From assembly GCF_000300855.1 (NCBI RefSeq), contig NZ_ALJF01000010.1, forward strand, positions 1 to 64,000: a stretch of 64,000 nt of DNA, read 5' to 3'. Source of the DNA: Agrobacterium albertimagni AOL15 (lineage in GTDB: Bacteria > Pseudomonadota > Alphaproteobacteria > Rhizobiales > Rhizobiaceae). Of this stretch, positions 1 to 64,000 are shown in pieces. The translations under genes were made by a program, and so were the position numbers. The notes beneath the pieces are model-generated. The model did not search any database and was not told the origin of the DNA. It was given only the letters and a program-made list of their open reading frames with translations. Every line of letters begins with the position of its first letter. Position 1 is the first letter of the stretch.

Positions 1-12
1 GAAGTCCATCAT
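1..12 (-). CDS. fliG: Flagellar motor switch protein FliG, first codons only
   Basis: The first four codons (MMDF) of a leftward gene lie at the window edge; the rest is outside. An AGAGAGGA ribosome binding site sits 7 bases upstream, and the gene follows fliN by under 30 bases. In rhizobia motA-fliM-fliN is followed by fliG, so the name rests on gene order and not on sequence homology. Confidence 0.5.
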
Positions 13-40
13 GGTCTTGTCCTCTCTGGCCCGTCATGGG

Positions 41-688
41 TCAGGATGTCTTGGTCGCCATCACTTCAATCAGTTTGACACCAAATCGTGTATCGTCGTT
101 CTCGAGAACGGTGATCTCGCCGCGCGCGATGCGACGACCATTCACCATGATCTCGACGGGTTCGCCGATCTTCTTGTCCAGCGCGATAATGGCGCCTTCT
201 TCGAGGTTCATCAGGCCGGAGACCTGCATACGGCTGGAGCCGAGCACGATCTGGACCTCGATCGGGATGTCCATGATCAGGTCGAGATTGGCGGTCAGGC
301 CGCTGCCCGGTTCCGGCTGCGTGCCGCTGGCTCCACCGAAGTCGGCGCCGCCGCCAAAGTCGCTGCCGCCGCCGAAATCGCTGGAGCCGCCAAAGTCGCT
401 GGTCCCGCCAAAATCGCTGCTACCACCGAGATCGCTGGAGCCACCGAAATCGCCGAGCCCGAAGTCATCGCTCGGGGCCGCTGCAGCGCCGCCGCCGAAA
501 TCCGATTCGAACGCCGCGAGCGGGTCGTCCTTGAGGCCAAGGTCCGAACCGAAGTCGCCGAGCCCGCCGTCTGCATCCGCCTTGAGGACGCCGCGCAGGT
601 CATCGACGGCCTGGTCGAAATCGGTGTCGCTCGCGCCCGGCATCGCCAGCGCGTCGTCATCCTTCGGTGGTGTCTTCTTCGTTGCCAT
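41..688 (-). CDS. fliN: Flagellar motor switch protein FliN
   Basis: FliN forms the lower part of the cytoplasmic C-ring with FliM and FliG and helps set rotation. The 215-residue protein has an acidic N-terminal region, then a low-complexity block at residues 81-119 built from repeats of the type (S/G)xDFGG. A C-terminal SpoA (FliN/MopA) domain at about 134-208 contains the [11 protein letters not shown] and RFGVKLIEV motifs. E. coli FliN is about 137 residues, so the extra length is the acidic, glycine-rich N-terminus. The gene lies 61 bases downstream of fliM on the same strand and just ahead of the fliG start. The ATG has an AGAGGAA site about 10 bases upstream. Confidence 0.93.
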
Positions 689-749
689 GGATTGATTATT
701 CCTCTTGAAACTTGCCTCAAGCTGCCGTGCGGCGAGCCCCGGTAAATTG

Positions 750-1697
750 CTAGCTCATCAAATGCTTTAGAATCTCATCTTCGCTGCTCACATTGTCCTT
801 CACGCGCACGGTGTAACGGTCGCCTGCGCGGCCGAACTCGCAGCGGTAGAGATTCTTGCCGTTGGCGCTGACATCCACCATCACGTCACCCTTGTCGTGG
901 AAGGGGATGACGTCGCCGGCGACAAGGCGCGAAACGGTGGCGAGGGTCAGCGAATCGAGCCGGACGCGGGCTTCCAGGGTGACCTGCGAGCGACGAACCT
1001 GCTCGGCGATCTGTTCCTGCCATTCCTTCTTCGACTTGCCGGCCTGGCTCTTCGACTTCGGTATCGTGACAACGGTCTTGAGCAGCGCTTTTTGCGGAAT
1101 GACCAGATAGAATTCCGAGGTGACCGGGCCGAGCGTTATGCCGAGCTTCACTGTCACCGCATATTCGTCGACATGATCTTCTTCTAGCTTCTGACGGTCT
1201 TCGGCGTTGTGAGCCTTCTCGAGCAGCGGCTCGAACCCGCCAGGCGCGTTGACGCCCGAGCGCAGGACGTTCGCGATCTTGTCGAAAACCATGACGGCCA
1301 AATCGAGTTCGATCTGCGAAAGCGGACGCTCGATCGGCTCCTGAATGGTCTCCGGCAGGGCGCCGAGAAGGTTCTCCATCAGCGTGATGACGAAGCTGTT
1401 GCCGCATGCCAGCACGAAGTTCGGCGACCAGTTGCGCAACTGCCCGTCGGCAAGCGAAACATTGTCGCCGAGATCGGCGATCAGGTCCGTCATCAGGCCG
1501 CTTTCGTGGCCGTTGTAGTGAACCTGCATGGTGAGCCCCGTCTCGCTGTGGAAGACGTCGGGCAGGAACTCGACATAAAGCTGGCCGAAGTCGCTGCACA
1601 GGCGCTGCAGGGTTTTCGAATCGCCCAGGCCGCCGGTCAGTTTGGCGAGCAGCGCGCGGTCCATGCTGGGTGCCGTCTCAGTGATGGTCTCGGTCAT
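750..1697 (-). CDS. fliM: Flagellar motor switch protein FliM
   Basis: FliM is the C-ring protein that receives the CheY signal and links FliG to FliN. The protein of about 315 residues has a middle domain of the FliM/CheC type, with [14 protein letters not shown] near residue 80 and an [17 protein letters not shown] helix. A SpoA domain lies at the C-terminus ([16 protein letters not shown]). The motA stop and this start are neighbours. I prefer the ATG at 1697, although a TTG at 1703 that overlaps the motA stop would add two residues. It belongs to the leftward motA-fliM-fliN-fliG operon. Confidence 0.9.
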
Positions 1698-1699
1698 GA

Positions 1700-2578
1700 T
1701 CAAGCCGCCTTGCTTTCACCGCCGCCACCCGGGTTCATCATTTCCTGCTCGACGGCGTCGATCGACGGACGTTCGTGCGAGGAGATGGTCTTGCGACCGT
1801 ATTCCAGCGCCACCTGCGGAACCGAGCCGTTCATGTAGGCGAGCAGCGTCTGCTTCACGATGATGTAGAGGCGATGCTGCTTGGTGCGCACGGCCTTGAT
1901 CTGCGAGATGATCGGGTTGCAGAGGCAGTAGGACAGGAAGATGCCAAGCATGGTGCCGACGAGTGCCGCACCGATCAGGCCACCGAGCACTTCCGGCGAC
2001 TCGTTGATCTTGCTCATTGCCTTGATAACCCCGAGAACGGCCGCGACGATACCGATCGCCGGGAAGCTGTCGCCCATGGCGGTCATGGCGTGGTAAGGCT
2101 TCATCTTGTCGTAGTGGATGGTCTCGATTTCCTCGTCCATCAGCGCCTCGATCTCATGGCTACGGGCATTGCCGATGATGATCAGGCGGACATAGTCACA
2201 GATGAAGGCGGTCAGTTCCTTGTTCTTCAGCAGGTTCGGGGCCGCTGTGAAGATCGAGGATTCTTCCGGGTTGTCGATATGCGCTTCGATTTCGTTGCGC
2301 GACTTGGTGCGGAGGTCGCGCATCAGGGAGTAGAGCACGCCGAGAACGTCGAGATAATCGCGCTCCTTCGGAACCGTCTGCTTGAAGGCCTCGCCGAGCG
2401 ACTTGCCTGTATCTTTGATGACTTTCATCGGGTTGGCCATGATGAAGCCGCCGATGCCCGCGCCGCCAATGATGACGAGCTCGAAGGGTTGGACCAGAAC
2501 GTCCAGATGGCCGCCCATGGCCATGAAGCCGCCTAGGACGCAGCCCAGTGTGATGATGAAACCGACGATTAAGTTCAT
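1700..2578 (-). CDS. motA: Flagellar motor stator protein MotA
   Basis: MotA is the inner-membrane stator subunit that conducts protons with MotB and pushes on FliG. The 292-residue product has four hydrophobic helices: two close to the N-terminus, and two after a long cytoplasmic loop rich in charged residues. The third helix carries the conserved [12 protein letters not shown] motif with the key proline. The length matches the family. It is first in the leftward operon and divergent from flgF; the stop lies three bases from the fliM ATG. Its partner motB is far away at 17549, in the rightward part of the island, as is usual in rhizobia. Confidence 0.95.
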
Positions 2579-2803
2579 TTTGCCCGCACCCGAACGTTAC
2601 TATTCACCGTTAGCGATAGAGCCCCTGCCTTGCGTGAGGCTGAATCACAGCGCCAATTTTGGGCTGCGCATGGGCGGGCAAGTCAGGGTGTCTGCCCGAC
2701 AGTTTCGCGCAAGCCTTTTGCCGCAAGAAGAGTGGAATGGAGCGTAGGCTATCCTGCGTTAAATAATGATTTACTGATATTATTCACTCGCGGAGGCCAA
2801 GCG
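2579..2803. promoter_or_regulatory. Divergent promoter region between motA and flgF
   Basis: These 225 bases separate the leftward motA operon from the rightward flgF operon and must hold both promoters. I see an AT-rich dyad, AATAAT at 2762-2767 and ATTATT at 2779-2784, about 20 bases upstream of flgF. The flgF ribosome binding site is CGGAGG at 2791-2796. No clear -35/-10 pair stands out for either direction. Confidence 0.4.
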
Positions 2804-3538
2804 ATGCAATCCGGTATCTATGTGTCCCTGTCGTCCCAGATGGCTCTTGAGCGTCGTCTCACCACCATCGCCGACAACATGGCCAATGTGAACACGGTGG
2901 GCTTTCGCTCGACGGATGTGAAATTCGACGAGATGCTGAGCCGCACCGGCAACGACCTCAATGCGAAGATCGCATTCGTAAGCCAGGGCAACGACTATCT
3001 GTCGACGAAGAACGGCGAACTGATCTCGACCGGCAATGTGCTGGACTTTGCGATCAAGGGTGACGCCTGGTTTGCGATCGACACGCCGGTCGGCCAGGTG
3101 CTGACTCGCGATGGTCGTTTCACCATGACCGACACCGGCGAACTGGTTTCGACCCGCGGCTACCCGGTTCTCGATGCCGGCGGCGCGCCGATCCAGCTCA
3201 ACCGCGCCGGCGGTCCGCCGGAAGTCGGTGCGGGTGGTCAGATCATACAGGACGGCCGCCAGGTCGCCACGCTCGGCGTCTTCACTGCGGACGTGCGCAA
3301 CGGCTTCCTTCGATATGAGAACAGCGGCGTGACCACCGTCGACAACCCGCAGCCGGTCGTCGACAACCCGGAAATCTCGATTCTTCAGGGTTATGTCGAA
3401 AACTCCAACGTCAACGGCATCGGCGAGATGACCCAGCTCATCCAGGTCAATCGCGCCTTCGAAGCCATCAGCGCCCTGATCAGCTCGAGCGAGAATACCA
3501 TGAGCGAGGCGATCAAGGTCCTCGGCGGCGGCAACTGA
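2804..3538 (+). CDS. flgF: Flagellar basal-body rod protein FlgF
   Basis: FlgF is a proximal rod subunit of the flagellar axle. The 244-residue protein has the N-terminal rod motif (DNMANVNTVGFRS), a central LTRDGRFTM segment typical of FlgF/FlgG/FlgE, and a C-terminal helix ending SEAIKVLGGGN. I chose the ATG at 2804 because CGGAGG lies 7 bases upstream and the protein then starts at the conserved MQSGIYVSLS; the reading frame is open further upstream but that part is not rod-like. It opens the large rightward operon ahead of fliI. Second choice: a FlgG paralogue, but flgG itself is at 6758. Confidence 0.92.
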   Translation: MQSGIYVSLSSQMALERRLTTIADNMANVNTVGFRSTDVKFDEMLSRTGNDLNAKIAFVSQGNDYLSTKNGELISTGNVLDFAIKGDAWFAIDTPVGQVLTRDGRFTMTDTGELVSTRGYPVLDAGGAPIQLNRAGGPPEVGAGGQIIQDGRQVATLGVFTADVRNGFLRYENSGVTTVDNPQPVVDNPEISILQGYVENSNVNGIGEMTQLIQVNRAFEAISALISSSENTMSEAIKVLGGGN

Positions 3539-3556
3539 GCCTGAGATCGGATTATC

Positions 3557-4945
3557 ATGAGCGCGCCGACTTCAGACGAATTTCCGCTGTCACCCAAGCT
3601 CGGACAACTGGCGGCGCTGGCGCAGCGTTATTCCCGGCCGAGCAATTCCGTGACGCAGGGCGGCCATGTCCGCACCATCGCTGCCGGACACTATACGGTG
3701 ACGGGTCTTTCGCGTCATGTGCGCCTCGGTGAATTCGTCGCGCATCGCTCCTCGACGGGCGTGCATCTCGGCGAGGTCGTGCGTGTCGAGCCAGATGTCT
3801 GTTACGTCTGCCCGATCGAACCCGGCGAACCCATCGGCATCCACGATGTCGTCATCCGCAAGGGCGCGTTCCGCATCGCACCCGATGACAGCTGGTGTGG
3901 CCGCACGATCAACGCGCTCGGCGATCCGATCGACAACGGCCCGGCGCTGTCGCCGGGACCGGAACGCCGACCGATTTCGACGACCGCTCCTCCATCCATG
4001 ACCCGAAGCCGCGTCGAGACGGGGTTCAAGACCGGCGTCCGTGCCATCGACATCTTCTCGCCCCTCTGCCTTGGCCAGCGTCTCGGCATTTTCGCGGGAT
4101 CTGGCGTCGGCAAATCCACACTTCTCTCCATGCTCGCCAGAGCGGATGCCTTCGACAAGGTCGTGATCGCCCTGGTCGGTGAGCGCGGTCGCGAAGTGCG
4201 CGAATTCATCGAGGATACGCTCGGCGACAACATGGCGAAATCGATCGCTGTGGTCGCCACCAGTGACGAAAGCCCGATGCTGCGTAAGATGGCGCCTCTG
4301 ACGGCGATCACCATCGCCGAGCACTTCCGCGACAAGGGCCAGAACGTCCTATTCATCGTCGACAGTGTCACGCGTTTTGCCCATGCAATCCGCGAAGTGG
4401 CAACGGCCGCCGGCGAGCCACCGATCGCGCGCGGTTATCCCGCCTCGGTCTTCACGGAATTGCCGCGCCTCCTCGAACGTGCCGGACCGGGCGCGGAGGG
4501 GGCGGGCACCATCACCGCGATCATCTCGATCCTTGTCGATGGCGACAACCACAACGACCCGATCGCCGACTCGACACGCGGCATTCTCGACGGTCACATT
4601 GTCCTCGACCGCGCCCTTGCGGATGAAGGACGTTATCCGCCGATCAATCCTTTGACCTCGATCTCACGTCTGGCTCGCAAGGCCTGGACGGCCGAGCAGG
4701 AAAAGCTGGTGTCGCGCCTCAAGGCGCTGATCCATCGCTTCGAGGAAACCCGAGACCTGCGCCTGATCGGCGGTTACCGCAATGGTTCCGACCCCGATCT
4801 CGACATGGCGATCAAGCAGGTTCCGGTCATCTACGACATTCTGAAGCAGACGCCGGGCGAGAAACCGGCCCTTGATGCCTATGCCGATCTGGCCAACGCC
4901 CTCAAGGCGGCTGCCGGCGGGCAGGGCATGAGACAAAGGGGATGA
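3557..4945 (+). CDS. fliI: Flagellum-specific ATPase FliI
   Basis: FliI is the cytoplasmic ATPase that delivers flagellar substrates to the type III export gate. The 462-residue protein is related to the F1 ATPase beta subunit. Walker A is GSGVGKST at residues 181-188, Walker B lies in VLFIVDSVTRF near 264-274, and the ATPase signature follows (PLTSISRLAR). The N-terminal beta-barrel (about 30-100) and C-terminal helices match the family length. The stop overlaps the next gene (ATGA). No recognisable fliH or fliJ is adjacent; candidates for both are elsewhere in the island (16905 and 31518). Confidence 0.96.
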   Translation: MSAPTSDEFPLSPKLGQLAALAQRYSRPSNSVTQGGHVRTIAAGHYTVTGLSRHVRLGEFVAHRSSTGVHLGEVVRVEPDVCYVCPIEPGEPIGIHDVVIRKGAFRIAPDDSWCGRTINALGDPIDNGPALSPGPERRPISTTAPPSMTRSRVETGFKTGVRAIDIFSPLCLGQRLGIFAGSGVGKSTLLSMLARADAFDKVVIALVGERGREVREFIEDTLGDNMAKSIAVVATSDESPMLRKMAPLTAITIAEHFRDKGQNVLFIVDSVTRFAHAIREVATAAGEPPIARGYPASVFTELPRLLERAGPGAEGAGTITAIISILVDGDNHNDPIADSTRGILDGHIVLDRALADEGRYPPINPLTSISRLARKAWTAEQEKLVSRLKALIHRFEETRDLRLIGGYRNGSDPDLDMAIKQVPVIYDILKQTPGEKPALDAYADLANALKAAAGGQGMRQRG

Positions 4946-5514
4946 CCATGACCGATTTCGATGCTGACGAGCCCGTGGCTCCGCTGCGACCGGTCCTGGC
5001 GAAGCGCCGTGTCCCGACCGTCGACCGTGTCCTGGCCTTCGCCGGCATCGCACTTGCGTGCGGTGCCGCCCTGTTTCCCTGGTACGTTTTCTTCAATGAA
5101 GAGAAGTTCGGTATCCGTGTGGCCAATTGGGAGCGCACCCGCGATCTGCCCGAGGGCCCGGGACGCGACGTCTTCAGTGTGTCGCCGCTCGCTCTCGTCG
5201 ATCGTGACGACGAAGATGATGATGATAGCGAAGTGGAGGCGGTCGACCAGATCGTCACCGCGACCGTCCCGACCCTGGGACGTGAACAGCCGGCAGCGCT
5301 TGATATGCCGAGCTCGCAGCCATTCCCCGGCAAGAGCGGCTTCCGTCTCCTGCATGTCGCCAATGGTCGTGCACTGATCGAAGACAAGTCCGGCATGTTT
5401 CTCGTGCGTGTCGGTTCGATCCTGCCGGACAACAGCCGCGTCGCCACGCTCGAGCAGCGGGACGGAAAATGGGTGATTGTCACGTCGACCGGCGAGGTCG
5501 TTCGAAACAATTGA
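4942..5514 (+). CDS. Conserved membrane protein of the flagellar operon, function unknown
   Basis: I cannot assign a named family to this 190-residue protein. It has a short proline- and charge-rich N-terminus, one hydrophobic segment (about residues 29-50, LAFAGIALACGAALFPWYVF), and an acidic linker with a DDEDDDD run. A small compact C-terminal domain at about 130-190 contains FRLLHVANGRALIED and DGKWVIVTSTGEVV. The layout is a single-pass protein with a periplasmic beta-rich domain. It overlaps the fliI stop by four bases and precedes flgB, so it is co-transcribed with export and rod genes. Start at 4942 or at the ATG two codons later. Confidence 0.8.
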   Translation: MTMTDFDADEPVAPLRPVLAKRRVPTVDRVLAFAGIALACGAALFPWYVFFNEEKFGIRVANWERTRDLPEGPGRDVFSVSPLALVDRDDEDDDDSEVEAVDQIVTATVPTLGREQPAALDMPSSQPFPGKSGFRLLHVANGRALIEDKSGMFLVRVGSILPDNSRVATLEQRDGKWVIVTSTGEVVRNN

Positions 5515-5589
5515 AAGGCGTGGGGGCGGGCAAGTCCCACGCAAGATTAAGGGCCTAGGCTCCGATCAGTAAAAGACGGAGTGACGCCC

Positions 5590-5985
5590 ATGAATCCCAT
5601 CCAGTTGTTCGAGCTGGCATCCAGACAGGCGGAATGGCTTTCGGTGCGCCAGCAGGTCGTGGCGACCAATATCGCCAACGCCAATACCCCGAAATTTCTG
5701 GCCAAGGATATCACGCCCTTCAGTGCGGTCCTGGACCGGACAAGCACCGTGCAGGGTATGGCCGTCACTCAGCCGGGCCACATGGCTGCCAACGACTTCA
5801 GCGATCGCAACATCGCCGTCGTCGACGAAGAACTCAACAATGAGATCGGCATCCAGGAGTCGGGAAACACGGTCGCGCTCTCGGACGAACTGAGAAAGAC
5901 GGGCGAGATCAAGCGGAATCACGAGCTCAACACCTCGTTGATGTCCTCCTTCCATCGCATGATGCTTATGACGGTGAAACGCTGA
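5590..5985 (+). CDS. flgB: Flagellar basal-body rod protein FlgB
   Basis: FlgB is a proximal rod subunit. The 131-residue protein shows the rod N-terminal motif ([18 protein letters not shown]) and the C-terminal helix ([15 protein letters not shown]). I selected ATG 5590 over GTG 5581 because GGAG at 5578-5581 is then 8 bases upstream and the protein starts at [13 protein letters not shown], as expected for the family. It is followed by flgC with a TGATG overlap. The 75-base gap before it could hold an internal promoter, but none is obvious. Confidence 0.92.
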
Positions 5986-6407
5986 TGACTGATCCTTTGC
6001 TGGCAACTCTGCGCGTTGCGGGAAGTGGGCTTGAAGCCCAGTCGACCCGACTTCGCATCGTATCGGAAAACATCGCCAATGCGCGCACCACGGGCGATAC
6101 GCCCGGCGCCGATCCCTATCGCCGCAAGACGATTACGTTTGGGGCCGAACTGGATCGCGCAACCGGCGCAAATACCGTTGAGGTCAAGAAGCTCGGCGTC
6201 GACCTTGCCGACTTCATTGAAGAATTCGATCCGGGCAACCCGGCTGCCGACGAGCGCGGCATCGTCAAGATGCCGAATGTCAACATCCTGATCGAGATGG
6301 CCGACATGCGTGAGTCCAATCGGACTTACGAAGCCAACCTGCAGACGATCAAGCAGACCCGAGACATCATTTCCCAGACAATCGCGCTTCTGAAGGCCTC
6401 GCAATGA
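5985..6407 (+). CDS. flgC: Flagellar basal-body rod protein FlgC
   Basis: FlgC is a proximal rod subunit that works with FlgB, FlgF and FliE. The 140-residue product has the N-terminal motif [12 protein letters not shown], the conserved DPYRRK after it, and the C-terminal segment [19 protein letters not shown] characteristic of FlgC. The length is typical. The start codon shares a base with the flgB stop and the stop overlaps fliE (ATGA), so translational coupling is likely through flgB-flgC-fliE. Confidence 0.95.
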
Positions 6408-6742
6408 TCGAATCTATCACCAAGACCAGCGCATTGTCGGGCATCGGCGGCCTGGATTCACTGTCCAGCTCGTTTTCGTCGAAGGGCCTGACCGCCGAGG
6501 GTACGACGCCCGGCACCATGACCGGCGAGACCTTCATGGCCGCCCTCGGCAATGTCGCGGCGGACGCGGCCAACAACCTGAAAAAGGCCGAGCAGACGTC
6601 GTTCGACGGCCTGTTGGGCAAGGCCAACACCCGTGAGGTGGTCGATGCCGTCATGCAGGCCGAGCAGTCGCTCCAGACGGCGATCGCGTTCCGCGACAAG
6701 ATCGTCAACGCCTATCTCGAAATCACGAAGATGCAAATCTAG
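6404..6742 (+). CDS. fliE: Flagellar hook-basal body complex protein FliE
   Basis: FliE connects the MS ring to the rod and is among the first export substrates. The 112-residue protein has the expected length. Its conserved C-terminal half runs from [14 protein letters not shown] through [19 protein letters not shown] to a [11 protein letters not shown] end, the family hallmark. The N-terminus is serine/threonine-rich and poorly conserved, as usual. It overlaps flgC by four bases and precedes flgG by 15 bases, where an AGGGG site is visible. Confidence 0.94.
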
Positions 6743-6757
6743 CAGGGGTACCGAACT

Positions 6758-7546
6758 ATGAGAGCGCTTGCCATCGCAGCCACGGGTATGGACGCCCAGC
6801 AGACCAATCTCGAAGTCATCGCGAACAACATCGCGAACATCAACACCACCGGCTTCAAGCGGGCGCGTGCTGAATTCTCCGACCTTCTCTATCAGACGGA
6901 GCGCGCCCAGGGCGTGCCGAACCGTGCCAACCAGGCAATCGTGCCGGAAGGCGCGAATATCGGTCTCGGCGTTCAGACGGCCGCCGTCCGCAACATTCAC
7001 ACCCAGGGCCAGCTCACCCAGACCGGCAATGAACTGGACCTCGCGCTCATCGGCCGCGGCTGGTTCCAGATCGAAAGCCCTGACGGCGCCACGCTCTACA
7101 GCCGTTCCGGTGCGTTCAACATGAATGCCGAGGGCCAGCTGGTCACGATCGACGGTTACCTCGTCACGCCGCAGATCACGATCCCGCAGGATGCGAGCGA
7201 AGTGGTGATCAGCCGTACCGGCCAGGTTCAGGCACGCATCGGCAACGATGCCGACTACACCGACCTCGGACAGCTGACGATTGCCAACTTCGTCAACGAA
7301 GCCGGCCTGAAGCCGCTTGGCGACAACCTGTTTGCCGAGACCGCAGCCTCGGGTGCCGCAATCGTGGGCGCCCCGGAAGATCCGGGCTTCGGCTACATCA
7401 AGCAGTCCTATCTGGAAGCCTCGAACGTCGACTCGGTGAAGGAGATCACGGACATGATCTCGGCTCAGCGCGCCTACGAGATGAATTCCAAGGTCATCAC
7501 CACTGCCGACGAGATGGCTCAGATCGTCAGCAAGAACCTCAAGTAA
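6758..7546 (+). CDS. flgG: Flagellar basal-body rod protein FlgG (distal rod)
   Basis: FlgG forms the distal rod that crosses the periplasm inside the P and L rings. The 262-residue protein is full length. It begins [17 protein letters not shown] with the rod motif [14 protein letters not shown]. In the middle it has [16 protein letters not shown], and it ends with the conserved [19 protein letters not shown] helix. It sits between fliE and flgA, 17 bases before the latter, in the order typical of rhizobia. Confidence 0.96.
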
Positions 7547-7563
7547 GACAACTGGAGGCAAAC

Positions 7564-8040
7564 ATGAGGTTTCGCCGGAAATTCGGACATGCCTTGCGCG
7601 CGATGGCTCTCGCCGTCGCCGCAATGGGCCTCGGCGCCGGCGGTGCCCTGGCGCAGAACACGGCCGTGATCCCCAAGCGGGTGATCTATCCCGGCGAAAT
7701 CATTGCATCCGAGCAGGTCGATGTGGTCGCCGTGACCAATCCCAATCTCGCCGGAGGCTATGCCCGCACCAAGGACGAAGTGGTCGGCATGGTGGCCAAG
7801 CGCACCTTGCTCCCCGGTCGGACCATTCCGGTCCACGGGCTTCGCGAAGCCTTCGCCGTCAAGCGCGGAAGCAGCGTTCGTCTGACCTTTTCGATCGGCA
7901 CCATGCTGATCAGCGCCAGTGGCACGCCGCTGACCGACGCGTCCGTCGGTGAGGTCGTGAAGGTGCGCAATATCGATTCCGGCTCGATCGTGTCTGGCAC
8001 GGTCATGGCGGATGGCACGGTACAGGTGATGGCAAAATGA
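7564..8040 (+). CDS. flgA: Flagellar P-ring assembly chaperone FlgA
   Basis: FlgA is the periplasmic chaperone needed for P-ring (FlgI) polymerisation. The 158-residue product has a signal peptide (about residues 1-31, ending GGALAQ) and an SAF-like domain (VIPKRVIYPGEIIAS, GMVAKRTLLPGRTIP). Its C-terminal part contains GEVVKVRNIDSGSIVSGTV, the FlgA hallmark. It lacks the N-terminal domain of the 219-residue enterobacterial protein, which is common in Rhizobiales. TGGAGG lies upstream and the stop overlaps flgI, the gene for its client, by four bases. Confidence 0.93.
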   Translation: MRFRRKFGHALRAMALAVAAMGLGAGGALAQNTAVIPKRVIYPGEIIASEQVDVVAVTNPNLAGGYARTKDEVVGMVAKRTLLPGRTIPVHGLREAFAVKRGSSVRLTFSIGTMLISASGTPLTDASVGEVVKVRNIDSGSIVSGTVMADGTVQVMAK

Positions 8041-9158
8041 GATTGATTGCTCCCATGCGGATCGCGCTCTGCGCGCTGGCGCTGGTCATGGCCCCCCTGG
8101 AGCCGGCCCTGAGCGCCAATTCGCGCATCAAGGACATCGCCTCGCTCCAGTCCGGACGCGACAACCAGCTCATTGGTTATGGCCTCGTGGTCGGTCTGCA
8201 AGGAACCGGCGACAGCCTGCGCTCCTCGCCGTTTACCGACCAGTCGATGCGCGCGATGCTGCAGAACCTCGGCATTTCGACCCAGGGTGGGCAGTCAAAC
8301 GCCAAGAATGTCGCAGCCGTCATGGTCACCGCCAACCTGCCGCCTTTCGCGAGCCCGGGAAGCCGCATCGACGTGACCGTGAGCTCGCTCGGTGACGCAA
8401 CGTCGCTGCGCGGCGGCACGCTGGTCATGACGTCGCTGACCGGCGCCGACGGTCAGATCTACGCCGTTGCGCAGGGGTCTGTCGTCGTCTCGGGCTTCAA
8501 TGCCCAGGGTGACGCTGCAGCCGTGCAGCAAGGCATCACCACGTCCGGCCGCGTGCCGACGGGTGCCATCATCGAGCGCGAGCTGCCGTCCAAGTTCAAG
8601 GACAGCGTCAATCTCGTGCTGCAGCTCCGCAACGCCGACTTCACCACCTCGCTTCGCATCGCCGATACGATCAACGCCTATGCGGCAGCCAACTATGGCG
8701 CGCCGATCGCCGAGGCGCGCGACAGCCAGGAAGTCGTTGTCCAGAAGCCCCGCACGGCAGACCTCGCGCGCCTGATGGCCGATATCGAAAATCTGGTCGT
8801 CGCAACGGATTCGCCGGCCCGCGTCGTCATCAACGAGCGCACCGGTACGATCGTCATCGGCGCCGACGTTCGTGTTTCGCGCGTTGCCGTGAGCTACGGG
8901 ACGCTGACCGTCCAGGTGCAGGAAACCCCGCAAATCATCCAGCCAGAGGCCTTCTCGCGCGGTGAGACGGCAGTCCAGCCGCAGACCGATATCTCGATCC
9001 GGCAGGAAGGCGATCAGATCGCCATCGTCGATGGTCCGGATCTCAGAACCCTCGTCAGCGGGCTTAACAGCATTGGGATCAAGCCGGACGGCATCATCGC
9101 CATCCTCCAGGGCATCAAGTCTGCCGGCGCCCTGCAAGCGGAGCTCGTGCTGCAATGA
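8037..9158 (+). CDS. flgI: Flagellar P-ring protein FlgI
   Basis: FlgI builds the P ring in the peptidoglycan layer, a bushing for the rod. The 373-residue protein has a cleavable signal peptide (about 1-27, ending PALSA) followed by SRIKDIASLQSGRDNQLIGY. It also has the conserved GTGDSLRSSPFTDQSMRAML and a C-terminal IDGLNSIG-like segment (VSGLNSIGIKPDGIIAILQ). Length and motifs match the family throughout. It overlaps flgA upstream and motE downstream by four bases each. Confidence 0.97.
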   Translation: MRLIAPMRIALCALALVMAPLEPALSANSRIKDIASLQSGRDNQLIGYGLVVGLQGTGDSLRSSPFTDQSMRAMLQNLGISTQGGQSNAKNVAAVMVTANLPPFASPGSRIDVTVSSLGDATSLRGGTLVMTSLTGADGQIYAVAQGSVVVSGFNAQGDAAAVQQGITTSGRVPTGAIIERELPSKFKDSVNLVLQLRNADFTTSLRIADTINAYAAANYGAPIAEARDSQEVVVQKPRTADLARLMADIENLVVATDSPARVVINERTGTIVIGADVRVSRVAVSYGTLTVQVQETPQIIQPEAFSRGETAVQPQTDISIRQEGDQIAIVDGPDLRTLVSGLNSIGIKPDGIIAILQGIKSAGALQAELVLQ

Positions 9159-9691
9159 ACCTTTTCGATCGTATTCGCCCTTCCGCCAAGTCGCTGCGCA
9201 ATGTGGCTCTCGTCGTCACCGTCGCGACCCTGCCGGCCTTTGCCCAGAACGCGGTCGGTCAGCAACAACCGCCCGAAAGCGCGACTGAGGCTGAAATCCG
9301 CCAGTTCTGCACCGGCATCGCGGATGCAGCACGCGACCAGCGTTACCTTCTGCAGAAGCAGGAACTCGACAAGCTGCAGGCCGATGTGGACAGCCGTATC
9401 GCCATCCTCGAACAGCGCCGTGAGGAATACGAGGACTGGCTGACCCGCCGCAACGAATTCATGAAGCAGGCCGAAGGGCAGCTCGTCGAAATCTACCGGA
9501 AAATGGCGCCGGATGCGGCAGCACCTCAACTTGAGGAGACCAACGTGATGCTGGCGGCCGCCATCATCATGAAACTGCCGCCGCGCCAGTCGAGCCTGAT
9601 CCTGACCGAGATGAGCCCGGGCAAGGCTGCCCAGGTCGCTTCGATCATGTCGAGCGCCGGCGACCCCAATACATCGAAGGACCCATCATGA
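9155..9691 (+). CDS. motE: Periplasmic motility chaperone MotE
   Basis: In Sinorhizobium, MotE is a periplasmic chaperone that folds and stabilises MotC. The 178-residue protein has a signal peptide (about 1-31), a cysteine shortly after it (FCTGIAD), and a charged coiled coil at about 55-110 (LQKQELDKLQADVDSRIAIL). It ends with an MgtE-N-like helical domain (MAPDAAAPQLEE, MSPGKAAQVASIM). Gene position between flgI and flgH also fits MotE. Its presumed client MotC is encoded at 18874. The name rests on recognised features and on synteny. Confidence 0.85.
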   Translation: MNLFDRIRPSAKSLRNVALVVTVATLPAFAQNAVGQQQPPESATEAEIRQFCTGIADAARDQRYLLQKQELDKLQADVDSRIAILEQRREEYEDWLTRRNEFMKQAEGQLVEIYRKMAPDAAAPQLEETNVMLAAAIIMKLPPRQSSLILTEMSPGKAAQVASIMSSAGDPNTSKDPS

Positions 9692-10407
9692 TGAAGCGTT
9701 TCCCGGCACTGCTGGCCGTTCTTCTCCTCGCCGGCTGCCAGAGCCAGACCGTCAAGGAGATCGGCAACGCACCGTCGATGAGCCCGATCGGGTCCGGACT
9801 GCGTTACAGCCAGACCCCGCAGATGGCCATGTATCCGAAACAGCAGGCGCAGACGGCCAGCGGCTATTCCCTGTGGAGCGACAGCCAGTCCGCCCTGTTC
9901 AAGGATGCGCGCGCGCTGAATGTCGGCGACATCCTGACCGTCAATATCGAGATCAATGATCGGGCCTCGTTCGACAACAAGACCGACCGCAGCCGCACCA
10001 ATGGGACCGGTCTGAGCTGGGGTGCGAACGTCTCCAACTTCCTAGGCTTCTCGACCGATACGGGAACGTCCGGCGATCTCTCGACCGATTCCAACACGAG
10101 CTCCAAGGGATCGGGCAAGACTGAGCGTTCGGAGCGCTTGAACCTTCTGGTCGCAGCCGTCGTCACGGGTGTGCTTGAAAACGGCAACCTGCTGATCAGC
10201 GGTTCCCAGGAAGTGCGTGTGAACCACGAGCTTCGCATCCTGAACGTCGCCGGTATCGTCAGGCCTCAGGATGTCAATGCAGACAACCAGATCTCCTATG
10301 ACCGGATCGCCGAAGCCCGCATCTCCTATGGTGGTCGCGGCCGTTTGACCGAGGTCCAGCAGCCGCCGATCGGCCAGCAGGTCGTCGACATCTACTCGCC
10401 GTTCTGA
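9688..10407 (+). CDS. flgH: Flagellar L-ring lipoprotein FlgH
   Basis: FlgH is the outer-membrane lipoprotein that forms the L ring around the distal rod. The 239-residue protein has a lipoprotein signal with lipobox LAGC (acylated Cys17), the conserved SLWSDSQSALFKDARALNVGD block, and IEINDRASFDNKT. The C-terminal half (GSQEVRVNHELRILNVAGIV) ends VVDIYSPF, as expected. Tandem ATG codons give two equivalent starts (9688, 9691). The motE stop overlaps the start. Confidence 0.96.
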   Translation: MMKRFPALLAVLLLAGCQSQTVKEIGNAPSMSPIGSGLRYSQTPQMAMYPKQQAQTASGYSLWSDSQSALFKDARALNVGDILTVNIEINDRASFDNKTDRSRTNGTGLSWGANVSNFLGFSTDTGTSGDLSTDSNTSSKGSGKTERSERLNLLVAAVVTGVLENGNLLISGSQEVRVNHELRILNVAGIVRPQDVNADNQISYDRIAEARISYGGRGRLTEVQQPPIGQQVVDIYSPF

Positions 10408-10426
10408 CGCGGGGGAGGCAAGGCAC

Positions 10427-10945
10427 ATGGAAGAAGGTCAGGAAGGCGAAGGCAAGAAGAAGTCGGGGCTTATGGCGCTCGTCATCCCGCTGGTGGTCCT
10501 CACCGCCGTCGGTGGCGGTGGCGGCTGGGTGATCGGCAACATGCTCGCACCTCAGGTCAAGCAGGCCGAAGACGCTGCCAAGGCGGCGGAAGCGGCGGCC
10601 GGGGGACATGGTGGTGAGGCCAAGAAGGACGAGGAGGGGCTCCCCAAGATCTCCACCGAGGCCAATGGCGTCGTGGCGCTCGAGCCGATTACGACCAACC
10701 TCGCATACCCCTCAGAAAACTGGATCCGTCTGGAAGTGGCCTTGATGTTCAATGGCCCGCCGGATGTCCAGATCGCCGAGGCAGTGCACCAGGACATCAT
10801 GGCCTATTTGCGCACCGTATCTCTGCAGCAGGTCGAGGGCCCACGCGGCTTTCAATATCTCAAGGATGACCTTCAGGAGCGAGTTGACCTGCGCTCGGAA
10901 GGCCGCGTATCCAAGGTGATGTTCAGAACGCTCGTGATCGAATGA
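10427..10945 (+). CDS. fliL: Flagellar basal body-associated protein FliL
   Basis: FliL is a single-pass inner-membrane protein that surrounds or supports the MotAB stator. The 172-residue protein has a short charged cytoplasmic start, one transmembrane helix at about 14-36 (LMALVIPLVVLTAVGGG), and an Ala/Lys/Glu-rich linker. The periplasmic FliL domain starts at about 75 (LEPITTNLAYPSENWIRLEV) and ends VSKVMFRTLVIE. GGGGGAGG precedes the start and the stop overlaps fliP. A second FliL-like gene lies at 32917. Confidence 0.93.
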   Translation: MEEGQEGEGKKKSGLMALVIPLVVLTAVGGGGGWVIGNMLAPQVKQAEDAAKAAEAAAGGHGGEAKKDEEGLPKISTEANGVVALEPITTNLAYPSENWIRLEVALMFNGPPDVQIAEAVHQDIMAYLRTVSLQQVEGPRGFQYLKDDLQERVDLRSEGRVSKVMFRTLVIE

Positions 10946-11679
10946 TTCGGTTTCTACTCCTCGTCGCCGTCATGATGATGGCGCCGCAACTGGCTGTGGC
11001 CCAGCAGTTGCCCACGGATATCTTCAACACCCCGATCGATGGATCGGTGGCGGCGTGGATCATTCGTACCTTCGGTCTGCTGACGGTGCTGTCGATCGCG
11101 CCCGGCATTCTGATCATGGTCACGAGCTTTCCCCGTTTCCTGATCGCATTTTCCATTCTGCGCTCCGGCATGGGGCTTGCCACCACGCCATCGAACATGA
11201 TCCTGACCAGCATGGCGCTGTTCATGACCTTCTATGTCATGGCGCCGACCATGGACCGCTCCTGGCGCGAAGGCGTGCAGCCGCTCATCAACAATCAGAT
11301 CACCGAGGCAGAAGCGGTCGCCCTCATCGCCGAGCCGTTCCGCGCCTTCATGACGGCGAACACGCGCGACCGGGATCTCGCGCTTTTCGTCGACATCGCC
11401 AACGAGCGCGGCCAGACAACCATCGTCGACGGCCAGGTCGACTACCGTGTCCTCATCCCGGCCTTCATGCTGTCGGAAATCCGGCGCGGCTTCGAGATCG
11501 GCTTTCTGATCATCCTGCCCTTCCTCGTCATCGACATGGTGGTCGCCACCATCACCATGGCCATGGGTATGATGATGTTGCCGCCCACCTCGATCTCCCT
11601 GCCGTTCAAGATCCTTTTCTTCGTCTTGATCGACGGCTGGAACCTGCTCGTCGGCAGCCTCGTCCGATCGTTCGTTTGA
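10942..11679 (+). CDS. fliP: Flagellar type III export gate protein FliP
   Basis: FliP is the main subunit of the FliPQR export gate in the inner membrane. The 245-residue protein starts with a hydrophobic signal-like segment and has the conserved LLTVLSIAPGILIMVTSFPRF helix. RSGMGLATTPSNMILTSMALF and the C-terminal MGMMMLPPTSISLPFKILFF are also present. It ends the large operon; 248 bases follow before flaA. Its partners FliQ and FliR are encoded at 28299 and 30758. Confidence 0.97.
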   Translation: MIRFLLLVAVMMMAPQLAVAQQLPTDIFNTPIDGSVAAWIIRTFGLLTVLSIAPGILIMVTSFPRFLIAFSILRSGMGLATTPSNMILTSMALFMTFYVMAPTMDRSWREGVQPLINNQITEAEAVALIAEPFRAFMTANTRDRDLALFVDIANERGQTTIVDGQVDYRVLIPAFMLSEIRRGFEIGFLIILPFLVIDMVVATITMAMGMMMLPPTSISLPFKILFFVLIDGWNLLVGSLVRSFV

Positions 11680-11843
11680 GTTAACCATCCCTGCTTACGG
11701 TTGATTCACTACGCTCCCTTACGGGCGATTTACCACGTCGTCAGCGCCCCCTGAACTACCTCCAAATGTAAAGAAGTTGGCAAGGATTGGCTGCGAGTTT
11801 GGACCTCGCACGACGGGTCTGGTAGCAACGAAAAATACCAAAA

Positions 11844-11927
11844 GGCATGATGCCGAACGTCCGTGACCGGTAAGTTTTTCAGTCCGGTATGTCCCCTCTT
11901 GTATCTCGTTTTTAAGGGACAAATCCT
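11844..11927 (+). promoter_or_regulatory. flaA leader with two stem-loops over the ribosome binding site
   Basis: The leader starts with GGCATGATGCC (11844-11854). Stem 1 pairs ACCGG (11866-11870) with CCGGT (11884-11888). Stem 2 pairs TGTCCC (11890-11895) with GGGACA (11916-11921), which contains the AAGGGA ribosome binding site 8 bases before the ATG. The same layout precedes the next two flagellin genes. A GTTAACC lies further upstream at 11680-11686. Structure is inferred from pairing alone. Confidence 0.6.
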
Positions 11928-12836
11928 ATGGCCAGCATTCTGACCAACTCCAGCGCGATGTCCGCGCTTTCTACCCTGCGCTCGATCGCTTCCAGCATGG
12001 AATCGACGCAGAACTCCATCTCGACCGGCATGAAGGTCTCCAAGGCCTCTGACAACGCTGCTTACTGGTCGATCTCCACCACCATGAAGTCCGACAACAT
12101 GGCGTTGAGCGCCGTAACGGATGCTCTCGGCGTTGGCGCTGCCAAGGTTGACACCGCTTACGCAGGTATGGAGTCGGCTATTGATGTCGTGAAGGAGATC
12201 AAGGCCAAGTTGGTGGCTGCCCAGGAGCAGGGCGTCGATAAAGAAAAGATCCAGGAAGAGATTACTCAGCTTCAGGAACAGCTTCTTTCGGTAGCCGAGT
12301 CAGCGGCCTTCAATGGTCAGAACTGGCTCGCCAATGAAGATGGCACCGAAGTAAGCGTTATCACGGGCTTCGTACGCGCTTCCGACAACACTGTTTCGGT
12401 CAAGTCCACCACGGTGACCCTTGACGACACCAACATGCTGTTCCAGACCGCTGCGGATGGGACTATCACCGCAACCACCGGCATCCTTGGCACAGCAGGT
12501 ACCGCAAGTACCCAGAGCGTATACGCCTTCACGATCGACAACGACACCGATGCGACTGCGCTTGGCAACCTGCTGACTGACGTCGAAACCGCTCTGACGT
12601 CGATGACCAGCGCTGCGGCAAAGCTCGGCTCGATTTCTTCGCGTATCGAACTGCAGACCGACTTTTCGCAGAAGCTGTCTGACGCCATCGAAAAGGGCGT
12701 TGGTCGTCTCATCGACGCTGACATGAACGAAGAGTCGACTCGCCTCAAGGCCCTGCAGACCCAGCAGCAGCTGGCCATCCAGGCGCTCTCGATCGCCAAC
12801 AGCGACTCGCAGAACATCCTGTCGCTCTTCCGTTAA
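11928..12836 (+). CDS. flaA: Flagellin FlaA
   Basis: This is the main flagellin by position; rhizobial complex filaments need FlaA plus at least one secondary flagellin. The 302-residue protein has the D0/D1 N-terminal domain (MASILTNSSAMSALSTLRSI, SDNAAYWSISTTMKSDN), a short variable centre at about 135-200, and the C-terminal domain ending NSDSQNILSLFR. It is the most divergent of the four flagellins here: it has TQNSISTGMKVSKASDN where the other three have RVSSGxRV. It has its own leader and a terminator at 12967-12996, so it is probably monocistronic and strongly expressed. Confidence 0.93.
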   Translation: MASILTNSSAMSALSTLRSIASSMESTQNSISTGMKVSKASDNAAYWSISTTMKSDNMALSAVTDALGVGAAKVDTAYAGMESAIDVVKEIKAKLVAAQEQGVDKEKIQEEITQLQEQLLSVAESAAFNGQNWLANEDGTEVSVITGFVRASDNTVSVKSTTVTLDDTNMLFQTAADGTITATTGILGTAGTASTQSVYAFTIDNDTDATALGNLLTDVETALTSMTSAAAKLGSISSRIELQTDFSQKLSDAIEKGVGRLIDADMNEESTRLKALQTQQQLAIQALSIANSDSQNILSLFR

Positions 12837-12966
12837 TCGCACGATCAAGTCGGCCCGTGAGGGCCGGCTAGACGATCCCGACGCCATTATGCCTTGGTGG
12901 CTGACCAGAGGCGCGCGAAGGGAAGGCTTAACCCTCCGGAGGCTGAACCGGATCGGAAGCTACACG

Positions 12967-12996
12967 AAGGCCGCGTTCGGAAACGAGCGCGGCCTT
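12967..12996 (+). terminator. Terminator after flaA
   Basis: A perfect 9-bp stem AAGGCCGCG/CGCGGCCTT (12967-12975 with 12988-12996) and a 12-base loop is followed by TGCGTTTT. It lies about 130 bases after the flaA stop. Confidence 0.8.
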
Positions 12997-13162
12997 TGCG
13001 TTTTATTAATCATGATCTGCTACGCGCGCGTACGCGCGAAGGTTGCAAAAAAAATCAAAAATCCGCCGATGCATCGGTTCGTTTAGGCCTTCATTAACCT
13101 TGATGGTTTTATCTAAGCTTATCGAAGCGGCGAGCTAACTTATACATTTCAGCCAGTTAGCA

Positions 13163-13238
13163 GGCATGATGCTGTGCGCCGTTACCGGTGAGACCGGAAT
13201 GTCCCTTCTTAGTCAGCCATTCAAGGGGCAATACTACC
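13163..13238 (+). promoter_or_regulatory. Second flagellin leader with conserved stem-loops
   Basis: GGCATGATGC (13163-13172) is followed by stem 1, CCGG (13185-13188) with CCGG (13194-13197), loop TGAGA. Stem 2 pairs TGTCCC (13200-13205) with GGGGCA (13225-13230), using one G-U pair where flaA has A-U. The AAGGGG ribosome binding site is inside stem 2, 10 bases before the ATG. Confidence 0.58.
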
Positions 13239-14153
13239 ATGACGAGCATTCTTACCAATATCGCCGCAATGTCGGCACTCCAGACGCTGCGCACGATCGG
13301 CAGCAGCATGGAAGACACCCAGGGCCGCGTTTCCTCCGGCCTGCGCGTCGGCGAAGCTTCCGACAACGCTGCTTATTGGTCGATCGCCACCACCATGCGC
13401 TCCGACAACATGGCCCTCTCTGCCGTCTCTGACGCTCTGGGCCTGGGCGCTTCGAAGGTCGATACCGCCTATGCCGGTATGGAGTCCGCCATCGAAGTCG
13501 TGAAGGAAATCAAGGCAAAGCTGGTCACCGCAACCGAAGAAGGCGTTGACAAGAACAAGGTTCAGGAAGAGATCACCCAGCTCCAGGCGCAGCTGATGTC
13601 GATTGCCGAATCCGCGTCCTTCTCGGGCGAAAACTGGATCGCTGGTGACGCCGCAGACGTGACCGTCGTTTCGGGCTTCGTACGCGACGCTAACAATGCC
13701 GTATCCGTCAAAACGACGACATATTCCCTGACGGATACTGCTGACGGTACGCTGCTGTTCGGCGGTGACGGTGCCGGCGGCATCAATCAGGCGACTGGCA
13801 TCCTTGGGACTTCGGGCGGTGCGACCATCGGCGTCTCCGTATACGAACTCAACATCTCCACCTTTGAAGGTGCAGAGATGGCAGAGGCCCTGACCCTGGT
13901 TGATGAAGCCCTGGCCGCAATGACCAGCGCTGGTGCTGAACTCGGTTCGATTTCCATGCGCATCGAACTGCAGGAAGATTTCGCCAACAAGCTGTCTGAC
14001 TCGCTCGACTCCGGTATCGGCCGCCTCGTTGACGCCGACATGAACGAAGAATCGACCCGCCTCAAGGCACTGCAGACTCAGCAGCAGCTGGCAGTCCAGT
14101 CGCTCTCGATCGCCAATTCTTCTTCGGAAGTCATCCTCTCGCTCTTCCGTTAA
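13239..14153 (+). CDS. flaB: Flagellin (second of four, FlaB-like)
   Basis: A secondary filament subunit. The 304-residue protein starts MTSILTNIAAMSALQTLRTI, has the RVSSGLRVGEASDNAAYW motif, a variable centre (about 140-215), and ends NSSSEVILSLFR. The ATG at 13239 gives the flagellin N-terminus exactly; the reading frame is open 17 codons further upstream but that part lies in the leader. It has its own leader and terminator. The flaB name follows order (flaA then flaB in rhizobia); I cannot prove orthology among these paralogues. Confidence 0.92.
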   Translation: MTSILTNIAAMSALQTLRTIGSSMEDTQGRVSSGLRVGEASDNAAYWSIATTMRSDNMALSAVSDALGLGASKVDTAYAGMESAIEVVKEIKAKLVTATEEGVDKNKVQEEITQLQAQLMSIAESASFSGENWIAGDAADVTVVSGFVRDANNAVSVKTTTYSLTDTADGTLLFGGDGAGGINQATGILGTSGGATIGVSVYELNISTFEGAEMAEALTLVDEALAAMTSAGAELGSISMRIELQEDFANKLSDSLDSGIGRLVDADMNEESTRLKALQTQQQLAVQSLSIANSSSEVILSLFR

Positions 14154-14174
14154 GACTGAAGAGATCCAGCATCG

Positions 14175-14199
14175 AAGCCGCCCTCCGGGGCGGCTTTTT
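14175..14199 (+). terminator. Terminator after the second flagellin gene
   Basis: A 9-bp stem AAGCCGCCC/GGGCGGCTT (14175-14183 with 14188-14196), loop TCCG, runs into TTTTT. It lies 21 bases after the stop codon and is a textbook intrinsic terminator. Confidence 0.92.
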
Positions 14200-14303
14200 G
14201 CGTTTTAACGAATTTATCAGATCTCTTTAACCATGCGTTAACCATACAGTCGTTAGATGAGCTCATGTAACGATGAGTTAACCAAGACGAAGAACTGGTT
14301 AAC

Positions 14304-14376
14304 GGCATTAGGCCAGATCATCGTTCCCGGACAAGACCGGGATGTCCCCAAATCTAGCCATTTAAGGGACACGACC
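14304..14376 (+). promoter_or_regulatory. Third flagellin leader with conserved stem-loops
   Basis: GGCATTAGGCC (14304-14314) precedes stem 1, TCCCGG (14325-14330) with CCGGGA (14337-14342), where the fifth pair is C-G and not A-T as in flaA. Stem 2 pairs TGTCCC (14343-14348) with GGGACA (14366-14371) and covers AAGGGA, 7 bases before the GTG start. Four TTAAC motifs lie upstream (14227-14303). Confidence 0.6.
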
Positions 14377-15375
14377 GTGACCAGCATTTTGACGAACAAC
14401 GCAGCGATGGCTGCACTCCAGACTCTCCGCTCGATCGACTCGAAGATGCAGGACACCCAGGCGCGTGTGTCCTCCGGTCTGCGTGTCGGAGGAGCTTCCG
14501 ACAACGCCGCCTATTGGTCGATCGCAACCACGATGCGCTCCGACAACATGGCTCTTTCAGCCGTCCAGGACGCCCTCGGCCTCGGCGCTGCAAAAATCGA
14601 TACCGCCTACGCCGCGATGGAAAGCTCCATCGAGGTGATGAAGGAAATCAAGGCAAAGGTTGTTGCCGCCACTGAACAGGGCGTCGACAAGACCAAGATC
14701 CAGGAAGAGATCGACCAGCTGCAGGAACAGCTTCGTTCGATCTCGGAATCGGCGAGCTTCAGCGGCCAGAACTGGGTCGCAACCGGCAATGACACGGTGA
14801 CTGCCCCCGTCGAAGTGACGGTTGTCTCCGGTTTCATTCGTGACTCAAACGGTAATGTTTCGGTATCAACGACGCTCTATTCTCTCGATGCGACGACGCC
14901 CGATGGCATGACCGTGCTGTACGGCGGCGATGCGAACGGTCTGATCGACTACAACTCCGGCATCATCGGCAGTGTGTCCGACACCTTCGATGCCTTTGTT
15001 GACTGGGACAATGACGGCGCAGTCGGGGCACCAGCCGCCGAAATCGCCGGCGTTTCCATCGATCAGCTGGACATTACCGGCTTGACCACCCCCGGCATGC
15101 AGGAAGCCCTCTCGCTCGTCGAGTACGGCCTTCAGCAGATGACCAGTGCGGCCGCCGCTCTCGGCTCCATCTCGATGCGCATCGGCATGCAGGAAGACTT
15201 CGTTGCGGCCCTGACCGACTCGATCGACAGCGGTATTGGCCGTCTCGTCGATGCCGATATGAACGAAGAATCGACCCGCCTCAAGGCACTGCAGACCCAG
15301 CAGCAGCTGGCCATCCAGTCGCTCTCGATCGCCAACACCTCTTCCGAGAGCATCCTGACACTCTTCCGTCAGTAA
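14377..15375 (+). CDS. Flagellin (third of four)
   Basis: A secondary flagellin of 332 residues that starts with GTG. The N-terminus is (V/M)TSILTNNAAMAALQTLRSI with RVSSGLRVGGASDNAAYW. The centre (about 145-245) is longer than in its neighbours and contains an acidic, calcium-site-like DWDNDGAV stretch. The C-terminus ends NTSSESILTLFRQ. The GTG start is supported by AAGGGA 7 bases upstream and by alignment with the other flagellins; upstream codons in frame belong to the leader. In order this matches flaD of Sinorhizobium or flaC of Agrobacterium, so I leave the symbol open. Confidence 0.92.
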   Translation: MTSILTNNAAMAALQTLRSIDSKMQDTQARVSSGLRVGGASDNAAYWSIATTMRSDNMALSAVQDALGLGAAKIDTAYAAMESSIEVMKEIKAKVVAATEQGVDKTKIQEEIDQLQEQLRSISESASFSGQNWVATGNDTVTAPVEVTVVSGFIRDSNGNVSVSTTLYSLDATTPDGMTVLYGGDANGLIDYNSGIIGSVSDTFDAFVDWDNDGAVGAPAAEIAGVSIDQLDITGLTTPGMQEALSLVEYGLQQMTSAAAALGSISMRIGMQEDFVAALTDSIDSGIGRLVDADMNEESTRLKALQTQQQLAIQSLSIANTSSESILTLFRQ

Positions 15376-15436
15376 GCGGCGCTCTGGCTAGGGGCGACTT
15401 CGTCCCGCCCTGACAGTGTCGGATGTTATCGGTGTG

Positions 15437-15467
15437 AATCCGCGCCTCGCAAGAGGCGCGGATTTTC
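15437..15467 (+). terminator. Terminator after the third flagellin gene
   Basis: A 12-bp perfect stem AATCCGCGCCTC/GAGGCGCGGATT (15437-15448 with 15453-15464) is closed by a GCAA tetraloop and followed by TTC GTTT. It lies about 60 bases after the stop. Confidence 0.9.
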
Positions 15468-15611
15468 GTTTGAGCCTTGCGCGAAACTTTTGGCATTTTC
15501 GTTTGGACGACAAAAGACAAGCCGGTGCCTTGCCATGTCCTTGGTCTGTTTGTTAACTGCCACTATTAACGATTTGTTAACAGTGACGGGGACCGCGCCT
15601 ATGCGCGTTCT

Positions 15612-15680
15612 GCATGATGCCCTCCCGTCTTGCCGGCGAGCCGCCGGATGCGCAGTCCTTTACGCTTAGGGGCACCAAGC
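15612..15680 (+). promoter_or_regulatory. Fourth flagellin leader, weaker form of the conserved element
   Basis: GCATGATGCC (15612-15621) and stem 1, CCGG (15633-15636) with CCGG (15644-15647), are kept. Stem 2 is degraded: only GTCC against GGGC can form near the AGGGG ribosome binding site (15668-15672). The ATG follows after 8 bases. Confidence 0.5.
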
Positions 15681-16640
15681 ATGACCAGTATTATGACCAA
15701 TGCGGCCGCCATGGCGGCGCTGCAGACACTTCGTTCGATCGACAACAATCTCGAGATGACCCAGCGGCGGGTCTCGTCGGGTTACCGGGTCGAAACGGCA
15801 GCCGACAATGCCGGCTATTGGTCCATTGCCACGACGATGCGCTCCGATAATGCTGCGCTCTCGACAGTTTCCGACGCACTCGGCCTCGGTGCGGCAACCG
15901 TTGATACCGCTTACACGGCGCTCGACAATGTCGTTGACGTGATGTCCACGATCAAGGCGAAGCTGGTTGCCGCCCGCGAACCGGGCGTCGACAAGAACAA
16001 GATCAACGAGGAAATGACGCAGCTGAAAAACCAGCTGATTTCCTCGGCCCAGTCCGCATCCTTCTCGGGTGAAAACTGGCTTTACAACACCAATGCGCTG
16101 GAGCTCGGCACCAAGCAGGTTGTTTCCTCCTTCGTCCGCGGAGCAGACGGCAGCGTTCAGGTCACGACCCTCGACTTCGACACCGCTGAATCCGTGCTGA
16201 TCGACACCCAGGATGCGTCTCGCGGCTTTCTCACCAAGTCGATTGATGCCGATGCCCTGCGCAACACCGGCACCGGCACGCGCGAATATTACCTCCTAGA
16301 CATGGGAGGGCCGACGGGCGGCGACGAGATCGCGATAGAGACCGACACTCCCGATGATGTAATCGACGACATGATTGCTGTCGTTGACAACGTCATCCAG
16401 CAGCTGACCGACGCCGCCGCCACCCTCGGCGCGATCACCAGCCGCATCGAGATGCAGGACAACTTCGTCTCGAACCTCATGGACGTGATCGACAAGGGCA
16501 TTGGGCGTCTGGTCGATGCCGACATGAACGAGGAATCGACGCGTCTGAAGGCGCTGCAGACCCAGCAGCAGCTCGGCATCCAGGCACTCTCGATAGCCAA
16601 CAGCAGCGCCGAAAAGCTTCTCACGCTCTTCCAGCGATAA
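15681..16640 (+). CDS. Flagellin (fourth of four)
   Basis: A secondary flagellin of 319 residues. It begins MTSIMTNAAAMAALQTLRSI and has RVSSGYRVETAADNAGYW, so it departs from the usual SDNAAYW. The middle region (about 145-235) is unlike the others, and the C-terminus ends NSSAEKLLTLFQR. The ATG at 15681 gives the canonical N-terminus with AGGGG upstream. No strong terminator follows; only a 6-bp inverted repeat ACGCCG/CGGCGT at 16649-16674 is seen. Symbol left open because paralogue naming differs between genera. Confidence 0.92.
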   Translation: MTSIMTNAAAMAALQTLRSIDNNLEMTQRRVSSGYRVETAADNAGYWSIATTMRSDNAALSTVSDALGLGAATVDTAYTALDNVVDVMSTIKAKLVAAREPGVDKNKINEEMTQLKNQLISSAQSASFSGENWLYNTNALELGTKQVVSSFVRGADGSVQVTTLDFDTAESVLIDTQDASRGFLTKSIDADALRNTGTGTREYYLLDMGGPTGGDEIAIETDTPDDVIDDMIAVVDNVIQQLTDAAATLGAITSRIEMQDNFVSNLMDVIDKGIGRLVDADMNEESTRLKALQTQQQLGIQALSIANSSAEKLLTLFQR

Positions 16641-16904
16641 GCCCTGAAACGCCGGCTGCGCAGGCAGTCGGCGTAACCGTGCCGTTCTGAAGCAGGCCGA
16701 CTGCAAACCTCATTCATCTTCGCGCAAGTTTGAACCCCTAGCTTGAGGAAGCGCACGTGGCACCAGAAGCCAAGCCGTGCCGAATGAGCATAGGTCGATC
16801 CTTGAAGATGAGAGAACGCGTACGGACATGCTGATGTTTGATCTTCTTCTCCTGCAAGTGCACGTCAGCCGTGTCCAAACTGTCGCCGATGGAGGCGATT
16901 GCCC

Positions 16905-17552
16905 ATGAGCATGCCTTTGGCCCGTTATCTCAAGGACTTCTCGACGTCGGTCGCGCCGCCTGCGCCGCCGGCGCCGGCGTTCGACATGCCGTCGGTGGAT
17001 GCCTTCGACATGGACTTTCCAGCGCTTCCCGAACCAGAGACAGTCGACGTCGAGGCCATCAAACGCGAGGCCTATGCCGAGGGCCATGAAGCCGGGGAGA
17101 AGGCCGCTGCGGAACGTTTCGAGGTGGATCGCCAGGCGATGGAGATCGCCCACGCCCAGGCGCTGGCCGAGCGTGACCAGAAACTGCGTGACGAGTTTGC
17201 AGACCTGCTCGCGACGAAGCTGCCGGACGTGATCGAGAGGCTCTCGCTTGCCGTGAGCGAACAAGCGGCGATTGCGCTCGCTCCGGCCATCGGCGAGGCG
17301 CTTGCCGAAAAGGCCGTCAAAGATCTCGCTGACCTTTTGAAGGCAGCCATCACTGCGGGCGAGGCAGGTACGATCGAGGTCAAGGGACCTCGTCTCCTGT
17401 TTGAAAAGCTGCAGTCGGAAATGCCGGAGCAGACAGGCTTCCTGCGCCATGTCGAAGATCCGGACCTCGATCTCTCGGCTGAATTCGGCGATGCCGCGCT
17501 CGTCACCCGCATCTCGGCCTTTACGGCGAGCCTGAAGAAAGTGCTGGCATGA
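16905..17552 (+). CDS. FliH-like flagellar export ATPase regulator (candidate)
   Basis: FliH binds FliI and holds it at the export gate. This protein of about 215 residues has a proline/alanine-rich N-terminus, then a helical stretch with a GHEAG (GxxxG) motif in [20 protein letters not shown] long coiled coil (about 50-110) follows, then a C-terminal domain ([23 protein letters not shown]). This layout resembles FliH/V-ATPase E subunits. GGAGGCG at 16891-16897 supports ATG 16905 over the upstream TTG. The stop overlaps motB (ATGA). No other fliH is in the island, yet fliI is. The assignment is inference from architecture. Confidence 0.6.
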
Positions 17553-18871
17553 GCGAAGACAATCATCACCACGGCAAGAACGAAATCATTATCGTCAAAC
17601 GCCACAAGGGTGACCACGACGGTGCCCATGGTGGTGCCTGGAAGATCGCCTATGCCGACTTCATGACCGCCATGATGGCCTTCTTCCTCGTCATGTGGCT
17701 GGTGAACGCCGCCAACGAGGAAACCAAGGCCTCGGTCGCAAGCTACTTCAACCCTATCCAGTTGTCTGACGAGCAGCCCACCAAGAAGGGGCTTGAGAAG
17801 CCGGTCGAGACGAGCGAGGGCGAGGAGAAGAAGGAACGTTCCCAGGTCGACGAAGATCAGGACAAGGTCGGTTCCGCAGCCGCTACCGGCGACGACCAGA
17901 CGGCGTCTTCGGGCGACGAAGCCAACTATTCTGAAGCGGACTTCTTCGAAAATCCCTATTCGGTTCTGGCTGAAATCGCCCAGGAAGTCGGGCAGCAAGC
18001 CAATGTCAGCGCCAAGGGCGAAGGTGGCGCAGCCGATTCAGGTCCGTCCACCGGCGCCCAGGGCGGTGAGGCCTATCGCGATCCCTTCGATCCGGATTTC
18101 TGGACGCAGCAGGTTCAGACCTCCAATGGCCCCCCGGGTGAACCGACCGACGCGCAAACCCCGGCCGAGCAGGCGCAGACCGCGCCGCCGTCCGAGACCG
18201 ACATCTCTGAACCTTCGACCGAGCCCGAGCAGCAGATCGCTCTCGTGGTGCCGGGCCGGAAGCCGGACCCGTCAGCCACGCCGTCAGAAGCGATGACCGC
18301 CGCCAAGCCTGCCGACGCTGAAGCAGCGAAAATCGGTCAGACCGAACAGCCGCTCGATGGGGTCGGCGAGAAGCCTGACACTGCCGAGGCGCAACTCGAA
18401 GTGCAGCTTGCTGCGGCTGACAAGCTGAAAGCAGAAATTGAGAATGCCATCGGCGGTGCCGCCGGCAAGCTGGCCGAAGGGCTCCTCGTCACACCGGCGG
18501 AAGGTGGTTTGCTGGTCACAATCAGCGATCAGAGCGATGCCGCCATGTTCAATGTCGGCTCGGCCGTGCCGCGCCGCGAACTCGTGATTGCCATGGAGAG
18601 GCTTGGCCAGATCCTGCAGGCAAAGCCAGGCCGGATCGTGATCCGTGGCCATACGGACGCCCGCCCGTTCCGCGGCACCGAGAATGACAACTGGCGGCTT
18701 TCCATGGCACGCGCCCACAGCGCCTATTTCATGCTGGTGCGCGGCGGTCTGAACGAGGATCGGGTCGAGCAGGTCTCCGGCTTTGCCGATCGGCGCCTGC
18801 AGGTGCCGGAGGATCCGCTGGCGGATGCCAATCGTCGCATCGAGATCCTGATCGAAGCGGAGCAGGGCTAA
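17549..18871 (+). CDS. motB: Flagellar motor stator protein MotB
   Basis: MotB forms the proton channel with MotA and anchors the stator to peptidoglycan. The 440-residue protein has a basic, histidine-rich cytoplasmic start, one transmembrane helix (about 36-54) with the proton-carrying Asp37 in [12 protein letters not shown], and a C-terminal OmpA-like domain (about 320-438, [20 protein letters not shown]). Between them lies a periplasmic linker of about 260 residues rich in Pro, Glu, Gln and Ala; E. coli MotB is 308 residues in total. Rhizobial MotB binds MotC in the periplasm, and the long linker may serve that. It is followed by motC after two bases. Confidence 0.96.
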
Positions 18872-18873
18872 TC

Positions 18874-20196
18874 ATGCGCATCCGGCGTCTCACCATCCGA
18901 CTGCTGCTGTCCGGTCTGACCGTCCTTTCGGTCGGATCGTTCGGCCATGCCCAGTCGCTGGACGAGACGATCGAGCCCTATCGCATGCTGCGCTCGCTGC
19001 AATTCGTTCAGGACACCGTGGTACGCGGCGACCATTCTGCCGCGGACATGCAACGGTTCATGCTGGGCACGATCGACGAGCGTTTGCGAACTGCCGACCC
19101 CAAGATCTTCCAGGATCCCCGCAATGTCGATGCGGCACTGATCTATGCGATGAGCGGAGGAAATCCGGCGACCCTGGAATTCTTGGTCGCCCGCGACATT
19201 GAAGGCAATTTCGACAACCGGGTCAGTGATGCGCTCCGCAAGTATCTGAGCGGCAAGGGTACGCTCATCGCCAAGACCCTCGGCGACATGGCCGTGGAAT
19301 ACAAGAATGACAAGATCGGCCCCTATCTGGCGCTGGTCGCCGGCAATGTGACCCTGACAAGGGATCCGGCCGGTGCGCTCAAGTTCTACGATTGGGCCCG
19401 TCTCACGGCGCCCGGCACCATCGTCGAGGAGGCGGCCCTGCGTCGGTCGCTTGCGGTCGCTGTCGACGCCAAGATCGTCGACAAGGCCTCGCTCTATGCC
19501 AATGGCTATGCCCGTCGCTTTCTCTATTCTCCCTATGCCAGCCAGTTCGCCGATCTGTTCGTCCGCTTCGTGGTCGAGCATTACGAGGTGCTGAAGCCCA
19601 CCGATATCGAAGCCACGCTTGGCTACATGGATGCGGATCGGCGCCGTGAGGTCTATCTCCGGATCGCCCGTGAGGCGGCCATTGCAGGGCGCAAGCAACT
19701 GGCGACGATGGCGGCCGAGCAGGCGAAGCTGCTTTCCGGCACCGAGGAAGGCGCCGACGCACTGGCGAAACTTTATGGCAGCCTCGTGCGTGTCCCGACC
19801 GAGAATGTCGACGACGCCATGGCCGCCCTCATGCAGGTCCCGGAAGACATGCTGTCGCCCCGCGATCGCGCGCTTCGGCAAGCGGCTGAAACCATAGCCA
19901 AGGAAGTTTTGCGAAAGCCCGAGCCGGTTCAGCGTTCCCAGACTCCTTCGGCCGAGGCCGTGAGCATCGAGAACCCGGCACAATCCGCAGCGGCTGATCC
20001 CGACCTGCAGGACCCGTTTGCCCAGCCGGAGCCGACCCCGGTTGCCCAGACTGAGCCGGCGCAGCCGGCTGCCAGCGCATCCGCGACACTCCCTGCCGAG
20101 CAAGCCGAAATCGACCCGGAGCTGCGCAGCTTCGTCGATTCCGGACGCTCGAAGCTCGACGCAATTGACGATCTTCTCCAGAAAGAAGGCCCGTAA
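18874..20196 (+). CDS. motC: Periplasmic motility protein MotC
   Basis: MotC is a rhizobial periplasmic motor protein that binds MotB and is needed for rotation-speed control. The 440-residue protein has a signal peptide (about 1-27, ending GHAQS), a helical repeat-rich body to about residue 345, and an Ala/Pro/Glu-rich tail. It ends in a small helical motif (LRSFVDSGRSKLDAIDDLLQ). Its position between motB and fliK is diagnostic. Folding is expected to need MotE (9155). The family is limited to Rhizobiales and relatives, so function rests on work in Sinorhizobium. Confidence 0.92.
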   Translation: MRIRRLTIRLLLSGLTVLSVGSFGHAQSLDETIEPYRMLRSLQFVQDTVVRGDHSAADMQRFMLGTIDERLRTADPKIFQDPRNVDAALIYAMSGGNPATLEFLVARDIEGNFDNRVSDALRKYLSGKGTLIAKTLGDMAVEYKNDKIGPYLALVAGNVTLTRDPAGALKFYDWARLTAPGTIVEEAALRRSLAVAVDAKIVDKASLYANGYARRFLYSPYASQFADLFVRFVVEHYEVLKPTDIEATLGYMDADRRREVYLRIAREAAIAGRKQLATMAAEQAKLLSGTEEGADALAKLYGSLVRVPTENVDDAMAALMQVPEDMLSPRDRALRQAAETIAKEVLRKPEPVQRSQTPSAEAVSIENPAQSAAADPDLQDPFAQPEPTPVAQTEPAQPAASASATLPAEQAEIDPELRSFVDSGRSKLDAIDDLLQKEGP

Positions 20197-20197
20197 G

Positions 20198-21604
20198 ATG
20201 ATGGACGCACTCTCAGCCCCCAGAATGCCCGCGACGGATGGCTCGGCGGCTTCGGCCGGATCGGGCCGCGCAGACAAGGCGGCGGACGATAGCAGCTTCT
20301 CCAAGGTGCTCTCCAAATCCGGCGAACAGGAGGCTGGCGCGTCGAGGCAGGATCGCACGCGCGACGAAACGGATGCTTCAGATGCAGATGTCGATCAGCC
20401 GACAACAAAGACGGCGACACGGGCAGGGGAGCGATCCTTCCCGGCCATCGACGAAGCTTTGCTGGCGCAGCTCGACGCGCTGCCGGATGACATCTCGACG
20501 GGGGATCTGATCCGTGCTCTCGCCAAGGCGCAGGCCAAGGGTAATGGAAACTCCCGAGGTGACAAGGAGCCTCAGGTCGAGATCGAAGGCCTCGATCCGG
20601 AACTGAAGGCGCAATTGGCCAAGGCCATGGCTGCGGTCCGGGATCGCAAGGAAACCGGAGAAGGCGAACCGGTCGCGGCCGAACAGGCTGCAGGCGAGGC
20701 GACTGCGCCCGAAACCCCCGTGGCGGATCTCGCCGATGTGCTCCAGCTTCTGGCAGGCGGCAAGATCGATCCGACCGAAAAAGGCAAGGAGCCCACCAAG
20801 GGCGATAAGGCGGCTAAGGACGAGCAGAAGGTTCTTCCAGGCAACCTCGCCGATGCCAAGACCCGTGATGCGGCCAATAGCACAGCTTCGGATGACGACA
20901 GCTCTGACGGCGATCGCGATTTCCGCTTCGTCCGCGCCGACGGCAAGGGCCAGCCGCTTGTTCTGCGCGGGGAGGCTGCGTCTTCTCCAGAACAGGCGGA
21001 GCAGAAGGTCGTCGAAACGGTCACGGTGGTCGACAGCCGCCGCTACATCGCTCCAGTCTCGACGTCCAATGCGGCGTCCATCACCGCAGCGATGCTGGGC
21101 GACAATGACTGGCTCGGCGCCATGGCGCCCGGCTCCGAGCTCGCCAATGCCGCCGCCCAGTCCAGCCAGGGCAAGGTGGTGCATACGTTGAAGCTCCAGA
21201 TGACGCCGATTGACCTCGGCAGCGTCACCGCAACTCTGCGCCTGTCCGGCGAAGAATTGAGCGTTCAGTTGACCGTGGACAATGCGGCGGCCTTCCGCCA
21301 GCTCTCCAACGATCAGAGCGACATCCTGAAGGCACTCCGGGCGCAGGGTCTCGTTGTCGACCAGGTCCAGGTGACCATGCAGGCCTCGTCGGCCGATCGG
21401 AGCGCGGACGCTGGACAGAATGGTTCCCAGAACCAGCAGGCCGGTCAACAGACATTCCAGCCCGGAAATCAGGGCGGTGAACGACAGCAGCGCGGTGACG
21501 CGCCAGGAAATACCGTGAGGATGACGGATGAGCGTGTGGCTGATACGACGGATGTTCCCGCTTCCGGCAATCGCGGCGCTCGCCCTGATCAGCTTTACGT
21601 CTGA
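20198..21604 (+). CDS. fliK: Flagellar hook-length control protein FliK (formerly MotD)
   Basis: FliK measures hook length and switches export specificity; rhizobial motD was recognised as fliK. The 468-residue protein has a long low-complexity, charged N-terminal region. A C-terminal Flg_hook domain at about 330-410 carries the LKLQMTPIDLGSVTATLRLS motif and LKALRAQGLVVDQVQVTM, and a Gln-rich tail follows. The start is at tandem ATGs 20198/20201, two bases after motC; the open frame upstream overlaps motC and is not coding. Its last 77 bases overlap the next gene in another frame. Confidence 0.9.
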   Translation: MMDALSAPRMPATDGSAASAGSGRADKAADDSSFSKVLSKSGEQEAGASRQDRTRDETDASDADVDQPTTKTATRAGERSFPAIDEALLAQLDALPDDISTGDLIRALAKAQAKGNGNSRGDKEPQVEIEGLDPELKAQLAKAMAAVRDRKETGEGEPVAAEQAAGEATAPETPVADLADVLQLLAGGKIDPTEKGKEPTKGDKAAKDEQKVLPGNLADAKTRDAANSTASDDDSSDGDRDFRFVRADGKGQPLVLRGEAASSPEQAEQKVVETVTVVDSRRYIAPVSTSNAASITAAMLGDNDWLGAMAPGSELANAAAQSSQGKVVHTLKLQMTPIDLGSVTATLRLSGEELSVQLTVDNAAAFRQLSNDQSDILKALRAQGLVVDQVQVTMQASSADRSADAGQNGSQNQQAGQQTFQPGNQGGERQQRGDAPGNTVRMTDERVADTTDVPASGNRGARPDQLYV

Positions 21605-22109
21605 GGCAGAGGCAAGTCGCGGTGCCTGTGAGGGCGCCATCAGCGCGGCCGCTGCCAAATACGGCGTTCCCGAAGGCATCCTCTATTCGGTCGGCCTGAC
21701 AGAGACCGGCCGCAAGGGGAGCTTGGCGCCCTACGCCATGAACGTCGAGGGAAAAGCCTACTATTTCGACGATCTGGACGCAGCACTCGATGCCTTCGAG
21801 CGTGCGCGGACCGGGGGCGCGAAGCTCATTGATGTCGGTTGCATGCAGATCAATCAGCACTTCCATGGGGAGCACTTTACCTCTGTGGAGGCGATGTTCG
21901 ATCCGCGGCGAAACGTGGAATATGCAGCTCGCTTCCTGAGCAACCTCCACAATCGTCACGAAACCTGGACGATGGCGGTCGCCCGCTATCACGCGGGCCC
22001 CAACAATGATCCCGCCCAGAAGCGCTACGTGTGCCGTGTGATCTCCAATCTGGTCGCAACGGGATACGGAAATTGGACGCCTAATGCGCGACAATTTTGC
22101 GGTGAATAA
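21528..22109 (+). CDS. Secreted lytic transglycosylase of the flagellar locus
   Basis: It probably opens peptidoglycan for the rod, replacing the muramidase domain missing from the FlgJ-like protein at 31962. The 193-residue product has a signal peptide (about 1-30, ending EAEAS) and an SLT-type domain. The likely catalytic glutamate is Glu59 (VGLTETG), followed by VGCMQINQHFHG and VARYHAGPNN. GAGG at 21517-21520 supports ATG 21528, which overlaps fliK by 77 bases; ATG 21552 is possible. Cysteines at 34, 105 and near the C-terminus suggest a disulfide. The gene order fliK-transglycosylase-rem matches rhizobia. Confidence 0.85.
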   Translation: MSVWLIRRMFPLPAIAALALISFTSEAEASRGACEGAISAAAAKYGVPEGILYSVGLTETGRKGSLAPYAMNVEGKAYYFDDLDAALDAFERARTGGAKLIDVGCMQINQHFHGEHFTSVEAMFDPRRNVEYAARFLSNLHNRHETWTMAVARYHAGPNNDPAQKRYVCRVISNLVATGYGNWTPNARQFCGE

Positions 22110-22389
22110 CAATCTGGAGTTGTTTGACAGCCACGATTGTGCCGATTTGCCAATTGTGGCGACACTGCGGTACGCCGAGGTCTAGCAAGACCTTGTGCGA
22201 AACTTGCGTTAACTTTTCCACTGAAAAATAGTGCCTATTTAGTTAAAAACCTACTAGATCTAGTTCAAATCGGCACCAAAAGGTTAATCAATCGTTAATA
22301 ACTATGGTTAAGTTCTCCTAGTTGTTCATGAATCCCCCGATTCGTACCCATGGTGCATCGAAACACCACACTGATTCGGAGGCGGCTGA
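22110..22389 (+). promoter_or_regulatory. rem promoter region with a perfect 12-bp palindrome
   Basis: The 280-base gap contains a hairpin just after the previous gene (CCACGATTG 22131-22139 with CAATTGTGG 22151-22159, one G-U pair). It also contains GTTAAC at 22208-22213, and ACTAGATCTAGT at 22253-22264, a perfect palindrome about 125 bases before rem. AT-rich DNA with further TTAA motifs follows. VisNR (LuxR family) is known to activate rem in Sinorhizobium, so the palindrome is a reasonable candidate site. Confidence 0.5.
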
Positions 22390-23061
22390 ATGATCGTCGT
22401 GGTAGATGAGCGCGAGCTCGTGAAAGACGGATACACATCACTATTTGGACGCGAGGGGATTCCCTCGACGGGGTTCGACCCCCGCGAGTTCGGGGAATGG
22501 GTCAATACGGCGGCCGATTCCGACATCGCGGCGGTTGAGGCATTCGTGCTCGGCCAAGGCGAGACCACCCTCGAATTGCCGCGTGCAATTCGCGACAGGA
22601 CCCAGGCACCGGTGATCGCGGTTAGCGATCAGCCATCCCTCGAGGCAACTCTGGCACTTTTTGATTGCGGCGTCGACGACGTCGTTCGCAAGCCTGTGCA
22701 CCCCCGTGAGATCCTGGCGCGTGCGGCGGCAATCCGCCGGCGTCTGCGGGCAATCACCAACTTCACCGAGATCGGCCCGATCAAGGTGTTCTCCGACGGC
22801 CGTGATCCCGAGATCGCCGGCGACGTCTTCGCCCTGCCGCGCCGCGAGCGCCGCATCCTCGAATATTTGGTCGCAAATCGCGGCCGGCGCGTATCGAAGA
22901 CCCAGATCTTCAACGCGATCTACGGTATCTTCGACGAGGAAGTCGAAGAGAACGTCGTTGAAAGCCACATCTCCAAGCTTCGCAAGAAGCTGCGCAAGAA
23001 GCTGGGTTTCGATCCTGTCGATTCCAAACGCTTTCTCGGCTACTGCATCGACTGGAGCTGA
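22390..23061 (+). CDS. rem: Transcriptional regulator of motility Rem
   Basis: Rem is the OmpR-like activator of exponential-phase swimming that drives class III flagellar genes under VisNR control. The 223-residue protein has a receiver-like N-domain (1-115) and a winged-helix DNA-binding domain (about 125-220; [40 protein letters not shown]). The receiver domain lacks a clear phospho-acceptor site in the usual context, in line with an orphan regulator without a kinase. It is monocistronic, with its own promoter region and a strong terminator at 23068-23097. Confidence 0.93.
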
Positions 23062-23067
23062 TCTACC

Positions 23068-23097
23068 TGCGGCCGCCCTTGAGCGGCCGCATTTTTT
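23068..23097 (+). terminator. Terminator after rem
   Basis: A 9-bp stem TGCGGCCGC/GCGGCCGCA (23068-23076 with 23083-23091), loop CCTTGA, followed by six T. It starts 7 bases after the rem stop. Confidence 0.94.
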
Positions 23098-23197
23098 CCT
23101 CGACGCGAGGGAAAAACAGCTGGGCGCTCAAGCCAGACAGCTTCACGCAAGGCCCACCTCATACTCTCCAAATCGACTAGCAAACGAGGATTTTGAC

Positions 23198-24424
23198 ATG
23201 AGCCTTTACGGAACCATGCGAACGGGTGTCTCCGGCATGAATGCCCAGTCGAACCGGCTGAGCACCGTCGCTGACAACATCGCCAATTCCAGCACTGTCG
23301 GCTACAAGAAGGCCTCTGTGCAATTTTCGTCGATGATTTTGCCGACCACGAACGGCGCCTACAATTCCGGTGGCGTCGAGACGCAGGTTCGCTATTCGAT
23401 CTCGAGCCAGGGCACCTTCAGCTACACCACGTCGACGACGGACCTCGCCATCAATGGCGACGGCTTCTTCATCGTCAAGGGCGACGATGGCACCCCCTAC
23501 ATGACCCGTGCCGGCTCCTTCGTGCTCCAGGACGACGGCACTCTGAAGAACACGGCTGGCTATACGTTGCAGGGTTATCCCTACGATTCCGACGTCGATC
23601 CGACGATCGTTGTGAATGGCTTCGATGGCTTGCAGCCGGTGGACCTCTCCGGTTCGGGAATTTCGGCAGTCAGATCACTGACAGGTACACTGAACGTGAA
23701 CCTGCCCAACTCGGCCGAAGTAGGGGTTGCCTCTGACATCAAGAAGACGTCTCTGACCGTCTTCGACAGTCAGGGATCAAGCCGATTGATCGATTTTACC
23801 TATGAGAAGATTAACGACAACACGTGGGAGGTCTCTGCGGTTGAAAGAGACACCGGCACCCAGGTTCTTGCACCGGAAACGTTGGTTTTTGACGTTGACG
23901 GCAAACTCGTATCTCCCGATCCAGCCGAGTTGACGCTTGATCCCTACACTGTCGAGGGTGCGGAGGTCGGCGACCCCACGAACGGCATCGTAATCAATAT
24001 CGGTGCTACGACCCAGCTCGCCTCGGATTTCTCCGTCCAGTTGGGCAAGGTGGATGGCAACGCTGCCTCGAAGGTCAAAGGTTACGAAATCGATGACAAG
24101 GGCATCGTGTCGATTGCCTACGACAACGGTGATTTGGTGCCGACTTTCCGCGTCGCTCTGGCCAGTGTCCAGAGCCCGGACAATCTCAATCCGGTCGCCG
24201 GCAACATGTACACCCAGTCGAACAGTTCGGGCGTGGTCATCCTCGGCTATGCCGGCTCCAGCGGCTTTGGCACGATCCTCTCCGGTGCGCTTGAAGACTC
24301 CAACGTGGATGTCGCTGAAGAGCTCACGGCCATGATCGAGTCCCAGCGCAACTACACTGCAAACTCCAAGGTATTCCAGACCGGCTCCGAATTGATGGAA
24401 GTCCTGGTCAACCTGAAGAGATAA
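23198..24424 (+). CDS. flgE: Flagellar hook protein FlgE
   Basis: FlgE polymerises into the hook, the universal joint. The 408-residue protein starts MSLYGTMRTGVSGMNAQSNR, carries the motif DNIANSSTVGYKK and the LAINGDGFFIVKGDDG segment, and ends with the helix ELTAMIESQRNYTANSKVFQ. The start at 23198 gives the canonical N-terminus; the open frame extends into the rem region but not as coding sequence. It opens the flgE-flgK-flgL-flaF-flbT-flgD operon, 100 bases after the rem terminator. Confidence 0.95.
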   Translation: MSLYGTMRTGVSGMNAQSNRLSTVADNIANSSTVGYKKASVQFSSMILPTTNGAYNSGGVETQVRYSISSQGTFSYTTSTTDLAINGDGFFIVKGDDGTPYMTRAGSFVLQDDGTLKNTAGYTLQGYPYDSDVDPTIVVNGFDGLQPVDLSGSGISAVRSLTGTLNVNLPNSAEVGVASDIKKTSLTVFDSQGSSRLIDFTYEKINDNTWEVSAVERDTGTQVLAPETLVFDVDGKLVSPDPAELTLDPYTVEGAEVGDPTNGIVINIGATTQLASDFSVQLGKVDGNAASKVKGYEIDDKGIVSIAYDNGDLVPTFRVALASVQSPDNLNPVAGNMYTQSNSSGVVILGYAGSSGFGTILSGALEDSNVDVAEELTAMIESQRNYTANSKVFQTGSELMEVLVNLKR

Positions 24425-24445
24425 TCGAAAGAGTAGGTTAGTCCT

Positions 24446-25900
24446 ATGTCGCTTGCATCGTCACTGAATACGGCCAATTCGATTTTCCGGAACACGTCGC
24501 AGCAGACGTCCGTAATCTCGACGAACATCGCCAACACCGGCAACGAAAACTACGTTCGCCGTGACGCGGTGGTCACACAGACCGTTTACGGTTTCTCGAC
24601 GGTGCAGAACGAACGCTCGCAGCAGATGGCTCTGCTGCGCCAGATGGCATCGTCGACGGCGCAGCAGAGTGCGCAGTCGACCCTTCTGGACGGGCTGACC
24701 ACACTTTCCAACGCGCTTGGCGGCAACGACAAGGAGTTGTCGCCATCTAACTATCTCGCGAACCTGCAGAGCAGCCTGCAGGCCTTCGCCGCGGCACCGG
24801 GGGAATATGCGCTCGCCTCTACGGTCGTGACGGATGCGATAGACGTCGTCAATTCGCTCAACAACACGACGAAGACGACGCAGAAACTGCGTGAAGATAC
24901 CGATGCTCAGATGTTTCAGCAGGTCGAGTCGCTGAACAAGCTGCTCGCCGAGTTCAAGATCGTCAACGACACGGTTGTGCGTCAGACGGCGACCGGCGGC
25001 AATGCCGACGACTATCTCGACCGGCGCGACACGCTCCTCAAGGAGATCTCGAAGATCGTCGGCGTCACCGTGAACATGCGCGATAACAGCGACATGGTTC
25101 TTTACACCTACGATGGCACGACGCTGTTCGAGACGGAACCGCGCGAAGTCAGCTTCGCGCGCACCTTTACCTATGACTCGACAGTCTCCGGCAATGCGAT
25201 CTACATCGACGGCACTGCAGTTCGTGCTGGCGTCGGCGGCAATACCGACGGTCAGGGTTCGCTGGCTTCGCTCGTGCAGATCCGCGACGTCATTGCGCCA
25301 ACCTTCCAGACCCAGCTCGATGAAATCGCTCGTGGCCTGATCGAAGCCTTCCAAGAAGCCGACATCGGCGGCGGCGGCGAACTGCCCGGCCTGTTCACCT
25401 GGCCGACCGGCACCGTTCCCCTGACAGGAACGGTAGAGCCTGGACTGGCTGCCCTCATTCAAGTCAATCCGGCCGTCCGCTCGGATTCCGGCGGCGATCC
25501 CATGCTGATCCGTGACGGTGGCATCAATGGCGCTGCCTATGTGCAGAACGTTGATGGATCCTCGGGTTTCACCGCTCTGATCAACAGCTATGTCGACGAA
25601 CTCGCCGCCAATCGCGACTTCTCCTCCGACGCCGATCTGAAGACCAGTGCAAGTGTGCTGTCCTTCGCCAGCAACTCGATCGGCTGGCTCGAAGAACTGC
25701 GCTCGAATGCGACGACGGCGAACGAAAACAAGCAGGCGCTCTACGAGCGCACGTTCCAGACTTACTCCTCCAAGACGGCGGTCAGTCTCGACGAAGAACT
25801 CTCAATGCTGCTCGATGTCGAACAGTCCTACAAAGCCGCAGCCAAACTCGTCTCGACCGTGGATGAGATGCTGAAGGCCGTCATGGATATGGTGAGGTAA
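24446..25900 (+). CDS. flgK: Flagellar hook-filament junction protein FlgK (HAP1)
   Basis: FlgK is the first junction protein between hook and filament. The 484-residue protein has the N-terminal motif (SVISTNIANTGNENYVRRDA), a conserved DYLDRRDTLLKEISKIVGVTV block near 190-215, a variable centre, and a C-terminal helical region (SLDEELSMLLDVEQSYKAAA). It lies 21 bases after flgE and 5 bases before flgL. Length is slightly below the enterobacterial protein (547). Confidence 0.94.
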   Translation: MSLASSLNTANSIFRNTSQQTSVISTNIANTGNENYVRRDAVVTQTVYGFSTVQNERSQQMALLRQMASSTAQQSAQSTLLDGLTTLSNALGGNDKELSPSNYLANLQSSLQAFAAAPGEYALASTVVTDAIDVVNSLNNTTKTTQKLREDTDAQMFQQVESLNKLLAEFKIVNDTVVRQTATGGNADDYLDRRDTLLKEISKIVGVTVNMRDNSDMVLYTYDGTTLFETEPREVSFARTFTYDSTVSGNAIYIDGTAVRAGVGGNTDGQGSLASLVQIRDVIAPTFQTQLDEIARGLIEAFQEADIGGGGELPGLFTWPTGTVPLTGTVEPGLAALIQVNPAVRSDSGGDPMLIRDGGINGAAYVQNVDGSSGFTALINSYVDELAANRDFSSDADLKTSASVLSFASNSIGWLEELRSNATTANENKQALYERTFQTYSSKTAVSLDEELSMLLDVEQSYKAAAKLVSTVDEMLKAVMDMVR

Positions 25901-25905
25901 TCCCA

Positions 25906-26970
25906 ATGTCGACAGCCAGCGTTTCCAATCTTTCCACCCAGACATCCATGCGGCTGACCATTCGGCAGGCGCAAAATGAGCTCTTGAAGTCGCAGCAGGA
26001 AGTCAGCACCGGCTTCTACGCCGACATCGGCGCCGAACTGGGCAGCAGAACCTCGACCGTCGTTGACCTGAACCGGGAAAGCCTGCGGCTGAACTCGATG
26101 ATCAGCAACAACTCGATCGCGACACAGCGTCTCTCCGCTTCTCAGGAAGCGCTGAAGCAGATCGCCACGGCCGCGGAAGAGATGAACAATGCGCTGATCA
26201 CCATCTCCGGCTCGTCGAACAGCGATACGATCAACACCACCGTGATGACCGTATCGAACTCCCTCTCGACGATGACGAGCATGGCCAACCAGTCGGCCAA
26301 TGGTGAATTCCTGTTCGCGGGCATCAACACCGATGTGAAGCCGCTCGCCGACTACACGGACACGTCGCCGGCCAAGACGGCTTTCGACAACGCATTCACC
26401 GGCTATTTCGGCTTTCCGCCGACCGATACGGCGAACGTCTCAACGATCGTCCCGAGTGGCGGGTTCCCGAGCATGGAGGATTTCATCACCTCTACGCTTG
26501 AGCCGATGTACACCGGAGCCGACTGGAACACCGATTGGTCGAACGCGACCGACCAGGCGATGACCAGCCGCATCACGCAATCGGAAACCGTCCAGACTTC
26601 CGCCTCGGCGAATGAAAACGGCTTCCGCTACTTTGCGCTCGCGGCCATCGTCACCAAGGAACTCATGACGATCGGTGCGCCAGCTGCGGCTGTCACCGTC
26701 GCGATCAACAAGGCGATCGACTATACGGGTCGCGCCATCACCGGCATCAACTCGACCCGCTCGGAACTTGGTCTTTCCGAGAACCGAATTGAGAAGGCGG
26801 ATGCCTCGCTCAAGGTTCAGGTGGATATAATCGAAACCAGCCTGTCGAGCAAAATTGAAGTAGATGCGTACGAAGCGTCGACTCGCGTTAACTCTCTGCT
26901 TGCCATGGTGGAAGCATCCTACACGCTGACGGCGAGGATTCAGTCTCTGAGCCTTGTAAACTACCTTTGA
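25906..26970 (+). CDS. flgL: Flagellar hook-filament junction protein FlgL (HAP3)
   Basis: FlgL is the second junction protein, on which flagellin assembles. The 354-residue protein has flagellin-like terminal helices: STQTSMRLTIRQAQNELLK at the start and ASTRVNSLLAMVEASYTLTA at the end. NGEFLFAGINTDVKPLADY, the FlgL hallmark, lies at about 125-145. It starts 5 bases after the flgK stop and is followed after 36 bases by flaF. Confidence 0.93.
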   Translation: MSTASVSNLSTQTSMRLTIRQAQNELLKSQQEVSTGFYADIGAELGSRTSTVVDLNRESLRLNSMISNNSIATQRLSASQEALKQIATAAEEMNNALITISGSSNSDTINTTVMTVSNSLSTMTSMANQSANGEFLFAGINTDVKPLADYTDTSPAKTAFDNAFTGYFGFPPTDTANVSTIVPSGGFPSMEDFITSTLEPMYTGADWNTDWSNATDQAMTSRITQSETVQTSASANENGFRYFALAAIVTKELMTIGAPAAAVTVAINKAIDYTGRAITGINSTRSELGLSENRIEKADASLKVQVDIIETSLSSKIEVDAYEASTRVNSLLAMVEASYTLTARIQSLSLVNYL

Positions 26971-27006
26971 TGAGCAAAGGGTGAAATGAACCTGAAGGGC
27001 AACTGA

Positions 27007-27354
27007 ATGTACCAGTTCTCATATGCCGAGATTATGGAAGATGGCGTCGCTGACGCCAAGGAGCGCGAACGGCAGGCCCTTGACCGTTGCATCCAGCTTC
27101 TGAGCGCGGCCCGTGAAAAAAAGGGCTACTCCCGCGAGGCGATCGAAGCTCTGTTTTATACCCGCCGGGTCTGGATCCGACTGATCGAAGATCTGCAGAA
27201 CCCCGAGAACCAGCTCGGCGACGAAGTACGCGCCAATCTGATTTCCATCGCCATCTGGATTTTGAAAGAGTGTGACCGGATCCGCAAGCGAGAGTCCGAG
27301 AACTTCCAGGGCATCATCGACGTGACAACCATCATCAGGGATGGACTTAAATGA
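27007..27354 (+). CDS. flaF: Flagellin biosynthesis regulator FlaF
   Basis: FlaF is a small cytoplasmic regulator that promotes flagellin synthesis or secretion, working against FlbT in alphaproteobacteria. The 115-residue protein is all-helical, begins [19 protein letters not shown], and carries the family segment [18 protein letters not shown] followed by [18 protein letters not shown]. The length is typical. The stop overlaps flbT by four bases, so the two opposing regulators are translationally coupled. Confidence 0.94.
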
Positions 27355-27800
27355 AGAGCACTTTGCGCATCTCGCTCAAGTCGGGCGAACGTATTTTCAT
27401 CAATGGAGCGGTTCTGCGCGTCGACCGCAAGGTTGCCCTCGAGTTCCTGAACGATGTCACCTTCCTGCTCGAGAACCATGTTCTGCAGCCGGAACAGGCG
27501 ACGACGCCGTTGCGTCAGCTCTACTTCATCGCCCAGATGATGCTGATCAATCCGGAAGGCAAGGATCAGTCGCTCGCGATGTTCCGCAAGTCGGTGATCA
27601 TGCTGCTGTCCTGCTTCGAGAACGAGGAGATCCTCGCAGAACTGAAGCGCATCGACGGCATGGTTTCCTCTGGTCGCGCTTTCGACGCCTTGAAGGCGAT
27701 CCGCCAGCTCTATCCGATCGAGGACCGCATCCTGAATAACCAGGAAATGGCGCCGGCGACGATCGAGCAGATCCGCAAGGAGATCGCACCATGGCGGTAG
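27351..27800 (+). CDS. flbT: Flagellin mRNA-binding repressor FlbT
   Basis: In Caulobacter FlbT binds the 5' leader of flagellin mRNA and links its decay to hook completion. The 149-residue protein has the conserved start [20 protein letters not shown], a central [23 protein letters not shown]-type region, and a C-terminal helical part ([17 protein letters not shown]). The four flagellin leaders in this window carry conserved stem-loops that would be natural targets. The last 10 bases overlap flgD. Confidence 0.94.
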
Positions 27801-28240
27801 ACGGTGTAGCTGCAGCGACTGCGGCCCCGACGACCTCGTCGGCCACCGGCAGCACGGCAAGCAAGGCTGCCGCAAAGGCATCTGTCGACTACGATAGCTT
27901 CCTGAAGCTCTTGATCGCTCAGATGAAAAACCAGGATCCGACCGATCCGATGGATGCCAGCGCGCAGATCGCGCAGCTGGCGACCTTCTCGCAGGTCGAA
28001 CAGTCGATCCAGATGAACTCGAACCTCGAGACCTTGATCACCGGTAATGCCCTGACCAATGCCTCCTCCTATATCGGCAAGACGATCACCAGTGCCGATG
28101 AAAAGACCAGCGGCATCGTGGCCTCCGTCCGTGTCTATACAGACACGATGGTCGCAACGACGACGGAAGGTAAGGAAGTTCCGATCGTCGTTGGCGTTCG
28201 CGTCGGCACCAAGCCTGCGACCGAGACGAGCGACTCCTGA
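27791..28240 (+). CDS. flgD: Flagellar hook assembly (hook cap) protein FlgD
   Basis: FlgD is the scaffold that caps the growing hook. The 149-residue product has the conserved N-terminal FlgD core: [20 protein letters not shown] followed by [19 protein letters not shown]. It is shorter than the 231-residue enterobacterial protein and lacks the C-terminal FlgD immunoglobulin/tudor domains, as is common in Rhizobiales. It overlaps flbT by 10 bases. A strong hairpin (28249-28289) follows before fliQ. Confidence 0.92.
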
Positions 28241-28248
28241 TATGATAG

Positions 28249-28289
28249 TCCTTTCGGCGCGGACGGCATGATTCGCCGCCCCGAAAGGA
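28249..28289 (+). promoter_or_regulatory. Hairpin that sequesters the fliQ ribosome binding site
   Basis: A 9-bp perfect stem pairs TCCTTTCGG (28249-28257) with CCGAAAGGA (28281-28289). The right arm contains AAAGGA, the fliQ ribosome binding site, 9 bases before its ATG. No T run follows, so a simple terminator is unlikely. Confidence 0.55.
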
Positions 28290-28298
28290 TATCGTCTC

Positions 28299-28565
28299 AT
28301 GAATGAGGCAGACGCTCTCGACATTCTCCAGGCTGCGATCTGGACAATCATCGTTGCTTCCGGCCCGGCTGTGGCCGCCGGCATGATCGTGGGTGTGACG
28401 ATTGCCTTGATCCAGGCGCTGACCCAGGTTCAGGAAATGACCCTGACCTTCGTGCCGAAGATCCTTGCGATCATGATCACCATCGGTATCTCCGCCCCCT
28501 TCGTCGGCGCCCAGATCAGTCTCTTCAGCAATCTCGTTTTCTCGCGGATCCAGTCAGGATTCTAG
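28299..28565 (+). CDS. fliQ: Flagellar type III export gate protein FliQ
   Basis: FliQ is a small inner-membrane subunit of the FliPQR gate. The 88-residue protein has two transmembrane helices (about 17-38 and 52-75). The conserved pieces are SGPAVAAGMIVGVTIALIQA, LTQVQEMTLTFVPKI and ISLFSNLVFSRIQ. The length is exactly that of the family. It starts 58 bases after flgD, behind a hairpin that can mask its ribosome binding site, and is followed 102 bases later by flhA. Confidence 0.96.
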   Translation: MNEADALDILQAAIWTIIVASGPAVAAGMIVGVTIALIQALTQVQEMTLTFVPKILAIMITIGISAPFVGAQISLFSNLVFSRIQSGF

Positions 28566-28667
28566 CCGGGTTCGGCCTGACACCCTCGCGCAAGCTTCGC
28601 CGTCTATCTCTCCAAGGCAGACTGCCGGAAGCATGGTCTTCCGGATGACTTCTCATGAAGAGATGGA

Positions 28668-30761
28668 ATGGACATGGCGCAACCACCTGCACTCGTAATC
28701 CCGAAGGCCAGCCCCAGCGGGCGTGACATCGGTTTCGCGTTCGGGATCGTGATGATCCTGTGCATTCTCTTCTTGCCGATACCGCCCTTCCTGATCGACG
28801 TCGGCCTGGCATTCTCCATTGCGCTGTCCGTCCTCATCCTGATGGTCGCGCTCTGGATCCAGCGCCCTCTGGATTTCTCGTCCTTCCCGACGATCCTGCT
28901 GATCGCCACGATGATCCGCCTCTCGCTCAACATCGCGACGACGCGCGTCATTCTCACCCACGGACACGAGGGCCACGGCGCCGCCGGCGGCGTGATCGCC
29001 GGCTTCTCGAACCTGGTGATGGGCGGCGATTTCGTCATCGGTCTGATCGTCTTCCTGATCCTGATCACCGTCAATTTCATCGTCATCACCAAGGGTGCCA
29101 CGCGTATCGCGGAAGTCGGCGCCCGCTTTACCCTCGATGCCATCCCCGGCAAGCAGATGTCGATCGACGCCGACCTGTCGGCCGGCATCATCGATGAAAA
29201 GGAAGCGCAGCACAGACGCCGCGAACTGGAGCAGGAAAGCTCGTTCTTCGGTGCGATGGACGGTGCGTCCAAATTCGTCCGCGGCGATGCAATTGCCGGC
29301 CTGATCATCACCGCCATCAACGTCGCTGGCGGCATCATCATCGGCTATTTCCGCCACGGCATGGAACTCGGCCAGGCGGCCGACGTCTTCGTCAAGCTCT
29401 CCGTCGGTGACGGCATTGTTTCGCAGGTTCCCGCCCTGATCGTCTCGCTGGCCGCCGGCCTGCTGGTCTCGCGCGGCGGCACGCCGGGCTCCACCGATCA
29501 GGCGGTCGTCAATCAGCTGAGCGGCTATCCGCGCGCCTTGTCTGTCGCGGCCGCAATGATGGGGGCATTGGCACTCGTTCCCGGCCTCCCGCTGATCCCG
29601 TTCACCGTTCTTGGCGGTGTCATGGCCTTCGGCGCCTGGTTCATTCCTCGCCAGCTCGAAGCTGCAAACCAGCTGAAGCGCGACCAGGAGGAAAAGAAGG
29701 TCATTCAGAACAAGGAGGCCGAGAAGGACTCGGTCAAATCTGTCCTGAAGACCTCGGAAATCGAGCTCGCGCTCGGCAAGCTCGTCTCGACACGCCTTCT
29801 CGGCGCTCATCAGGAACTGGCCTTCCGCGTCGGCAAGATGCGCAAGAAGTTCGCCAGCCAGTACGGTTTCGTGGTGCCGGAAATCAAGGTCACCGACGAT
29901 ATCGCCATCCCGGAAAAGGCCTATCAGATCCGCATCCACGGCACGACGGTCGCGTCCAACAACCTGCGCGTCGGCGAAGTTCTGGTCGTTACCGGTTCCG
30001 GCCGCAAGCCGAACGTGCCGGGTGACGAAATCCGCGAACCCGCCTTCGGCATGCCGGCCGTATCGGTTCTCGAAACCTTCACCGAAGAATTGAAGCGCGA
30101 GGGCTTCCACCCGATCGACAATGTCTCTGTGGTCCTCACCCATGTGAGCGAAGTCATCCGCAACAACCTGCCGCAGCTGCTGTCCTACAAGGACGTCAAG
30201 GTGCTGATCGATCGCCTCGACCCGGAATACAAGAAGCTCGCCGACGAAATCTGCTCGTCGCACATGTCCTATTCGGGCCTTCAGGCGGTCTTGAAGTTGC
30301 TGCTTGCCGAGCGCGTCTCGATCCGCAACCTGCATCTCATTCTCGAAGCGGTCGCCGAGCTCGCGCCGCATGTCCGCAAGACAGAGCAGATTGTCGAGCA
30401 CGTGCGCGTTCGCATGGCCCAGCAGCTTTGCGGCGACCTCACCGACAACGGCGTCCTGCGCGTCCTGCGCCTCGGCTCCAAGTGGGATCTCGTCTTCCAC
30501 CAGGCGCTCAAGCGCGATGCCAAGGGCGAGATCGTCGAATTCGACATTGATCCGCGCAGCCTGGAGGAGTTCTCCGAACAGGCAAGCCAGGTTATCCGTG
30601 AATTCATGGACCGGGGCCTGCCCTTCGTCCTTGTCACGTCGCCTGAAACACGGTCCTATGTGCGCATGATCATCGAACGACTCTTTGCCACCTTGCCGGT
30701 CCTTTCGCATGTGGAACTCGCCAAGGGCATCGAGATCAAGATTTTGGGCTCCATTTCATGA
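28668..30761 (+). CDS. flhA: Flagellar type III export protein FlhA
   Basis: FlhA is the large inner-membrane ring of the export apparatus that accepts substrates. The 697-residue protein has eight predicted membrane helices in the first 330 residues, with the FHIPEP-family loop ([18 protein letters not shown]). A cytoplasmic domain from about 345 to the end carries [20 protein letters not shown] at its C-terminus. Length matches the family. Start at 28668 or the ATG two codons on. The stop overlaps fliR (ATGA). Confidence 0.97.
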
Positions 30762-31507
30762 TTTCTGACCCGCAGGGGAGTGTGCTGGTGCTGATCGCGA
30801 TTTTCTGTCGCATCGGCGCCTGCATCATGACCCTGCCGGGCTTTTCTTCGGCCCGCATCTCGATGACGGTGCGGTTCTTCCTCGCCTTCTCCATCTCGCT
30901 GGCGATGACGCCCCTGCTCTTCGACACGGTCTATCCTCGGGTATCCGGGGGAGGGGCCTCCCTGATCGGCGTCATCGTCGCCGAACTCTTGATCGGCATG
31001 ATGTACGGATTGGTCCCACGCTTCTACGTGCTCGGACTGCAGTTCACCGGTTCGGCGATTTCGATGGCGATCGGCCTCAACACGCCGGGCTCGTCAGATG
31101 TCCTCGAAGACGCCCCAGACAACCAGATGACCAATCTGATTTCCTTCGGCGGCCTTCTCGTTCTGTTCATGCTGGATTTCCACCATGTGGTTTTCCGCGC
31201 GCTTTTCGATTCCTATTCGGTGATGCCGATCGGCGGCATGCCGGACAGCCAGAAAATGCTGATCACGCTGACCGATACCCTGACGCAGACCTTTCTGCTG
31301 ATGCTGCGCCTGGCGAGCCCATTCCTGATCTTCGGCCTGATGTTCAACGTCGCCGTCGGTCTCGTCAACAAGCTCGCCCCCCAGGTGCCTGTCTTCTACA
31401 TTTCGACCCCCTACCTTCTGCTGGGCGGTCTGCTGTTGGTTTATTTCACCATCGCCGCCATGGTCATGCAGTTCGGCCAGTACTTTCCGATGATCTTCAA
31501 TTTCTGA
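30758..31507 (+). CDS. fliR: Flagellar type III export gate protein FliR
   Basis: FliR is an inner-membrane component of the export gate with FliP and FliQ. The 249-residue protein has about six hydrophobic helices, a typical N-terminal [20 protein letters not shown], the family motif [20 protein letters not shown], and [19 protein letters not shown]. Length is typical. It overlaps flhA by four bases and is followed within 10 bases by a FliJ-like gene, so the operon continues. Confidence 0.95.
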
Positions 31508-31517
31508 CGAGGCTGCC

Positions 31518-31928
31518 TTGGGACCGCAAAAGAAATCCGACAAACTCAAGCGTCTCGTCGCCGTGCAGCGTCACATGGAGCGAATGGCCGAAAGCGATCT
31601 GGGCATCACCGCCCAACGCATCGAGGAAAACGCTCGCTCGATGGACACGGTCATGGATGCCATCGGATCGCTCGATCCCTTGCACCGTCTTTTTGCCCAG
31701 AACTATGCCGACCGCTTCGACCGCCTCTCCAACACGGACAAGCAGTTGCATGGTCTGCAGCAGGTTCAGGAAATGAAGCTGATGCGCGAGCGAGCCAAGG
31801 GCGACCGGCTGGAAGAAAACATGAAGGATGCGCGCGACCACGAAGAGCGCGAACGCGACGATGATGCCATCTACGATCTGATCGACCTGAAATTTGCCAC
31901 ACCAGCCTCCAGCAAGCTTCAGGAGTGA
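31518..31928 (+). CDS. FliJ-like coiled-coil protein (candidate)
   Basis: FliJ is the coiled-coil stalk that joins the FliI ATPase to FlhA. This 136-residue protein starts with KKSDKLKRLVAVQRHMERMAE, in the manner of FliJ, and is almost wholly helical and charged. It has heptad-like patterns through about residue 110 and no membrane segment. The likely start is TTG 31518 with GAGG 5 bases upstream, since no ATG occurs before residue 17. It lies 10 bases after fliR. No other fliJ is present. The call is inference from size, charge and position. Confidence 0.6.
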   Translation: MGPQKKSDKLKRLVAVQRHMERMAESDLGITAQRIEENARSMDTVMDAIGSLDPLHRLFAQNYADRFDRLSNTDKQLHGLQQVQEMKLMRERAKGDRLEENMKDARDHEERERDDDAIYDLIDLKFATPASSKLQE

Positions 31929-31961
31929 TAGTCGCCTCGAACCGAAAACGAGGATGTCACC

Positions 31962-32522
31962 GTGGCCATTTCTCCTCCAAGCGATCTGGTGCTGGACGTT
32001 GTCCGTGCTGCTGATCCGGCACAAGTTGCCGCTGCCCAGGAAAAACTGAAAGCCAACCGGGCGAACTTCATGGCGACCAGTCTCGCCGAGAAGGGCGCAG
32101 GCTTTGGCGCGACCGTCGACATTCTGAACCGTACCGCGAATGCCGCACGGGTCGAAGCGACGGCGGAGAAGGCCGAAGAGGTCGGCAAGCCGCCAAAGAT
32201 CTACCGCGATTTTGAAGCAGTCTATCTGACCAACTTCGTCCAGAGCATGCTGCCGGACGAGAGCGAAGAAGTTTACGGCAAGGGCAATTCTGGCGAAATG
32301 TGGAAGAGCATGATGGCCGAGCAGCTCGGCACCGTGCTCTCCGAATCCGGTGGCGTCGGCATCGCTCAACAGATGTATGACCAGGCGCTCCAGCGCGTGC
32401 GCGGCCAGGATAACGTCAATGCCGCAACGGACGAGACAGATCGCGGTCTGGCCATGAGCTGGGTGACCGATCTAGAGCGTCGCACCCTCGGTGCCGGCGC
32501 TGACACTGATACCAAGAATTGA
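31962..32522 (+). CDS. Rod-binding protein, FlgJ N-terminal domain only
   Basis: It probably caps or scaffolds the growing rod. The 186-residue protein contains the rod-binding domain at about 80-150 (YRDFEAVYLTNFVQSMLPDE, WKSMMAEQLGTVLSESGGVG, IAQQMYDQAL). It lacks the muramidase domain that enterobacterial FlgJ has at its C-terminus; a stand-alone transglycosylase is encoded at 21528. Start is GTG 31962 with GAGGA 7 bases upstream. The stop overlaps the next gene if that gene uses its TTG start. Confidence 0.85.
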   Translation: MAISPPSDLVLDVVRAADPAQVAAAQEKLKANRANFMATSLAEKGAGFGATVDILNRTANAARVEATAEKAEEVGKPPKIYRDFEAVYLTNFVQSMLPDESEEVYGKGNSGEMWKSMMAEQLGTVLSESGGVGIAQQMYDQALQRVRGQDNVNAATDETDRGLAMSWVTDLERRTLGAGADTDTKN

Positions 32523-32917
32523 TCGATTTTTCGAAAGACAGGGCAGAATTCATGGAAGTTGTTTCGAGCGAATATCGGGTGAAGACGGTACTGAGCCGGC
32601 TTGAGCGTATCATCGACAATGAGAACGAACGGATCGGCAAGGATCCGGAATTCGACTTCAAGGTTTCCAACGCCCACAAGAGTCGCTGCCTTTACGAATT
32701 GACCATGCTGTTCCGCGACACGGATCCGCGCGAATTCGCCGTCAACTATGTCGAGCAGCTCCATGTTTTGAAGGAAAAGCTCGCCTTGAACGCTCGTCGT
32801 GTCGAGGCGCATCTCGCGGCCGTTCGTGCCGTAGCCGATATCCTGAAGAACGCGGTTCGCGACGCCGATGGTGACGGCACCTATTCTCAGGAACAGTTCC
32901 AGTTCAGCGAGTTCTGA
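32519..32917 (+). CDS. Small helical protein of the flagellar locus, possibly FlgN-like
   Basis: I do not recognise a firm family. The 132-residue protein is predicted helical, without signal or membrane segment. Conserved-looking stretches are LSRLERIIDNENERIGKD and VEQLHVLKEKLALNARRVEA. The size and helical make-up resemble FlgN/FliT-type export chaperones, and no other chaperone for FlgK/FlgL is seen in the island. Two starts are possible: TTG 32519, which overlaps the previous stop, or ATG 32552. The stop overlaps the next ATG by one base (TGATG). Confidence 0.7.
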   Translation: MIDFSKDRAEFMEVVSSEYRVKTVLSRLERIIDNENERIGKDPEFDFKVSNAHKSRCLYELTMLFRDTDPREFAVNYVEQLHVLKEKLALNARRVEAHLAAVRAVADILKNAVRDADGDGTYSQEQFQFSEF

Positions 32918-33456
32918 TGGGCAAGATACTCGGAATCGGCCTTTGGGTCTGCATCGTCACGCTAGGGGCAGTCTATGGCTCGATCTACCTGGCGACAGCC
33001 CCTGCCGGCCCGAGCGAGGAAGAGACGAAGAAGGCCGCGCTCGAGCTCGTTCGTGGCGAGCCCATCACCATTCCGGTCATTGGCGGTGGTGATGTCACCG
33101 GATATTTCCTGACCCGCATCTCCTTCATGATGGACAAGGAAAAGATCAAGGGACAAACCTTGCCGACGACCCAAGTGATGACCGACCAGCTGTTCACGCT
33201 GCTGGTCGGCAACAAGATGGTCGATATCGGCAACGTCGCGGCTTTCAACGTCAATTCCTTCCGTGATCAGATCAAGACCGAGATGAATGCAAGGCTCGGC
33301 GAAGGCATGATCGATCAGGTGCTGATCGAGCAGCTCGACTACGTCTCGAAGGACGCCGCCCGCAAGGCCGCCGACGGTGGTTCCAAGCCGATCGAGATGA
33401 CGACGGTCGTTGAAGGCGAAAAGGTCGAAGAAAAGCCCGCATCGTCAGGGCATTGA
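32917..33456 (+). CDS. Single-pass membrane protein with FliL-like C-terminus
   Basis: The 179-residue protein has one N-terminal transmembrane helix (about 5-27), a short linker, a beta-rich middle (GYFLTRISFMMDKEK), and a C-terminal stretch FRDQIKTEMNARLGEGMIDQV ending before a tail rich in Lys, Glu and Pro. That order matches the periplasmic FliL domain, in which a strand-rich part is followed by an L-x-x-x-I-x-x-x-x-N-x-x-L-G helix. It is the last gene of the flagellar island, TGATG-coupled to the gene before it. Family membership is inference; true fliL is at 10427. Confidence 0.72.
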   Translation: MGKILGIGLWVCIVTLGAVYGSIYLATAPAGPSEEETKKAALELVRGEPITIPVIGGGDVTGYFLTRISFMMDKEKIKGQTLPTTQVMTDQLFTLLVGNKMVDIGNVAAFNVNSFRDQIKTEMNARLGEGMIDQVLIEQLDYVSKDAARKAADGGSKPIEMTTVVEGEKVEEKPASSGH

Positions 33457-33579
33457 TGACCTGTGCGCCATCATGGTGAACGGCGGGTTGATCATCTCAT
33501 GAGAATTGTAGTGCCGCGCTTAACCTGAATTTGAGCTGTCGCTGATAGGTTCCGAGCATCGATCCTCGGGACCCGTTCC

Positions 33580-34401
33580 ATGCCAGCTTCGTCATTTTCT
33601 GCATTGAGAGAACCGGACGACGTGGTCGGTGAGGCTCCGCAGCCGGTCGTCCCGGTACGCCCGATCCTCGATATGCCCGTGCACGATCTCGGCTGGAAGC
33701 CGGCGCTCGCCTTGCTCGAAGAAAAGCTGACCGAGGACAGGGGCCTGACTCACATCGCCTTCCTCAATGCCAACAATGCCAATGTCATGATGCGAGATCC
33801 CGATTACCGCGAGGTTCTCGGTCGGTGTCTGGTCCTGCCGGATGGCATAGGTGTCGACATCGCTGCAAGGTTCCTGCACGGCGGCCGCTTCTCGGCCAAT
33901 CTGAATGGGACCGACTTCGTTCCAGCTGCTCTGACTTTCATCACCAAACCGCTACGGGTGGGCCTGCTCGGCGCGACATCCGAGGTGCTTCAGGATGCGG
34001 CCAACAACTTCCGGCGACATTCGCCCTGGCATGACTTCGTGGAAATCTCGGATGGCTATTTCGACCGGGCCGATCCGACCTTCATTTTGAAGCGCATCGA
34101 GCAGGCCCGCATCGATCTGCTGCTCGTTGCTATGGGCACGCCTTTGCAGGAAAAATGGGTCGACAGGCACCTGACGGGCGATCATGCCCGGGTCGTGATC
34201 AGTGTTGGCGCATTGCTCGACTTCGTCTCGGGACGCGTCCCGCGGGCGCCCGACTGGGTTCGCCAACTGAGATCCGAATGGCTGTTTCGCCTTTGGCTGG
34301 AGCCTTCGCGCCTTTGGCGGCGCTATGTTCTCGGCATCCCCGTCTTTCTGGCCCACGTCTTGCGCCATCGGCTTCGTGAGCCCTCAACGCTACTCGGCTG
34401 A
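33580..34401 (+). CDS. WecG/TagA/CpsF-family glycosyltransferase
   Basis: This family transfers N-acetylmannosamine-type or related sugars to a lipid carrier in surface polysaccharide synthesis. The 273-residue protein contains the hallmark LNANNANVMM near residue 62, LPDGIGVDIAARFLHGG near 85, and the VAMGTPLQEKW motif near 185. The later segment VISVGALLDFVSGRVPRAP is also typical. There is no other polysaccharide gene beside it; it lies between the flagellar island and folD, 123 bases from the former, so the product is unknown. Confidence 0.88.
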   Translation: MPASSFSALREPDDVVGEAPQPVVPVRPILDMPVHDLGWKPALALLEEKLTEDRGLTHIAFLNANNANVMMRDPDYREVLGRCLVLPDGIGVDIAARFLHGGRFSANLNGTDFVPAALTFITKPLRVGLLGATSEVLQDAANNFRRHSPWHDFVEISDGYFDRADPTFILKRIEQARIDLLLVAMGTPLQEKWVDRHLTGDHARVVISVGALLDFVSGRVPRAPDWVRQLRSEWLFRLWLEPSRLWRRYVLGIPVFLAHVLRHRLREPSTLLG

Positions 34402-34526
34402 CAGCGGAGCCGCGAAATCCTGCACTTGCAATATGCCGCATTTTGACAGCATAGGACGGCGACAGGCAAACGGCGCCTGCATGTTGGCGCTAGCTTGCTG
34501 CGAGTTCTAGACGGGGATTGTGCACA

Positions 34527-35426
34527 GTGACCACGGTAATCGATGGAAAGGCCGCCGCCGCTTCGGTAATCGAAGCGGTAACCTCAGCAGCGACGACACT
34601 CAAGACCTCCGGCCATCGCAAGCCGGGCCTGGCCGTGGTCATCGTCGGCGACGACCCGGCAAGCCACGCTTACGTCGGTGCCAAGAGCCGGATGGCCAAG
34701 CAGTGTGGCTTTAACTCGATTCAGCACACCTTGCCCGAGAAGACCTCTCAGGAACAGCTGATGACGCTGGTCGCTTCGCTCAATGCCGATCCCGAGATCG
34801 ACGGTATCCTCGTCCAGCTCCCGCTTCCCAAGCATCTCGACAGCGAGCCGGTGATCCAGTCGATCCTGCCCGAAAAGGATGTCGATGGCCTGCACATCGT
34901 CAACGCCGGCAAGCTCGCCACCGGTGATCTGAAGACGGGCCTGCTCTCCTGCACGCCCGCCGGCGCCATGATCCTCGTGCGCCAGATCCATGGTGGCGAC
35001 CTCTCCGGCCTCAACGCACTGGTCATCGGCCGTTCGAACCTCTTCGGCAAACCGATGGCGCAACTGCTGCTGAACGCCAATGCCACCGTCACCATCGGCC
35101 ATTCGCGCAGCCGCGACCTGCCGGAGCTTGCCCGTCAGGCGGACATCCTGGTCGCAGCCGTCGGCCGTGCCGAGATGGTCAAGGCCGACTGGTTGAAGCC
35201 CGGGGCGACCGTCATCGATGTTGGCATCAACCGTGTCGCAGCGCCTGAGAAGGGCGAGGGCAAGTTCAAGCTGGTCGGCGATGTCGCCTTTGCCGAATGC
35301 AAGCCGGTTGCCAAGGCAATCTCGCCGGTTCCGGGCGGCGTCGGGCCGATGACGATTGCCATGCTGATGGCCAACACCGTGATTGCCGCCCATCGTCGGG
35401 CCGGCATGACCGCGCCGCGCTTCTGA
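34527..35426 (+). CDS. folD: Methylenetetrahydrofolate dehydrogenase / cyclohydrolase FolD
   Basis: FolD interconverts 5,10-methylene-, methenyl- and 10-formyl-tetrahydrofolate with NADP in the cytoplasm. The 299-residue protein has the catalytic [14 protein letters not shown] segment (lysine in YVxxK). It also carries [14 protein letters not shown], the Rossmann motif [16 protein letters not shown], and the signature [16 protein letters not shown] chose GTG 34527 ([10 protein letters not shown] follows, with GGGGA upstream) over the TTG at 34518, which leaves no room for a ribosome binding site. It converges on aglR. Confidence 0.95.
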
Positions 35427-35450
35427 CGCACGAGGCCATCGATCGCCGGG

Positions 35451-36485
35451 TCAGGTGGGAGCCGGCCCGGTCGAGGCCCGGACCACCAGTTCCACCTTCC
35501 ACAATTCCTGTGCCGGTGGCGCAGGCACGGTCTGATTGATCATCGCAATCAGCCGTTCTCCGATCCGCTCGCCGGCAGCGCGAAGCGACGAGCGCGTCGT
35601 CGTGAGCGGCGTCGAAAAGTTCTCCGGCTTCAGCAATGGCAGTTCGTCGTCATGCGCGATCAGGGAGACGTCCACGCCAAGCTTGAGGCCAAGCTCGTTC
35701 ATCGCCCTGACGGCGCCGAGTGCCAGCACGGTACTGGCGCATAATACGGCGGTCGGCCGGTCCGGTCCGGACAGGATCTCCTTCATCCCGCGATAGCCCT
35801 GTTCGTCGCCCATGAAGCTGTGCCGTGTATGGCGAGGATCGAGCAGCAATCCCCGGTCGGCCAGCGCCTTTTCCGTTCCCAGCCGTCGCCGATGGGCAAA
35901 GTCGAGATCGGCATGGCCGTTCAGCAGGGCGATCCGCTTGTGGCCGAGTTGCAGCAGGAAACGGGTCGCATCGTAGAATGCGCCTTCATTGTCGACATCC
36001 AGAAACGGATAGTCCAGCTCAAGCCCCGAGGAGCGGCCGTGGACGATGAAGGGAAGCGATAGTGTCTTCGCCATCACGATCCTCGGGTCCTTCTCGCGAA
36101 CATAGGCGAGATAGTAACCGTCGACGCTGCCGCTGGCGGCGAGCCAGCGGATCGCCTGCTCCTCGTCTTCGGCTTTGGAAGGCATGATGACGAAGTGGAA
36201 GTCTTGGAGGATCGCAGCCTCGGCCAGTCCGCTCTGGAACTCGGCGAAGTGCATGTCCGAACTGTGGTCGGGCGAGATCGGCATGATCAGCCCGATGGAC
36301 CCGGCCTTACCGGTGGCGAGCCTCTGCGCTGCGCGATTGGGCCGATAGCCGGTTTCCTTGGCGGCCTGAAGCACGCGCCTGCGCGTCTCTTCGTTCACTT
36401 CGGGATAACCGTTGAGCGCGCGGCTGATCGTCGTCTGCGACAGACCGAGCATCTGCGACAATTCTTTGAGATTCACTGCTGGCAT
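35451..36485 (-). CDS. aglR: LacI-family regulator of alpha-glucoside genes AglR
   Basis: AglR represses the aglEFGAK operon in Sinorhizobium until an alpha-glucoside is present. The protein of about 344 residues has a LacI helix-turn-helix at 3-50 (VNLKELSQMLGLSQTTISRA, NGYPEVNEETRRRV) and a periplasmic-binding-like sensor domain (SIGLIMPISPDHSSDMHF, LGHKRIALLNG). ATG 36485 starts right before the HTH. The gene is divergent from aglE, and three AAGCGCTT palindromes in between are its likely operators. Its 3' end lies 24 bases from folD. Confidence 0.9.
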   Translation of the reverse strand: MPAVNLKELSQMLGLSQTTISRALNGYPEVNEETRRRVLQAAKETGYRPNRAAQRLATGKAGSIGLIMPISPDHSSDMHFAEFQSGLAEAAILQDFHFVIMPSKAEDEEQAIRWLAASGSVDGYYLAYVREKDPRIVMAKTLSLPFIVHGRSSGLELDYPFLDVDNEGAFYDATRFLLQLGHKRIALLNGHADLDFAHRRRLGTEKALADRGLLLDPRHTRHSFMGDEQGYRGMKEILSGPDRPTAVLCASTVLALGAVRAMNELGLKLGVDVSLIAHDDELPLLKPENFSTPLTTTRSSLRAAGERIGERLIAMINQTVPAPPAQELWKVELVVRASTGPAPT

Positions 36486-36526
36486 TCCTCTCCCGTGCAA
36501 GGCCGCCAGTTGCCTCCACAGGCGGC

Positions 36527-36537
36527 CAAAGCGCTTC
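36527..36537. promoter_or_regulatory. LacI-type operator 1, next to aglR
   Basis: CAAAGCGCTTC at 36527-36537 contains the AAGCGCTT palindrome typical of LacI/GalR-family sites. It lies about 45 bases upstream of aglR, where binding could give autoregulation. Confidence 0.6.
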
Positions 36538-36641
36538 GACTATGGCGCAGACCAGCGGGCTGCGACAAGAGGAAAATGATACAAATCAATGCAGTTGCTT
36601 CTTCTCGAACTGGGAGTTGCGCCTAAATGTGGCAGTACCAG

Positions 36642-36655
36642 AAAAGCGCTTGACT
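36642..36655. promoter_or_regulatory. LacI-type operator 2 overlapping a -35 box
   Basis: AAAAGCGCTT at 36642-36651 runs into TTGACT (36650-36655), a good sigma-70 -35 box pointing toward aglE. Repressor here would block RNA polymerase. The matching -10 is unclear; GATGAAAT-like DNA lies at the right distance. Confidence 0.6.
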
Positions 36656-36688
36656 CGGTGTGGACCCCAATGTGATGAAATAGGGGCC

Positions 36689-36698
36689 AAAGCGCTTT
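36689..36698. promoter_or_regulatory. LacI-type operator 3, perfect palindrome before aglE
   Basis: AAAGCGCTTT is a perfect 10-bp palindrome, 58 bases before the aglE start and 47 bases from operator 2, about 4.5 helix turns. It is likely downstream of the transcription start. Confidence 0.68.
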
Positions 36699-36756
36699 GA
36701 GGAAAACGCGCTGACCAAGGACGTTTGGCCGTCCGATGTGATGGGAGGTTAATCAC

Positions 36757-38109
36757 ATGAAGAAACTGTTTTTGATGACCGTGGCGACTGCCGCGCTCGT
36801 AGCCGGCTCGGTCGGCGCACAGGAATTGAAGTTCGCTCCCGGTGAAGATGCCAAGTTCAACTGGGCAAGTTTCGAAGAGCTGAAGAAGACCCAGCTCAAC
36901 GGCGAACAGATCACCATTTTTGGCCCCTGGCTCGGCCCTGACCAGGTCCTCGTCGAAAGCGTTCTGGCCTATTTCGCAGCCGCGACTGGCGCGGATGTAC
37001 GCTATACCGGCTCTGACAGCTTCGAGCAGCAGATCGTCGTCGATCTGGAAGCCGGCTCCGCTCCCAACATCGCTATCTTCCCGCAGCCGGGCCTCGCGTC
37101 CGACATGGCAAAGCGTGGCTTCCTGACCGATCTCGGTGCTGAAAACGCATCCTGGCTCAAGGACAACTACGCTGCCGGCCAGTCCTGGGTCGACCTCGGC
37201 ACCTATGCTGGCCAGGATGGCAACACGGCTTTCTACGGCTTCCCCTTCAAGACCGACCTAAAGTCGCTCGTCTGGTATTCGCCTGAGAACTTCGAGGATG
37301 CCGGTTACGAAGTCCCCGAAACCATGGAAGAGCTCAAGGCTCTGACCGAAAAGATCGTGGCTGACGGCGGCACGCCCTGGTGCATCGGTCTCGGTTCGGG
37401 TGCTGCCACCGGTTGGCCAGCAACCGACTGGGTCGAGGACATGATGCTCCGCACCGCATCGCCGGAAGACTACGACAAGTGGGTTTCCAACGAAATGAAG
37501 TTCGACGACCCAATCGTCGTCAACGCCATCAACGAATTCGGCTGGTTTGCCAAGAACGACAAGTTCGTCGTTGGCGGTGCAGGCGCCGTTGCTTCGACCG
37601 ACTTCCGCGACAGCCCGAAGGGTCTCTTTGCCTCGCCGCCGCAGTGCTACCTGCACCGTCAGGCTTCGTTCATTCCGTCCTTCTTCCCCGAGGGCACGAG
37701 CGTTGGTGAAGATGCAGACTTCTTCTACTTCCCGGCCTATGCCGAGAAGGATCTCGGCAGCCCGGTTCTCGGCGCAGGTACCACCTTCGCCATCACCAAG
37801 GACAGCAAGGCTGCTCGCGCCTTCATCGAGTTTCTGAAGTCGCCGATCGCCCATGAAGTCTGGATGGCCCAGAAGGGCTTTCTCACCCCGCACAAGGGTG
37901 TAAACCCGGAAGTCTTCACCGATCCGACCGTTCGTAAGATGAACGACATCCTGCTGCAGGCCACCACCTTCCGCTTCGACGGTTCCGACCTGATGCCGGG
38001 CGCCATCGGCGCTGGCAGCTTCTGGACCGGCATGGTCGACTTTGTCGGTGGCAAGTCTGCCGAAGATGTTGCAAAGTCGATCCAGACAGCCTGGGACGGC
38101 ATCAAGTAA
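36757..38109 (+). CDS. aglE: Alpha-glucoside ABC transporter substrate-binding protein AglE
   Basis: AglE captures alpha-glucosides such as sucrose, maltose or trehalose in the periplasm for the AglFGK importer. The 450-residue protein has a signal peptide (about 1-21, ending GSVGAQE) and a type-I solute-binding fold (ITIFGPWLGPDQVLVESVLA, FPQPGLASDMAKRG, FPFKTDLKSLVWY). It ends VAKSIQTAWDGIK. GGGAGG lies 8 bases before the ATG. It is first in the operon; a 93-base gap before aglF may separate a highly expressed binding protein from the membrane subunits. Confidence 0.92.
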   Translation: MKKLFLMTVATAALVAGSVGAQELKFAPGEDAKFNWASFEELKKTQLNGEQITIFGPWLGPDQVLVESVLAYFAAATGADVRYTGSDSFEQQIVVDLEAGSAPNIAIFPQPGLASDMAKRGFLTDLGAENASWLKDNYAAGQSWVDLGTYAGQDGNTAFYGFPFKTDLKSLVWYSPENFEDAGYEVPETMEELKALTEKIVADGGTPWCIGLGSGAATGWPATDWVEDMMLRTASPEDYDKWVSNEMKFDDPIVVNAINEFGWFAKNDKFVVGGAGAVASTDFRDSPKGLFASPPQCYLHRQASFIPSFFPEGTSVGEDADFFYFPAYAEKDLGSPVLGAGTTFAITKDSKAARAFIEFLKSPIAHEVWMAQKGFLTPHKGVNPEVFTDPTVRKMNDILLQATTFRFDGSDLMPGAIGAGSFWTGMVDFVGGKSAEDVAKSIQTAWDGIK

Positions 38110-38202
38110 GCTGCCGTAGAACAGTATTGCCTAACGAACGTCCGGGCTTGACCGCCCGGGCGCTCGCAAAAAAATCAGAAGGCATGCGGAGGGGAGACCA
38201 AG

Positions 38203-39444
38203 ATGAATCCGGCGTTGCAGGCTCTGATCACGATCGTCATCGGTGTCGGTGGGTGTATCGGTTATTTCTATCTGTCGAACGTGTTCGTCGACAGGGTGCT
38301 GTTCCCCGCAAAGGGCGAACATGCAGGGCGCAATATCAACCGCGCCAACATGATCCGCCCCTGGCTCTTCCTATTTCCGGCGATCGTGGCACTCGGCCTC
38401 TATCTGGTCTATCCGGTCATCGCCTCGCTCTGGTTGTCGGTAACCAGCCGCAATGCGGGCGGCGCCTTTGTCGGTCTGGCCAATTATGAGCGCATGCTCG
38501 GCGAAACGAAATTCTGGGAAGCGATCAGCAACAATCTCTTGTGGCTGACCGTCGTCCCGGCCGCATCCACGGCCTTTGGCCTGCTCGCCGCACAGCTGAC
38601 CGACCGGATTTCCTGGGGCAATATCGCGAAATCGCTGATCTTCATGCCCATGGCGATTTCCTTTGTCGGTGCGTCCGTCATCTTCAAGCTGGTCTATGAC
38701 ACGCGCCCGGCAGGGGAAGAGCAGATCGGCCTTCTGAACGCCTTGTGGCTGTCCTTCGATGGCGGATGGGGTGCGGTCTTGGTGCTTCGCGTTCTTCCGG
38801 CACTCCTGCTTCTCGCCTTTATCGCTTTCGTCGTCTACGGCATTTACCAGCTGTTGCGCCCGCTCTCAGGCGGCATCGGCTATCATGGCGGCAGCTCGAA
38901 ATTCGGCGTGGTCGTGCGCGTCGCACTCACCCTGGCCGGCCTCTGGCTTTGCTATCGCGGGCTGATTTCCACCTACTCCGTCCTGACCTTCGAATATCCC
39001 TATGGTCAGCCGCAGACCTGGTTGACGATCCCCTTCTGGAACAACTTCTTCCTGATGGTGGTGCTGATCTGGATTCAGACCGGTTTCGCCATGGTCATCC
39101 TGTCGGCGGCGCTGCGCGGGATCCCGGAAGAAACGATCGAGGCGGCCGTCATCGACGGGGCTAACGACTTCGAGATCTTCTTCAAGATCAAGATCCCGCA
39201 GATCATGGGAACCGTCGTCGTCGTCTGGACCACGATCACGCTCGTCGTCCTCAAGGTCTTCGACATCGTCTTTGCGATGACCAACGGCCAGTGGGAAACG
39301 CAGGTGCTTGCAAACTACATGTTCGACAAGCTCTTCCGGGCCAATGACTGGGGCATCGGCTCGGCAAGCGCCATGGTGATCATGCTGCTGGTTCTGCCGA
39401 TCCTGATCTGGAACGTCTACAACGCTCGAAAAGAAATGCGCTGA
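38203..39444 (+). CDS. aglF: Alpha-glucoside ABC transporter permease AglF
   Basis: AglF is one of two membrane subunits of the importer. The 413-residue protein has about eight membrane helices. The MalF-type extra N-terminal helix is at about 5-25 and the ABC-permease EAA loop is near residue 310 (EAAVIDGANDFEIFFKIKIP). The last helix is MVIMLLVLPILIWNVYNA. Strong GGAGGGGAG upstream. It is followed by aglG after 14 bases. Confidence 0.92.
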   Translation: MNPALQALITIVIGVGGCIGYFYLSNVFVDRVLFPAKGEHAGRNINRANMIRPWLFLFPAIVALGLYLVYPVIASLWLSVTSRNAGGAFVGLANYERMLGETKFWEAISNNLLWLTVVPAASTAFGLLAAQLTDRISWGNIAKSLIFMPMAISFVGASVIFKLVYDTRPAGEEQIGLLNALWLSFDGGWGAVLVLRVLPALLLLAFIAFVVYGIYQLLRPLSGGIGYHGGSSKFGVVVRVALTLAGLWLCYRGLISTYSVLTFEYPYGQPQTWLTIPFWNNFFLMVVLIWIQTGFAMVILSAALRGIPEETIEAAVIDGANDFEIFFKIKIPQIMGTVVVVWTTITLVVLKVFDIVFAMTNGQWETQVLANYMFDKLFRANDWGIGSASAMVIMLLVLPILIWNVYNARKEMR

Positions 39445-39458
39445 GGGGAGGCGGGACC

Positions 39459-40622
39459 ATGGCAAAGATTGCAGGCAAAAAATCCGGTCTCGTCTGGGCC
39501 GTTCATCTCTCGGTCGCGGCGCTGGTCGTCCTCTGGCTTCTGCCGACCGCAGGCCTCTTCATCTCCTCATTCCGCACGGCAGACCAGATCGCCACCAGCG
39601 GCTGGTGGAGTTCGCTCTTCTCGCAGGAGCAGAACCTCGTCTTGAGAACCGCAGCACCGTCGACCCAGCGCCAGGAAGGCAATCTCTGGGTCATCGAGGG
39701 CAATCTGCTCAGCGAAGGCGGCGCTTCGGCCGAGGCGGAGATCTCGACCTGGGGCACCACGTCGCGCGCCATCAGCGAATACGAACCCGGTGCGACCGCA
39801 CCCATGGGTGACAGTGCTCGTGTGACCGTTCAGGAGAATGGTGACTATCGTCTGGAAAGCGATGTCGAGCTGACCGGCACCCGTGGCGATCGCATCTTCG
39901 TGACGGCCGAGCTTCCGCCGGAATTCACGCTCGACAACTACGAGACGGTGCTCTTCTCCGGCTCCACCACAGATTCTATGGCGAAGGCCTTCTTCAACAC
40001 GCTGACGGTGACCATTCCCGCCACGGTGATCCCGATCGTGATTGCAGCCTTCGCGGCCTATGCGCTCGCGTGGATGGAATTCCCGGGACGCGCACTGCTG
40101 ATTGCGGCCGTGGTCGCACTTCTGGTCGTGCCGCTGCAGTTGGCACTCATCCCGCTCCTTCGCCTTCATCTGTCGATCGGCATCGGCAAGGGTTATCTCG
40201 GTGTCTGGCTTGCCCATACGGGCTTCGGCCTGCCGCTCGCGATCTACCTTTTGCGCAATTACATGGTCGGGCTCCCGCGCGACATCATCGAATGCGCCAA
40301 GGTAGACGGTGCGACGGATTTCCAGATCTTCACCCGCATCATCCTTCCCTTGTCGTTCCCGGCGCTTGCCTCCTTCGCCATCTTCCAGTTCCTCTGGACC
40401 TGGAACGACCTGCTTGTCGCCAAGGTCTTCCTGATCGATGCGACCGGCGAGACGACCGTGATGACGAACCAGATTGTCGAGCTCTTGGGCACGCGCGGCG
40501 GCAACTGGGAAATCCTGGCAACGGCCGCCTTCGTGTCGATCGCGGTGCCGCTCCTCGTCTTCTTCTTCATGCAACGCTACCTCGTGCGTGGCCTCCTTGC
40601 CGGATCGGTTAAGGGTGGCTGA
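39459..40622 (+). CDS. aglG: Alpha-glucoside ABC transporter permease AglG
   Basis: AglG is the second membrane subunit. The 387-residue protein has an N-terminal helix, then a periplasmic insert of about 120 residues (about 45-165; QRQEGNLWVIEGNLLSEGGA) before the core five helices. The EAA loop is CAKVDGATDFQIFTRIILP near residue 285. MalG-type permeases are usually about 280-300 residues, so the insert is the notable addition. GGGGAGG precedes the ATG. aglA follows after 37 bases. Confidence 0.92.
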   Translation: MAKIAGKKSGLVWAVHLSVAALVVLWLLPTAGLFISSFRTADQIATSGWWSSLFSQEQNLVLRTAAPSTQRQEGNLWVIEGNLLSEGGASAEAEISTWGTTSRAISEYEPGATAPMGDSARVTVQENGDYRLESDVELTGTRGDRIFVTAELPPEFTLDNYETVLFSGSTTDSMAKAFFNTLTVTIPATVIPIVIAAFAAYALAWMEFPGRALLIAAVVALLVVPLQLALIPLLRLHLSIGIGKGYLGVWLAHTGFGLPLAIYLLRNYMVGLPRDIIECAKVDGATDFQIFTRIILPLSFPALASFAIFQFLWTWNDLLVAKVFLIDATGETTVMTNQIVELLGTRGGNWEILATAAFVSIAVPLLVFFFMQRYLVRGLLAGSVKGG

Positions 40623-40659
40623 CGCGGGGTCTTCAGACCAAGCCAACAGGAATATGTGA

Positions 40660-42315
40660 ATGAGTGCAGATGCAAATCCCGTCATGACGCCCGACAAGGA
40701 CTGGTGGCGCGGCGCGGTGATCTATCAGATCTACCCGCGCTCCTATCAGGACTCCAATGGTGACGGCATCGGTGACCTGAAGGGTATCACAGCCCGTCTC
40801 GCCCATATCGCCGATCTCGGCGCCGATGCGATCTGGATCTCGCCCTTCTTCACCTCGCCGATGAAGGACTTCGGCTACGACGTCTCGAACTATGTCGACG
40901 TCGATCCGATGTTCGGCTCGCTGACCGATTTCGATGGCCTGATCGCCGAAGCCCACCGTCTCAACATCAAGGTCATGATCGACCTCGTGATGTCGCATTC
41001 GTCGGACCAGCACGCCTGGTTCGTTGAAAGCCGCTCCAGCCGGGTCAATCCCAAGGCGGACTGGTATGTCTGGTCTGATCCGAAGCCGGATGGCTCGCCG
41101 CCGAACAACTGGCTGTCGATCTTTGGCGGCTCGGCCTGGCAGTGGGATCCGACCCGCATGCAGTATTATCTGCACAACTTCCTGACCTCGCAGCCGGACA
41201 TGAACCTGCACAATCCGGAAGTGCAGGACGCGTTGCTCGCCGCCACCCGCTTCTGGCTGGAACGCGGCGTCGACGGCTTCCGCCTCGACACGATCAATTT
41301 CTACTTCCACGACAAGGAACTGCGGGATAACCCGGCCCTCGCACCGGAGCGCCGCAACGCTTCGACGGCGCCTGCGGTCAATCCCTACAACTTCCAGGAA
41401 CACATCTACGACAAGAACCGCCCCGAAAACATCGCTTTCCTCAAGCGCTTCCGCGCGCTGCTGGATGAGTATCCGGCGATCGCAGCGGTTGGCGAAGTCG
41501 GTGACAGCCAGCGCGGCCTCGAAATCGTCGGCGAATACACCTCCGGCAACGACAAGATGCAGATGTGCTACGCCTTCGAATTCCTGGCGCCAGAGCCGCT
41601 CACCCCCGAAGTGGTGCGCAACACGCAGAATGCTTTTGCAAATGCCGCGCCCGAAGGCTGGGCCTGCTGGGCCTTCTCCAACCACGACGTTGTCCGGCAC
41701 GTCAGCCGCTGGGGTGCGAATGTTCTCGATCGCGACGCCTATGCGAAGATGACCTCGGCGCTGCTGCTCACCCAGCGCGGCTCCGTCTGCATCTACCAGG
41801 GCGAAGAACTCGGTCTTACCGAAGCCGACATTGCCTTCGAGGATCTCCAGGATCCCTACGGCATCCAGTTCTGGCCGGAGTTCAAGGGCCGTGATGGCTG
41901 CCGCACGCCGATGGTCTGGGACGATCACGCCGTTCAGGCCGGCTTCTCGACGGCGCAGAAGACCTGGCTGCCGATCCCGGTTGAACATGTCCTGCGCGCC
42001 GTCAACACGCAGGCCGGCAAGGAAGAGTCGGTGCTTGAGCACTATCGCCGTTTCCTCGCCTTCCGCCGCCAGCATCCGGCCTTTGCCAAGGGTGACATCG
42101 TCTTCCACGACGCCGGCGACAATCAGCTGATCTACACCCGCGCCTTCGGAAACGAGAAGCTGCTCTGCGTCTTCAACATGAATGCGGAAGAGACCGCAAT
42201 CACGCTGCCATCCGGCGAATGGATCGGGCTCGAAGGCCATGGCTTCAACAGTGCAGTCAACGATAACAAGGTAGAGTTGCCGGCTTGGGGCGCATATTTC
42301 GCGCGCCACGCCTGA
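40660..42315 (+). CDS. aglA: Alpha-glucosidase AglA (GH13)
   Basis: AglA hydrolyses imported alpha-glucosides in the cytoplasm. The 551-residue protein is a GH13 enzyme with all four conserved regions: DLVMSHSSDQH, GFRLDTINF with nucleophile Asp210, VGEVGD with acid/base Glu279, and FSNHDVVR with Asp343. The N-terminal WWRGAVIYQIYPRSYQDSNG is typical of oligosaccharide-cleaving members. There is no signal peptide. It lies between the permease and ATPase genes, so uptake and cleavage are co-regulated. Confidence 0.95.
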   Translation: MSADANPVMTPDKDWWRGAVIYQIYPRSYQDSNGDGIGDLKGITARLAHIADLGADAIWISPFFTSPMKDFGYDVSNYVDVDPMFGSLTDFDGLIAEAHRLNIKVMIDLVMSHSSDQHAWFVESRSSRVNPKADWYVWSDPKPDGSPPNNWLSIFGGSAWQWDPTRMQYYLHNFLTSQPDMNLHNPEVQDALLAATRFWLERGVDGFRLDTINFYFHDKELRDNPALAPERRNASTAPAVNPYNFQEHIYDKNRPENIAFLKRFRALLDEYPAIAAVGEVGDSQRGLEIVGEYTSGNDKMQMCYAFEFLAPEPLTPEVVRNTQNAFANAAPEGWACWAFSNHDVVRHVSRWGANVLDRDAYAKMTSALLLTQRGSVCIYQGEELGLTEADIAFEDLQDPYGIQFWPEFKGRDGCRTPMVWDDHAVQAGFSTAQKTWLPIPVEHVLRAVNTQAGKEESVLEHYRRFLAFRRQHPAFAKGDIVFHDAGDNQLIYTRAFGNEKLLCVFNMNAEETAITLPSGEWIGLEGHGFNSAVNDNKVELPAWGAYFARHA

Positions 42316-42329
42316 CAGGGGAGGAAAGC

Positions 42330-43418
<1,089 letters not shown>

Positions 43419-43441
43419 GTTTAACTCGATCGAACTGCTTA

Positions 43442-43473
43442 AAGCCCTGTTATCCTTACCGATAACAGGGCTT
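43442..43473 (+). terminator. Hairpin terminator after aglK
   Basis: A perfect 13-bp stem AAGCCCTGTTATC/GATAACAGGGCTT (43442-43454 with 43461-43473) with a CTTACC loop starts 23 bases after the aglK stop. The T tract is short (CTTCTC). Confidence 0.85.
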
Positions 43474-43623
43474 CTCCGTGGTCAGGAATGGCCCTCGCGC
43501 CAATACCGACTGTTAAGTTGTCACTGCTAGCTTTTTGCCCATAACAACTGACAAAAGACGAGGGCAGAAATGATGAGAGCGGCAAATGGCGGATCTCATT
43601 TCCTGAAGAAGGAGGAATCCTTC

Positions 43624-43980
43624 ATGTACGACCGGGAGAACCGGTATCGCATGGAGGATACGATGAATGCCGGGCGCCTCGAATACACCGAAAACGGCAT
43701 GACCCACATGGCCGCGCGGCGTTGTGACGTCCTGCGTATCTCGCTGAGCGGGGCCGTGATCGGAGTGCTCACGCAGGTGAACCTGCCCAAGCAATTCTAC
43801 CTCGATATTCCGGACGCCCGCATCAACAAGGTCGGTGCGGTGCTGATGAAGAGCTTTGCCAACAACACGGCCGAAATCCGTTTCCTGCGTCTTTTGACCC
43901 AGAAGGAGCTGGATCGCATCTTCGTCTTCTCCACCCATCCGGCGCACAAGGACCGTGTGCTCGACGTCCGCAGCTGGTAA
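43624..43980 (+). CDS. PilZ-like domain protein with degenerate c-di-GMP motif
   Basis: PilZ domains bind cyclic di-GMP and control motility or polysaccharides. The 118-residue protein has one domain: CDVLRISLSGAVIGVL, then VNLPKQFYLDIPDA, VGAVLMKSFANNTAEIRFL. The usual (D/N)xSxxG motif reads RISLSG here, and no RxxxR precedes it at the normal distance, so ligand binding is doubtful. ATG 43624 is chosen because GGAGG lies 8 bases upstream; the earlier ATGs lack a site. It is single, between two hairpin terminators. Confidence 0.78.
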   Translation: MYDRENRYRMEDTMNAGRLEYTENGMTHMAARRCDVLRISLSGAVIGVLTQVNLPKQFYLDIPDARINKVGAVLMKSFANNTAEIRFLRLLTQKELDRIFVFSTHPAHKDRVLDVRSW

Positions 43981-44000
43981 GCAGCGCGCCAACGAATTCT

Positions 44001-44038
44001 CTGAAGGCCGGTGCAGCAGACGCTGCATCGGCCTTCAG
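44001..44038 (+). terminator. Long hairpin after the PilZ-like gene
   Basis: A 17-bp stem with one G-U pair (44001-44017 with 44022-44038), loop AGAC, begins 20 bases after the stop. It is followed by CATTTCTG, not a clean T run. Confidence 0.78.
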
Positions 44039-44102
44039 CATTTCTGACTGGACATCGCCGGGCTGACCTTTGATCTTCGCCGGATCAAAGGGAGAAACAG
44101 AC

Positions 44103-44807
44103 ATGTCCATTCAGAAGGTCGCCATTGTCACGGCAGGGGGAAGCGGTATGGGGGCGGCGGCCGCCAGGCGTCTTGCCGCCGACGGCTTCAAGGTCGCGAT
44201 CCTCTCGTCTTCCGGCAAGGGGGAGGCACTCGCCGCCGAACTCGAAGGCTTCGGGGTCACAGGGTCGAACCAGTCTCCGGAAGACCTCGCACGCCTCGTC
44301 GACGGCACCATGGAACGCTATGGCCGCATCGATGTCCTCGTGAACAGCGCAGGTCATGGGCCCCGTGCCCAGATCCTTGAGATCACCGACGAGCAATGGG
44401 CGAAGGGCATGGATGTCTATTTGCTCAACGTCATCCGCCCGACGCGTCTCGTCACGCCAATCATGCAGCGCCAGAAGGCCGGCGTGATCATCAACATTTC
44501 CACCGCCTGGGCTTTCGAGCCATCCTCGATGTTCCCGACCTCGGCCGTCTTCCGCGCAGGCCTTGCGTCCTTTACCAAGCTCTTCGCCGATACCTATGCC
44601 GGTGAGAATATCCGGATGAACAATGTCCTTCCCGGCTGGATCGACAGCCTGCCGGCGACAGAGGAGCGGCGTGACGGTGTGCCGATGAAACGCTACGGCA
44701 CGAGCGAGGAAATTGCAGCCACGATCGCCTTCCTGGCCTCCGACGGCGCAGCCTACATCACAGGCCAGAATCTCAAGGTTGATGGTGGTTTAACCCGTCA
44801 CGTTTGA
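44103..44807 (+). CDS. SDR-family protein lacking the YxxxK catalytic pair
   Basis: Short-chain dehydrogenase/reductase fold of 234 residues. Present are the NAD(P) motif TAGGSGMG near 10-17, VNSAGHG in place of NNAG, the serine in INISTAW, and the closing GQNLKVDGG. Counting 13 residues from that serine, the position of the catalytic tyrosine holds threonine and the lysine position holds phenylalanine (PTSAVFRAGL). The product may use another mechanism or be non-catalytic. GGGAG 8 bases before ATG 44103 fixes the start. It stands alone between the PilZ-like and DUF2778 genes. Confidence 0.85.
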   Translation: MSIQKVAIVTAGGSGMGAAAARRLAADGFKVAILSSSGKGEALAAELEGFGVTGSNQSPEDLARLVDGTMERYGRIDVLVNSAGHGPRAQILEITDEQWAKGMDVYLLNVIRPTRLVTPIMQRQKAGVIINISTAWAFEPSSMFPTSAVFRAGLASFTKLFADTYAGENIRMNNVLPGWIDSLPATEERRDGVPMKRYGTSEEIAATIAFLASDGAAYITGQNLKVDGGLTRHV

Positions 44808-44992
44808 AACTATCTCGATGCCGTGCCCGGAAATACGACGACGAACCGCCGGGCGTAAACCTCTTGGTTACCAAACTTCTTCATTCTTTAGAGCAGTCGA
44901 CAGGACGCTTTTCGGGTTTTCTGTCCCAGTAAAGCCGGTTTCCGCTGCTAGGCGACCGGTTCTCCGAGTTTTGGTAAGCGAGTTCAGGTATC

Positions 44993-46324
44993 ATGGCGTC
45001 CTTGGCCCCTCAGGTCATCGGTGGCAATCGCGCCGCCGTTCAAAAGACAAAGTCGCGCAGAAACAAGCGCGGCTCCAGCCTGCCGACGATCTTGGGCATC
45101 TCACTGGCCTGCCTCTTCTGGGGCACCGCGAGCCTTGCCGTTTTCAAGGGGCTGTCATCCTCGACGATCCAGGCACCGAGCATGGCAGGCCACAGCCTGC
45201 CAAAGCCGGAACTCGCCTTGTCGAAGCAGCTGGCGCCCCGCGCCGCACCGGCACAATCGACGGATTTCGCGGCCCTTGAAGAAATGCGCAACCGCTTCGC
45301 CGAAGCGATCGCTGCCACCGACCATCTGGGGCTGCTGATGCTGCCTGCTGCCATGCGGCTTGCAGAGGTCGACAAGTCCGATCGTCTTCTGCTGGCCCGC
45401 GTCGAGAGCGTAACCGATTCCCAAGCCCTCGCTGTGCTCCGTGATGCGCTTGCGCAGGCGGAAGCGGGGCGGCAGCAGGCAGCCCTTGCAACGGCGGCCC
45501 ATGAACGCCGCAGTGACAGTGACGATGTTGATCCCGTCGTCACCGCCTCGATCCCGACGAGTACCGCCGAGGCGGCGCCAGTCGCCCTCGGTTATGCGGC
45601 AACGCCAAGCGCAACCGAAACAATGGCCGCGGCCGATCCTCGCGTGGAGCCCTTCGAGGAGCTGCTTTCGGCACCGCAGACAGAAGATCATGGTGCGCTG
45701 CCGGATGATGGCCCGGTACCGGGTGCCAAGCCGCAGGCCAAACCGCGTGTCGAGCGCGTGCCGGCTCCGGAAGCGCCTGTTGCAGCCGCCACGCCGGAAA
45801 AGCCGAAGAAGAAGACGCTGTTCGGCATGCTGGCCTATGCCAAGCCGGACAATCCGGTCACCACGGACGACGGGGCAGGGGGCATCTTCAACCGCAAGAA
45901 CAGCATGCCCGGTCCAGGTAGCCGCATCGCCGTCTATGTGATCGAGGATTCTGTCGTGCACATGCCCAATGGCGAGAAGCTGCGCGCCCATTCCGGTCGT
46001 GGCCACATGCGCGACAACCCAAAATATGTGCATGTGAAAAACATGGGGCCGACCCCGCCCAATGTCTACAAGTTGCGCATGCGCGAAGCCCGCTTCCACG
46101 GCGTCGAGGCCATTCGCATGAACCCTGTGGGCGATGCCAAGATGTATAATCGCGATGGCTTCCTGACCCACACCTACCTGCTGCGCCGCCGCGGCGACAG
46201 CTCAGGCTGTGTGGTCTTTGAAGACTATAACAAGTTCCTCAATGCTTATAAGCGCGGGAACGTGCACACGCTGATCGTCGTGCCCAGCATGCGGGAACTG
46301 CCAAAATACATGGCGATGCTCTGA
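44993..46324 (+). CDS. DUF2778 (Tlde1-type) cell-wall protein with membrane anchor
   Basis: DUF2778 domains are related to L,D-transpeptidases and cut or exchange peptidoglycan peptides. The 443-residue protein has a basic N-terminus and one membrane helix (about 30-52, PTILGISLACLFWGTASLAV). A long Ala/Pro/Glu-rich region follows, then a C-terminal domain from about 310 (IAVYVIEDSVVHMPNGEKL, FLTHTYLLRRRGDSSGCVVF). The H-(n)-SSGC arrangement gives a plausible His/Cys catalytic pair. No type VI secretion gene is nearby, so a housekeeping wall role is more likely than an effector. Confidence 0.82.
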   Translation: MASLAPQVIGGNRAAVQKTKSRRNKRGSSLPTILGISLACLFWGTASLAVFKGLSSSTIQAPSMAGHSLPKPELALSKQLAPRAAPAQSTDFAALEEMRNRFAEAIAATDHLGLLMLPAAMRLAEVDKSDRLLLARVESVTDSQALAVLRDALAQAEAGRQQAALATAAHERRSDSDDVDPVVTASIPTSTAEAAPVALGYAATPSATETMAAADPRVEPFEELLSAPQTEDHGALPDDGPVPGAKPQAKPRVERVPAPEAPVAAATPEKPKKKTLFGMLAYAKPDNPVTTDDGAGGIFNRKNSMPGPGSRIAVYVIEDSVVHMPNGEKLRAHSGRGHMRDNPKYVHVKNMGPTPPNVYKLRMREARFHGVEAIRMNPVGDAKMYNRDGFLTHTYLLRRRGDSSGCVVFEDYNKFLNAYKRGNVHTLIVVPSMRELPKYMAML

Positions 46325-46328
46325 CAAA

Positions 46329-46359
46329 AAGGCCTCCGCGATGATCCCGCGGAGGCCTT
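46329..46359. terminator. Bidirectional terminator between the DUF2778 and DUF4394 genes
   Basis: A 12-bp perfect stem AAGGCCTCCGCG/CGCGGAGGCCTT (46329-46340 with 46348-46359) lies 4 bases after the rightward stop and 53 bases from the leftward one. An A run on its left serves as a T run for the leftward transcript. Confidence 0.88.
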
Positions 46360-46411
46360 CTCGCTTTGGTTGGGTGATGCCTGTTAACAGAAGCTCCTTG
46401 TAAGCCTCCGC

Positions 46412-47197
46412 TTACATCGCCGGGATCACGGTGATCGACTTGATCTGCGCAGGCGCGCCCGTGATGTCACCGGCCTTCGTCGCGGCCCCGGTCTCGAGGT
46501 TCACGGTGTAAAGCGCGCTGTCGGCAACCAGCCAGGCAGTGTTCATGCCGTCGGCACCCGCCTCGATATCGAAGGCATAGGTCGTCGGCATGCTCTCGAT
46601 ACCCAGCTTGCCGATTGCCTTCAGCGTTCCGTCGTTCGGCTTGGTCTGCTGGATCAATGCGCCGATCGTCGCGTCGATGTTGTACATAGCGGCCGTTTCC
46701 GGCTTTCCGACAGAATTCGTATAGGCGGCAGCGACGGTGTTCGGGGTTTCGCCCTTGTGCATGTCGCCTTCCTCGAAGACGAGGCTACCGTCCACGGTCA
46801 CTTCGCCCGTGTCGGGATGGACACGGTGGTTGGTGGTGCCGGTCATGTAGCGCAGCCGATCGGCCGCCGGATTGAAATTCACGACCACGGGCGCATCGCC
46901 GATCGTCAGCGGCTTGTCCATCTTGGCAAGTTCCGTGGCGGCGCCGGTTTCCGGATCGATGGTGACGATGACGTTATCCGCCGTCACGCCGACGATGGTC
47001 TGGTTGGCCGGGCGATAATCGATGCCGACGAGGCGATCGACACCGGTGACATCCATCGATTTGCTGATCTCGGGGTTCGCAGTGTCGAACATCACGAGCG
47101 TCTTGTCGCCTGCGAGACCGACGACCTGAGCGGCCTGGGCGCCAAAGGCCGTAAGGGCGGTGGCGGCTGCGAGGCTGAGGATACGGATGCTGGTCAT
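46412..47197 (-). CDS. Secreted DUF4394 (beta-propeller-like) protein
   Basis: Function unknown. The 261-residue protein has a clear signal peptide (about 1-22, ending FGAQAAQ). A repetitive beta-rich body follows, with FDTANPEISKSMDVTGVDR, TIDPETGAATELAKMD, HPDTGEVTVDGSLVFEEGD and VNLETGAATKAGDITG; the xxPxTGxAT motif recurs as in propeller blades. GGGAGAAG lies before ATG 47197. It is divergent from an ECF sigma gene and shares a promoter-like sequence with it, so it is probably a target of that sigma factor. Confidence 0.87.
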   Translation of the reverse strand: MTSIRILSLAAATALTAFGAQAAQVVGLAGDKTLVMFDTANPEISKSMDVTGVDRLVGIDYRPANQTIVGVTADNVIVTIDPETGAATELAKMDKPLTIGDAPVVVNFNPAADRLRYMTGTTNHRVHPDTGEVTVDGSLVFEEGDMHKGETPNTVAAAYTNSVGKPETAAMYNIDATIGALIQQTKPNDGTLKAIGKLGIESMPTTYAFDIEAGADGMNTAWLVADSALYTVNLETGAATKAGDITGAPAQIKSITVIPAM

Positions 47198-47246
47198 GGA
47201 AAACTTCTCCCGTTTGCATGGTGGCGACACCGGTCTGGTGCCTCCT

Positions 47247-47262
47247 GATCTCAAGACACGCG
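47247..47262 (-). promoter_or_regulatory. ECF-type -10 block of the DUF4394 promoter
   Basis: On the minus strand CTGCATCCA (47283-47275) is followed after 12 bases by CGCGTGTCT (47262-47254). The same two blocks occur facing the other way toward the sigma gene. Transcription would start near 47247, giving a leader of about 50 bases for the DUF4394 gene. Confidence 0.62.
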
Positions 47263-47274
47263 GCAGATGCCGAT

Positions 47275-47331
47275 TGGATGCAGGCGTCAGAAGTTTTTTC
47301 TTCTGCATCCAGAAACCGTCTTCGCGTGTCT
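47275..47331 (+). promoter_or_regulatory. ECF-type promoter of the sigma / anti-sigma operon, with shared inverted -35 blocks
   Basis: CTGCATCCA at 47303-47311 is followed after 11 bases by CGCGTGTCT at 47323-47331, pointing to the sigma gene. TGGATGCAG at 47275-47283 is the inverse copy that serves the DUF4394 side. The two -35 blocks thus form a 9-bp inverted repeat, with a T6 stretch at the centre. Confidence 0.62.
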
Positions 47332-47351
47332 CCGAAAAGAAGGAGAAAGTC

Positions 47352-48011
47352 ATGGACGTGGCGATGATGAGCGACAGTTCTTCAACGGGCGCATCTGGTG
47401 CAGGTTGCCAAATCAAGCGGGTGAGCTACTTTCCGCGCAGGTTCTTGGAAGGAAGCTGGATGGAGAATGAGCAAGATAAGCTCGGTGCGGCGCTGAAAGC
47501 CTGTGCTGCAGGGGATCGCAAAGGCCTGGCCTTGATCTACGAGAGCGAAGCGCCTCGCATGGTCACAGTGGCTGAGCGCATCCTGCGGCGCCACGATCTG
47601 GCGGAAGAGATCGTCCAGGAGGCCTTCCTGCAGATTTGGAACAAGGCCTGGCAGTACGACCCATCCCGCGGCTCGGCACGAGGCTGGATCTTCGCCATCG
47701 TTCGATCACGCTCGCTGAATGCTCTCCGGGATGGAGGTCGGGAAGATCTGACCGAGACGGACAGCCTTGAGCGACTGCAGGACGAGGGAGCTGACGCTCT
47801 CTATCACGATCTGTTCGATCAACTCGACACCGCAAGTCGCCTGCGCGCTTGTCTCGGACGGCTCGACGGACTGCGCCGCAAGACGGTCATGATGGCTTAT
47901 GTCTCGGGTTACAGCCACGGTGAGATCGCCGGTCGCTTGAAATTGCCGCTGGGAACCGCCAAGGCCTGGATCCGCCGATCGCTGGTCGCGCTGAGGGAGT
48001 GCATGGCATGA
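47352..48011 (+). CDS. ECF RNA polymerase sigma factor (SigK-like)
   Basis: It directs RNA polymerase to a small regulon and is held by the anti-sigma factor encoded next to it. The core has sigma region 2 (ERILRRHDLAEEIVQEAFLQ, SRGSARGWIFAIVRSRSLNA) and region 4 (VMMAYVSGYSHGEIAGRLKL, PLGTAKAWIRRSLVAL). I prefer ATG 47352 (219 residues) because AAGGAG lies 6 bases upstream and it is about 20 bases after the predicted -10; ATG 47460 with AAGGAAG (183 residues, the usual ECF length) is an alternative. The stop overlaps the anti-sigma start (ATGA). Confidence 0.88.
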   Translation: MDVAMMSDSSSTGASGAGCQIKRVSYFPRRFLEGSWMENEQDKLGAALKACAAGDRKGLALIYESEAPRMVTVAERILRRHDLAEEIVQEAFLQIWNKAWQYDPSRGSARGWIFAIVRSRSLNALRDGGREDLTETDSLERLQDEGADALYHDLFDQLDTASRLRACLGRLDGLRRKTVMMAYVSGYSHGEIAGRLKLPLGTAKAWIRRSLVALRECMA

Positions 48012-48712
48012 GCACATGGCACACACTCGCCGAACGCGCCGACGCCTATGTCCTCGGATTGATGGACGAGGATGAACATCGCGCTACCGAAACCGAGATG
48101 GAACGAGACGAAAGCCTTGCCCGTGCCGTCGCTGTTGCGCGTGACCGGTTTCTGGAGCTCGACCTCGTCGGGCCGACCGCAAGCGTCTCCCCCGATCTCT
48201 GGGCAAGGATAGAACGACAGCTCGGCCCGCAGGAGCGACCAAAGAGCTCTGTGGCACCAGCGGCGGTCAACGACAACAGCCTTTCCTGGTGGCGAGGCTT
48301 CGGTCTGTCGGCTGCAGCCGCCTCGCTCCTGCTTGTCGGTGCCTTGTCCTACGCCCTGCTCAGTCGGGCGGAGCCGCAGGTGATTGCCGTCCTGATGAAT
48401 GAGCAGGGTGAGCCGGTCGTGATGATCGAGGATTTCGGCAATGATACAGCCAGGGTCGTTCCGCTCACGGATGTGACTGTGGCCGAGGACCGGTCCCTGC
48501 AGCTCTGGACCTTGCCGTCCAGTGATACCGGACCCGTATCGCTCGGTGTGCTCGATGGCTGGCGGACAGCAACCGTCGCAGGGCCGGACCTTCCCGGCCC
48601 GCTCGAGGAGCAGCTTTACGAGATCACGGTGGAGCCTCTGGGCGGATCACCGACGGGCAAGCCGACAGGCCCGATCCTGGGCAAGGGCTTTGCGAAAGTG
48701 CCGCGCCCATGA
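48008..48712 (+). CDS. Anti-sigma factor, RskA-like membrane protein
   Basis: It likely sequesters the adjacent sigma factor at the membrane until signalled. The 234-residue protein has an N-terminal helical sigma-binding part (1-80, AERADAYVLGLMDEDEHRAT). One membrane helix follows at about 100-120 (GLSAAAASLLLVGALSYALL), and then an extracytoplasmic RskA domain with LQLWTLPSSDTGPVSLGVLD and LYEITVEPLGGSPTGKPTGP. No zinc HxxxCxxC motif is seen. ATG 48008 overlaps the sigma stop, so production is coupled one to one. Confidence 0.88.
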   Translation: MSTWHTLAERADAYVLGLMDEDEHRATETEMERDESLARAVAVARDRFLELDLVGPTASVSPDLWARIERQLGPQERPKSSVAPAAVNDNSLSWWRGFGLSAAAASLLLVGALSYALLSRAEPQVIAVLMNEQGEPVVMIEDFGNDTARVVPLTDVTVAEDRSLQLWTLPSSDTGPVSLGVLDGWRTATVAGPDLPGPLEEQLYEITVEPLGGSPTGKPTGPILGKGFAKVPRP

Positions 48713-48717
48713 GTGTG

Positions 48718-48746
48718 GCGTCGCGCCCGGTATGCGGGCGCGACGC
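48718..48746. terminator. Bidirectional hairpin between anti-sigma and chemoreceptor genes
   Basis: A 12-bp perfect stem GCGTCGCGCCCG/CGGGCGCGACGC (48718-48729 with 48735-48746), loop GTATG, fills the 43-base gap between two converging stop codons. T tracts are poor on both sides. Confidence 0.75.
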
Positions 48747-48755
48747 TTGTCAGGC

Positions 48756-50552
48756 TCAGAACTCCTGCCACTCGTCCTGCTTGAGTGCTGCATTTCCATG
48801 CGTCTGCGCCGGGCGTGCCGCTGCGCGCCGGGGTGCGGCCGCTGGGCTGGACGGCGTGTGAGCGCGCACAGCGCCATGGGATGCTGAGGTCGTACCCTGC
48901 TGGCCGGTATAGTGCCTGCCGAGGGTAAAGCGGGAGATGAACTGGCGAAGCCGCTGTGTCTCCGTTGCCAATGTGGCGCTTGCAGCGTTGGACTCTTCCA
49001 CCATGGCAGCGTTCTGCTGGGTGACCTGGTCCATCTGGTTGACCGCCGAGTTCACCTCGGAGAGGCCGGTTGCCTGCTCGCGTGCCGAGCTCGCAATGGC
49101 CTGCATGTGGTCGTTGACCGCCACGATATTGTCCTGGATCGTCTTCAACGCCTCACCGGTCTCGCTGACCAGTTTCACGCCGTTCTTCACCTCTTCCGAC
49201 GAGTTGCGGATGAGATCCTTGATCTCCTTTGCCGCCTGCGCCGAGCGTTGCGCGAGTTCACGCACTTCCTGTGCCACGACCGCAAAACCCTTACCGGCTT
49301 CTCCTGCGCGCGCCGCCTCGACGCCGGCATTCAGCGCCAGAAGATTGGTCTGGAAGGCGATCTCGTCGATCACCCCGATGATGTTTGAGATCTGGTTCGA
49401 CGACTGCTCGATGCGGGCCATTGCCCCCACGGCCTCGGCGACGATCTGGCCGGAACGCGTTGCGCTCGTATCCGCGGCCTGGGTGGCGTGACGGGCTTCC
49501 TCGGCGCGCTTCGAGGCGTTGTTGACGTTGACGGTGATCTGGTCGAGGGCCGCTGCCGTCTCCTCGAGCGAAGCTGCCTGCTGTTCGGTGCGCTTTGAAA
49601 GGTCCTCGGCGCTCGAGCTGATCTCGCGGCTGCCGCTGTCGATCTGGTCGGTGGATTGGGCCACGGCGCCGAGCGTGGTCGCAAGCTGCAGAACCGCGTC
49701 GTTGAGATTGGTTCTGAGTGCTTCGAAATCCTGAACGAAAGGTCTGTCGATCGTGAAGCTGACATCGCCCTTGGCCATGCGTCCGAGGGCATCGCCGATC
49801 GTGTCCACGGCATGCACGCGTTCGGTCACATCGGTGGCGAATTTCACCACCTTGGTCACACGACCGCGATCGTCCATGATCGGATTATAGGAGGCGTTGA
49901 TGACGACCTTCTTGCCGCCCTTGCCGTAGCGAGTGAACTCGGCGGCCTGGAACTTGCCGGCGCGCAGGCTTTTCCAGAATTCGGCATAGTCGGGTGACCG
50001 CACATATTCGGGGTCGACCAGCAGGCTATGGTTCTTGCCCTTGATATCGTCCATTCGGTAACCGAGAGAGTCGAGGAAATTCTGGTTCGCAGTGACGATC
50101 TCGCCTTCTGGCGTGAACTCGATGATCCCCTGCACACGGCTGATGGCTTCCATCTGGTTCTGGAAGTCGAGGTTCTGCAACCGTTCCTTGGCATTGGCCC
50201 ATTCGACGACGAAGCCGGTGGTCTTGGCGCCGTTCTTCAAGGGCGTGACGATCAGGTCGAAAGCCCGGTGGCCGACCCAGATGGTTGCCTTGTGCTGATT
50301 TTGCAGGCTCGACAGCATGTTACGCTGATGGCTGGGGTTCTTGTGAAAGATATCGATATTGCTGCCGATCAGCTTGTCAAAATCGAAGCGCGGCAATTCT
50401 TTCTTCAGGTCACTTTCCGCTTCCTTCAACATCGCCTTCGTCGCGGTGTTCATGTAGCGGATGTTGAGCTTTTCGTCCGCGATCATGATGTTCGCGGTAA
50501 TGACTTCAAGCGATTCAAGCTGTGCGCGGTTGTTTGTAGACAGTCCAAACAT
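48756..50552 (-). CDS. Soluble PAS-domain methyl-accepting chemotaxis protein
   Basis: A cytoplasmic chemoreceptor. The 598-residue protein has no membrane helix. It has two PAS domains (about 14-115 and 125-245), a HAMP-like linker ([18 protein letters not shown]), and the signalling hairpin ([20 protein letters not shown]). A Pro/Ala/Thr-rich tail ends in EWQEF, matching the xWxxF pentapeptide that tethers CheR/CheB. ATG 50552 opens at [15 protein letters not shown] with AAGGACC upstream. Soluble PAS receptors in rhizobia sense internal redox or metabolic state; the ligand here is unknown. Confidence 0.93.
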
Positions 50553-50778
50553 AGTGCCTTGGTCCTTTGGCCAATTTCCTTCTTCAGAAACCGGACCGCG
50601 CATCCAAAAGGTAGACAAAGGGCGAAGGTGCTGCCGCAGAATCGTCGAGTTTGTATAACTTGTTGTTATCGCGTTTGTTTCCGTACCAAGATATACAAAA
50701 TTAGTAGTGTCGAATTTGTTAAAATGACCAGTGGCGTTGACGCTACCGAACGAGAACTGTCAATCTGAATAGACAAAA

Positions 50779-50798
50779 GGCCGCGATTGCTCGCGGCC
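50779..50798 (-). terminator. Terminator of the zwf-pgl-edd operon
   Basis: An 8-bp stem GGCCGCGA/TCGCGGCC with a 4-base loop is followed on the minus strand by TTTTGTCT. It lies 30 bases after the edd stop. Confidence 0.9.
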
Positions 50799-50827
50799 CT
50801 TGAGCTTAACTCTAAGAATTGAGGCGC

Positions 50828-52645
50828 TTAGAACAGGACGCTTGCGCCCTGGTCGGCAGGTCCGGCAATCCGGCGGAAGCTGGCAAACAGCTCACGGCCC
50901 ATGCCGAACTCATTGTCGTCGAGATTGGTGGTGGCAAGCGGTCGGGCGTCGAAGTCAGCCGCATCGACCAGAACTTCGAGCGTGCCGGCAATGGCATCCA
51001 GCCGCACCATGTCGCCGTCCTTGATCCTGGCGATCGCACCGCCGTCGACGGCTTCCGGCGTCAGATGGATCGCTGCCGGGATCTTGCCCGACGCGCCGGA
51101 CATGCGGCCGTCGGTCACAAGTGCGACCTTGAAGCCGCGATCCTGCAACACGCCAAGCGGTGGCGTCAGGCGGTGCAGTTCCGGCATGCCGTTCGCCTTC
51201 GGTCCTTGGAAGCGGACAACCGCGACGAAGTCGCGCTCCAGCTTGCCGGCCTTGAAGGCATCCTGCAGTTCCTGCTGATCGTTGAAGACGATTGCGGGAG
51301 CCTCGATAACGTGACGCTCCGGCTTGACCGCCGAGATCTTGATGACGGCTTTGCCGATATTGCCGGTCAGCATTTTCAGGCCGCCATTGGCCTGGAAGGG
51401 CTTGTCGATCGTCGTCAGCACCTTCGGATCGGCACTCACGTCCGCGGCCGGCTCGCGGTGGACGGTGCCGTCGTCGGCGAGCTTCGGGTCGATCGTATAG
51501 GCAGCCAGACCCTGACCATAGACGGTGCGGACATCGTCATGCACGTAGCCGGCCTTAAGCAGTTGCTTGATCAGGAAGCCCATGCCACCGGCGGCATGGA
51601 AATGGTTCACGTCGGCAAGCCCGTTCGGATAGACGCGCGCGAGCAGCGGCACGATGTCCGAGAGCTCCGAGATGTCCTGCCAGGTGAGCTGGATGCCGCC
51701 TGCGCGCGCCATGGCGATCAGGTGGATCGTGTGATTGGTCGAGCCGCCCGTGGCATGCAGGCCGACGACGCCGTTGACGATCGAGCGTTCGTCGATCATC
51801 TCGCCGGCCGGTGTGAACTCGTTGCCGAGAGCCGTGATGGCGAGCGCCCGCTTGGTCGCTTCCTTGGTCAACGCATCGCGCAGCGGCGTGCCGGGATTGA
51901 TGAAGGAAGCGCCGGGCAGATGGAAACCCATGATCTCCATCAGCATCTGGTTGGAATTGGCCGTACCGTAGAAGGTGCAGGTGCCAGGGCCGTGATAGGA
52001 CTTGGACTCGGCTTCGAGCAGCTCGGCGCGTCCCACCTTGCCCTCGGCATAGAGCTGGCGGATGCGCGACTTCTCGTCGTTTGGCAGGCCTGTGGTCATC
52101 GGTCCGGCCGGGATGAACACCGAGGGGAGGTGGCCGAAGGTGAGTGCCGCGATCATCAGGCCTGGCACGATCTTGTCGCAGACGCCGAGATAGACGGCTG
52201 CATCGAACATGTTGTGAGAGAGGCCGATGGCCGCCGACATGGCGATCGCATCGCGGGAGAACAGCGAGAGTTCCATGCCCGGCTGTCCTTGGGTGACGCC
52301 GTCGCACATCGCTGGAACGCCACCCGCCACCTGTGCCACGCCACCGACTTCAGAGGCGGCCTGGCGGATCAGGGCCGGATAGGTCTCGAAGGGCTGGTGG
52401 GCCGAGAGCATGTCGTTATAGGCGGTGATGATGCCGAGGTTCGGCACCACGTCGCCGGCCAGCGCTTCCTTGTCCCTGGGCGAACAGACCGCGAAGCCAT
52501 GGGCGAGGTTGCCACAGGACAGTGTCGAGCGATGCACGCCCTTGGAGATCGCCCGGCGCGTGCGGTCGAGATAGGCTTCGCGGGTCGGCTTGGAACGCTC
52601 GACGATCCGCTTGGTGATGGCTTCGATACGGCTGTCTGCAGTCAT
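50828..52645 (-). CDS. edd: 6-Phosphogluconate dehydratase Edd
   Basis: Edd turns 6-phosphogluconate into 2-keto-3-deoxy-6-phosphogluconate in the Entner-Doudoroff pathway. The 605-residue protein belongs to the IlvD/Edd family with a 4Fe-4S cluster. Cysteine motifs include [27 protein letters not shown] and [14 protein letters not shown]. The C-terminal domain carries [26 protein letters not shown] lies upstream of the ATG. It is the last gene of zwf-pgl-edd. The aldolase gene eda is not in the window. Confidence 0.96.
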
Positions 52646-52771
52646 CGGATATGGCTCCTCATCTGGCGCGGGCGCTTAAGGGCGCACATCGCGCAAAGGC
52701 CTCGTCGGCCGGGAAACTCGTCATATGCGCATCAACCTGCCGAACACTGCCGGCAGGCAAGGGCTCTGCCC

Positions 52772-53470
52772 TCAGGGCGCCCAATAGATGTCGGGCGTCG
52801 TCCGGGCCCGTTCAAGAACGGCCCTGATCGGCATGTCTTTTTCGTCCATGCCGGCCAATGCCTTGTCCAGTACGGCTTTCTTTTCAGCCCCTTCGATATG
52901 CACGACCAGAAGGACGGCATCGTGAAGCGCGGAAAAGGAGAGCGTCAAGCGGGCTTCGCCAGCACCCGGCGCTTCCATGGTCATGACGCGGCGCGGCTGT
53001 GAAAGATCGAGCGCTGCATCCAGATGATCGCCGCCCGGAAAGAAGGAGGCTGTGTGCCCGTCCGTCCCCATGCCGAGGATCGCGACGTCGAAGGGCTCGG
53101 TCATGCCGGGCACGATGCCCGATGCCGTCTTCGCCGCTTCCTCGATGGTCTCTTCCGGGCGATAGAGCGGCACGAACTCGGCTGCTGCCGCTTCGTTCTT
53201 CAAAAGATGCGTCTTGACCAGCAGATGGTTCGAGCGCGGATTGTCTTCGTCCACGAACCGCTCGTCGACCAGCGTGATCTTGACCTTCGGCCAATCGAGA
53301 GTCCGCGTCGACAGCGCTTCGAAGAAGGCCTTGGGCGTCGAGCCACCGGAAACGGCAAGCGTTGCCGCACCCTTGTTCGCGATCGCACCGGAGAGCGCAG
53401 AGGCCACGGCATCGGCAAGCCCGGCCGCAAGAGCCGCGCCTGTCTCGAATGTCTTCATGTGATGTGCCAT
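52772..53470 (-). CDS. pgl: 6-Phosphogluconolactonase Pgl
   Basis: Pgl hydrolyses 6-phosphogluconolactone made by Zwf. The 232-residue protein belongs to the DevB/NagB-like family: LAVSGGSTPKAFFEALS near residue 40, VDERFVDEDNPRSNHLL near 70, and ILGMGTDGHTASFFPG near 130 with the catalytic region. The length is typical. It starts 11 bases after the zwf stop; ATG 53470 or ATG 53458 may be used, since the purine-rich site is close to the first. edd follows after a 126-base gap. Confidence 0.94.
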   Translation of the reverse strand: MAHHMKTFETGAALAAGLADAVASALSGAIANKGAATLAVSGGSTPKAFFEALSTRTLDWPKVKITLVDERFVDEDNPRSNHLLVKTHLLKNEAAAAEFVPLYRPEETIEEAAKTASGIVPGMTEPFDVAILGMGTDGHTASFFPGGDHLDAALDLSQPRRVMTMEAPGAGEARLTLSFSALHDAVLLVVHIEGAEKKAVLDKALAGMDEKDMPIRAVLERARTTPDIYWAP

Positions 53471-53481
53471 CCGCCCCGGCC

Positions 53482-54954
53482 TCAGTCGATTTCGTGCCAG
53501 GTGCGGCCGTCACGCTCGATCAGCGCAATGGCCTGACTCGGACCCCAGGTTCCGGACGTATAGCCCTGCGCCTTCTGGCCGATCTCTTCCCAGGATTTGA
53601 GGATCGGATCGCACCAATTCCATGCTGCTTCGACTTCGTCGCGGCGCATGAACAGCGTCTGGTTCGAACGGATGACGTCCATCAACAGGCGCTCATAGGC
53701 ATCCGGATTGCGCACGTCGAAGGCCTGGGCAAAGCTCATGTCGAGCGACACATGGCGCAGGCGCATGCCGCCCGGGCCCGGATCCTTGATCATCAGCCAC
53801 TGCTTGACGCCTTCGTCCGGCTGCAGGCGGATGACGAGCTTGTTGGCCTCGATGCGGCCGGCCGCGTCGCCGAAGATCGAATGTGGGATCGGCTTGAAGG
53901 TGATGACGATTTCCGACATGCGGGTTGCCAGGCGCTTGCCGGTTCTGAGGTAGAAGGGCACGCCTGCCCAGCGCCAGTTGTTGATCTCGGCCTTGATCGC
54001 GACGAAGGTCTCCGTGTCCGACGTCGCCCCGAGTTCTTCCTGGTATCCGTTGACGGCGCCACCGGCGGAAGCGCCAGCGCGATACTGGCCGCGCACGGTC
54101 AGCTTCTCGACATTGTTAGGCGTGATCGGCTTCAGCGAGCGCAGCACCTTGAGCTTTTCGTCGCGCACAGCTTCCGCGTCGAGCGAGGAGGGAGCTTCCA
54201 TGGCGACCAGGCAGAGAAGCTGCAGGATATGGTTCTGCACCATGTCACGCAGTGCGCCGGCCTTGTCGTAATAGGTGACGCGACCTTCGAGGCCGACGGA
54301 TTCGGCAACCGTGATCTGCACATGGTCGATATGGGCAGAATTCCACAGTGGCTCGTAAAGCGCGTTGGCAAAGCGCAGCGCCATCAGGTTCTGCACCGTC
54401 TCCTTGCCGAGATAGTGGTCGATACGGAAGATCTGATCTTCCTTGAACACCTTGCCGATCGTGTCGTTGAGGATCTGCGCCGAGGCGAGATCGCGGCCGA
54501 TCGGCTTTTCAACGACGATGCGGGTCGACTTGGTGATCAGCTTGTGGTCGCGGATCTTGTCGGCGATATCGCCGAAGATCGATGGGGACACGGCGAGATA
54601 GAAGGCCCGAACGATATCCTTGCCCTGGTCGAGCAGCTTCTTCAGATCTTCCCAGCCCTGGTCCGACTTGGCATCGACTGAGACGTAATGGACGCGGTCG
54701 AGAAACTTCGCGACTTCGCTCTCTTCCAGCTCCTCGGCCTTCAGGTGCTCATGAAGCGCGTCGAGCGTGAACTTGCGATATTCCTCATGCGTCATCGCCG
54801 TGCGCGAGGCACCGATGATACGGGTCGGCTCCGTCAACTGACCCGCGAGCTGGCGGTGGAACAGAGCCGGCAGAAGCTTGCGCTCGGCCAAGTCGCCGGT
54901 GCCGCCGAAGACGACGTAGTCAAAGGGTTCAACGGGGATGATCTGGCTGCTCAT
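53482..54954 (-). CDS. zwf: Glucose-6-phosphate dehydrogenase Zwf
   Basis: Zwf oxidises glucose-6-phosphate to the lactone with NADP, feeding the Entner-Doudoroff and pentose phosphate routes. The 490-residue protein has the nucleotide motif GGTGDLA (17-23), VEKPIGRD near 150, and the active-site RIDHYLGKE (177-185). I prefer ATG 54954 (MSSQIIPVEPFDYVVF) over ATG 54960 because GAGAG is then about 7 bases upstream. It leads the leftward zwf-pgl-edd operon; its promoter must lie in the 184-base gap before the next gene. Confidence 0.96.
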   Translation of the reverse strand: MSSQIIPVEPFDYVVFGGTGDLAERKLLPALFHRQLAGQLTEPTRIIGASRTAMTHEEYRKFTLDALHEHLKAEELEESEVAKFLDRVHYVSVDAKSDQGWEDLKKLLDQGKDIVRAFYLAVSPSIFGDIADKIRDHKLITKSTRIVVEKPIGRDLASAQILNDTIGKVFKEDQIFRIDHYLGKETVQNLMALRFANALYEPLWNSAHIDHVQITVAESVGLEGRVTYYDKAGALRDMVQNHILQLLCLVAMEAPSSLDAEAVRDEKLKVLRSLKPITPNNVEKLTVRGQYRAGASAGGAVNGYQEELGATSDTETFVAIKAEINNWRWAGVPFYLRTGKRLATRMSEIVITFKPIPHSIFGDAAGRIEANKLVIRLQPDEGVKQWLMIKDPGPGGMRLRHVSLDMSFAQAFDVRNPDAYERLLMDVIRSNQTLFMRRDEVEAAWNWCDPILKSWEEIGQKAQGYTSGTWGPSQAIALIERDGRTWHEID

Positions 54955-55138
54955 GCGCATCTCTCGTTCGGCAAATTCGTTGGACAGGTTCTAATCTAAT
55001 CGATTTAAAAAAGCCACCCCGGCCCGGCGGAAATTGTCTTTGCATGCCGCCAGCAGGATGAACAAAGCGTGTTCTGCGACAATCAAACTCACCAGTCGGC
55101 ACCCAGTATGAATGGCACCGGCAAGTTGCACCTAGGTG

Positions 55139-56425
55139 TCAGAACCGGTCCCGGAGCGCATACCAGGTGAGCGCGAGGAACAGCAGCGGCTTGCGCAGGC
55201 TGGCGCCGCCGGGGAAGGGCGGGATCTTCAGGTCCTTGAGCACGTCGAGCTCTCGGGCATTGCCGGCCACCATGTCGGCATACATCTTGCCGCAGTAGTT
55301 CGACAGCATCACGCCATGCCCGGAATAGCCGGCGAGCGATGTCACGCCGGGCATCACGTCCCGGGCAAAAGGTTTGCGCGGCAGGGTAATGCCGACCGAG
55401 CCACCCCAGCCATGGGTGATCTCGATGTTCTTGAGATCGGGATAGATCTCGGCGATCTGCCGGCGGATATGGGTCGAGATGTCGCGGGGACTGTCGGCGG
55501 TATAGGCCTCGCGCCCGCCGAACAGCAGCCGTCCGTCGCGGCTCTTGCGGAAGTAGCGCACCACAAAGCGACTGTCGGCCACGGCCTCGGAGCCCTTGAG
55601 CACCTGCGGGAATTTGCTCAGCGATTCGGTCGCTCCGATGAAGGAGCGGATCGGCATCACATGCGATGCCGTTACCGGTTCCAGGTTGCCGATATAGGCA
55701 TTGGTCGCGATCAGTAGCCGGTTGGCGGTGATGGTGCCGCGCGCCGTGTCGATCACGGTCTTGCCGCCTTCCTGGCGAATGGCGCTTGCCGGTGTCATCT
55801 CGTGGATCCTGGCGCCGGCCTGATGGGCCACGCGTGCGAGGCCGACAAGCAGCTTCAGCGGATGGATATGCCCCGTGCCGGTATCGCGCACCCCGTAATG
55901 ATACCGCGTCGAACCGACACGCTCATGCGTCTCTTCCCGGTCCATGAAGGAGATATGCGGATAGCCGTAACGCACAGCCATGATCTCGGCATCGTGCCGA
56001 TAATCCGATTCCCAGCCGCGCTTGTGCGCTACGTTCAACTGGCCGGGCATATATTCGATATCGATGCCGTGCTGCTCGGCGAAGTCCAGCAGGTAGTGCT
56101 TGGCGTTTTCCGCCATGTCGAAGAGCGCCTTCGACCGCTCGAAACCGAGCTCTGCTTCCAACTCGCCAGGACAGGCCCTTTGGCCGGTGCCGAGCTGCCC
56201 GCCATTGCGCCCCGAAGCGCCGTCCCCGAACCGGCTTCCCTCGATCAGGACAACTGAGACCCCCAGGCGTGCGAGATTGAAGGCCGCCTGCAGACCTGTG
56301 AAGCCGCCACCGATGATGGCGACGTCAGTGGAGACAGAGCCGTCGAGGGCCGGATATTCCGGCCGCTCGCCCACACTTGCCTGATACCAGGAGATCCCCG
56401 GCGCGATCGGGCTTTGCCATGTCAT
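55139..56425 (-). CDS. FAD-dependent amine oxidoreductase, PuuB/OrdL-like
   Basis: This family oxidises secondary amines such as gamma-glutamylputrescine or N-methyl amino acids. The 428-residue protein has the FAD motif VAIIGGGFTGLQAAFNLARL near residue 33, then GSRFGDGASGRNGGQLGTGQ. Further FAD-contact segments are GGREAYTADSPRDIS, HGWGGSVGITLPRKPF and LAGYSGHGVMLSNYCGK. It lies 13 bases after a glutamine-synthetase-like gene, and the pair resembles PuuA-PuuB of putrescine breakdown. The substrate is inferred from that pairing. Confidence 0.88.
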   Translation of the reverse strand: MTWQSPIAPGISWYQASVGERPEYPALDGSVSTDVAIIGGGFTGLQAAFNLARLGVSVVLIEGSRFGDGASGRNGGQLGTGQRACPGELEAELGFERSKALFDMAENAKHYLLDFAEQHGIDIEYMPGQLNVAHKRGWESDYRHDAEIMAVRYGYPHISFMDREETHERVGSTRYHYGVRDTGTGHIHPLKLLVGLARVAHQAGARIHEMTPASAIRQEGGKTVIDTARGTITANRLLIATNAYIGNLEPVTASHVMPIRSFIGATESLSKFPQVLKGSEAVADSRFVVRYFRKSRDGRLLFGGREAYTADSPRDISTHIRRQIAEIYPDLKNIEITHGWGGSVGITLPRKPFARDVMPGVTSLAGYSGHGVMLSNYCGKMYADMVAGNARELDVLKDLKIPPFPGGASLRKPLLFLALTWYALRDRF

Positions 56426-56438
56426 GGGTTCGCCTCCC

Positions 56439-57875
56439 TCATACGTTGAGCAGGAGGAATTCGCGTTCCCACGGGCTGATCACCTGCATGAAGGTCTCGA
56501 ACTCGCCGCGCTTCACGCCGGCATAGAGGCCGACGAACTCCGAACCGAAGACCTCGTGGAAGTCGGTTTCACCCTCGAGCAGGGCGACGGCTTCCAGGAG
56601 GCCGCGCGGCAGGTCGACGGAGCCTTCATTGGCCGAACCTTCTGCCGCAGCCGTCGGCTCGATTTCCTTGACGATGCCGAGATAGCCGCAGGCAAGCGAC
56701 GCCGCGAGCGCGAGATACGGATTGGCATCCGAACTCGGCAGGCGGTTTTCGACGCGCCGTGCCGCGGAATCCGAAACCGGCACGCGGAAGGCCGTCGTGC
56801 GGTTGTCGTAACCCCAGGCGTTGTTGACGGGCGCGGCCATGTCAGGCGTCAGGCGACGGTAGGAATTCACGTAAGGCGCCAGCATGACAAGCGAGCTCGG
56901 CACATATTTCTGCATGCCGCCGATGAAGTGGAAGAATTCCGGCGAGGCAGAGCCGTCGGGGTTGGAGAAGATGTTCTTGCCCGTCTTGGCGTCGACCACC
57001 GACTGGTGGATATGCATCGCCGATCCCGGCTGGCCCTGCATGGGCTTTGCCATGAAGGTCGCATAGATCCCATGCTTGAGCGCCGCTTCGCGGATCGTGC
57101 GCTTGAACATGAAGACCTGATCAGCAAGCTCGATCGGATTGCCGTGTCGCAGGTTGATTTCCAGCTGTGCCGGACCCTCCTCATGAATTAGGGTGTCGAT
57201 CTCCAGCCCCTGCTTCTCTGAGAAGTGATAGATGTCGTCGATCAACTCGTCGAACTCGTTGATCGCGGCGATCGAATACCCCTGGCCGCCGATGATCGAA
57301 CGACCGGAGCGACCCTTCGGCGGATGCAGCGGATAGTCCGGGTCGTCGTTCATCGCGACGAGATAGAACTCGATTTCCGGCGCAACGACCGGCTTCCAGC
57401 CCTTTTCGTCGTAAAGGCGCAGCACGTTCTTCAAGACATTGCGCGGCGTGTAGGAGACGTTCTCCCCGTCCACATTGACGATGTCGCAGATCACCTGTGC
57501 GGTCGGATCCGTTTCCCACGGCACGACTGAAAGCGTCGAAAGATCCGGCAAGAGCTTCAGATCGCTGTCGCGCGGCTCGTAGCGAAAATTCGCCGTTTCG
57601 TCAGGATATTCGCCGGAGATCGTATGGCGATAGAGCGCCGAGGGGAGAGCCAGCGACGTGTTCGAGGTGAATTTCGACGACGGCATCATCTTGCCGCGCG
57701 GAACGCCGGCTAAGTCAGGCGTGATGCATTCGATATCCTCGATGCCGCGGGCTCTCAGCCAGGTGGCCGCTTCCTTCCAGTTCGAGACGCCGCGCTTGGA
57801 TCCGGGATCCGGCGGGATCACCGCCTTCTTGGAGGGAGCACTGTGGGATCTCATCATGGATTTCTTCGCGGGCAT
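56439..57875 (-). CDS. Glutamine synthetase-like protein, PuuA-type gamma-glutamylamine synthetase
   Basis: PuuA-type enzymes join glutamate to amines, chiefly putrescine, with ATP. The 478-residue protein has the GS N-domain (ITPDLAGVPRGKMMPSSKF), the catalytic EIEFYLV and EEGPAQLEINLRHGNP motifs, AKPMQGQPGSAMHIHQS, and NRLPSSDANPYLALAASLA. It lacks the adenylylation site of GlnA. It is first of a two-gene operon with the PuuB-like oxidase and is divergent from the HI0933-family gene. It could instead be a GlnT-type ammonia enzyme, but the pairing favours an amine substrate. Confidence 0.87.
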   Translation of the reverse strand: MPAKKSMMRSHSAPSKKAVIPPDPGSKRGVSNWKEAATWLRARGIEDIECITPDLAGVPRGKMMPSSKFTSNTSLALPSALYRHTISGEYPDETANFRYEPRDSDLKLLPDLSTLSVVPWETDPTAQVICDIVNVDGENVSYTPRNVLKNVLRLYDEKGWKPVVAPEIEFYLVAMNDDPDYPLHPPKGRSGRSIIGGQGYSIAAINEFDELIDDIYHFSEKQGLEIDTLIHEEGPAQLEINLRHGNPIELADQVFMFKRTIREAALKHGIYATFMAKPMQGQPGSAMHIHQSVVDAKTGKNIFSNPDGSASPEFFHFIGGMQKYVPSSLVMLAPYVNSYRRLTPDMAAPVNNAWGYDNRTTAFRVPVSDSAARRVENRLPSSDANPYLALAASLACGYLGIVKEIEPTAAAEGSANEGSVDLPRGLLEAVALLEGETDFHEVFGSEFVGLYAGVKRGEFETFMQVISPWEREFLLLNV

Positions 57876-57997
57876 GTCTCACCGGTTGGTTGTTGATGCG
57901 GGTCATCATAGCCAGACTTTGGCCTTTGGCCAGCCGGACGCGTTGACTTTGATCATAAGTTTGTCGAGACAGGCGGCAGATCCCCGGGAGCATCAGC

Positions 57998-59179
57998 ATG
58001 GCCAGCAACTACGACGTCGCGATCATCGGAGCCGGTGCCGCCGGCATGATGGCGGCCTTTACCGCCGGCCGGCGTGGCAAATCCGTCATCGTCCTCGACC
58101 ACGCCAAGGCCCCGGGCGAGAAGATCCGCATCTCAGGCGGCGGCCGCTGCAACTTCACCAACATCCATGCCACGCCGAAGAACTACATCTCGCAGAACCC
58201 GCATTTCGCCAAGTCGGCGCTGGCCCGCTACACACCGTCAGACTTCATCGCCATGGTCGACCGCCACAAGATCGCATGGCACGAAAAGACCCTCGGCCAG
58301 CTCTTCTGCGATGACAGCGCGAAAGACATCATCCGCATGCTTCTAGAGGAGATGCGCGCGGTGCATGTCGACTTGAAACTCTCCTGCGAGATCTCCGAAC
58401 TGGAGAAGGGACCGGACGGTTTCCGGCTCTCCACCAGCGAAGGCCCGATCCTTGCGACCAGCCTGGTGATGGCATCAGGCGGCAAGTCGATCCCCAAGAT
58501 GGGCGCGACCGGCTTTGCCTATCGCATCGCCGAGCAGTTTAGCCTGCCCGTCACCGAGACACGGCCCGCTCTCGTGCCCCTCACGCTCGAGCCCAATCTC
58601 CTGGGCGAACTGTCGGAGCTCTCGGGCGTCGCCGTCGATGCCGATGTCGCCTGCGGCAAGACCCGCTTCCATGAGGCGCTCCTCTTTACCCATCGCGGAC
58701 TGTCCGGCCCGTCCATCCTGCAGATCTCCAGCTATTGGCGGGAAGGCGACGAGATCCTGCTCTCGCTGCAGCCCGAGACCGATTTCGTGGAACTCCTGAA
58801 GGCGGCAAAGCGCGAAAACGGCCGCCAGCAGGTCCAGACCGTGCTTGCCCAACATCTGCCCAAGCGCCTCGCTCAATATCTCGCGGAGACCGCCAAGCTG
58901 GAACGTCCGCTCGCTGATCTCCCCGACAAGGCCTTGTCATCGCTTTCCGAGCGCATCCGCCGCTGGCCGATCAAGCCTGCGGGATCGGAAGGCTACCGCA
59001 CGGCCGAAGTGACGCTCGGCGGCGTCGACACCGACGCGCTCGACAGTCGCAGCATGCAGGCGAAAACCGTGCCGGGCCTCTACTTCATCGGGGAGTGCGT
59101 CGACGTCACCGGCTGGCTGGGAGGCTATAATTTCCAGTGGGCTTGGGCCTCGGGCCATGCGGCCGGCGAGGCCGTCTGA
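57998..59179 (+). CDS. HI0933/YhiN-family NAD(P)/FAD-dependent oxidoreductase
   Basis: A flavoprotein of unsettled physiological role. The 393-residue protein has the FAD motif VAIIGAGAAGMMAAFTAGRR (about 6-25), the family signature KIRISGGGRCNFTN (about 43-56), LVMASGGKSIPKMGATGFAY, and a C-terminal YFIGECVDVTGWLGGYNFQW with WAWASGHAAG. These are hallmarks of the HI0933 family, which includes BaiN. GGGAG lies before the ATG. It is transcribed alone, divergent from the PuuA-like gene. Confidence 0.93.
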   Translation: MASNYDVAIIGAGAAGMMAAFTAGRRGKSVIVLDHAKAPGEKIRISGGGRCNFTNIHATPKNYISQNPHFAKSALARYTPSDFIAMVDRHKIAWHEKTLGQLFCDDSAKDIIRMLLEEMRAVHVDLKLSCEISELEKGPDGFRLSTSEGPILATSLVMASGGKSIPKMGATGFAYRIAEQFSLPVTETRPALVPLTLEPNLLGELSELSGVAVDADVACGKTRFHEALLFTHRGLSGPSILQISSYWREGDEILLSLQPETDFVELLKAAKRENGRQQVQTVLAQHLPKRLAQYLAETAKLERPLADLPDKALSSLSERIRRWPIKPAGSEGYRTAEVTLGGVDTDALDSRSMQAKTVPGLYFIGECVDVTGWLGGYNFQWAWASGHAAGEAV

Positions 59180-59264
59180 GCAAAGTCTCACGCTCCGGAC
59201 AAGCTTATGCGGGTAATTCAGGGCTTGTTAACATGCGTCGGTCATCCTGCCTGAATGCCGGTGT

Positions 59265-59280
59265 GATATCCTCAGATATC
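59265..59280. promoter_or_regulatory. GATATC-N4-GATATC dyad upstream of the 49-residue gene
   Basis: Two GATATC palindromes (59265-59270 and 59275-59280) are separated by CTCA, about 75 bases before the small gene at 59354. It looks like an operator or short hairpin; no regulator is known. Confidence 0.35.
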
Positions 59281-59353
59281 GCGACATGAGGTCTGGCCGG
59301 CCAAAGGCCCCGCAAGGGCATGACTTCCCTGGCCGCATCAAGGACCGCGCCCC

Positions 59354-59503
59354 ATGAACCATGAGACCCGCAAGCCCCGTGCCATCGCCATTGCCGTCAC
59401 GCGCAGCCGTGACGAAGAGCGCGCCCGTTTGCGCCATGTCAGCATCGTCTGCCTCTATGCCGCCAGCGCCCTCGCTGCGCTTGCCTTCGGTCTCCTTAGC
59501 TAA
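59354..59503 (+). CDS. Small single-pass membrane protein, 49 residues
   Basis: An unannotated-size gene of 49 codons: a basic, soluble N-terminus (MNHETRKPRAIAIAVTRSRD, then EERARLRH) followed by one hydrophobic helix (about 30-48, SIVCLYAASALAALAFGLLS). The codons are rich in GC at third positions, as in its neighbours. The ribosome binding site is weak. A hairpin with a T run lies about 60 bases downstream. I know no named family. The charge pattern predicts the N-terminus in the cytoplasm. Confidence 0.55.
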   Translation: MNHETRKPRAIAIAVTRSRDEERARLRHVSIVCLYAASALAALAFGLLS

Positions 59504-59563
59504 GGCACCTCTGCGGTCCTGCTTGTCAGTGGCAGCCAATCGCTTTTTCGCGGTTTGACGACA

Positions 59564-59605
59564 GCCACCCTGTCGCCCCCCGGCACTTCGGTGGTGGCCG
59601 TTTTT
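59564..59605 (+). terminator. Possible terminator after the 49-residue gene
   Basis: GCCACC (59564-59569) can pair with GGTGGC (59593-59598), and CG then TTTTT follows. The loop is long and GC-rich, so the call is moderate. Confidence 0.5.
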
Positions 59606-59784
59606 CCTCGATTACCGATCTCCGTCCCGCTTCGGGATGCCTGACCTTGGCCTTAACTCCGTCTTGAGACTTTTACTGCAACTGTTCCTGCTGGGTAGGA
59701 GTGTAGACGGCGAAGGCGACAGTTTGCGCCGTCATATTTTAAGGTTTCGGCGCAGGAATGATGCCGTCTTCGTTTGGAGGAACA

Positions 59785-62313
59785 ATGTTGATCGATCAAA
59801 TACTGTCGCGCTTTTCGATTTCGACCAAGGTCCTGGCCTTTGTGCTGCCCTTCGTCCTGTCGATCACCGCAGTCGGTCTCATGGGCCTCTACGCATCCGG
59901 CCTCCTGCAGCAGCGGATGGAAATTTCCAACGGCACGATGCGTTCGCTGAACGGCTTCCGAAACGTCAACGCCGCCATGACCCACTTCCTCGATCAGACC
60001 TCTGAGGAAACGCGCAGCGCCGTGCTGGACCAGCTTGCGTCCCAGCAGTCGACGCTCACGCAGAACATCTCCGAAATCGGTGCCGACGGCACGGGGCGCA
60101 ACTTCCTCGACGAGGCGATCGCTGGCACGGGCGCCGTCAACGAGAAGATCGATGCGCTCTGGCAGCTGCATGAAGCGGAGCTGAAGCTCGCCGCATCGAT
60201 CCAGGATCACCTGACGGGCCTGATGGCGCAGCAGATCCGCGTGTCGGACGAAGCGCAGAAACTGCAGCGCGCCGTCGTCGGTGGTGAAAACGATGCCAAG
60301 GGCGCGCTCAAGGAAGCCGAGCGCCTGTCTTCGGGTGCCAAGCACCTTTCGGAAGTCTTCAAGGGCTTCTTCTCGGCAGGTATTCCGGAAGAGCAATTCC
60401 CCTACCTGCAGAAACAATTGCCTGAGCTGGTGAAGACCCAGCGCAAGATCGCCAATGCACTGCCCGCTGAAAGCAGGGACATGGGCAAGGCCCTCCTGGC
60501 TTCGATCAACGAGATCAAGGCAAAAGTCGCGACCGGCGACATGAGCCTCGAGAACGGCCGCGCCGTTGGCTCGATCATTTCCGGCTTCCGCGGCTTCGAA
60601 ACGACGCTCAGCGCCGGTGCCGCCGTCAAATACGCAGAATCCGTGCAGAAATTCGCCGCTGTCGAAACCGGTGCTGTTCAGGCGGCCGATGTTCTCGTCG
60701 GCAGCCGCACCCTGATCGCTGACGTCTACGATCTGCGCATCATGACCGCCACCTTCCTCAATGTGAAGGACGACAAGACCCGCGAACCGATCCTGCGCCA
60801 GATCAAGCTGATCGGCGACAACCTCGCCGTCCTTGGCGGCAGCATCGCCGACAAAGCCTTCTACGACAGCCTGACGGCAGCCATCACGCCGCTGCTTGCC
60901 GCGCTCACCGCCGATACCGAAGCCCTCGTGAAGACCAGCGCCGACCGTATCGCGAGCTTCGATCAGGCGAGCCGCGCGATGGATGCGATCTGGGCGTCGC
61001 TCACCTCCTTTGCCGATCTCCAGAAGGATGTTGCCGGCACCGAGCGCCAGGAAGCCAACCGCCTGTCGATCGGCACCATGATCGCTGGCGTCATGCTCGC
61101 CGTCATCGGCGGTATCGCGCTGGTCCTGACCCTGCAGCGTCCGATCACCCGCATCACCACAACCATGCAGCGCCTTGCGGAAGGTGATCTCGAAGCGGGT
61201 ATTGCCGGCGACAAGCGCGGTGACGAGATCGGCGCCATGGCCCGGGCGCTCGCCGTCTTCAAGACCAATGCCCGCACCAAGCTCGAAATCGAATCCGAGC
61301 GGCAGCGCGAGCAGATGGAAGCGGAAGCCGAGCGTCGCCGCAACGACGAGGAAAAGCAGGCGCTCGACCGCGAGATCGAACATGCCGTCGGCAAGCTCGC
61401 CCAGGCGCTGGAACGCCTTGCCAATGGCGATATCTCTTTCGAGATCGAAGGCCGATTCCACGGACGTCTGGAACAGCTTCGCAACGACTTCAACCTGTCG
61501 CTGTCGCGCCTTCGCGATACGATGCATCAGATCTCCGGCAATGTTGACCAGATCCAGAACAACGGCCGCCAGATGGCGCAGTCTGCGCTCGATCTCGCCC
61601 GTCGCACCGAGCAGCAGGCAGCCTCGCTCGAAGAGACCGCCGCTGCCGTCGATGAGATCACGGCCGCCGTCCGCTCGTCCTCGGAGCGCGCCGAAATGGT
61701 GAACGGCGTTGTCCGTGAAGCCAAGAAGAACGCCGACGAATCCGTCGTCGTCGTCGGCAGCGCGATTTCCGCCATGGGCCGCATCGAGGAGGCCTCGCGG
61801 CAGATCTCCAACATCATCGGCGTGATCGACGAGATCGCCTTCCAGACCAACCTGCTCGCCCTCAATGCCGGTGTCGAAGCGGCCCGCGCCGGTGAAGCCG
61901 GTAAGGGTTTTGCCGTCGTCGCCCAGGAAGTACGCGAACTTGCCCAGCGCTCGGCCGGTGCCGCAAAGGAAATCAAGGCGCTCATCAACCGCTCGGCCGA
62001 AGAGGTGGCAAACGGCTCCACCCACGTTCAGCAGACGGGAACCGTGCTCTCGCGCATCGGCGGCCAGATCGCGATGATCAGCGAGCATATCGAAAAGATC
62101 GCCGAGACAAGCAGCGAGCAGTCTGGCGCGCTGCAGGAGGTCAATGGTGCCGTCGGGCGCATGGACCAGATGACCCAGCAGAATGCCGCGATGGTCGAGG
62201 AAGCGACCGCGGCCACCCAGGATCTCTCAGCCCAGACGGATGCCCTTCGCGATCTGCTCCAGCAGTTCCGCATCGAATCCGATCGTCAGCGGTCTGTCGA
62301 CCGCGCCGCCTGA
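59785..62313 (+). CDS. Membrane methyl-accepting chemotaxis protein
   Basis: A transmembrane chemoreceptor of 842 residues. It has one helix at about 15-38, a long helical periplasmic sensor (about 40-425; its all-helical look suggests a helical-bundle ligand domain), a second helix at about 430-450 ([19 protein letters not shown]), and a HAMP domain (about 452-505). The signalling region contains [20 protein letters not shown]. No C-terminal CheR-binding pentapeptide is present (ends [10 protein letters not shown]). GGAGG just before ATG 59785 sets the start. A clear terminator follows. Confidence 0.94.
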
Positions 62314-62334
62314 GGTCCCATCTTAGCCAAACGG

Positions 62335-62364
62335 AAAAGCCCGGTCATCGCGCCGGGCTTTTTT
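62335..62364 (+). terminator. Terminator after the membrane chemoreceptor gene
   Basis: A 10-bp stem AAAAGCCCGG/CCGGGCTTTT (62335-62344 with 62353-62362), 8-base loop, runs into further T. It may also serve the leftward gene ending at 62368. Confidence 0.92.
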
Positions 62365-62367
62365 GCA

Positions 62368-62592
62368 TCAGGCCTCGGCCAGACGACAAGACCCGCCCGG
62401 ATCGGTCTCGCGATCGACCGGTTTGTCTGCACCGCGCGCCAGATTTTTGCGCACTCTTCGAACGAGGCGCCGAAGGCGTTCCCACGGCGCTTCGCCGTAC
62501 TGCGCATAGAACTCGTCTTCGGATAACCTGTCGTTTTGCCCTCGTTCCTGTTTCAGTGCGGCGATGGCAAGGGCTGCATAAACTTCGTGCAT
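62368..62592 (-). CDS. Small basic protein, 74 residues, function unknown
   Basis: I do not recognise the family. The protein is hydrophilic, with a helical start (MHEVYAALAIAALKQERG), an acidic patch (LSEDEFYAQYGEAPWERL) and a strongly basic stretch (RRLVRRVRKNLARG). No membrane segment. AGGAG lies 8 bases before ATG 62592, which supports real translation. It is divergent from the LysR gene at 62681 and converges on the chemoreceptor terminator. Confidence 0.6.
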   Translation of the reverse strand: MHEVYAALAIAALKQERGQNDRLSEDEFYAQYGEAPWERLRRLVRRVRKNLARGADKPVDRETDPGGSCRLAEA

Positions 62593-62680
62593 GACGGATC
62601 TCCTGTTGTGATGCCGTCTCCTCTTTTACCCATCATTTTTGGAGGGAAATACGCGCAAGATCGTGTTATGTATTTCATCT

Positions 62681-63556
62681 ATGAAAGACATCACCTGGGA
62701 CGCCTATCAATTATTCCTGGCCGTGGCGCGGCATGGCGGACTTTCGGCCGCAGCAGAAGCCACGGGTCTGAGTGCTGCGACCCTCGGCCGGCGCATGGTC
62801 GAGCTCGAGCATGCTTTGGGCCGGGAGCTCTTCCTGCGCAGTCAGACCGGTTATCGCCTGACCAGCGATGGCAGCCAGCTTCTCGAACACCTCCTTGAGC
62901 TCGAAGTCGGCAGCAAGCGGGTGGAGGAGTGGCGACGTGGCAAGGCCGGCCAGTCCCTGGTCCGCATCAGTCTCGGCACCTGGATCGCCTGGCTGCTTTG
63001 CCAGAACATGGCGGTCATCCGCACCCCGCGCGACGAGTTCCGCATCGACCTGCATGTCGCCGAGCAGCGCGCCAGGCTGTCGCATCGGGAGAGCGATATC
63101 GGCATCCGCGCCTTTGAACCTGAAGAGCCCAACCTGGCCGCGATCCCCGCGGGCGAGGTCGCCTATGCCGCCTATAAGGCACGCAACAGGGAATGGATGG
63201 GGCCAGAGCCCTGGGTTGCGGTTGATGACGAGAATGCCGTCTCTGCCTATCTGCGTTGGCCACGCCAGCACGCGCCCGAGCGCATCGTCGCGACGGTCAA
63301 TCGCCCGCGCTCACTGAGGGATTTGGTGAGGGCAGGGGCCGGTGTCGGCGTGCTTCCCTGCTTCGTCGGTGATCTGGATCCGACGCTCGAGCGGGTCGGC
63401 GAGGAGATCCCGGAGCTTCGCCATCGCCAGTGGATCGTGATGAACAGCGACGATCGTCATCGAAGTGACATTCGCGCTGTCGCCGATCGGCTGGCCAGGC
63501 TTCTCAAATCCCATCGGGATATTCTGGCGGGCAGGCGACCGAGCACCAGCGGCTGA
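62681..63556 (+). CDS. LysR-family transcriptional regulator
   Basis: The 291-residue protein has the LysR N-terminal winged helix (1-60; TWDAYQLFLAVARHGGLSAA, AATGLSAATLGRRMVELEH). The effector domain includes ESDIGIRAFEPEEPNLAAIP and AGAGVGVLPCFVGDLDPTLE. ATG 62681 (MKDITWDAYQLF) matches family starts, but no ribosome binding site precedes it, so the mRNA may be leaderless; a TTG at 62639 would add 14 residues. It is divergent from the 74-residue gene, a possible target. Confidence 0.88.
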   Translation: MKDITWDAYQLFLAVARHGGLSAAAEATGLSAATLGRRMVELEHALGRELFLRSQTGYRLTSDGSQLLEHLLELEVGSKRVEEWRRGKAGQSLVRISLGTWIAWLLCQNMAVIRTPRDEFRIDLHVAEQRARLSHRESDIGIRAFEPEEPNLAAIPAGEVAYAAYKARNREWMGPEPWVAVDDENAVSAYLRWPRQHAPERIVATVNRPRSLRDLVRAGAGVGVLPCFVGDLDPTLERVGEEIPELRHRQWIVMNSDDRHRSDIRAVADRLARLLKSHRDILAGRRPSTSG

Positions 63557-63669
63557 TCTCGGCGTCAAAACGAAAAGACCCGCACGACGACCGGCACTCC
63601 TCCCCAGAGGCGATCATCGTGCGGGAACCGGTCCGGAGGTCAGGGGCCGGACGGGGGATGTCTGGTTGC

Positions 63670-63918
63670 TCAGGCGGCCTGATGGCTGCCCTGGGTCACG
63701 ATGACGGGGATCAGCAGATCACCCCAGTTGCCGTCGCCGCCGTGATGGCGGGCGGAGCGGACGAGTTCGACCGAAACGCCGGCATCGACGGCCTTCATGA
63801 TCGAATGGTTGAGACGGTGCAGGTCGTTGGCCAGCATGCGGATCATCGCCTGCTGATCGGCGCTCATGGCCGAGGACTGTTCTTCGGCGCGTTCCTTGAC
63901 TCGGGTCTGGGGTGTCAT
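63670..63918 (-). CDS. Conserved-looking small protein, 82 residues, function unknown
   Basis: I cannot name a family. The protein has a charged helical N-half (QTRVKERAEEQSSAMSADQQ, MIRMLANDLHRLNHSIMKAV) and a C-half with ELVRSARHHGGDGNWGDLLI. No signal or membrane segment. AGGAG 8 bases before ATG 63918 fixes the start. It converges with the LysR gene, separated by 113 bases. The histidine/glycine stretch could bind metal, but nothing proves it. Confidence 0.62.
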   Translation of the reverse strand: MTPQTRVKERAEEQSSAMSADQQAMIRMLANDLHRLNHSIMKAVDAGVSVELVRSARHHGGDGNWGDLLIPVIVTQGSHQAA

Positions 63919-63954
63919 GGCATTTCTCCTCTTGGTGTTGGGGGTTCTTGAAGT

Positions 63955-64000
63955 CACCTCCCCCTTGAGGGGGGAGGTCGCAGCGTAGCTGCGGGTGGGG
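63955..64000. repeat. REP-like palindromic repeat, cut by the window end
   Basis: CACCTCCCCC, TTGA, GGGGGGAGGT forms a hairpin (63955-63978), followed by a second dyad GCAGC-GTA-GCTGC at about 63980-63992 and GGGTGGGG. Such GC-rich double-hairpin units recur in intergenic DNA of alphaproteobacteria. Only one copy is in the window, so repetition is inferred. Confidence 0.6.

Follow-up and report, generated by a model that had tools for sequence, protein, structure and literature searches.

In the lateral-type (Rhizobiaceae-type) flagellar system, sequence comparison shows a conserved two-hairpin RNA element on flagellin mRNAs, specific to flagellin leaders and associated with one of two clades of FlbT, denoted clade A. 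The stretch analysed (the window) comprises 64,000 nucleotides from Agrobacterium albertimagni AOL15. As hairpin 2 covers the ribosome landing site, the leader is a concrete candidate for a switch timing filament production. In the explanation we favour, which in our judgement has about an even chance of being correct, the upstream arm of hairpin 2 would pair with the Shine-Dalgarno (SD) site and hold initiation down, hairpin 1 immediately upstream would serve as a recognition or folding module, and clade A FlbT from the same cluster would bind the leader and open hairpin 2, so that bulk flagellin production would have to wait for FlbT. A short, conserved and mutable RNA is now defined in model rhizobia and lateral flagellar systems. 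With it, one could test directly how flagellin synthesis is timed, in a class without a known flagellum-specific sigma factor according to the abstract of one paper (PMC12826043).

Flagellin leaders in the window

The window contains four flagellin genes, all on the forward strand: fla1 (11928-12836, ATG start at 11928, with a Flagellin_N match), fla2 (13239-14153, ATG start at 13239), fla3 (14377-15375, GTG start at 14377) and fla4 (15681-16640, ATG start at 15681). An earlier note on this DNA had described a leader before all four that masks the ribosome binding site in three, and this is what we find: fla1 to fla3 have an upstream box and both hairpins, and fla4 has the box and hairpin 1. 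All of these features are likewise on the forward strand.

Hairpin 1 of fla1 (11866-11888) pairs ACCGG (11866-11870) with CCGGT (11884-11888), and hairpin 2 (11890-11921) pairs TGTCCC (11890-11895) with GGGACA (11916-11921), overlapping the SD AAGGG (-7.4 kcal/mol when folded alone). In fla2, hairpin 1 (13185-13197) is formed by CCGGT (13185-13189) and ACCGG (13193-13197), and hairpin 2 (13200-13230) by TGTCCCTT (13200-13207) and AAGGGGCA (13223-13230), covering the whole SD (-9.2 kcal/mol). The corresponding elements of fla3 are TCCCGG (14325-14330) with CCGGGA (14337-14342) for hairpin 1 (14325-14342) and TGTCCC (14343-14348) with GGGACA (14366-14371) for hairpin 2 (14343-14371; -8.0 kcal/mol). 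As RNA, hairpin 2 of these three genes is UGUCCC/GGG(A/G)CA over the SD, and both hairpins form in their minimum-energy folds; in the trimmed fla1 leader hairpin 1 folds in a shifted register. The ordered motif CCGG-N-CCGG-N-ATGTCCC occurs three times in the window, at fla1, fla2 and fla3, against 0.01 expected. The pair changes noted earlier also hold, with the outer pair of hairpin 1 being A-U in fla1 and C-G in fla3, and a hairpin 2 pair being U-A in fla1 and fla3 and U-G in fla2.

The fourth gene was thought to have mostly escaped this arrangement, and its leader does largely lack hairpin 2 while keeping the box and hairpin 1. Its hairpin 1 (15633-15647; CCGGCG/CGCCGG) folds in the trimmed leader and alone and is absent from the longer minimum-energy fold; a shifted GUCCUU/AGGGGC helix appears in both the longer and trimmed folds. 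Hairpin 2 is absent from its conserved position, and the covariance model does not detect the leader. Two unlinked flagellin-like genes of the genome (on contigs C13 and C6) are without such a leader, both by eye and by covariance model.

Folding energies were unremarkable and near those of shuffled sequences (mean z -0.5 across 104 related leaders); it is covariation, together with conservation and specificity, that carries the case for the RNA element. The SD is predicted to be exposed at 0.23-0.42, only moderately below the mean of 0.52 for 14 control genes (range 0.34-0.82). An SD inside a hairpin and the U-G pair in fla2 would suit an RNA thermometer acting on flagellin, but predicted exposure is near-constant from 15 to 42 C, the largest change being from 0.27 to 0.43 (fla3); with no marked melting predicted on warming, we rejected this reading as highly improbable.

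Specificity and distribution of the element

A first covariance model was built from Rhizobiaceae leaders. The sample comprised 152 distinct leaders (five from the window's own genome), from which three were dropped (one on the opposite strand, two without anchors); the other 149 were thinned by similarity to 104, 28 of these failed a strict pattern, and 34 of the remaining 76 were picked by hand for good register. The invariance of the CCGG and GGG pairs in the Rhizobiaceae alignment is uninformative, because the strict pattern required them. Searched against the 5.1-Mb genome, the model found below E 0.1 only the leaders of fla1 (11862-11921, E 6e-12), fla2 (13180-13230, E 9e-12) and fla3 (14322-14371, E 8e-8).

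In a blind search of the order (150 genomes), 27 of the 28 matches listed at E<=1e-3 lay directly before a Flagellin_N match, as did 21 of the 22 listed from outside the training family; the sole match away from flagellin was on contig C85 of genome G071. At E<=0.1, 58 of the 150 genomes gave a match, much noise included. With a refined model, whose training set of 101 hits overlaps the search (many hits of the first model are included, and one not at flagellin), 34 of 35 matches listed from the 150 genomes preceded flagellin, and in the tail between 1e-3 and 0.01 only two matches, both in G170, coincided with one of the flagellin places listed, which makes two a lower bound. A run over 397 genomes placed a flagellin start right after the match in 58 of 61 loci; no flagellin start was seen at loci L335-L337 (E 4.4e-4 to 9.6e-4). 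The match ended 3-15 nt upstream of the flagellin start in 114 of 116 rows of an alignment (A6), and the match at G120:C1:1982120 was not at a flagellin start.

Among 385 genomes drawn from the class, the refined model found nothing real outside the order; an extra match in G631 was discounted as it lies inside a 545-aa reading frame. Searches with Rfam 15 gave no RNA family at gathering score in the window or 20 related loci, apart from one tRNA. The element thus sits just before one kind of gene, flagellin, in many genomes, as a cis-regulatory leader should. The covariance-model check proposed in the earlier note recovered the element, found it specific to flagellin leaders and revealed covariation across genomes.

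Covariation and conserved details

In the across-genome alignment, six of 13 pairs varied in both partners (40 cells, compared with 13.6+-4.0 in shuffled alignments, none of 500 as high); the count of pair types was not above shuffles (17 vs 16.0, 162/500). An alignment-free test addressed the masking helix: hairpin 2 arms matched their own SD better than those of other leaders (z -7.9, 0/10000). This test began with 373 distinct leaders, of which 307 had the box and 248 the arm, leaving 157 after thinning. For example, SDs reading GGAAAGAC face an upstream GUCUUU arm (UGUCUU arms). A small UGUUU class had no preference for its own SDs, and UGUCCC arms scored even better against SDs from the UGUCCU class than against their own. 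Within the Rhizobiaceae covariation was weak, with two pairs varying in both partners (equalled in 283/500 shuffles), although the covariation score was reached in only 1/500; when arms were first compared without alignment, in 104 leaders from this family, hairpin 1 reached z -4.3 and hairpin 2 only z -2.0 (130/5000). RNAalifold found no structure in a plain MAFFT alignment (A2), in our reading because the SD arm was misregistered by one base. The leader thus has a conserved helix that pairs with the SD and is backed by covariation, as expected of an SD-sequestering leader, and its natural compensatory variants can guide mutagenesis.

Outside the Rhizobiaceae, where loops were separated by a hand-made locus list, 55 of 84 hairpin-1 loops have seven bases, and 40 of these carry GNRA at a fixed place, compared with 2.6 expected. 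Hairpin 1 lacks its outer pair in 47 of 113 rows, and three genomes with clade A FlbT (G104, G140 and G171) keep hairpin 1 and lack hairpin 2. We rejected an upstream open reading frame starting from the AUG that is invariant in CCGG-N-AUG, as it falls in all three frames (39/20/17) and a stop within the leader is present in only 22 of 76.

A bolder reading, which we hold only tentatively, is that of an order-wide flagellin RNA switch working in the opposite direction to the Caulobacter model. Clade A FlbT would recognise hairpin 1, often GNRA-looped outside the Rhizobiaceae, and open the SD hairpin; in some families an extension of hairpin 1 into the AUG of AUGUCCC would contest the same U and G with the base of hairpin 2, so that an ON/OFF fold would be built into the leader. 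As a general feature this extension was rejected, because its two outermost pairs form in just 39 and 24 of the 99 rows.

The box upstream of the hairpins

The box reads GGCATGATGC in fla1 (11844-11853), where it is probably promoter or activator DNA, and in fla2 (13163-13172), TGCATGATGC in fla4 (15611-15620) and, in a box-like form, GGCATTAGGC in fla3 (14304-14313); a motif search also found those of fla1, fla2 and fla4. With up to one mismatch it occurs at 23 places in the window against 8.6 expected (0/100 shuffles as high), and exact GGCATGANGC occurs 156 times in the genome against 8 for the reversed pattern. As a specific motif by itself it was rejected, being too common in both. Its distance from hairpin 1 is 21-22 nt in 157 of 166 Rhizobiaceae leaders and 77 of 81 others, and together with a hairpin-1-like stem the box is also found upstream of a globin-coupled chemoreceptor gene, there without hairpin 2, and upstream of a further flagellin-like gene in loci L281-L283. 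This spacing and the occurrence before the chemoreceptor gene suggest that the box belongs to the promoter DNA rather than to the RNA.

The whole conserved stretch might be mainly promoter and operator DNA, with incidental hairpins: the box keeps its distance to CCGG, CCGG is itself palindromic, and CtrA motifs are reported, in the source text available, upstream of S. meliloti flaA, flaC and flaD. However, the stretch has features of RNA: its pairs show compensatory changes, its loops vary in length and include GNRA loops, and its distance from the start codon is nearly fixed. We regard this reading as very unlikely.

A stronger competitor, though one we would not expect to prevail, is that the hairpins act constitutively on translation or mRNA life, a 5' hairpin protecting against decay beside a part-hidden SD, with no dedicated regulator, or that another protein or a small RNA is the partner. 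With the box as promoter DNA, hairpin 1 would come close to the 5' end, and the box and stem before the chemoreceptor gene and the L281-L283 flagellin-like gene would fit such a role. Against this, the SD arm coevolves with its target, with which a pure stabiliser need not pair, and the element is tied to one FlbT clade.

Association with FlbT

The earlier note had placed flaF and flbT in the same island, and both are encoded on the forward strand of the window some 10-15 kb from the flagellin genes: flaF at 27007-27354 (Pfam PF07309, E 2.7e-34) and flbT at 27351-27800 (PF07378, E 8.1e-43), the latter assigned by the tree to clade A (Rhizobiaceae/lateral type). The tree, of 72 rows from 109 FlbT matches (G142 and G173, left out, carry the element), divides FlbT of the order into two clades separated by a 100/100 branch. 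The element accompanies clade A in 17 of 26 fetched rows by model, with seven more diverged forms by eye; G057, of whose leader only a part was retrieved, and G155, whose contig has no flagellin, were unscored. In the other clade (B) it was found in 0 of 46 rows, and by eye the flagellins of 17 clade B loci are without it and mostly have a plain AGGAG-like SD. In four genomes with two flagellar systems, the element accompanies the clade A one. FlbT is present in all 19 genomes with the element, compared with 100 of 150 overall. A single-sequence structure model of FlbT (mean pLDDT 70.6) gave no PDB fold match at E<=0.001.

The claim that the leader is the target of FlbT is thereby supported indirectly, because the element accompanies one FlbT clade and flaF and flbT lie close by; the association may also reflect just inheritance of the whole flagellar system. 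The part of the claim that found no support as phrased is the analogy with Caulobacter, in which FlbT would repress through the leader and the mRNA be released at hook completion. In the portions of one review available, Caulobacter FlbT binds the flagellin leader and promotes mRNA decay (PMC4347634), which would favour that model. In this order, by contrast, FlbT is described in available review text as an activator of flagellin in Brucella (PMC4347634; PMC9812332) and as positive for Bradyrhizobium lateral flagellins, and an Agrobacterium motility screen, as summarised, lists flbT among the needed genes; the FlbT clade here is also split by the 100/100 branch from the order's other clade. 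Repression is thus unlikely, and activation by clade A FlbT remains our preferred direction. Extracts of one review further give Brucella flagellin as independent of hook or basal body completion, and those of another leave the FlbT binding motif blank and the mechanism unsettled. The two FlbT clades, now separated, may act in opposite directions.

Comparison with known systems

FlbT is said to have been found bound to the Caulobacter crescentus flagellin 5' UTR by Anderson and Gober in 2000, and the Brucella melitensis fliC leader and FlbT were reportedly studied by Ferooz in 2011. Compared by description only, the Caulobacter system is alike in having a flagellin mRNA leader with FlbT as likely partner, and differs in that, in the review text available, FlbT causes decay and repression there as opposed to activation in Brucella (PMC4347634). 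For the B. melitensis fliC leader, also compared by description only, FlbT is proposed in available parts of two sources as a 5' UTR binder and activator (PMC4347634; PMC9812332). In Campylobacter jejuni the CsrA-FliW system likewise has an RNA-binding protein controlling flagellin mRNA, but CsrA represses via GGA motifs, as far as the accessible text describes it (PMC4894983).

The flg-Rhizobiales RNA motif (RF01736) is similarly a candidate Rhizobiales RNA near flagellar genes, but has three stem-loops over 141 positions. Neither the window nor its genome matched it at the gathering score; in locus L008 it overlaps the start of a gene of the FlgE/F/G family (flgF-like).

The flagellin leaders

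The genome of A. albertimagni AOL15 (5.09 Mb) is Rhizobium-like, and its best named flagellin matches lie in Rhizobium, Sinorhizobium/Ensifer, Agrobacterium and Shinella. A tandem of four flagellin genes, fla1 to fla4, occupies 11928-16640, and flaF and flbT, which the earlier note had assigned to the same island, follow some kilobases downstream. They are found there in the company of what we take, from reading the sequences, to be flgE, flgK, flgL and flgD.

The leaders of fla1, fla2 and fla3 share one order: a conserved DNA box (GGCATGATGC at fla1 and fla2, GGCATTAGGC at fla3), then hairpin 1, whose core is CCGG/CCGG, an AUG, hairpin 2, 5-8 bases and the start codon. In hairpin 2, UGUCCC pairs with GGGACA or GGGGCA, taking in the G-run of the Shine-Dalgarno (SD) sequence, and at fla2 it covers the entire AAGGGG. 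The combined motif occurs three times in the window (0.01 expected). At fla4 the box and hairpin 1 are present and hairpin 2 is absent at the conserved place. The earlier description holds for a box and CCGG stem before all four genes, an SD-masking stem before three, and a fourth gene largely without that second stem. Single-sequence folding energy is a poor argument here, because z averages an unremarkable -0.5 over 104 related leaders, and only 4% of them fall below -2.

The AUG after hairpin 1 (11889-11891, 13199-13201 and 14342-14344) is invariant in the 34 rows of alignment A4, and its U and G are already part of hairpin 2 in fla1-fla3. It may be common to an extension of hairpin 1 and to hairpin 2; a conserved reading frame starting there was ruled out by a frame check. 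A fifth, unlinked flagellin-like gene (G000:C13:20313-23717, 590-aa open frame) has no such leader.

Distribution and specificity

One scan of genome contigs, giving 80 named loci, together with the window's own genome yielded 152 distinct flagellin leaders. The box pattern GCATGA-N-GC occurs in 139 of these, hairpin 1 plus AUG(U/C)CC in 113 and the SD pattern in 125; 95 have all three and three have none. A covariance model of rhizobial leaders, as the earlier note had proposed, was built from 34 of them (R1; trained on fla1 among others, and on neither fla2 nor fla3). On the whole genome R1 recovers fla1 (E 6e-12), fla2 (E 9e-12) and fla3 (E 8e-8), with the next match at E 0.23; fla4 and the two remote flagellin-like genes have no match. 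In a blind run across 150 genomes of the Rhizobiales, 27 of 28 matches at E<=1e-3 end just before a flagellin (placed by Flagellin_N), as do 21 of the 22 outside the training family, the window's own (exception G071:C85). The refined model R2, built from 101 matches, many of them R1 matches from this run, gives 35 matches at E<=1e-3 in 19 of the same genomes, all at flagellins except one (G120:C1:1982120-1982168).

When 397 genomes of the order were searched, 79 had a match at E<=1e-3. Among 61 loci inspected from this run, nearly all from previously unseen genomes, a flagellin start directly follows the match in 58 and none follows in three (L335-L337). In 385 genomes across the Alphaproteobacteria, matches were found only in two members of the order, plus one intragenic chance match. 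The flagellin-adjoining matches within the order and the near-absence across the class mark the element, on sequence grounds, as a property of the flagellins of this order.

The element is a new RNA family, of which a partial description in the primary FlbT papers is possible; among the entries listed by searches of the open-access literature, none described such a leader. Rfam 15 gave no family match in the window or in 20 related loci, one tRNA aside. Unlike the flagellin-leader element, RF01736 (flg-Rhizobiales) overlaps the start of a flgF-like gene where it matches elsewhere, on a small contig of one genome (L008 in G030, 112.8 bits). This contig may be foreign, since RF01736 is absent from all 35 further genomes of that genus in the search, the window's own among them.

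Covariation and loops

Covariation across genomes, on which the earlier note had made the element depend, is present in two analyses. In alignment A6 (116 matches, 113 distinct), which was fitted to the structure and hence leans towards it, 6 of 13 pairs changed on both sides, with 40 cells against 13.6+-4.0 in shuffles that ignore relatedness (0/500 reach it). Pair types were no more numerous than in the shuffles. The outer pair of hairpin 1 is seen as A-U, G-U, G-C, C-G and U-A, and is missing in 47 of 113 rows. In an alignment-free test with relatedness uncontrolled, each upstream arm, picked blind to the SD, was paired with all SD regions, and own partners gave -9.92 kcal/mol against -9.01+-0.12 (0/10,000 permutations); a small UGUUU class had no preference for its own SD. 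The clearest case is one genus (g61 of family f18), where in many leaders an SD reading GGAAAGAC is matched by the arm GUCUUUC or GUCUUUU, while hairpin 1 has turned into variants such as GCCGA/UCGGC.

The 84 hairpin 1 loops outside the Rhizobiaceae include 55 of seven bases, and 40 of these have the form N-GNRA-NN, where 2.6 would be expected; counted as distinct loops, only 14 of 28 have it. This form occurs in none of 45 Rhizobiaceae loops.

Association with FlbT

Among the 150 genomes of the order, 100 have FlbT and 111 a flagellin. All 19 genomes with the element have FlbT, and the element is missing from all 50 genomes that lack FlbT; among flagellin-bearing genomes the counts are 19/98 with FlbT versus 0/13 without. 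Co-occurrence alone is weak, because only these 13 FlbT-less genomes have a flagellin match.

A tree of 72 FlbT proteins, chosen by hand from 109 matches, parts clade A (26, including the window's FlbT) from clade B (46) by a 100/100 branch, with a program warning that both sides sit on long branches. Of the 26 clade A rows, 17 have the element by the model, and seven more show a diverged form: both hairpins in G135 and G099, a weak match in G139 (E 0.0025), and hairpin 1 only in G071, G104, G140 and G171. The model finds it in none of 46 clade B rows, and the leaders read at 17 of the 18 clade B loci that were fetched (21 starts, of which at least one is internal) have mostly plain AGGAG-like SDs and no element. 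Caulobacter FlbT presumably resembles clade B. In four genomes with one FlbT of each clade (G070, G154, G178 and G184), the element accompanies the clade A system and lies about 12-13 kb from the clade A FlbT. This pattern matches the split between lateral (Rhizobiaceae-type) and subpolar flagella described in PMC6406911.

Proposed direction of FlbT action

In the proposed mechanism the SD would by default be hidden in the hairpin, which FlbT would open; transcription start, folding in vivo, FlbT contact, its direction and its timing are the steps we infer. FlbT could instead repress flagellin through the leader, as in Caulobacter, where it promotes mRNA decay (PMC4347634) and acts with FljJ in translational repression (PMC7591256). 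Reports from the Rhizobiales favour an opener: FlbT is a proposed activator in Brucella (PMC4347634), where flagellin requires FlbT and not hook completion (PMC8781033), it translationally induces the lateral flagellins of Bradyrhizobium (PMC8429497), and flbT was recovered in an A. fabrum screen for motility genes (PMC9812332). A hidden SD opened by FlbT would fit these reports better than a repressor.

Box, probable promoter and hairpin 1

The distance from box to hairpin 1 is fixed at 21-22 nt, a spacing that would fit a promoter with a transcript starting just before hairpin 1. A box (GGCATGACGC), CCGT and a hairpin-1-like ACCGG/CCGGT stem also lie upstream of a globin-coupled chemoreceptor gene (MCPsignal and Protoglobin in Pfam) in the same genome (G000:C9:63745-63769, minus strand), whose leader has no SD hairpin. 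The box is therefore likely to be shared class III promoter DNA, and this locus suggests that box and hairpin 1 form a wider class III 5' module. In S. meliloti, CtrA motifs have been described ahead of flaA, flaC and flaD (PMC3616915).

Some flagellin leaders elsewhere also have hairpin 1 alone. At L281, L282 and L283 the third start belongs to a flagellin-like gene (with a Flagellin_N match at L282) that resembles fla4 in having the box and a hairpin-1-like stem without hairpin 2. In three genomes of the window's family with clade A FlbT (G104, G140 and G171), one flagellin retains GGCATGATGCC and an 8-bp hairpin 1 (CAUACCGG/CCGGUAUG) and lacks both hairpin 2 and a strong SD; these loci offer a natural test of the role of hairpin 2.
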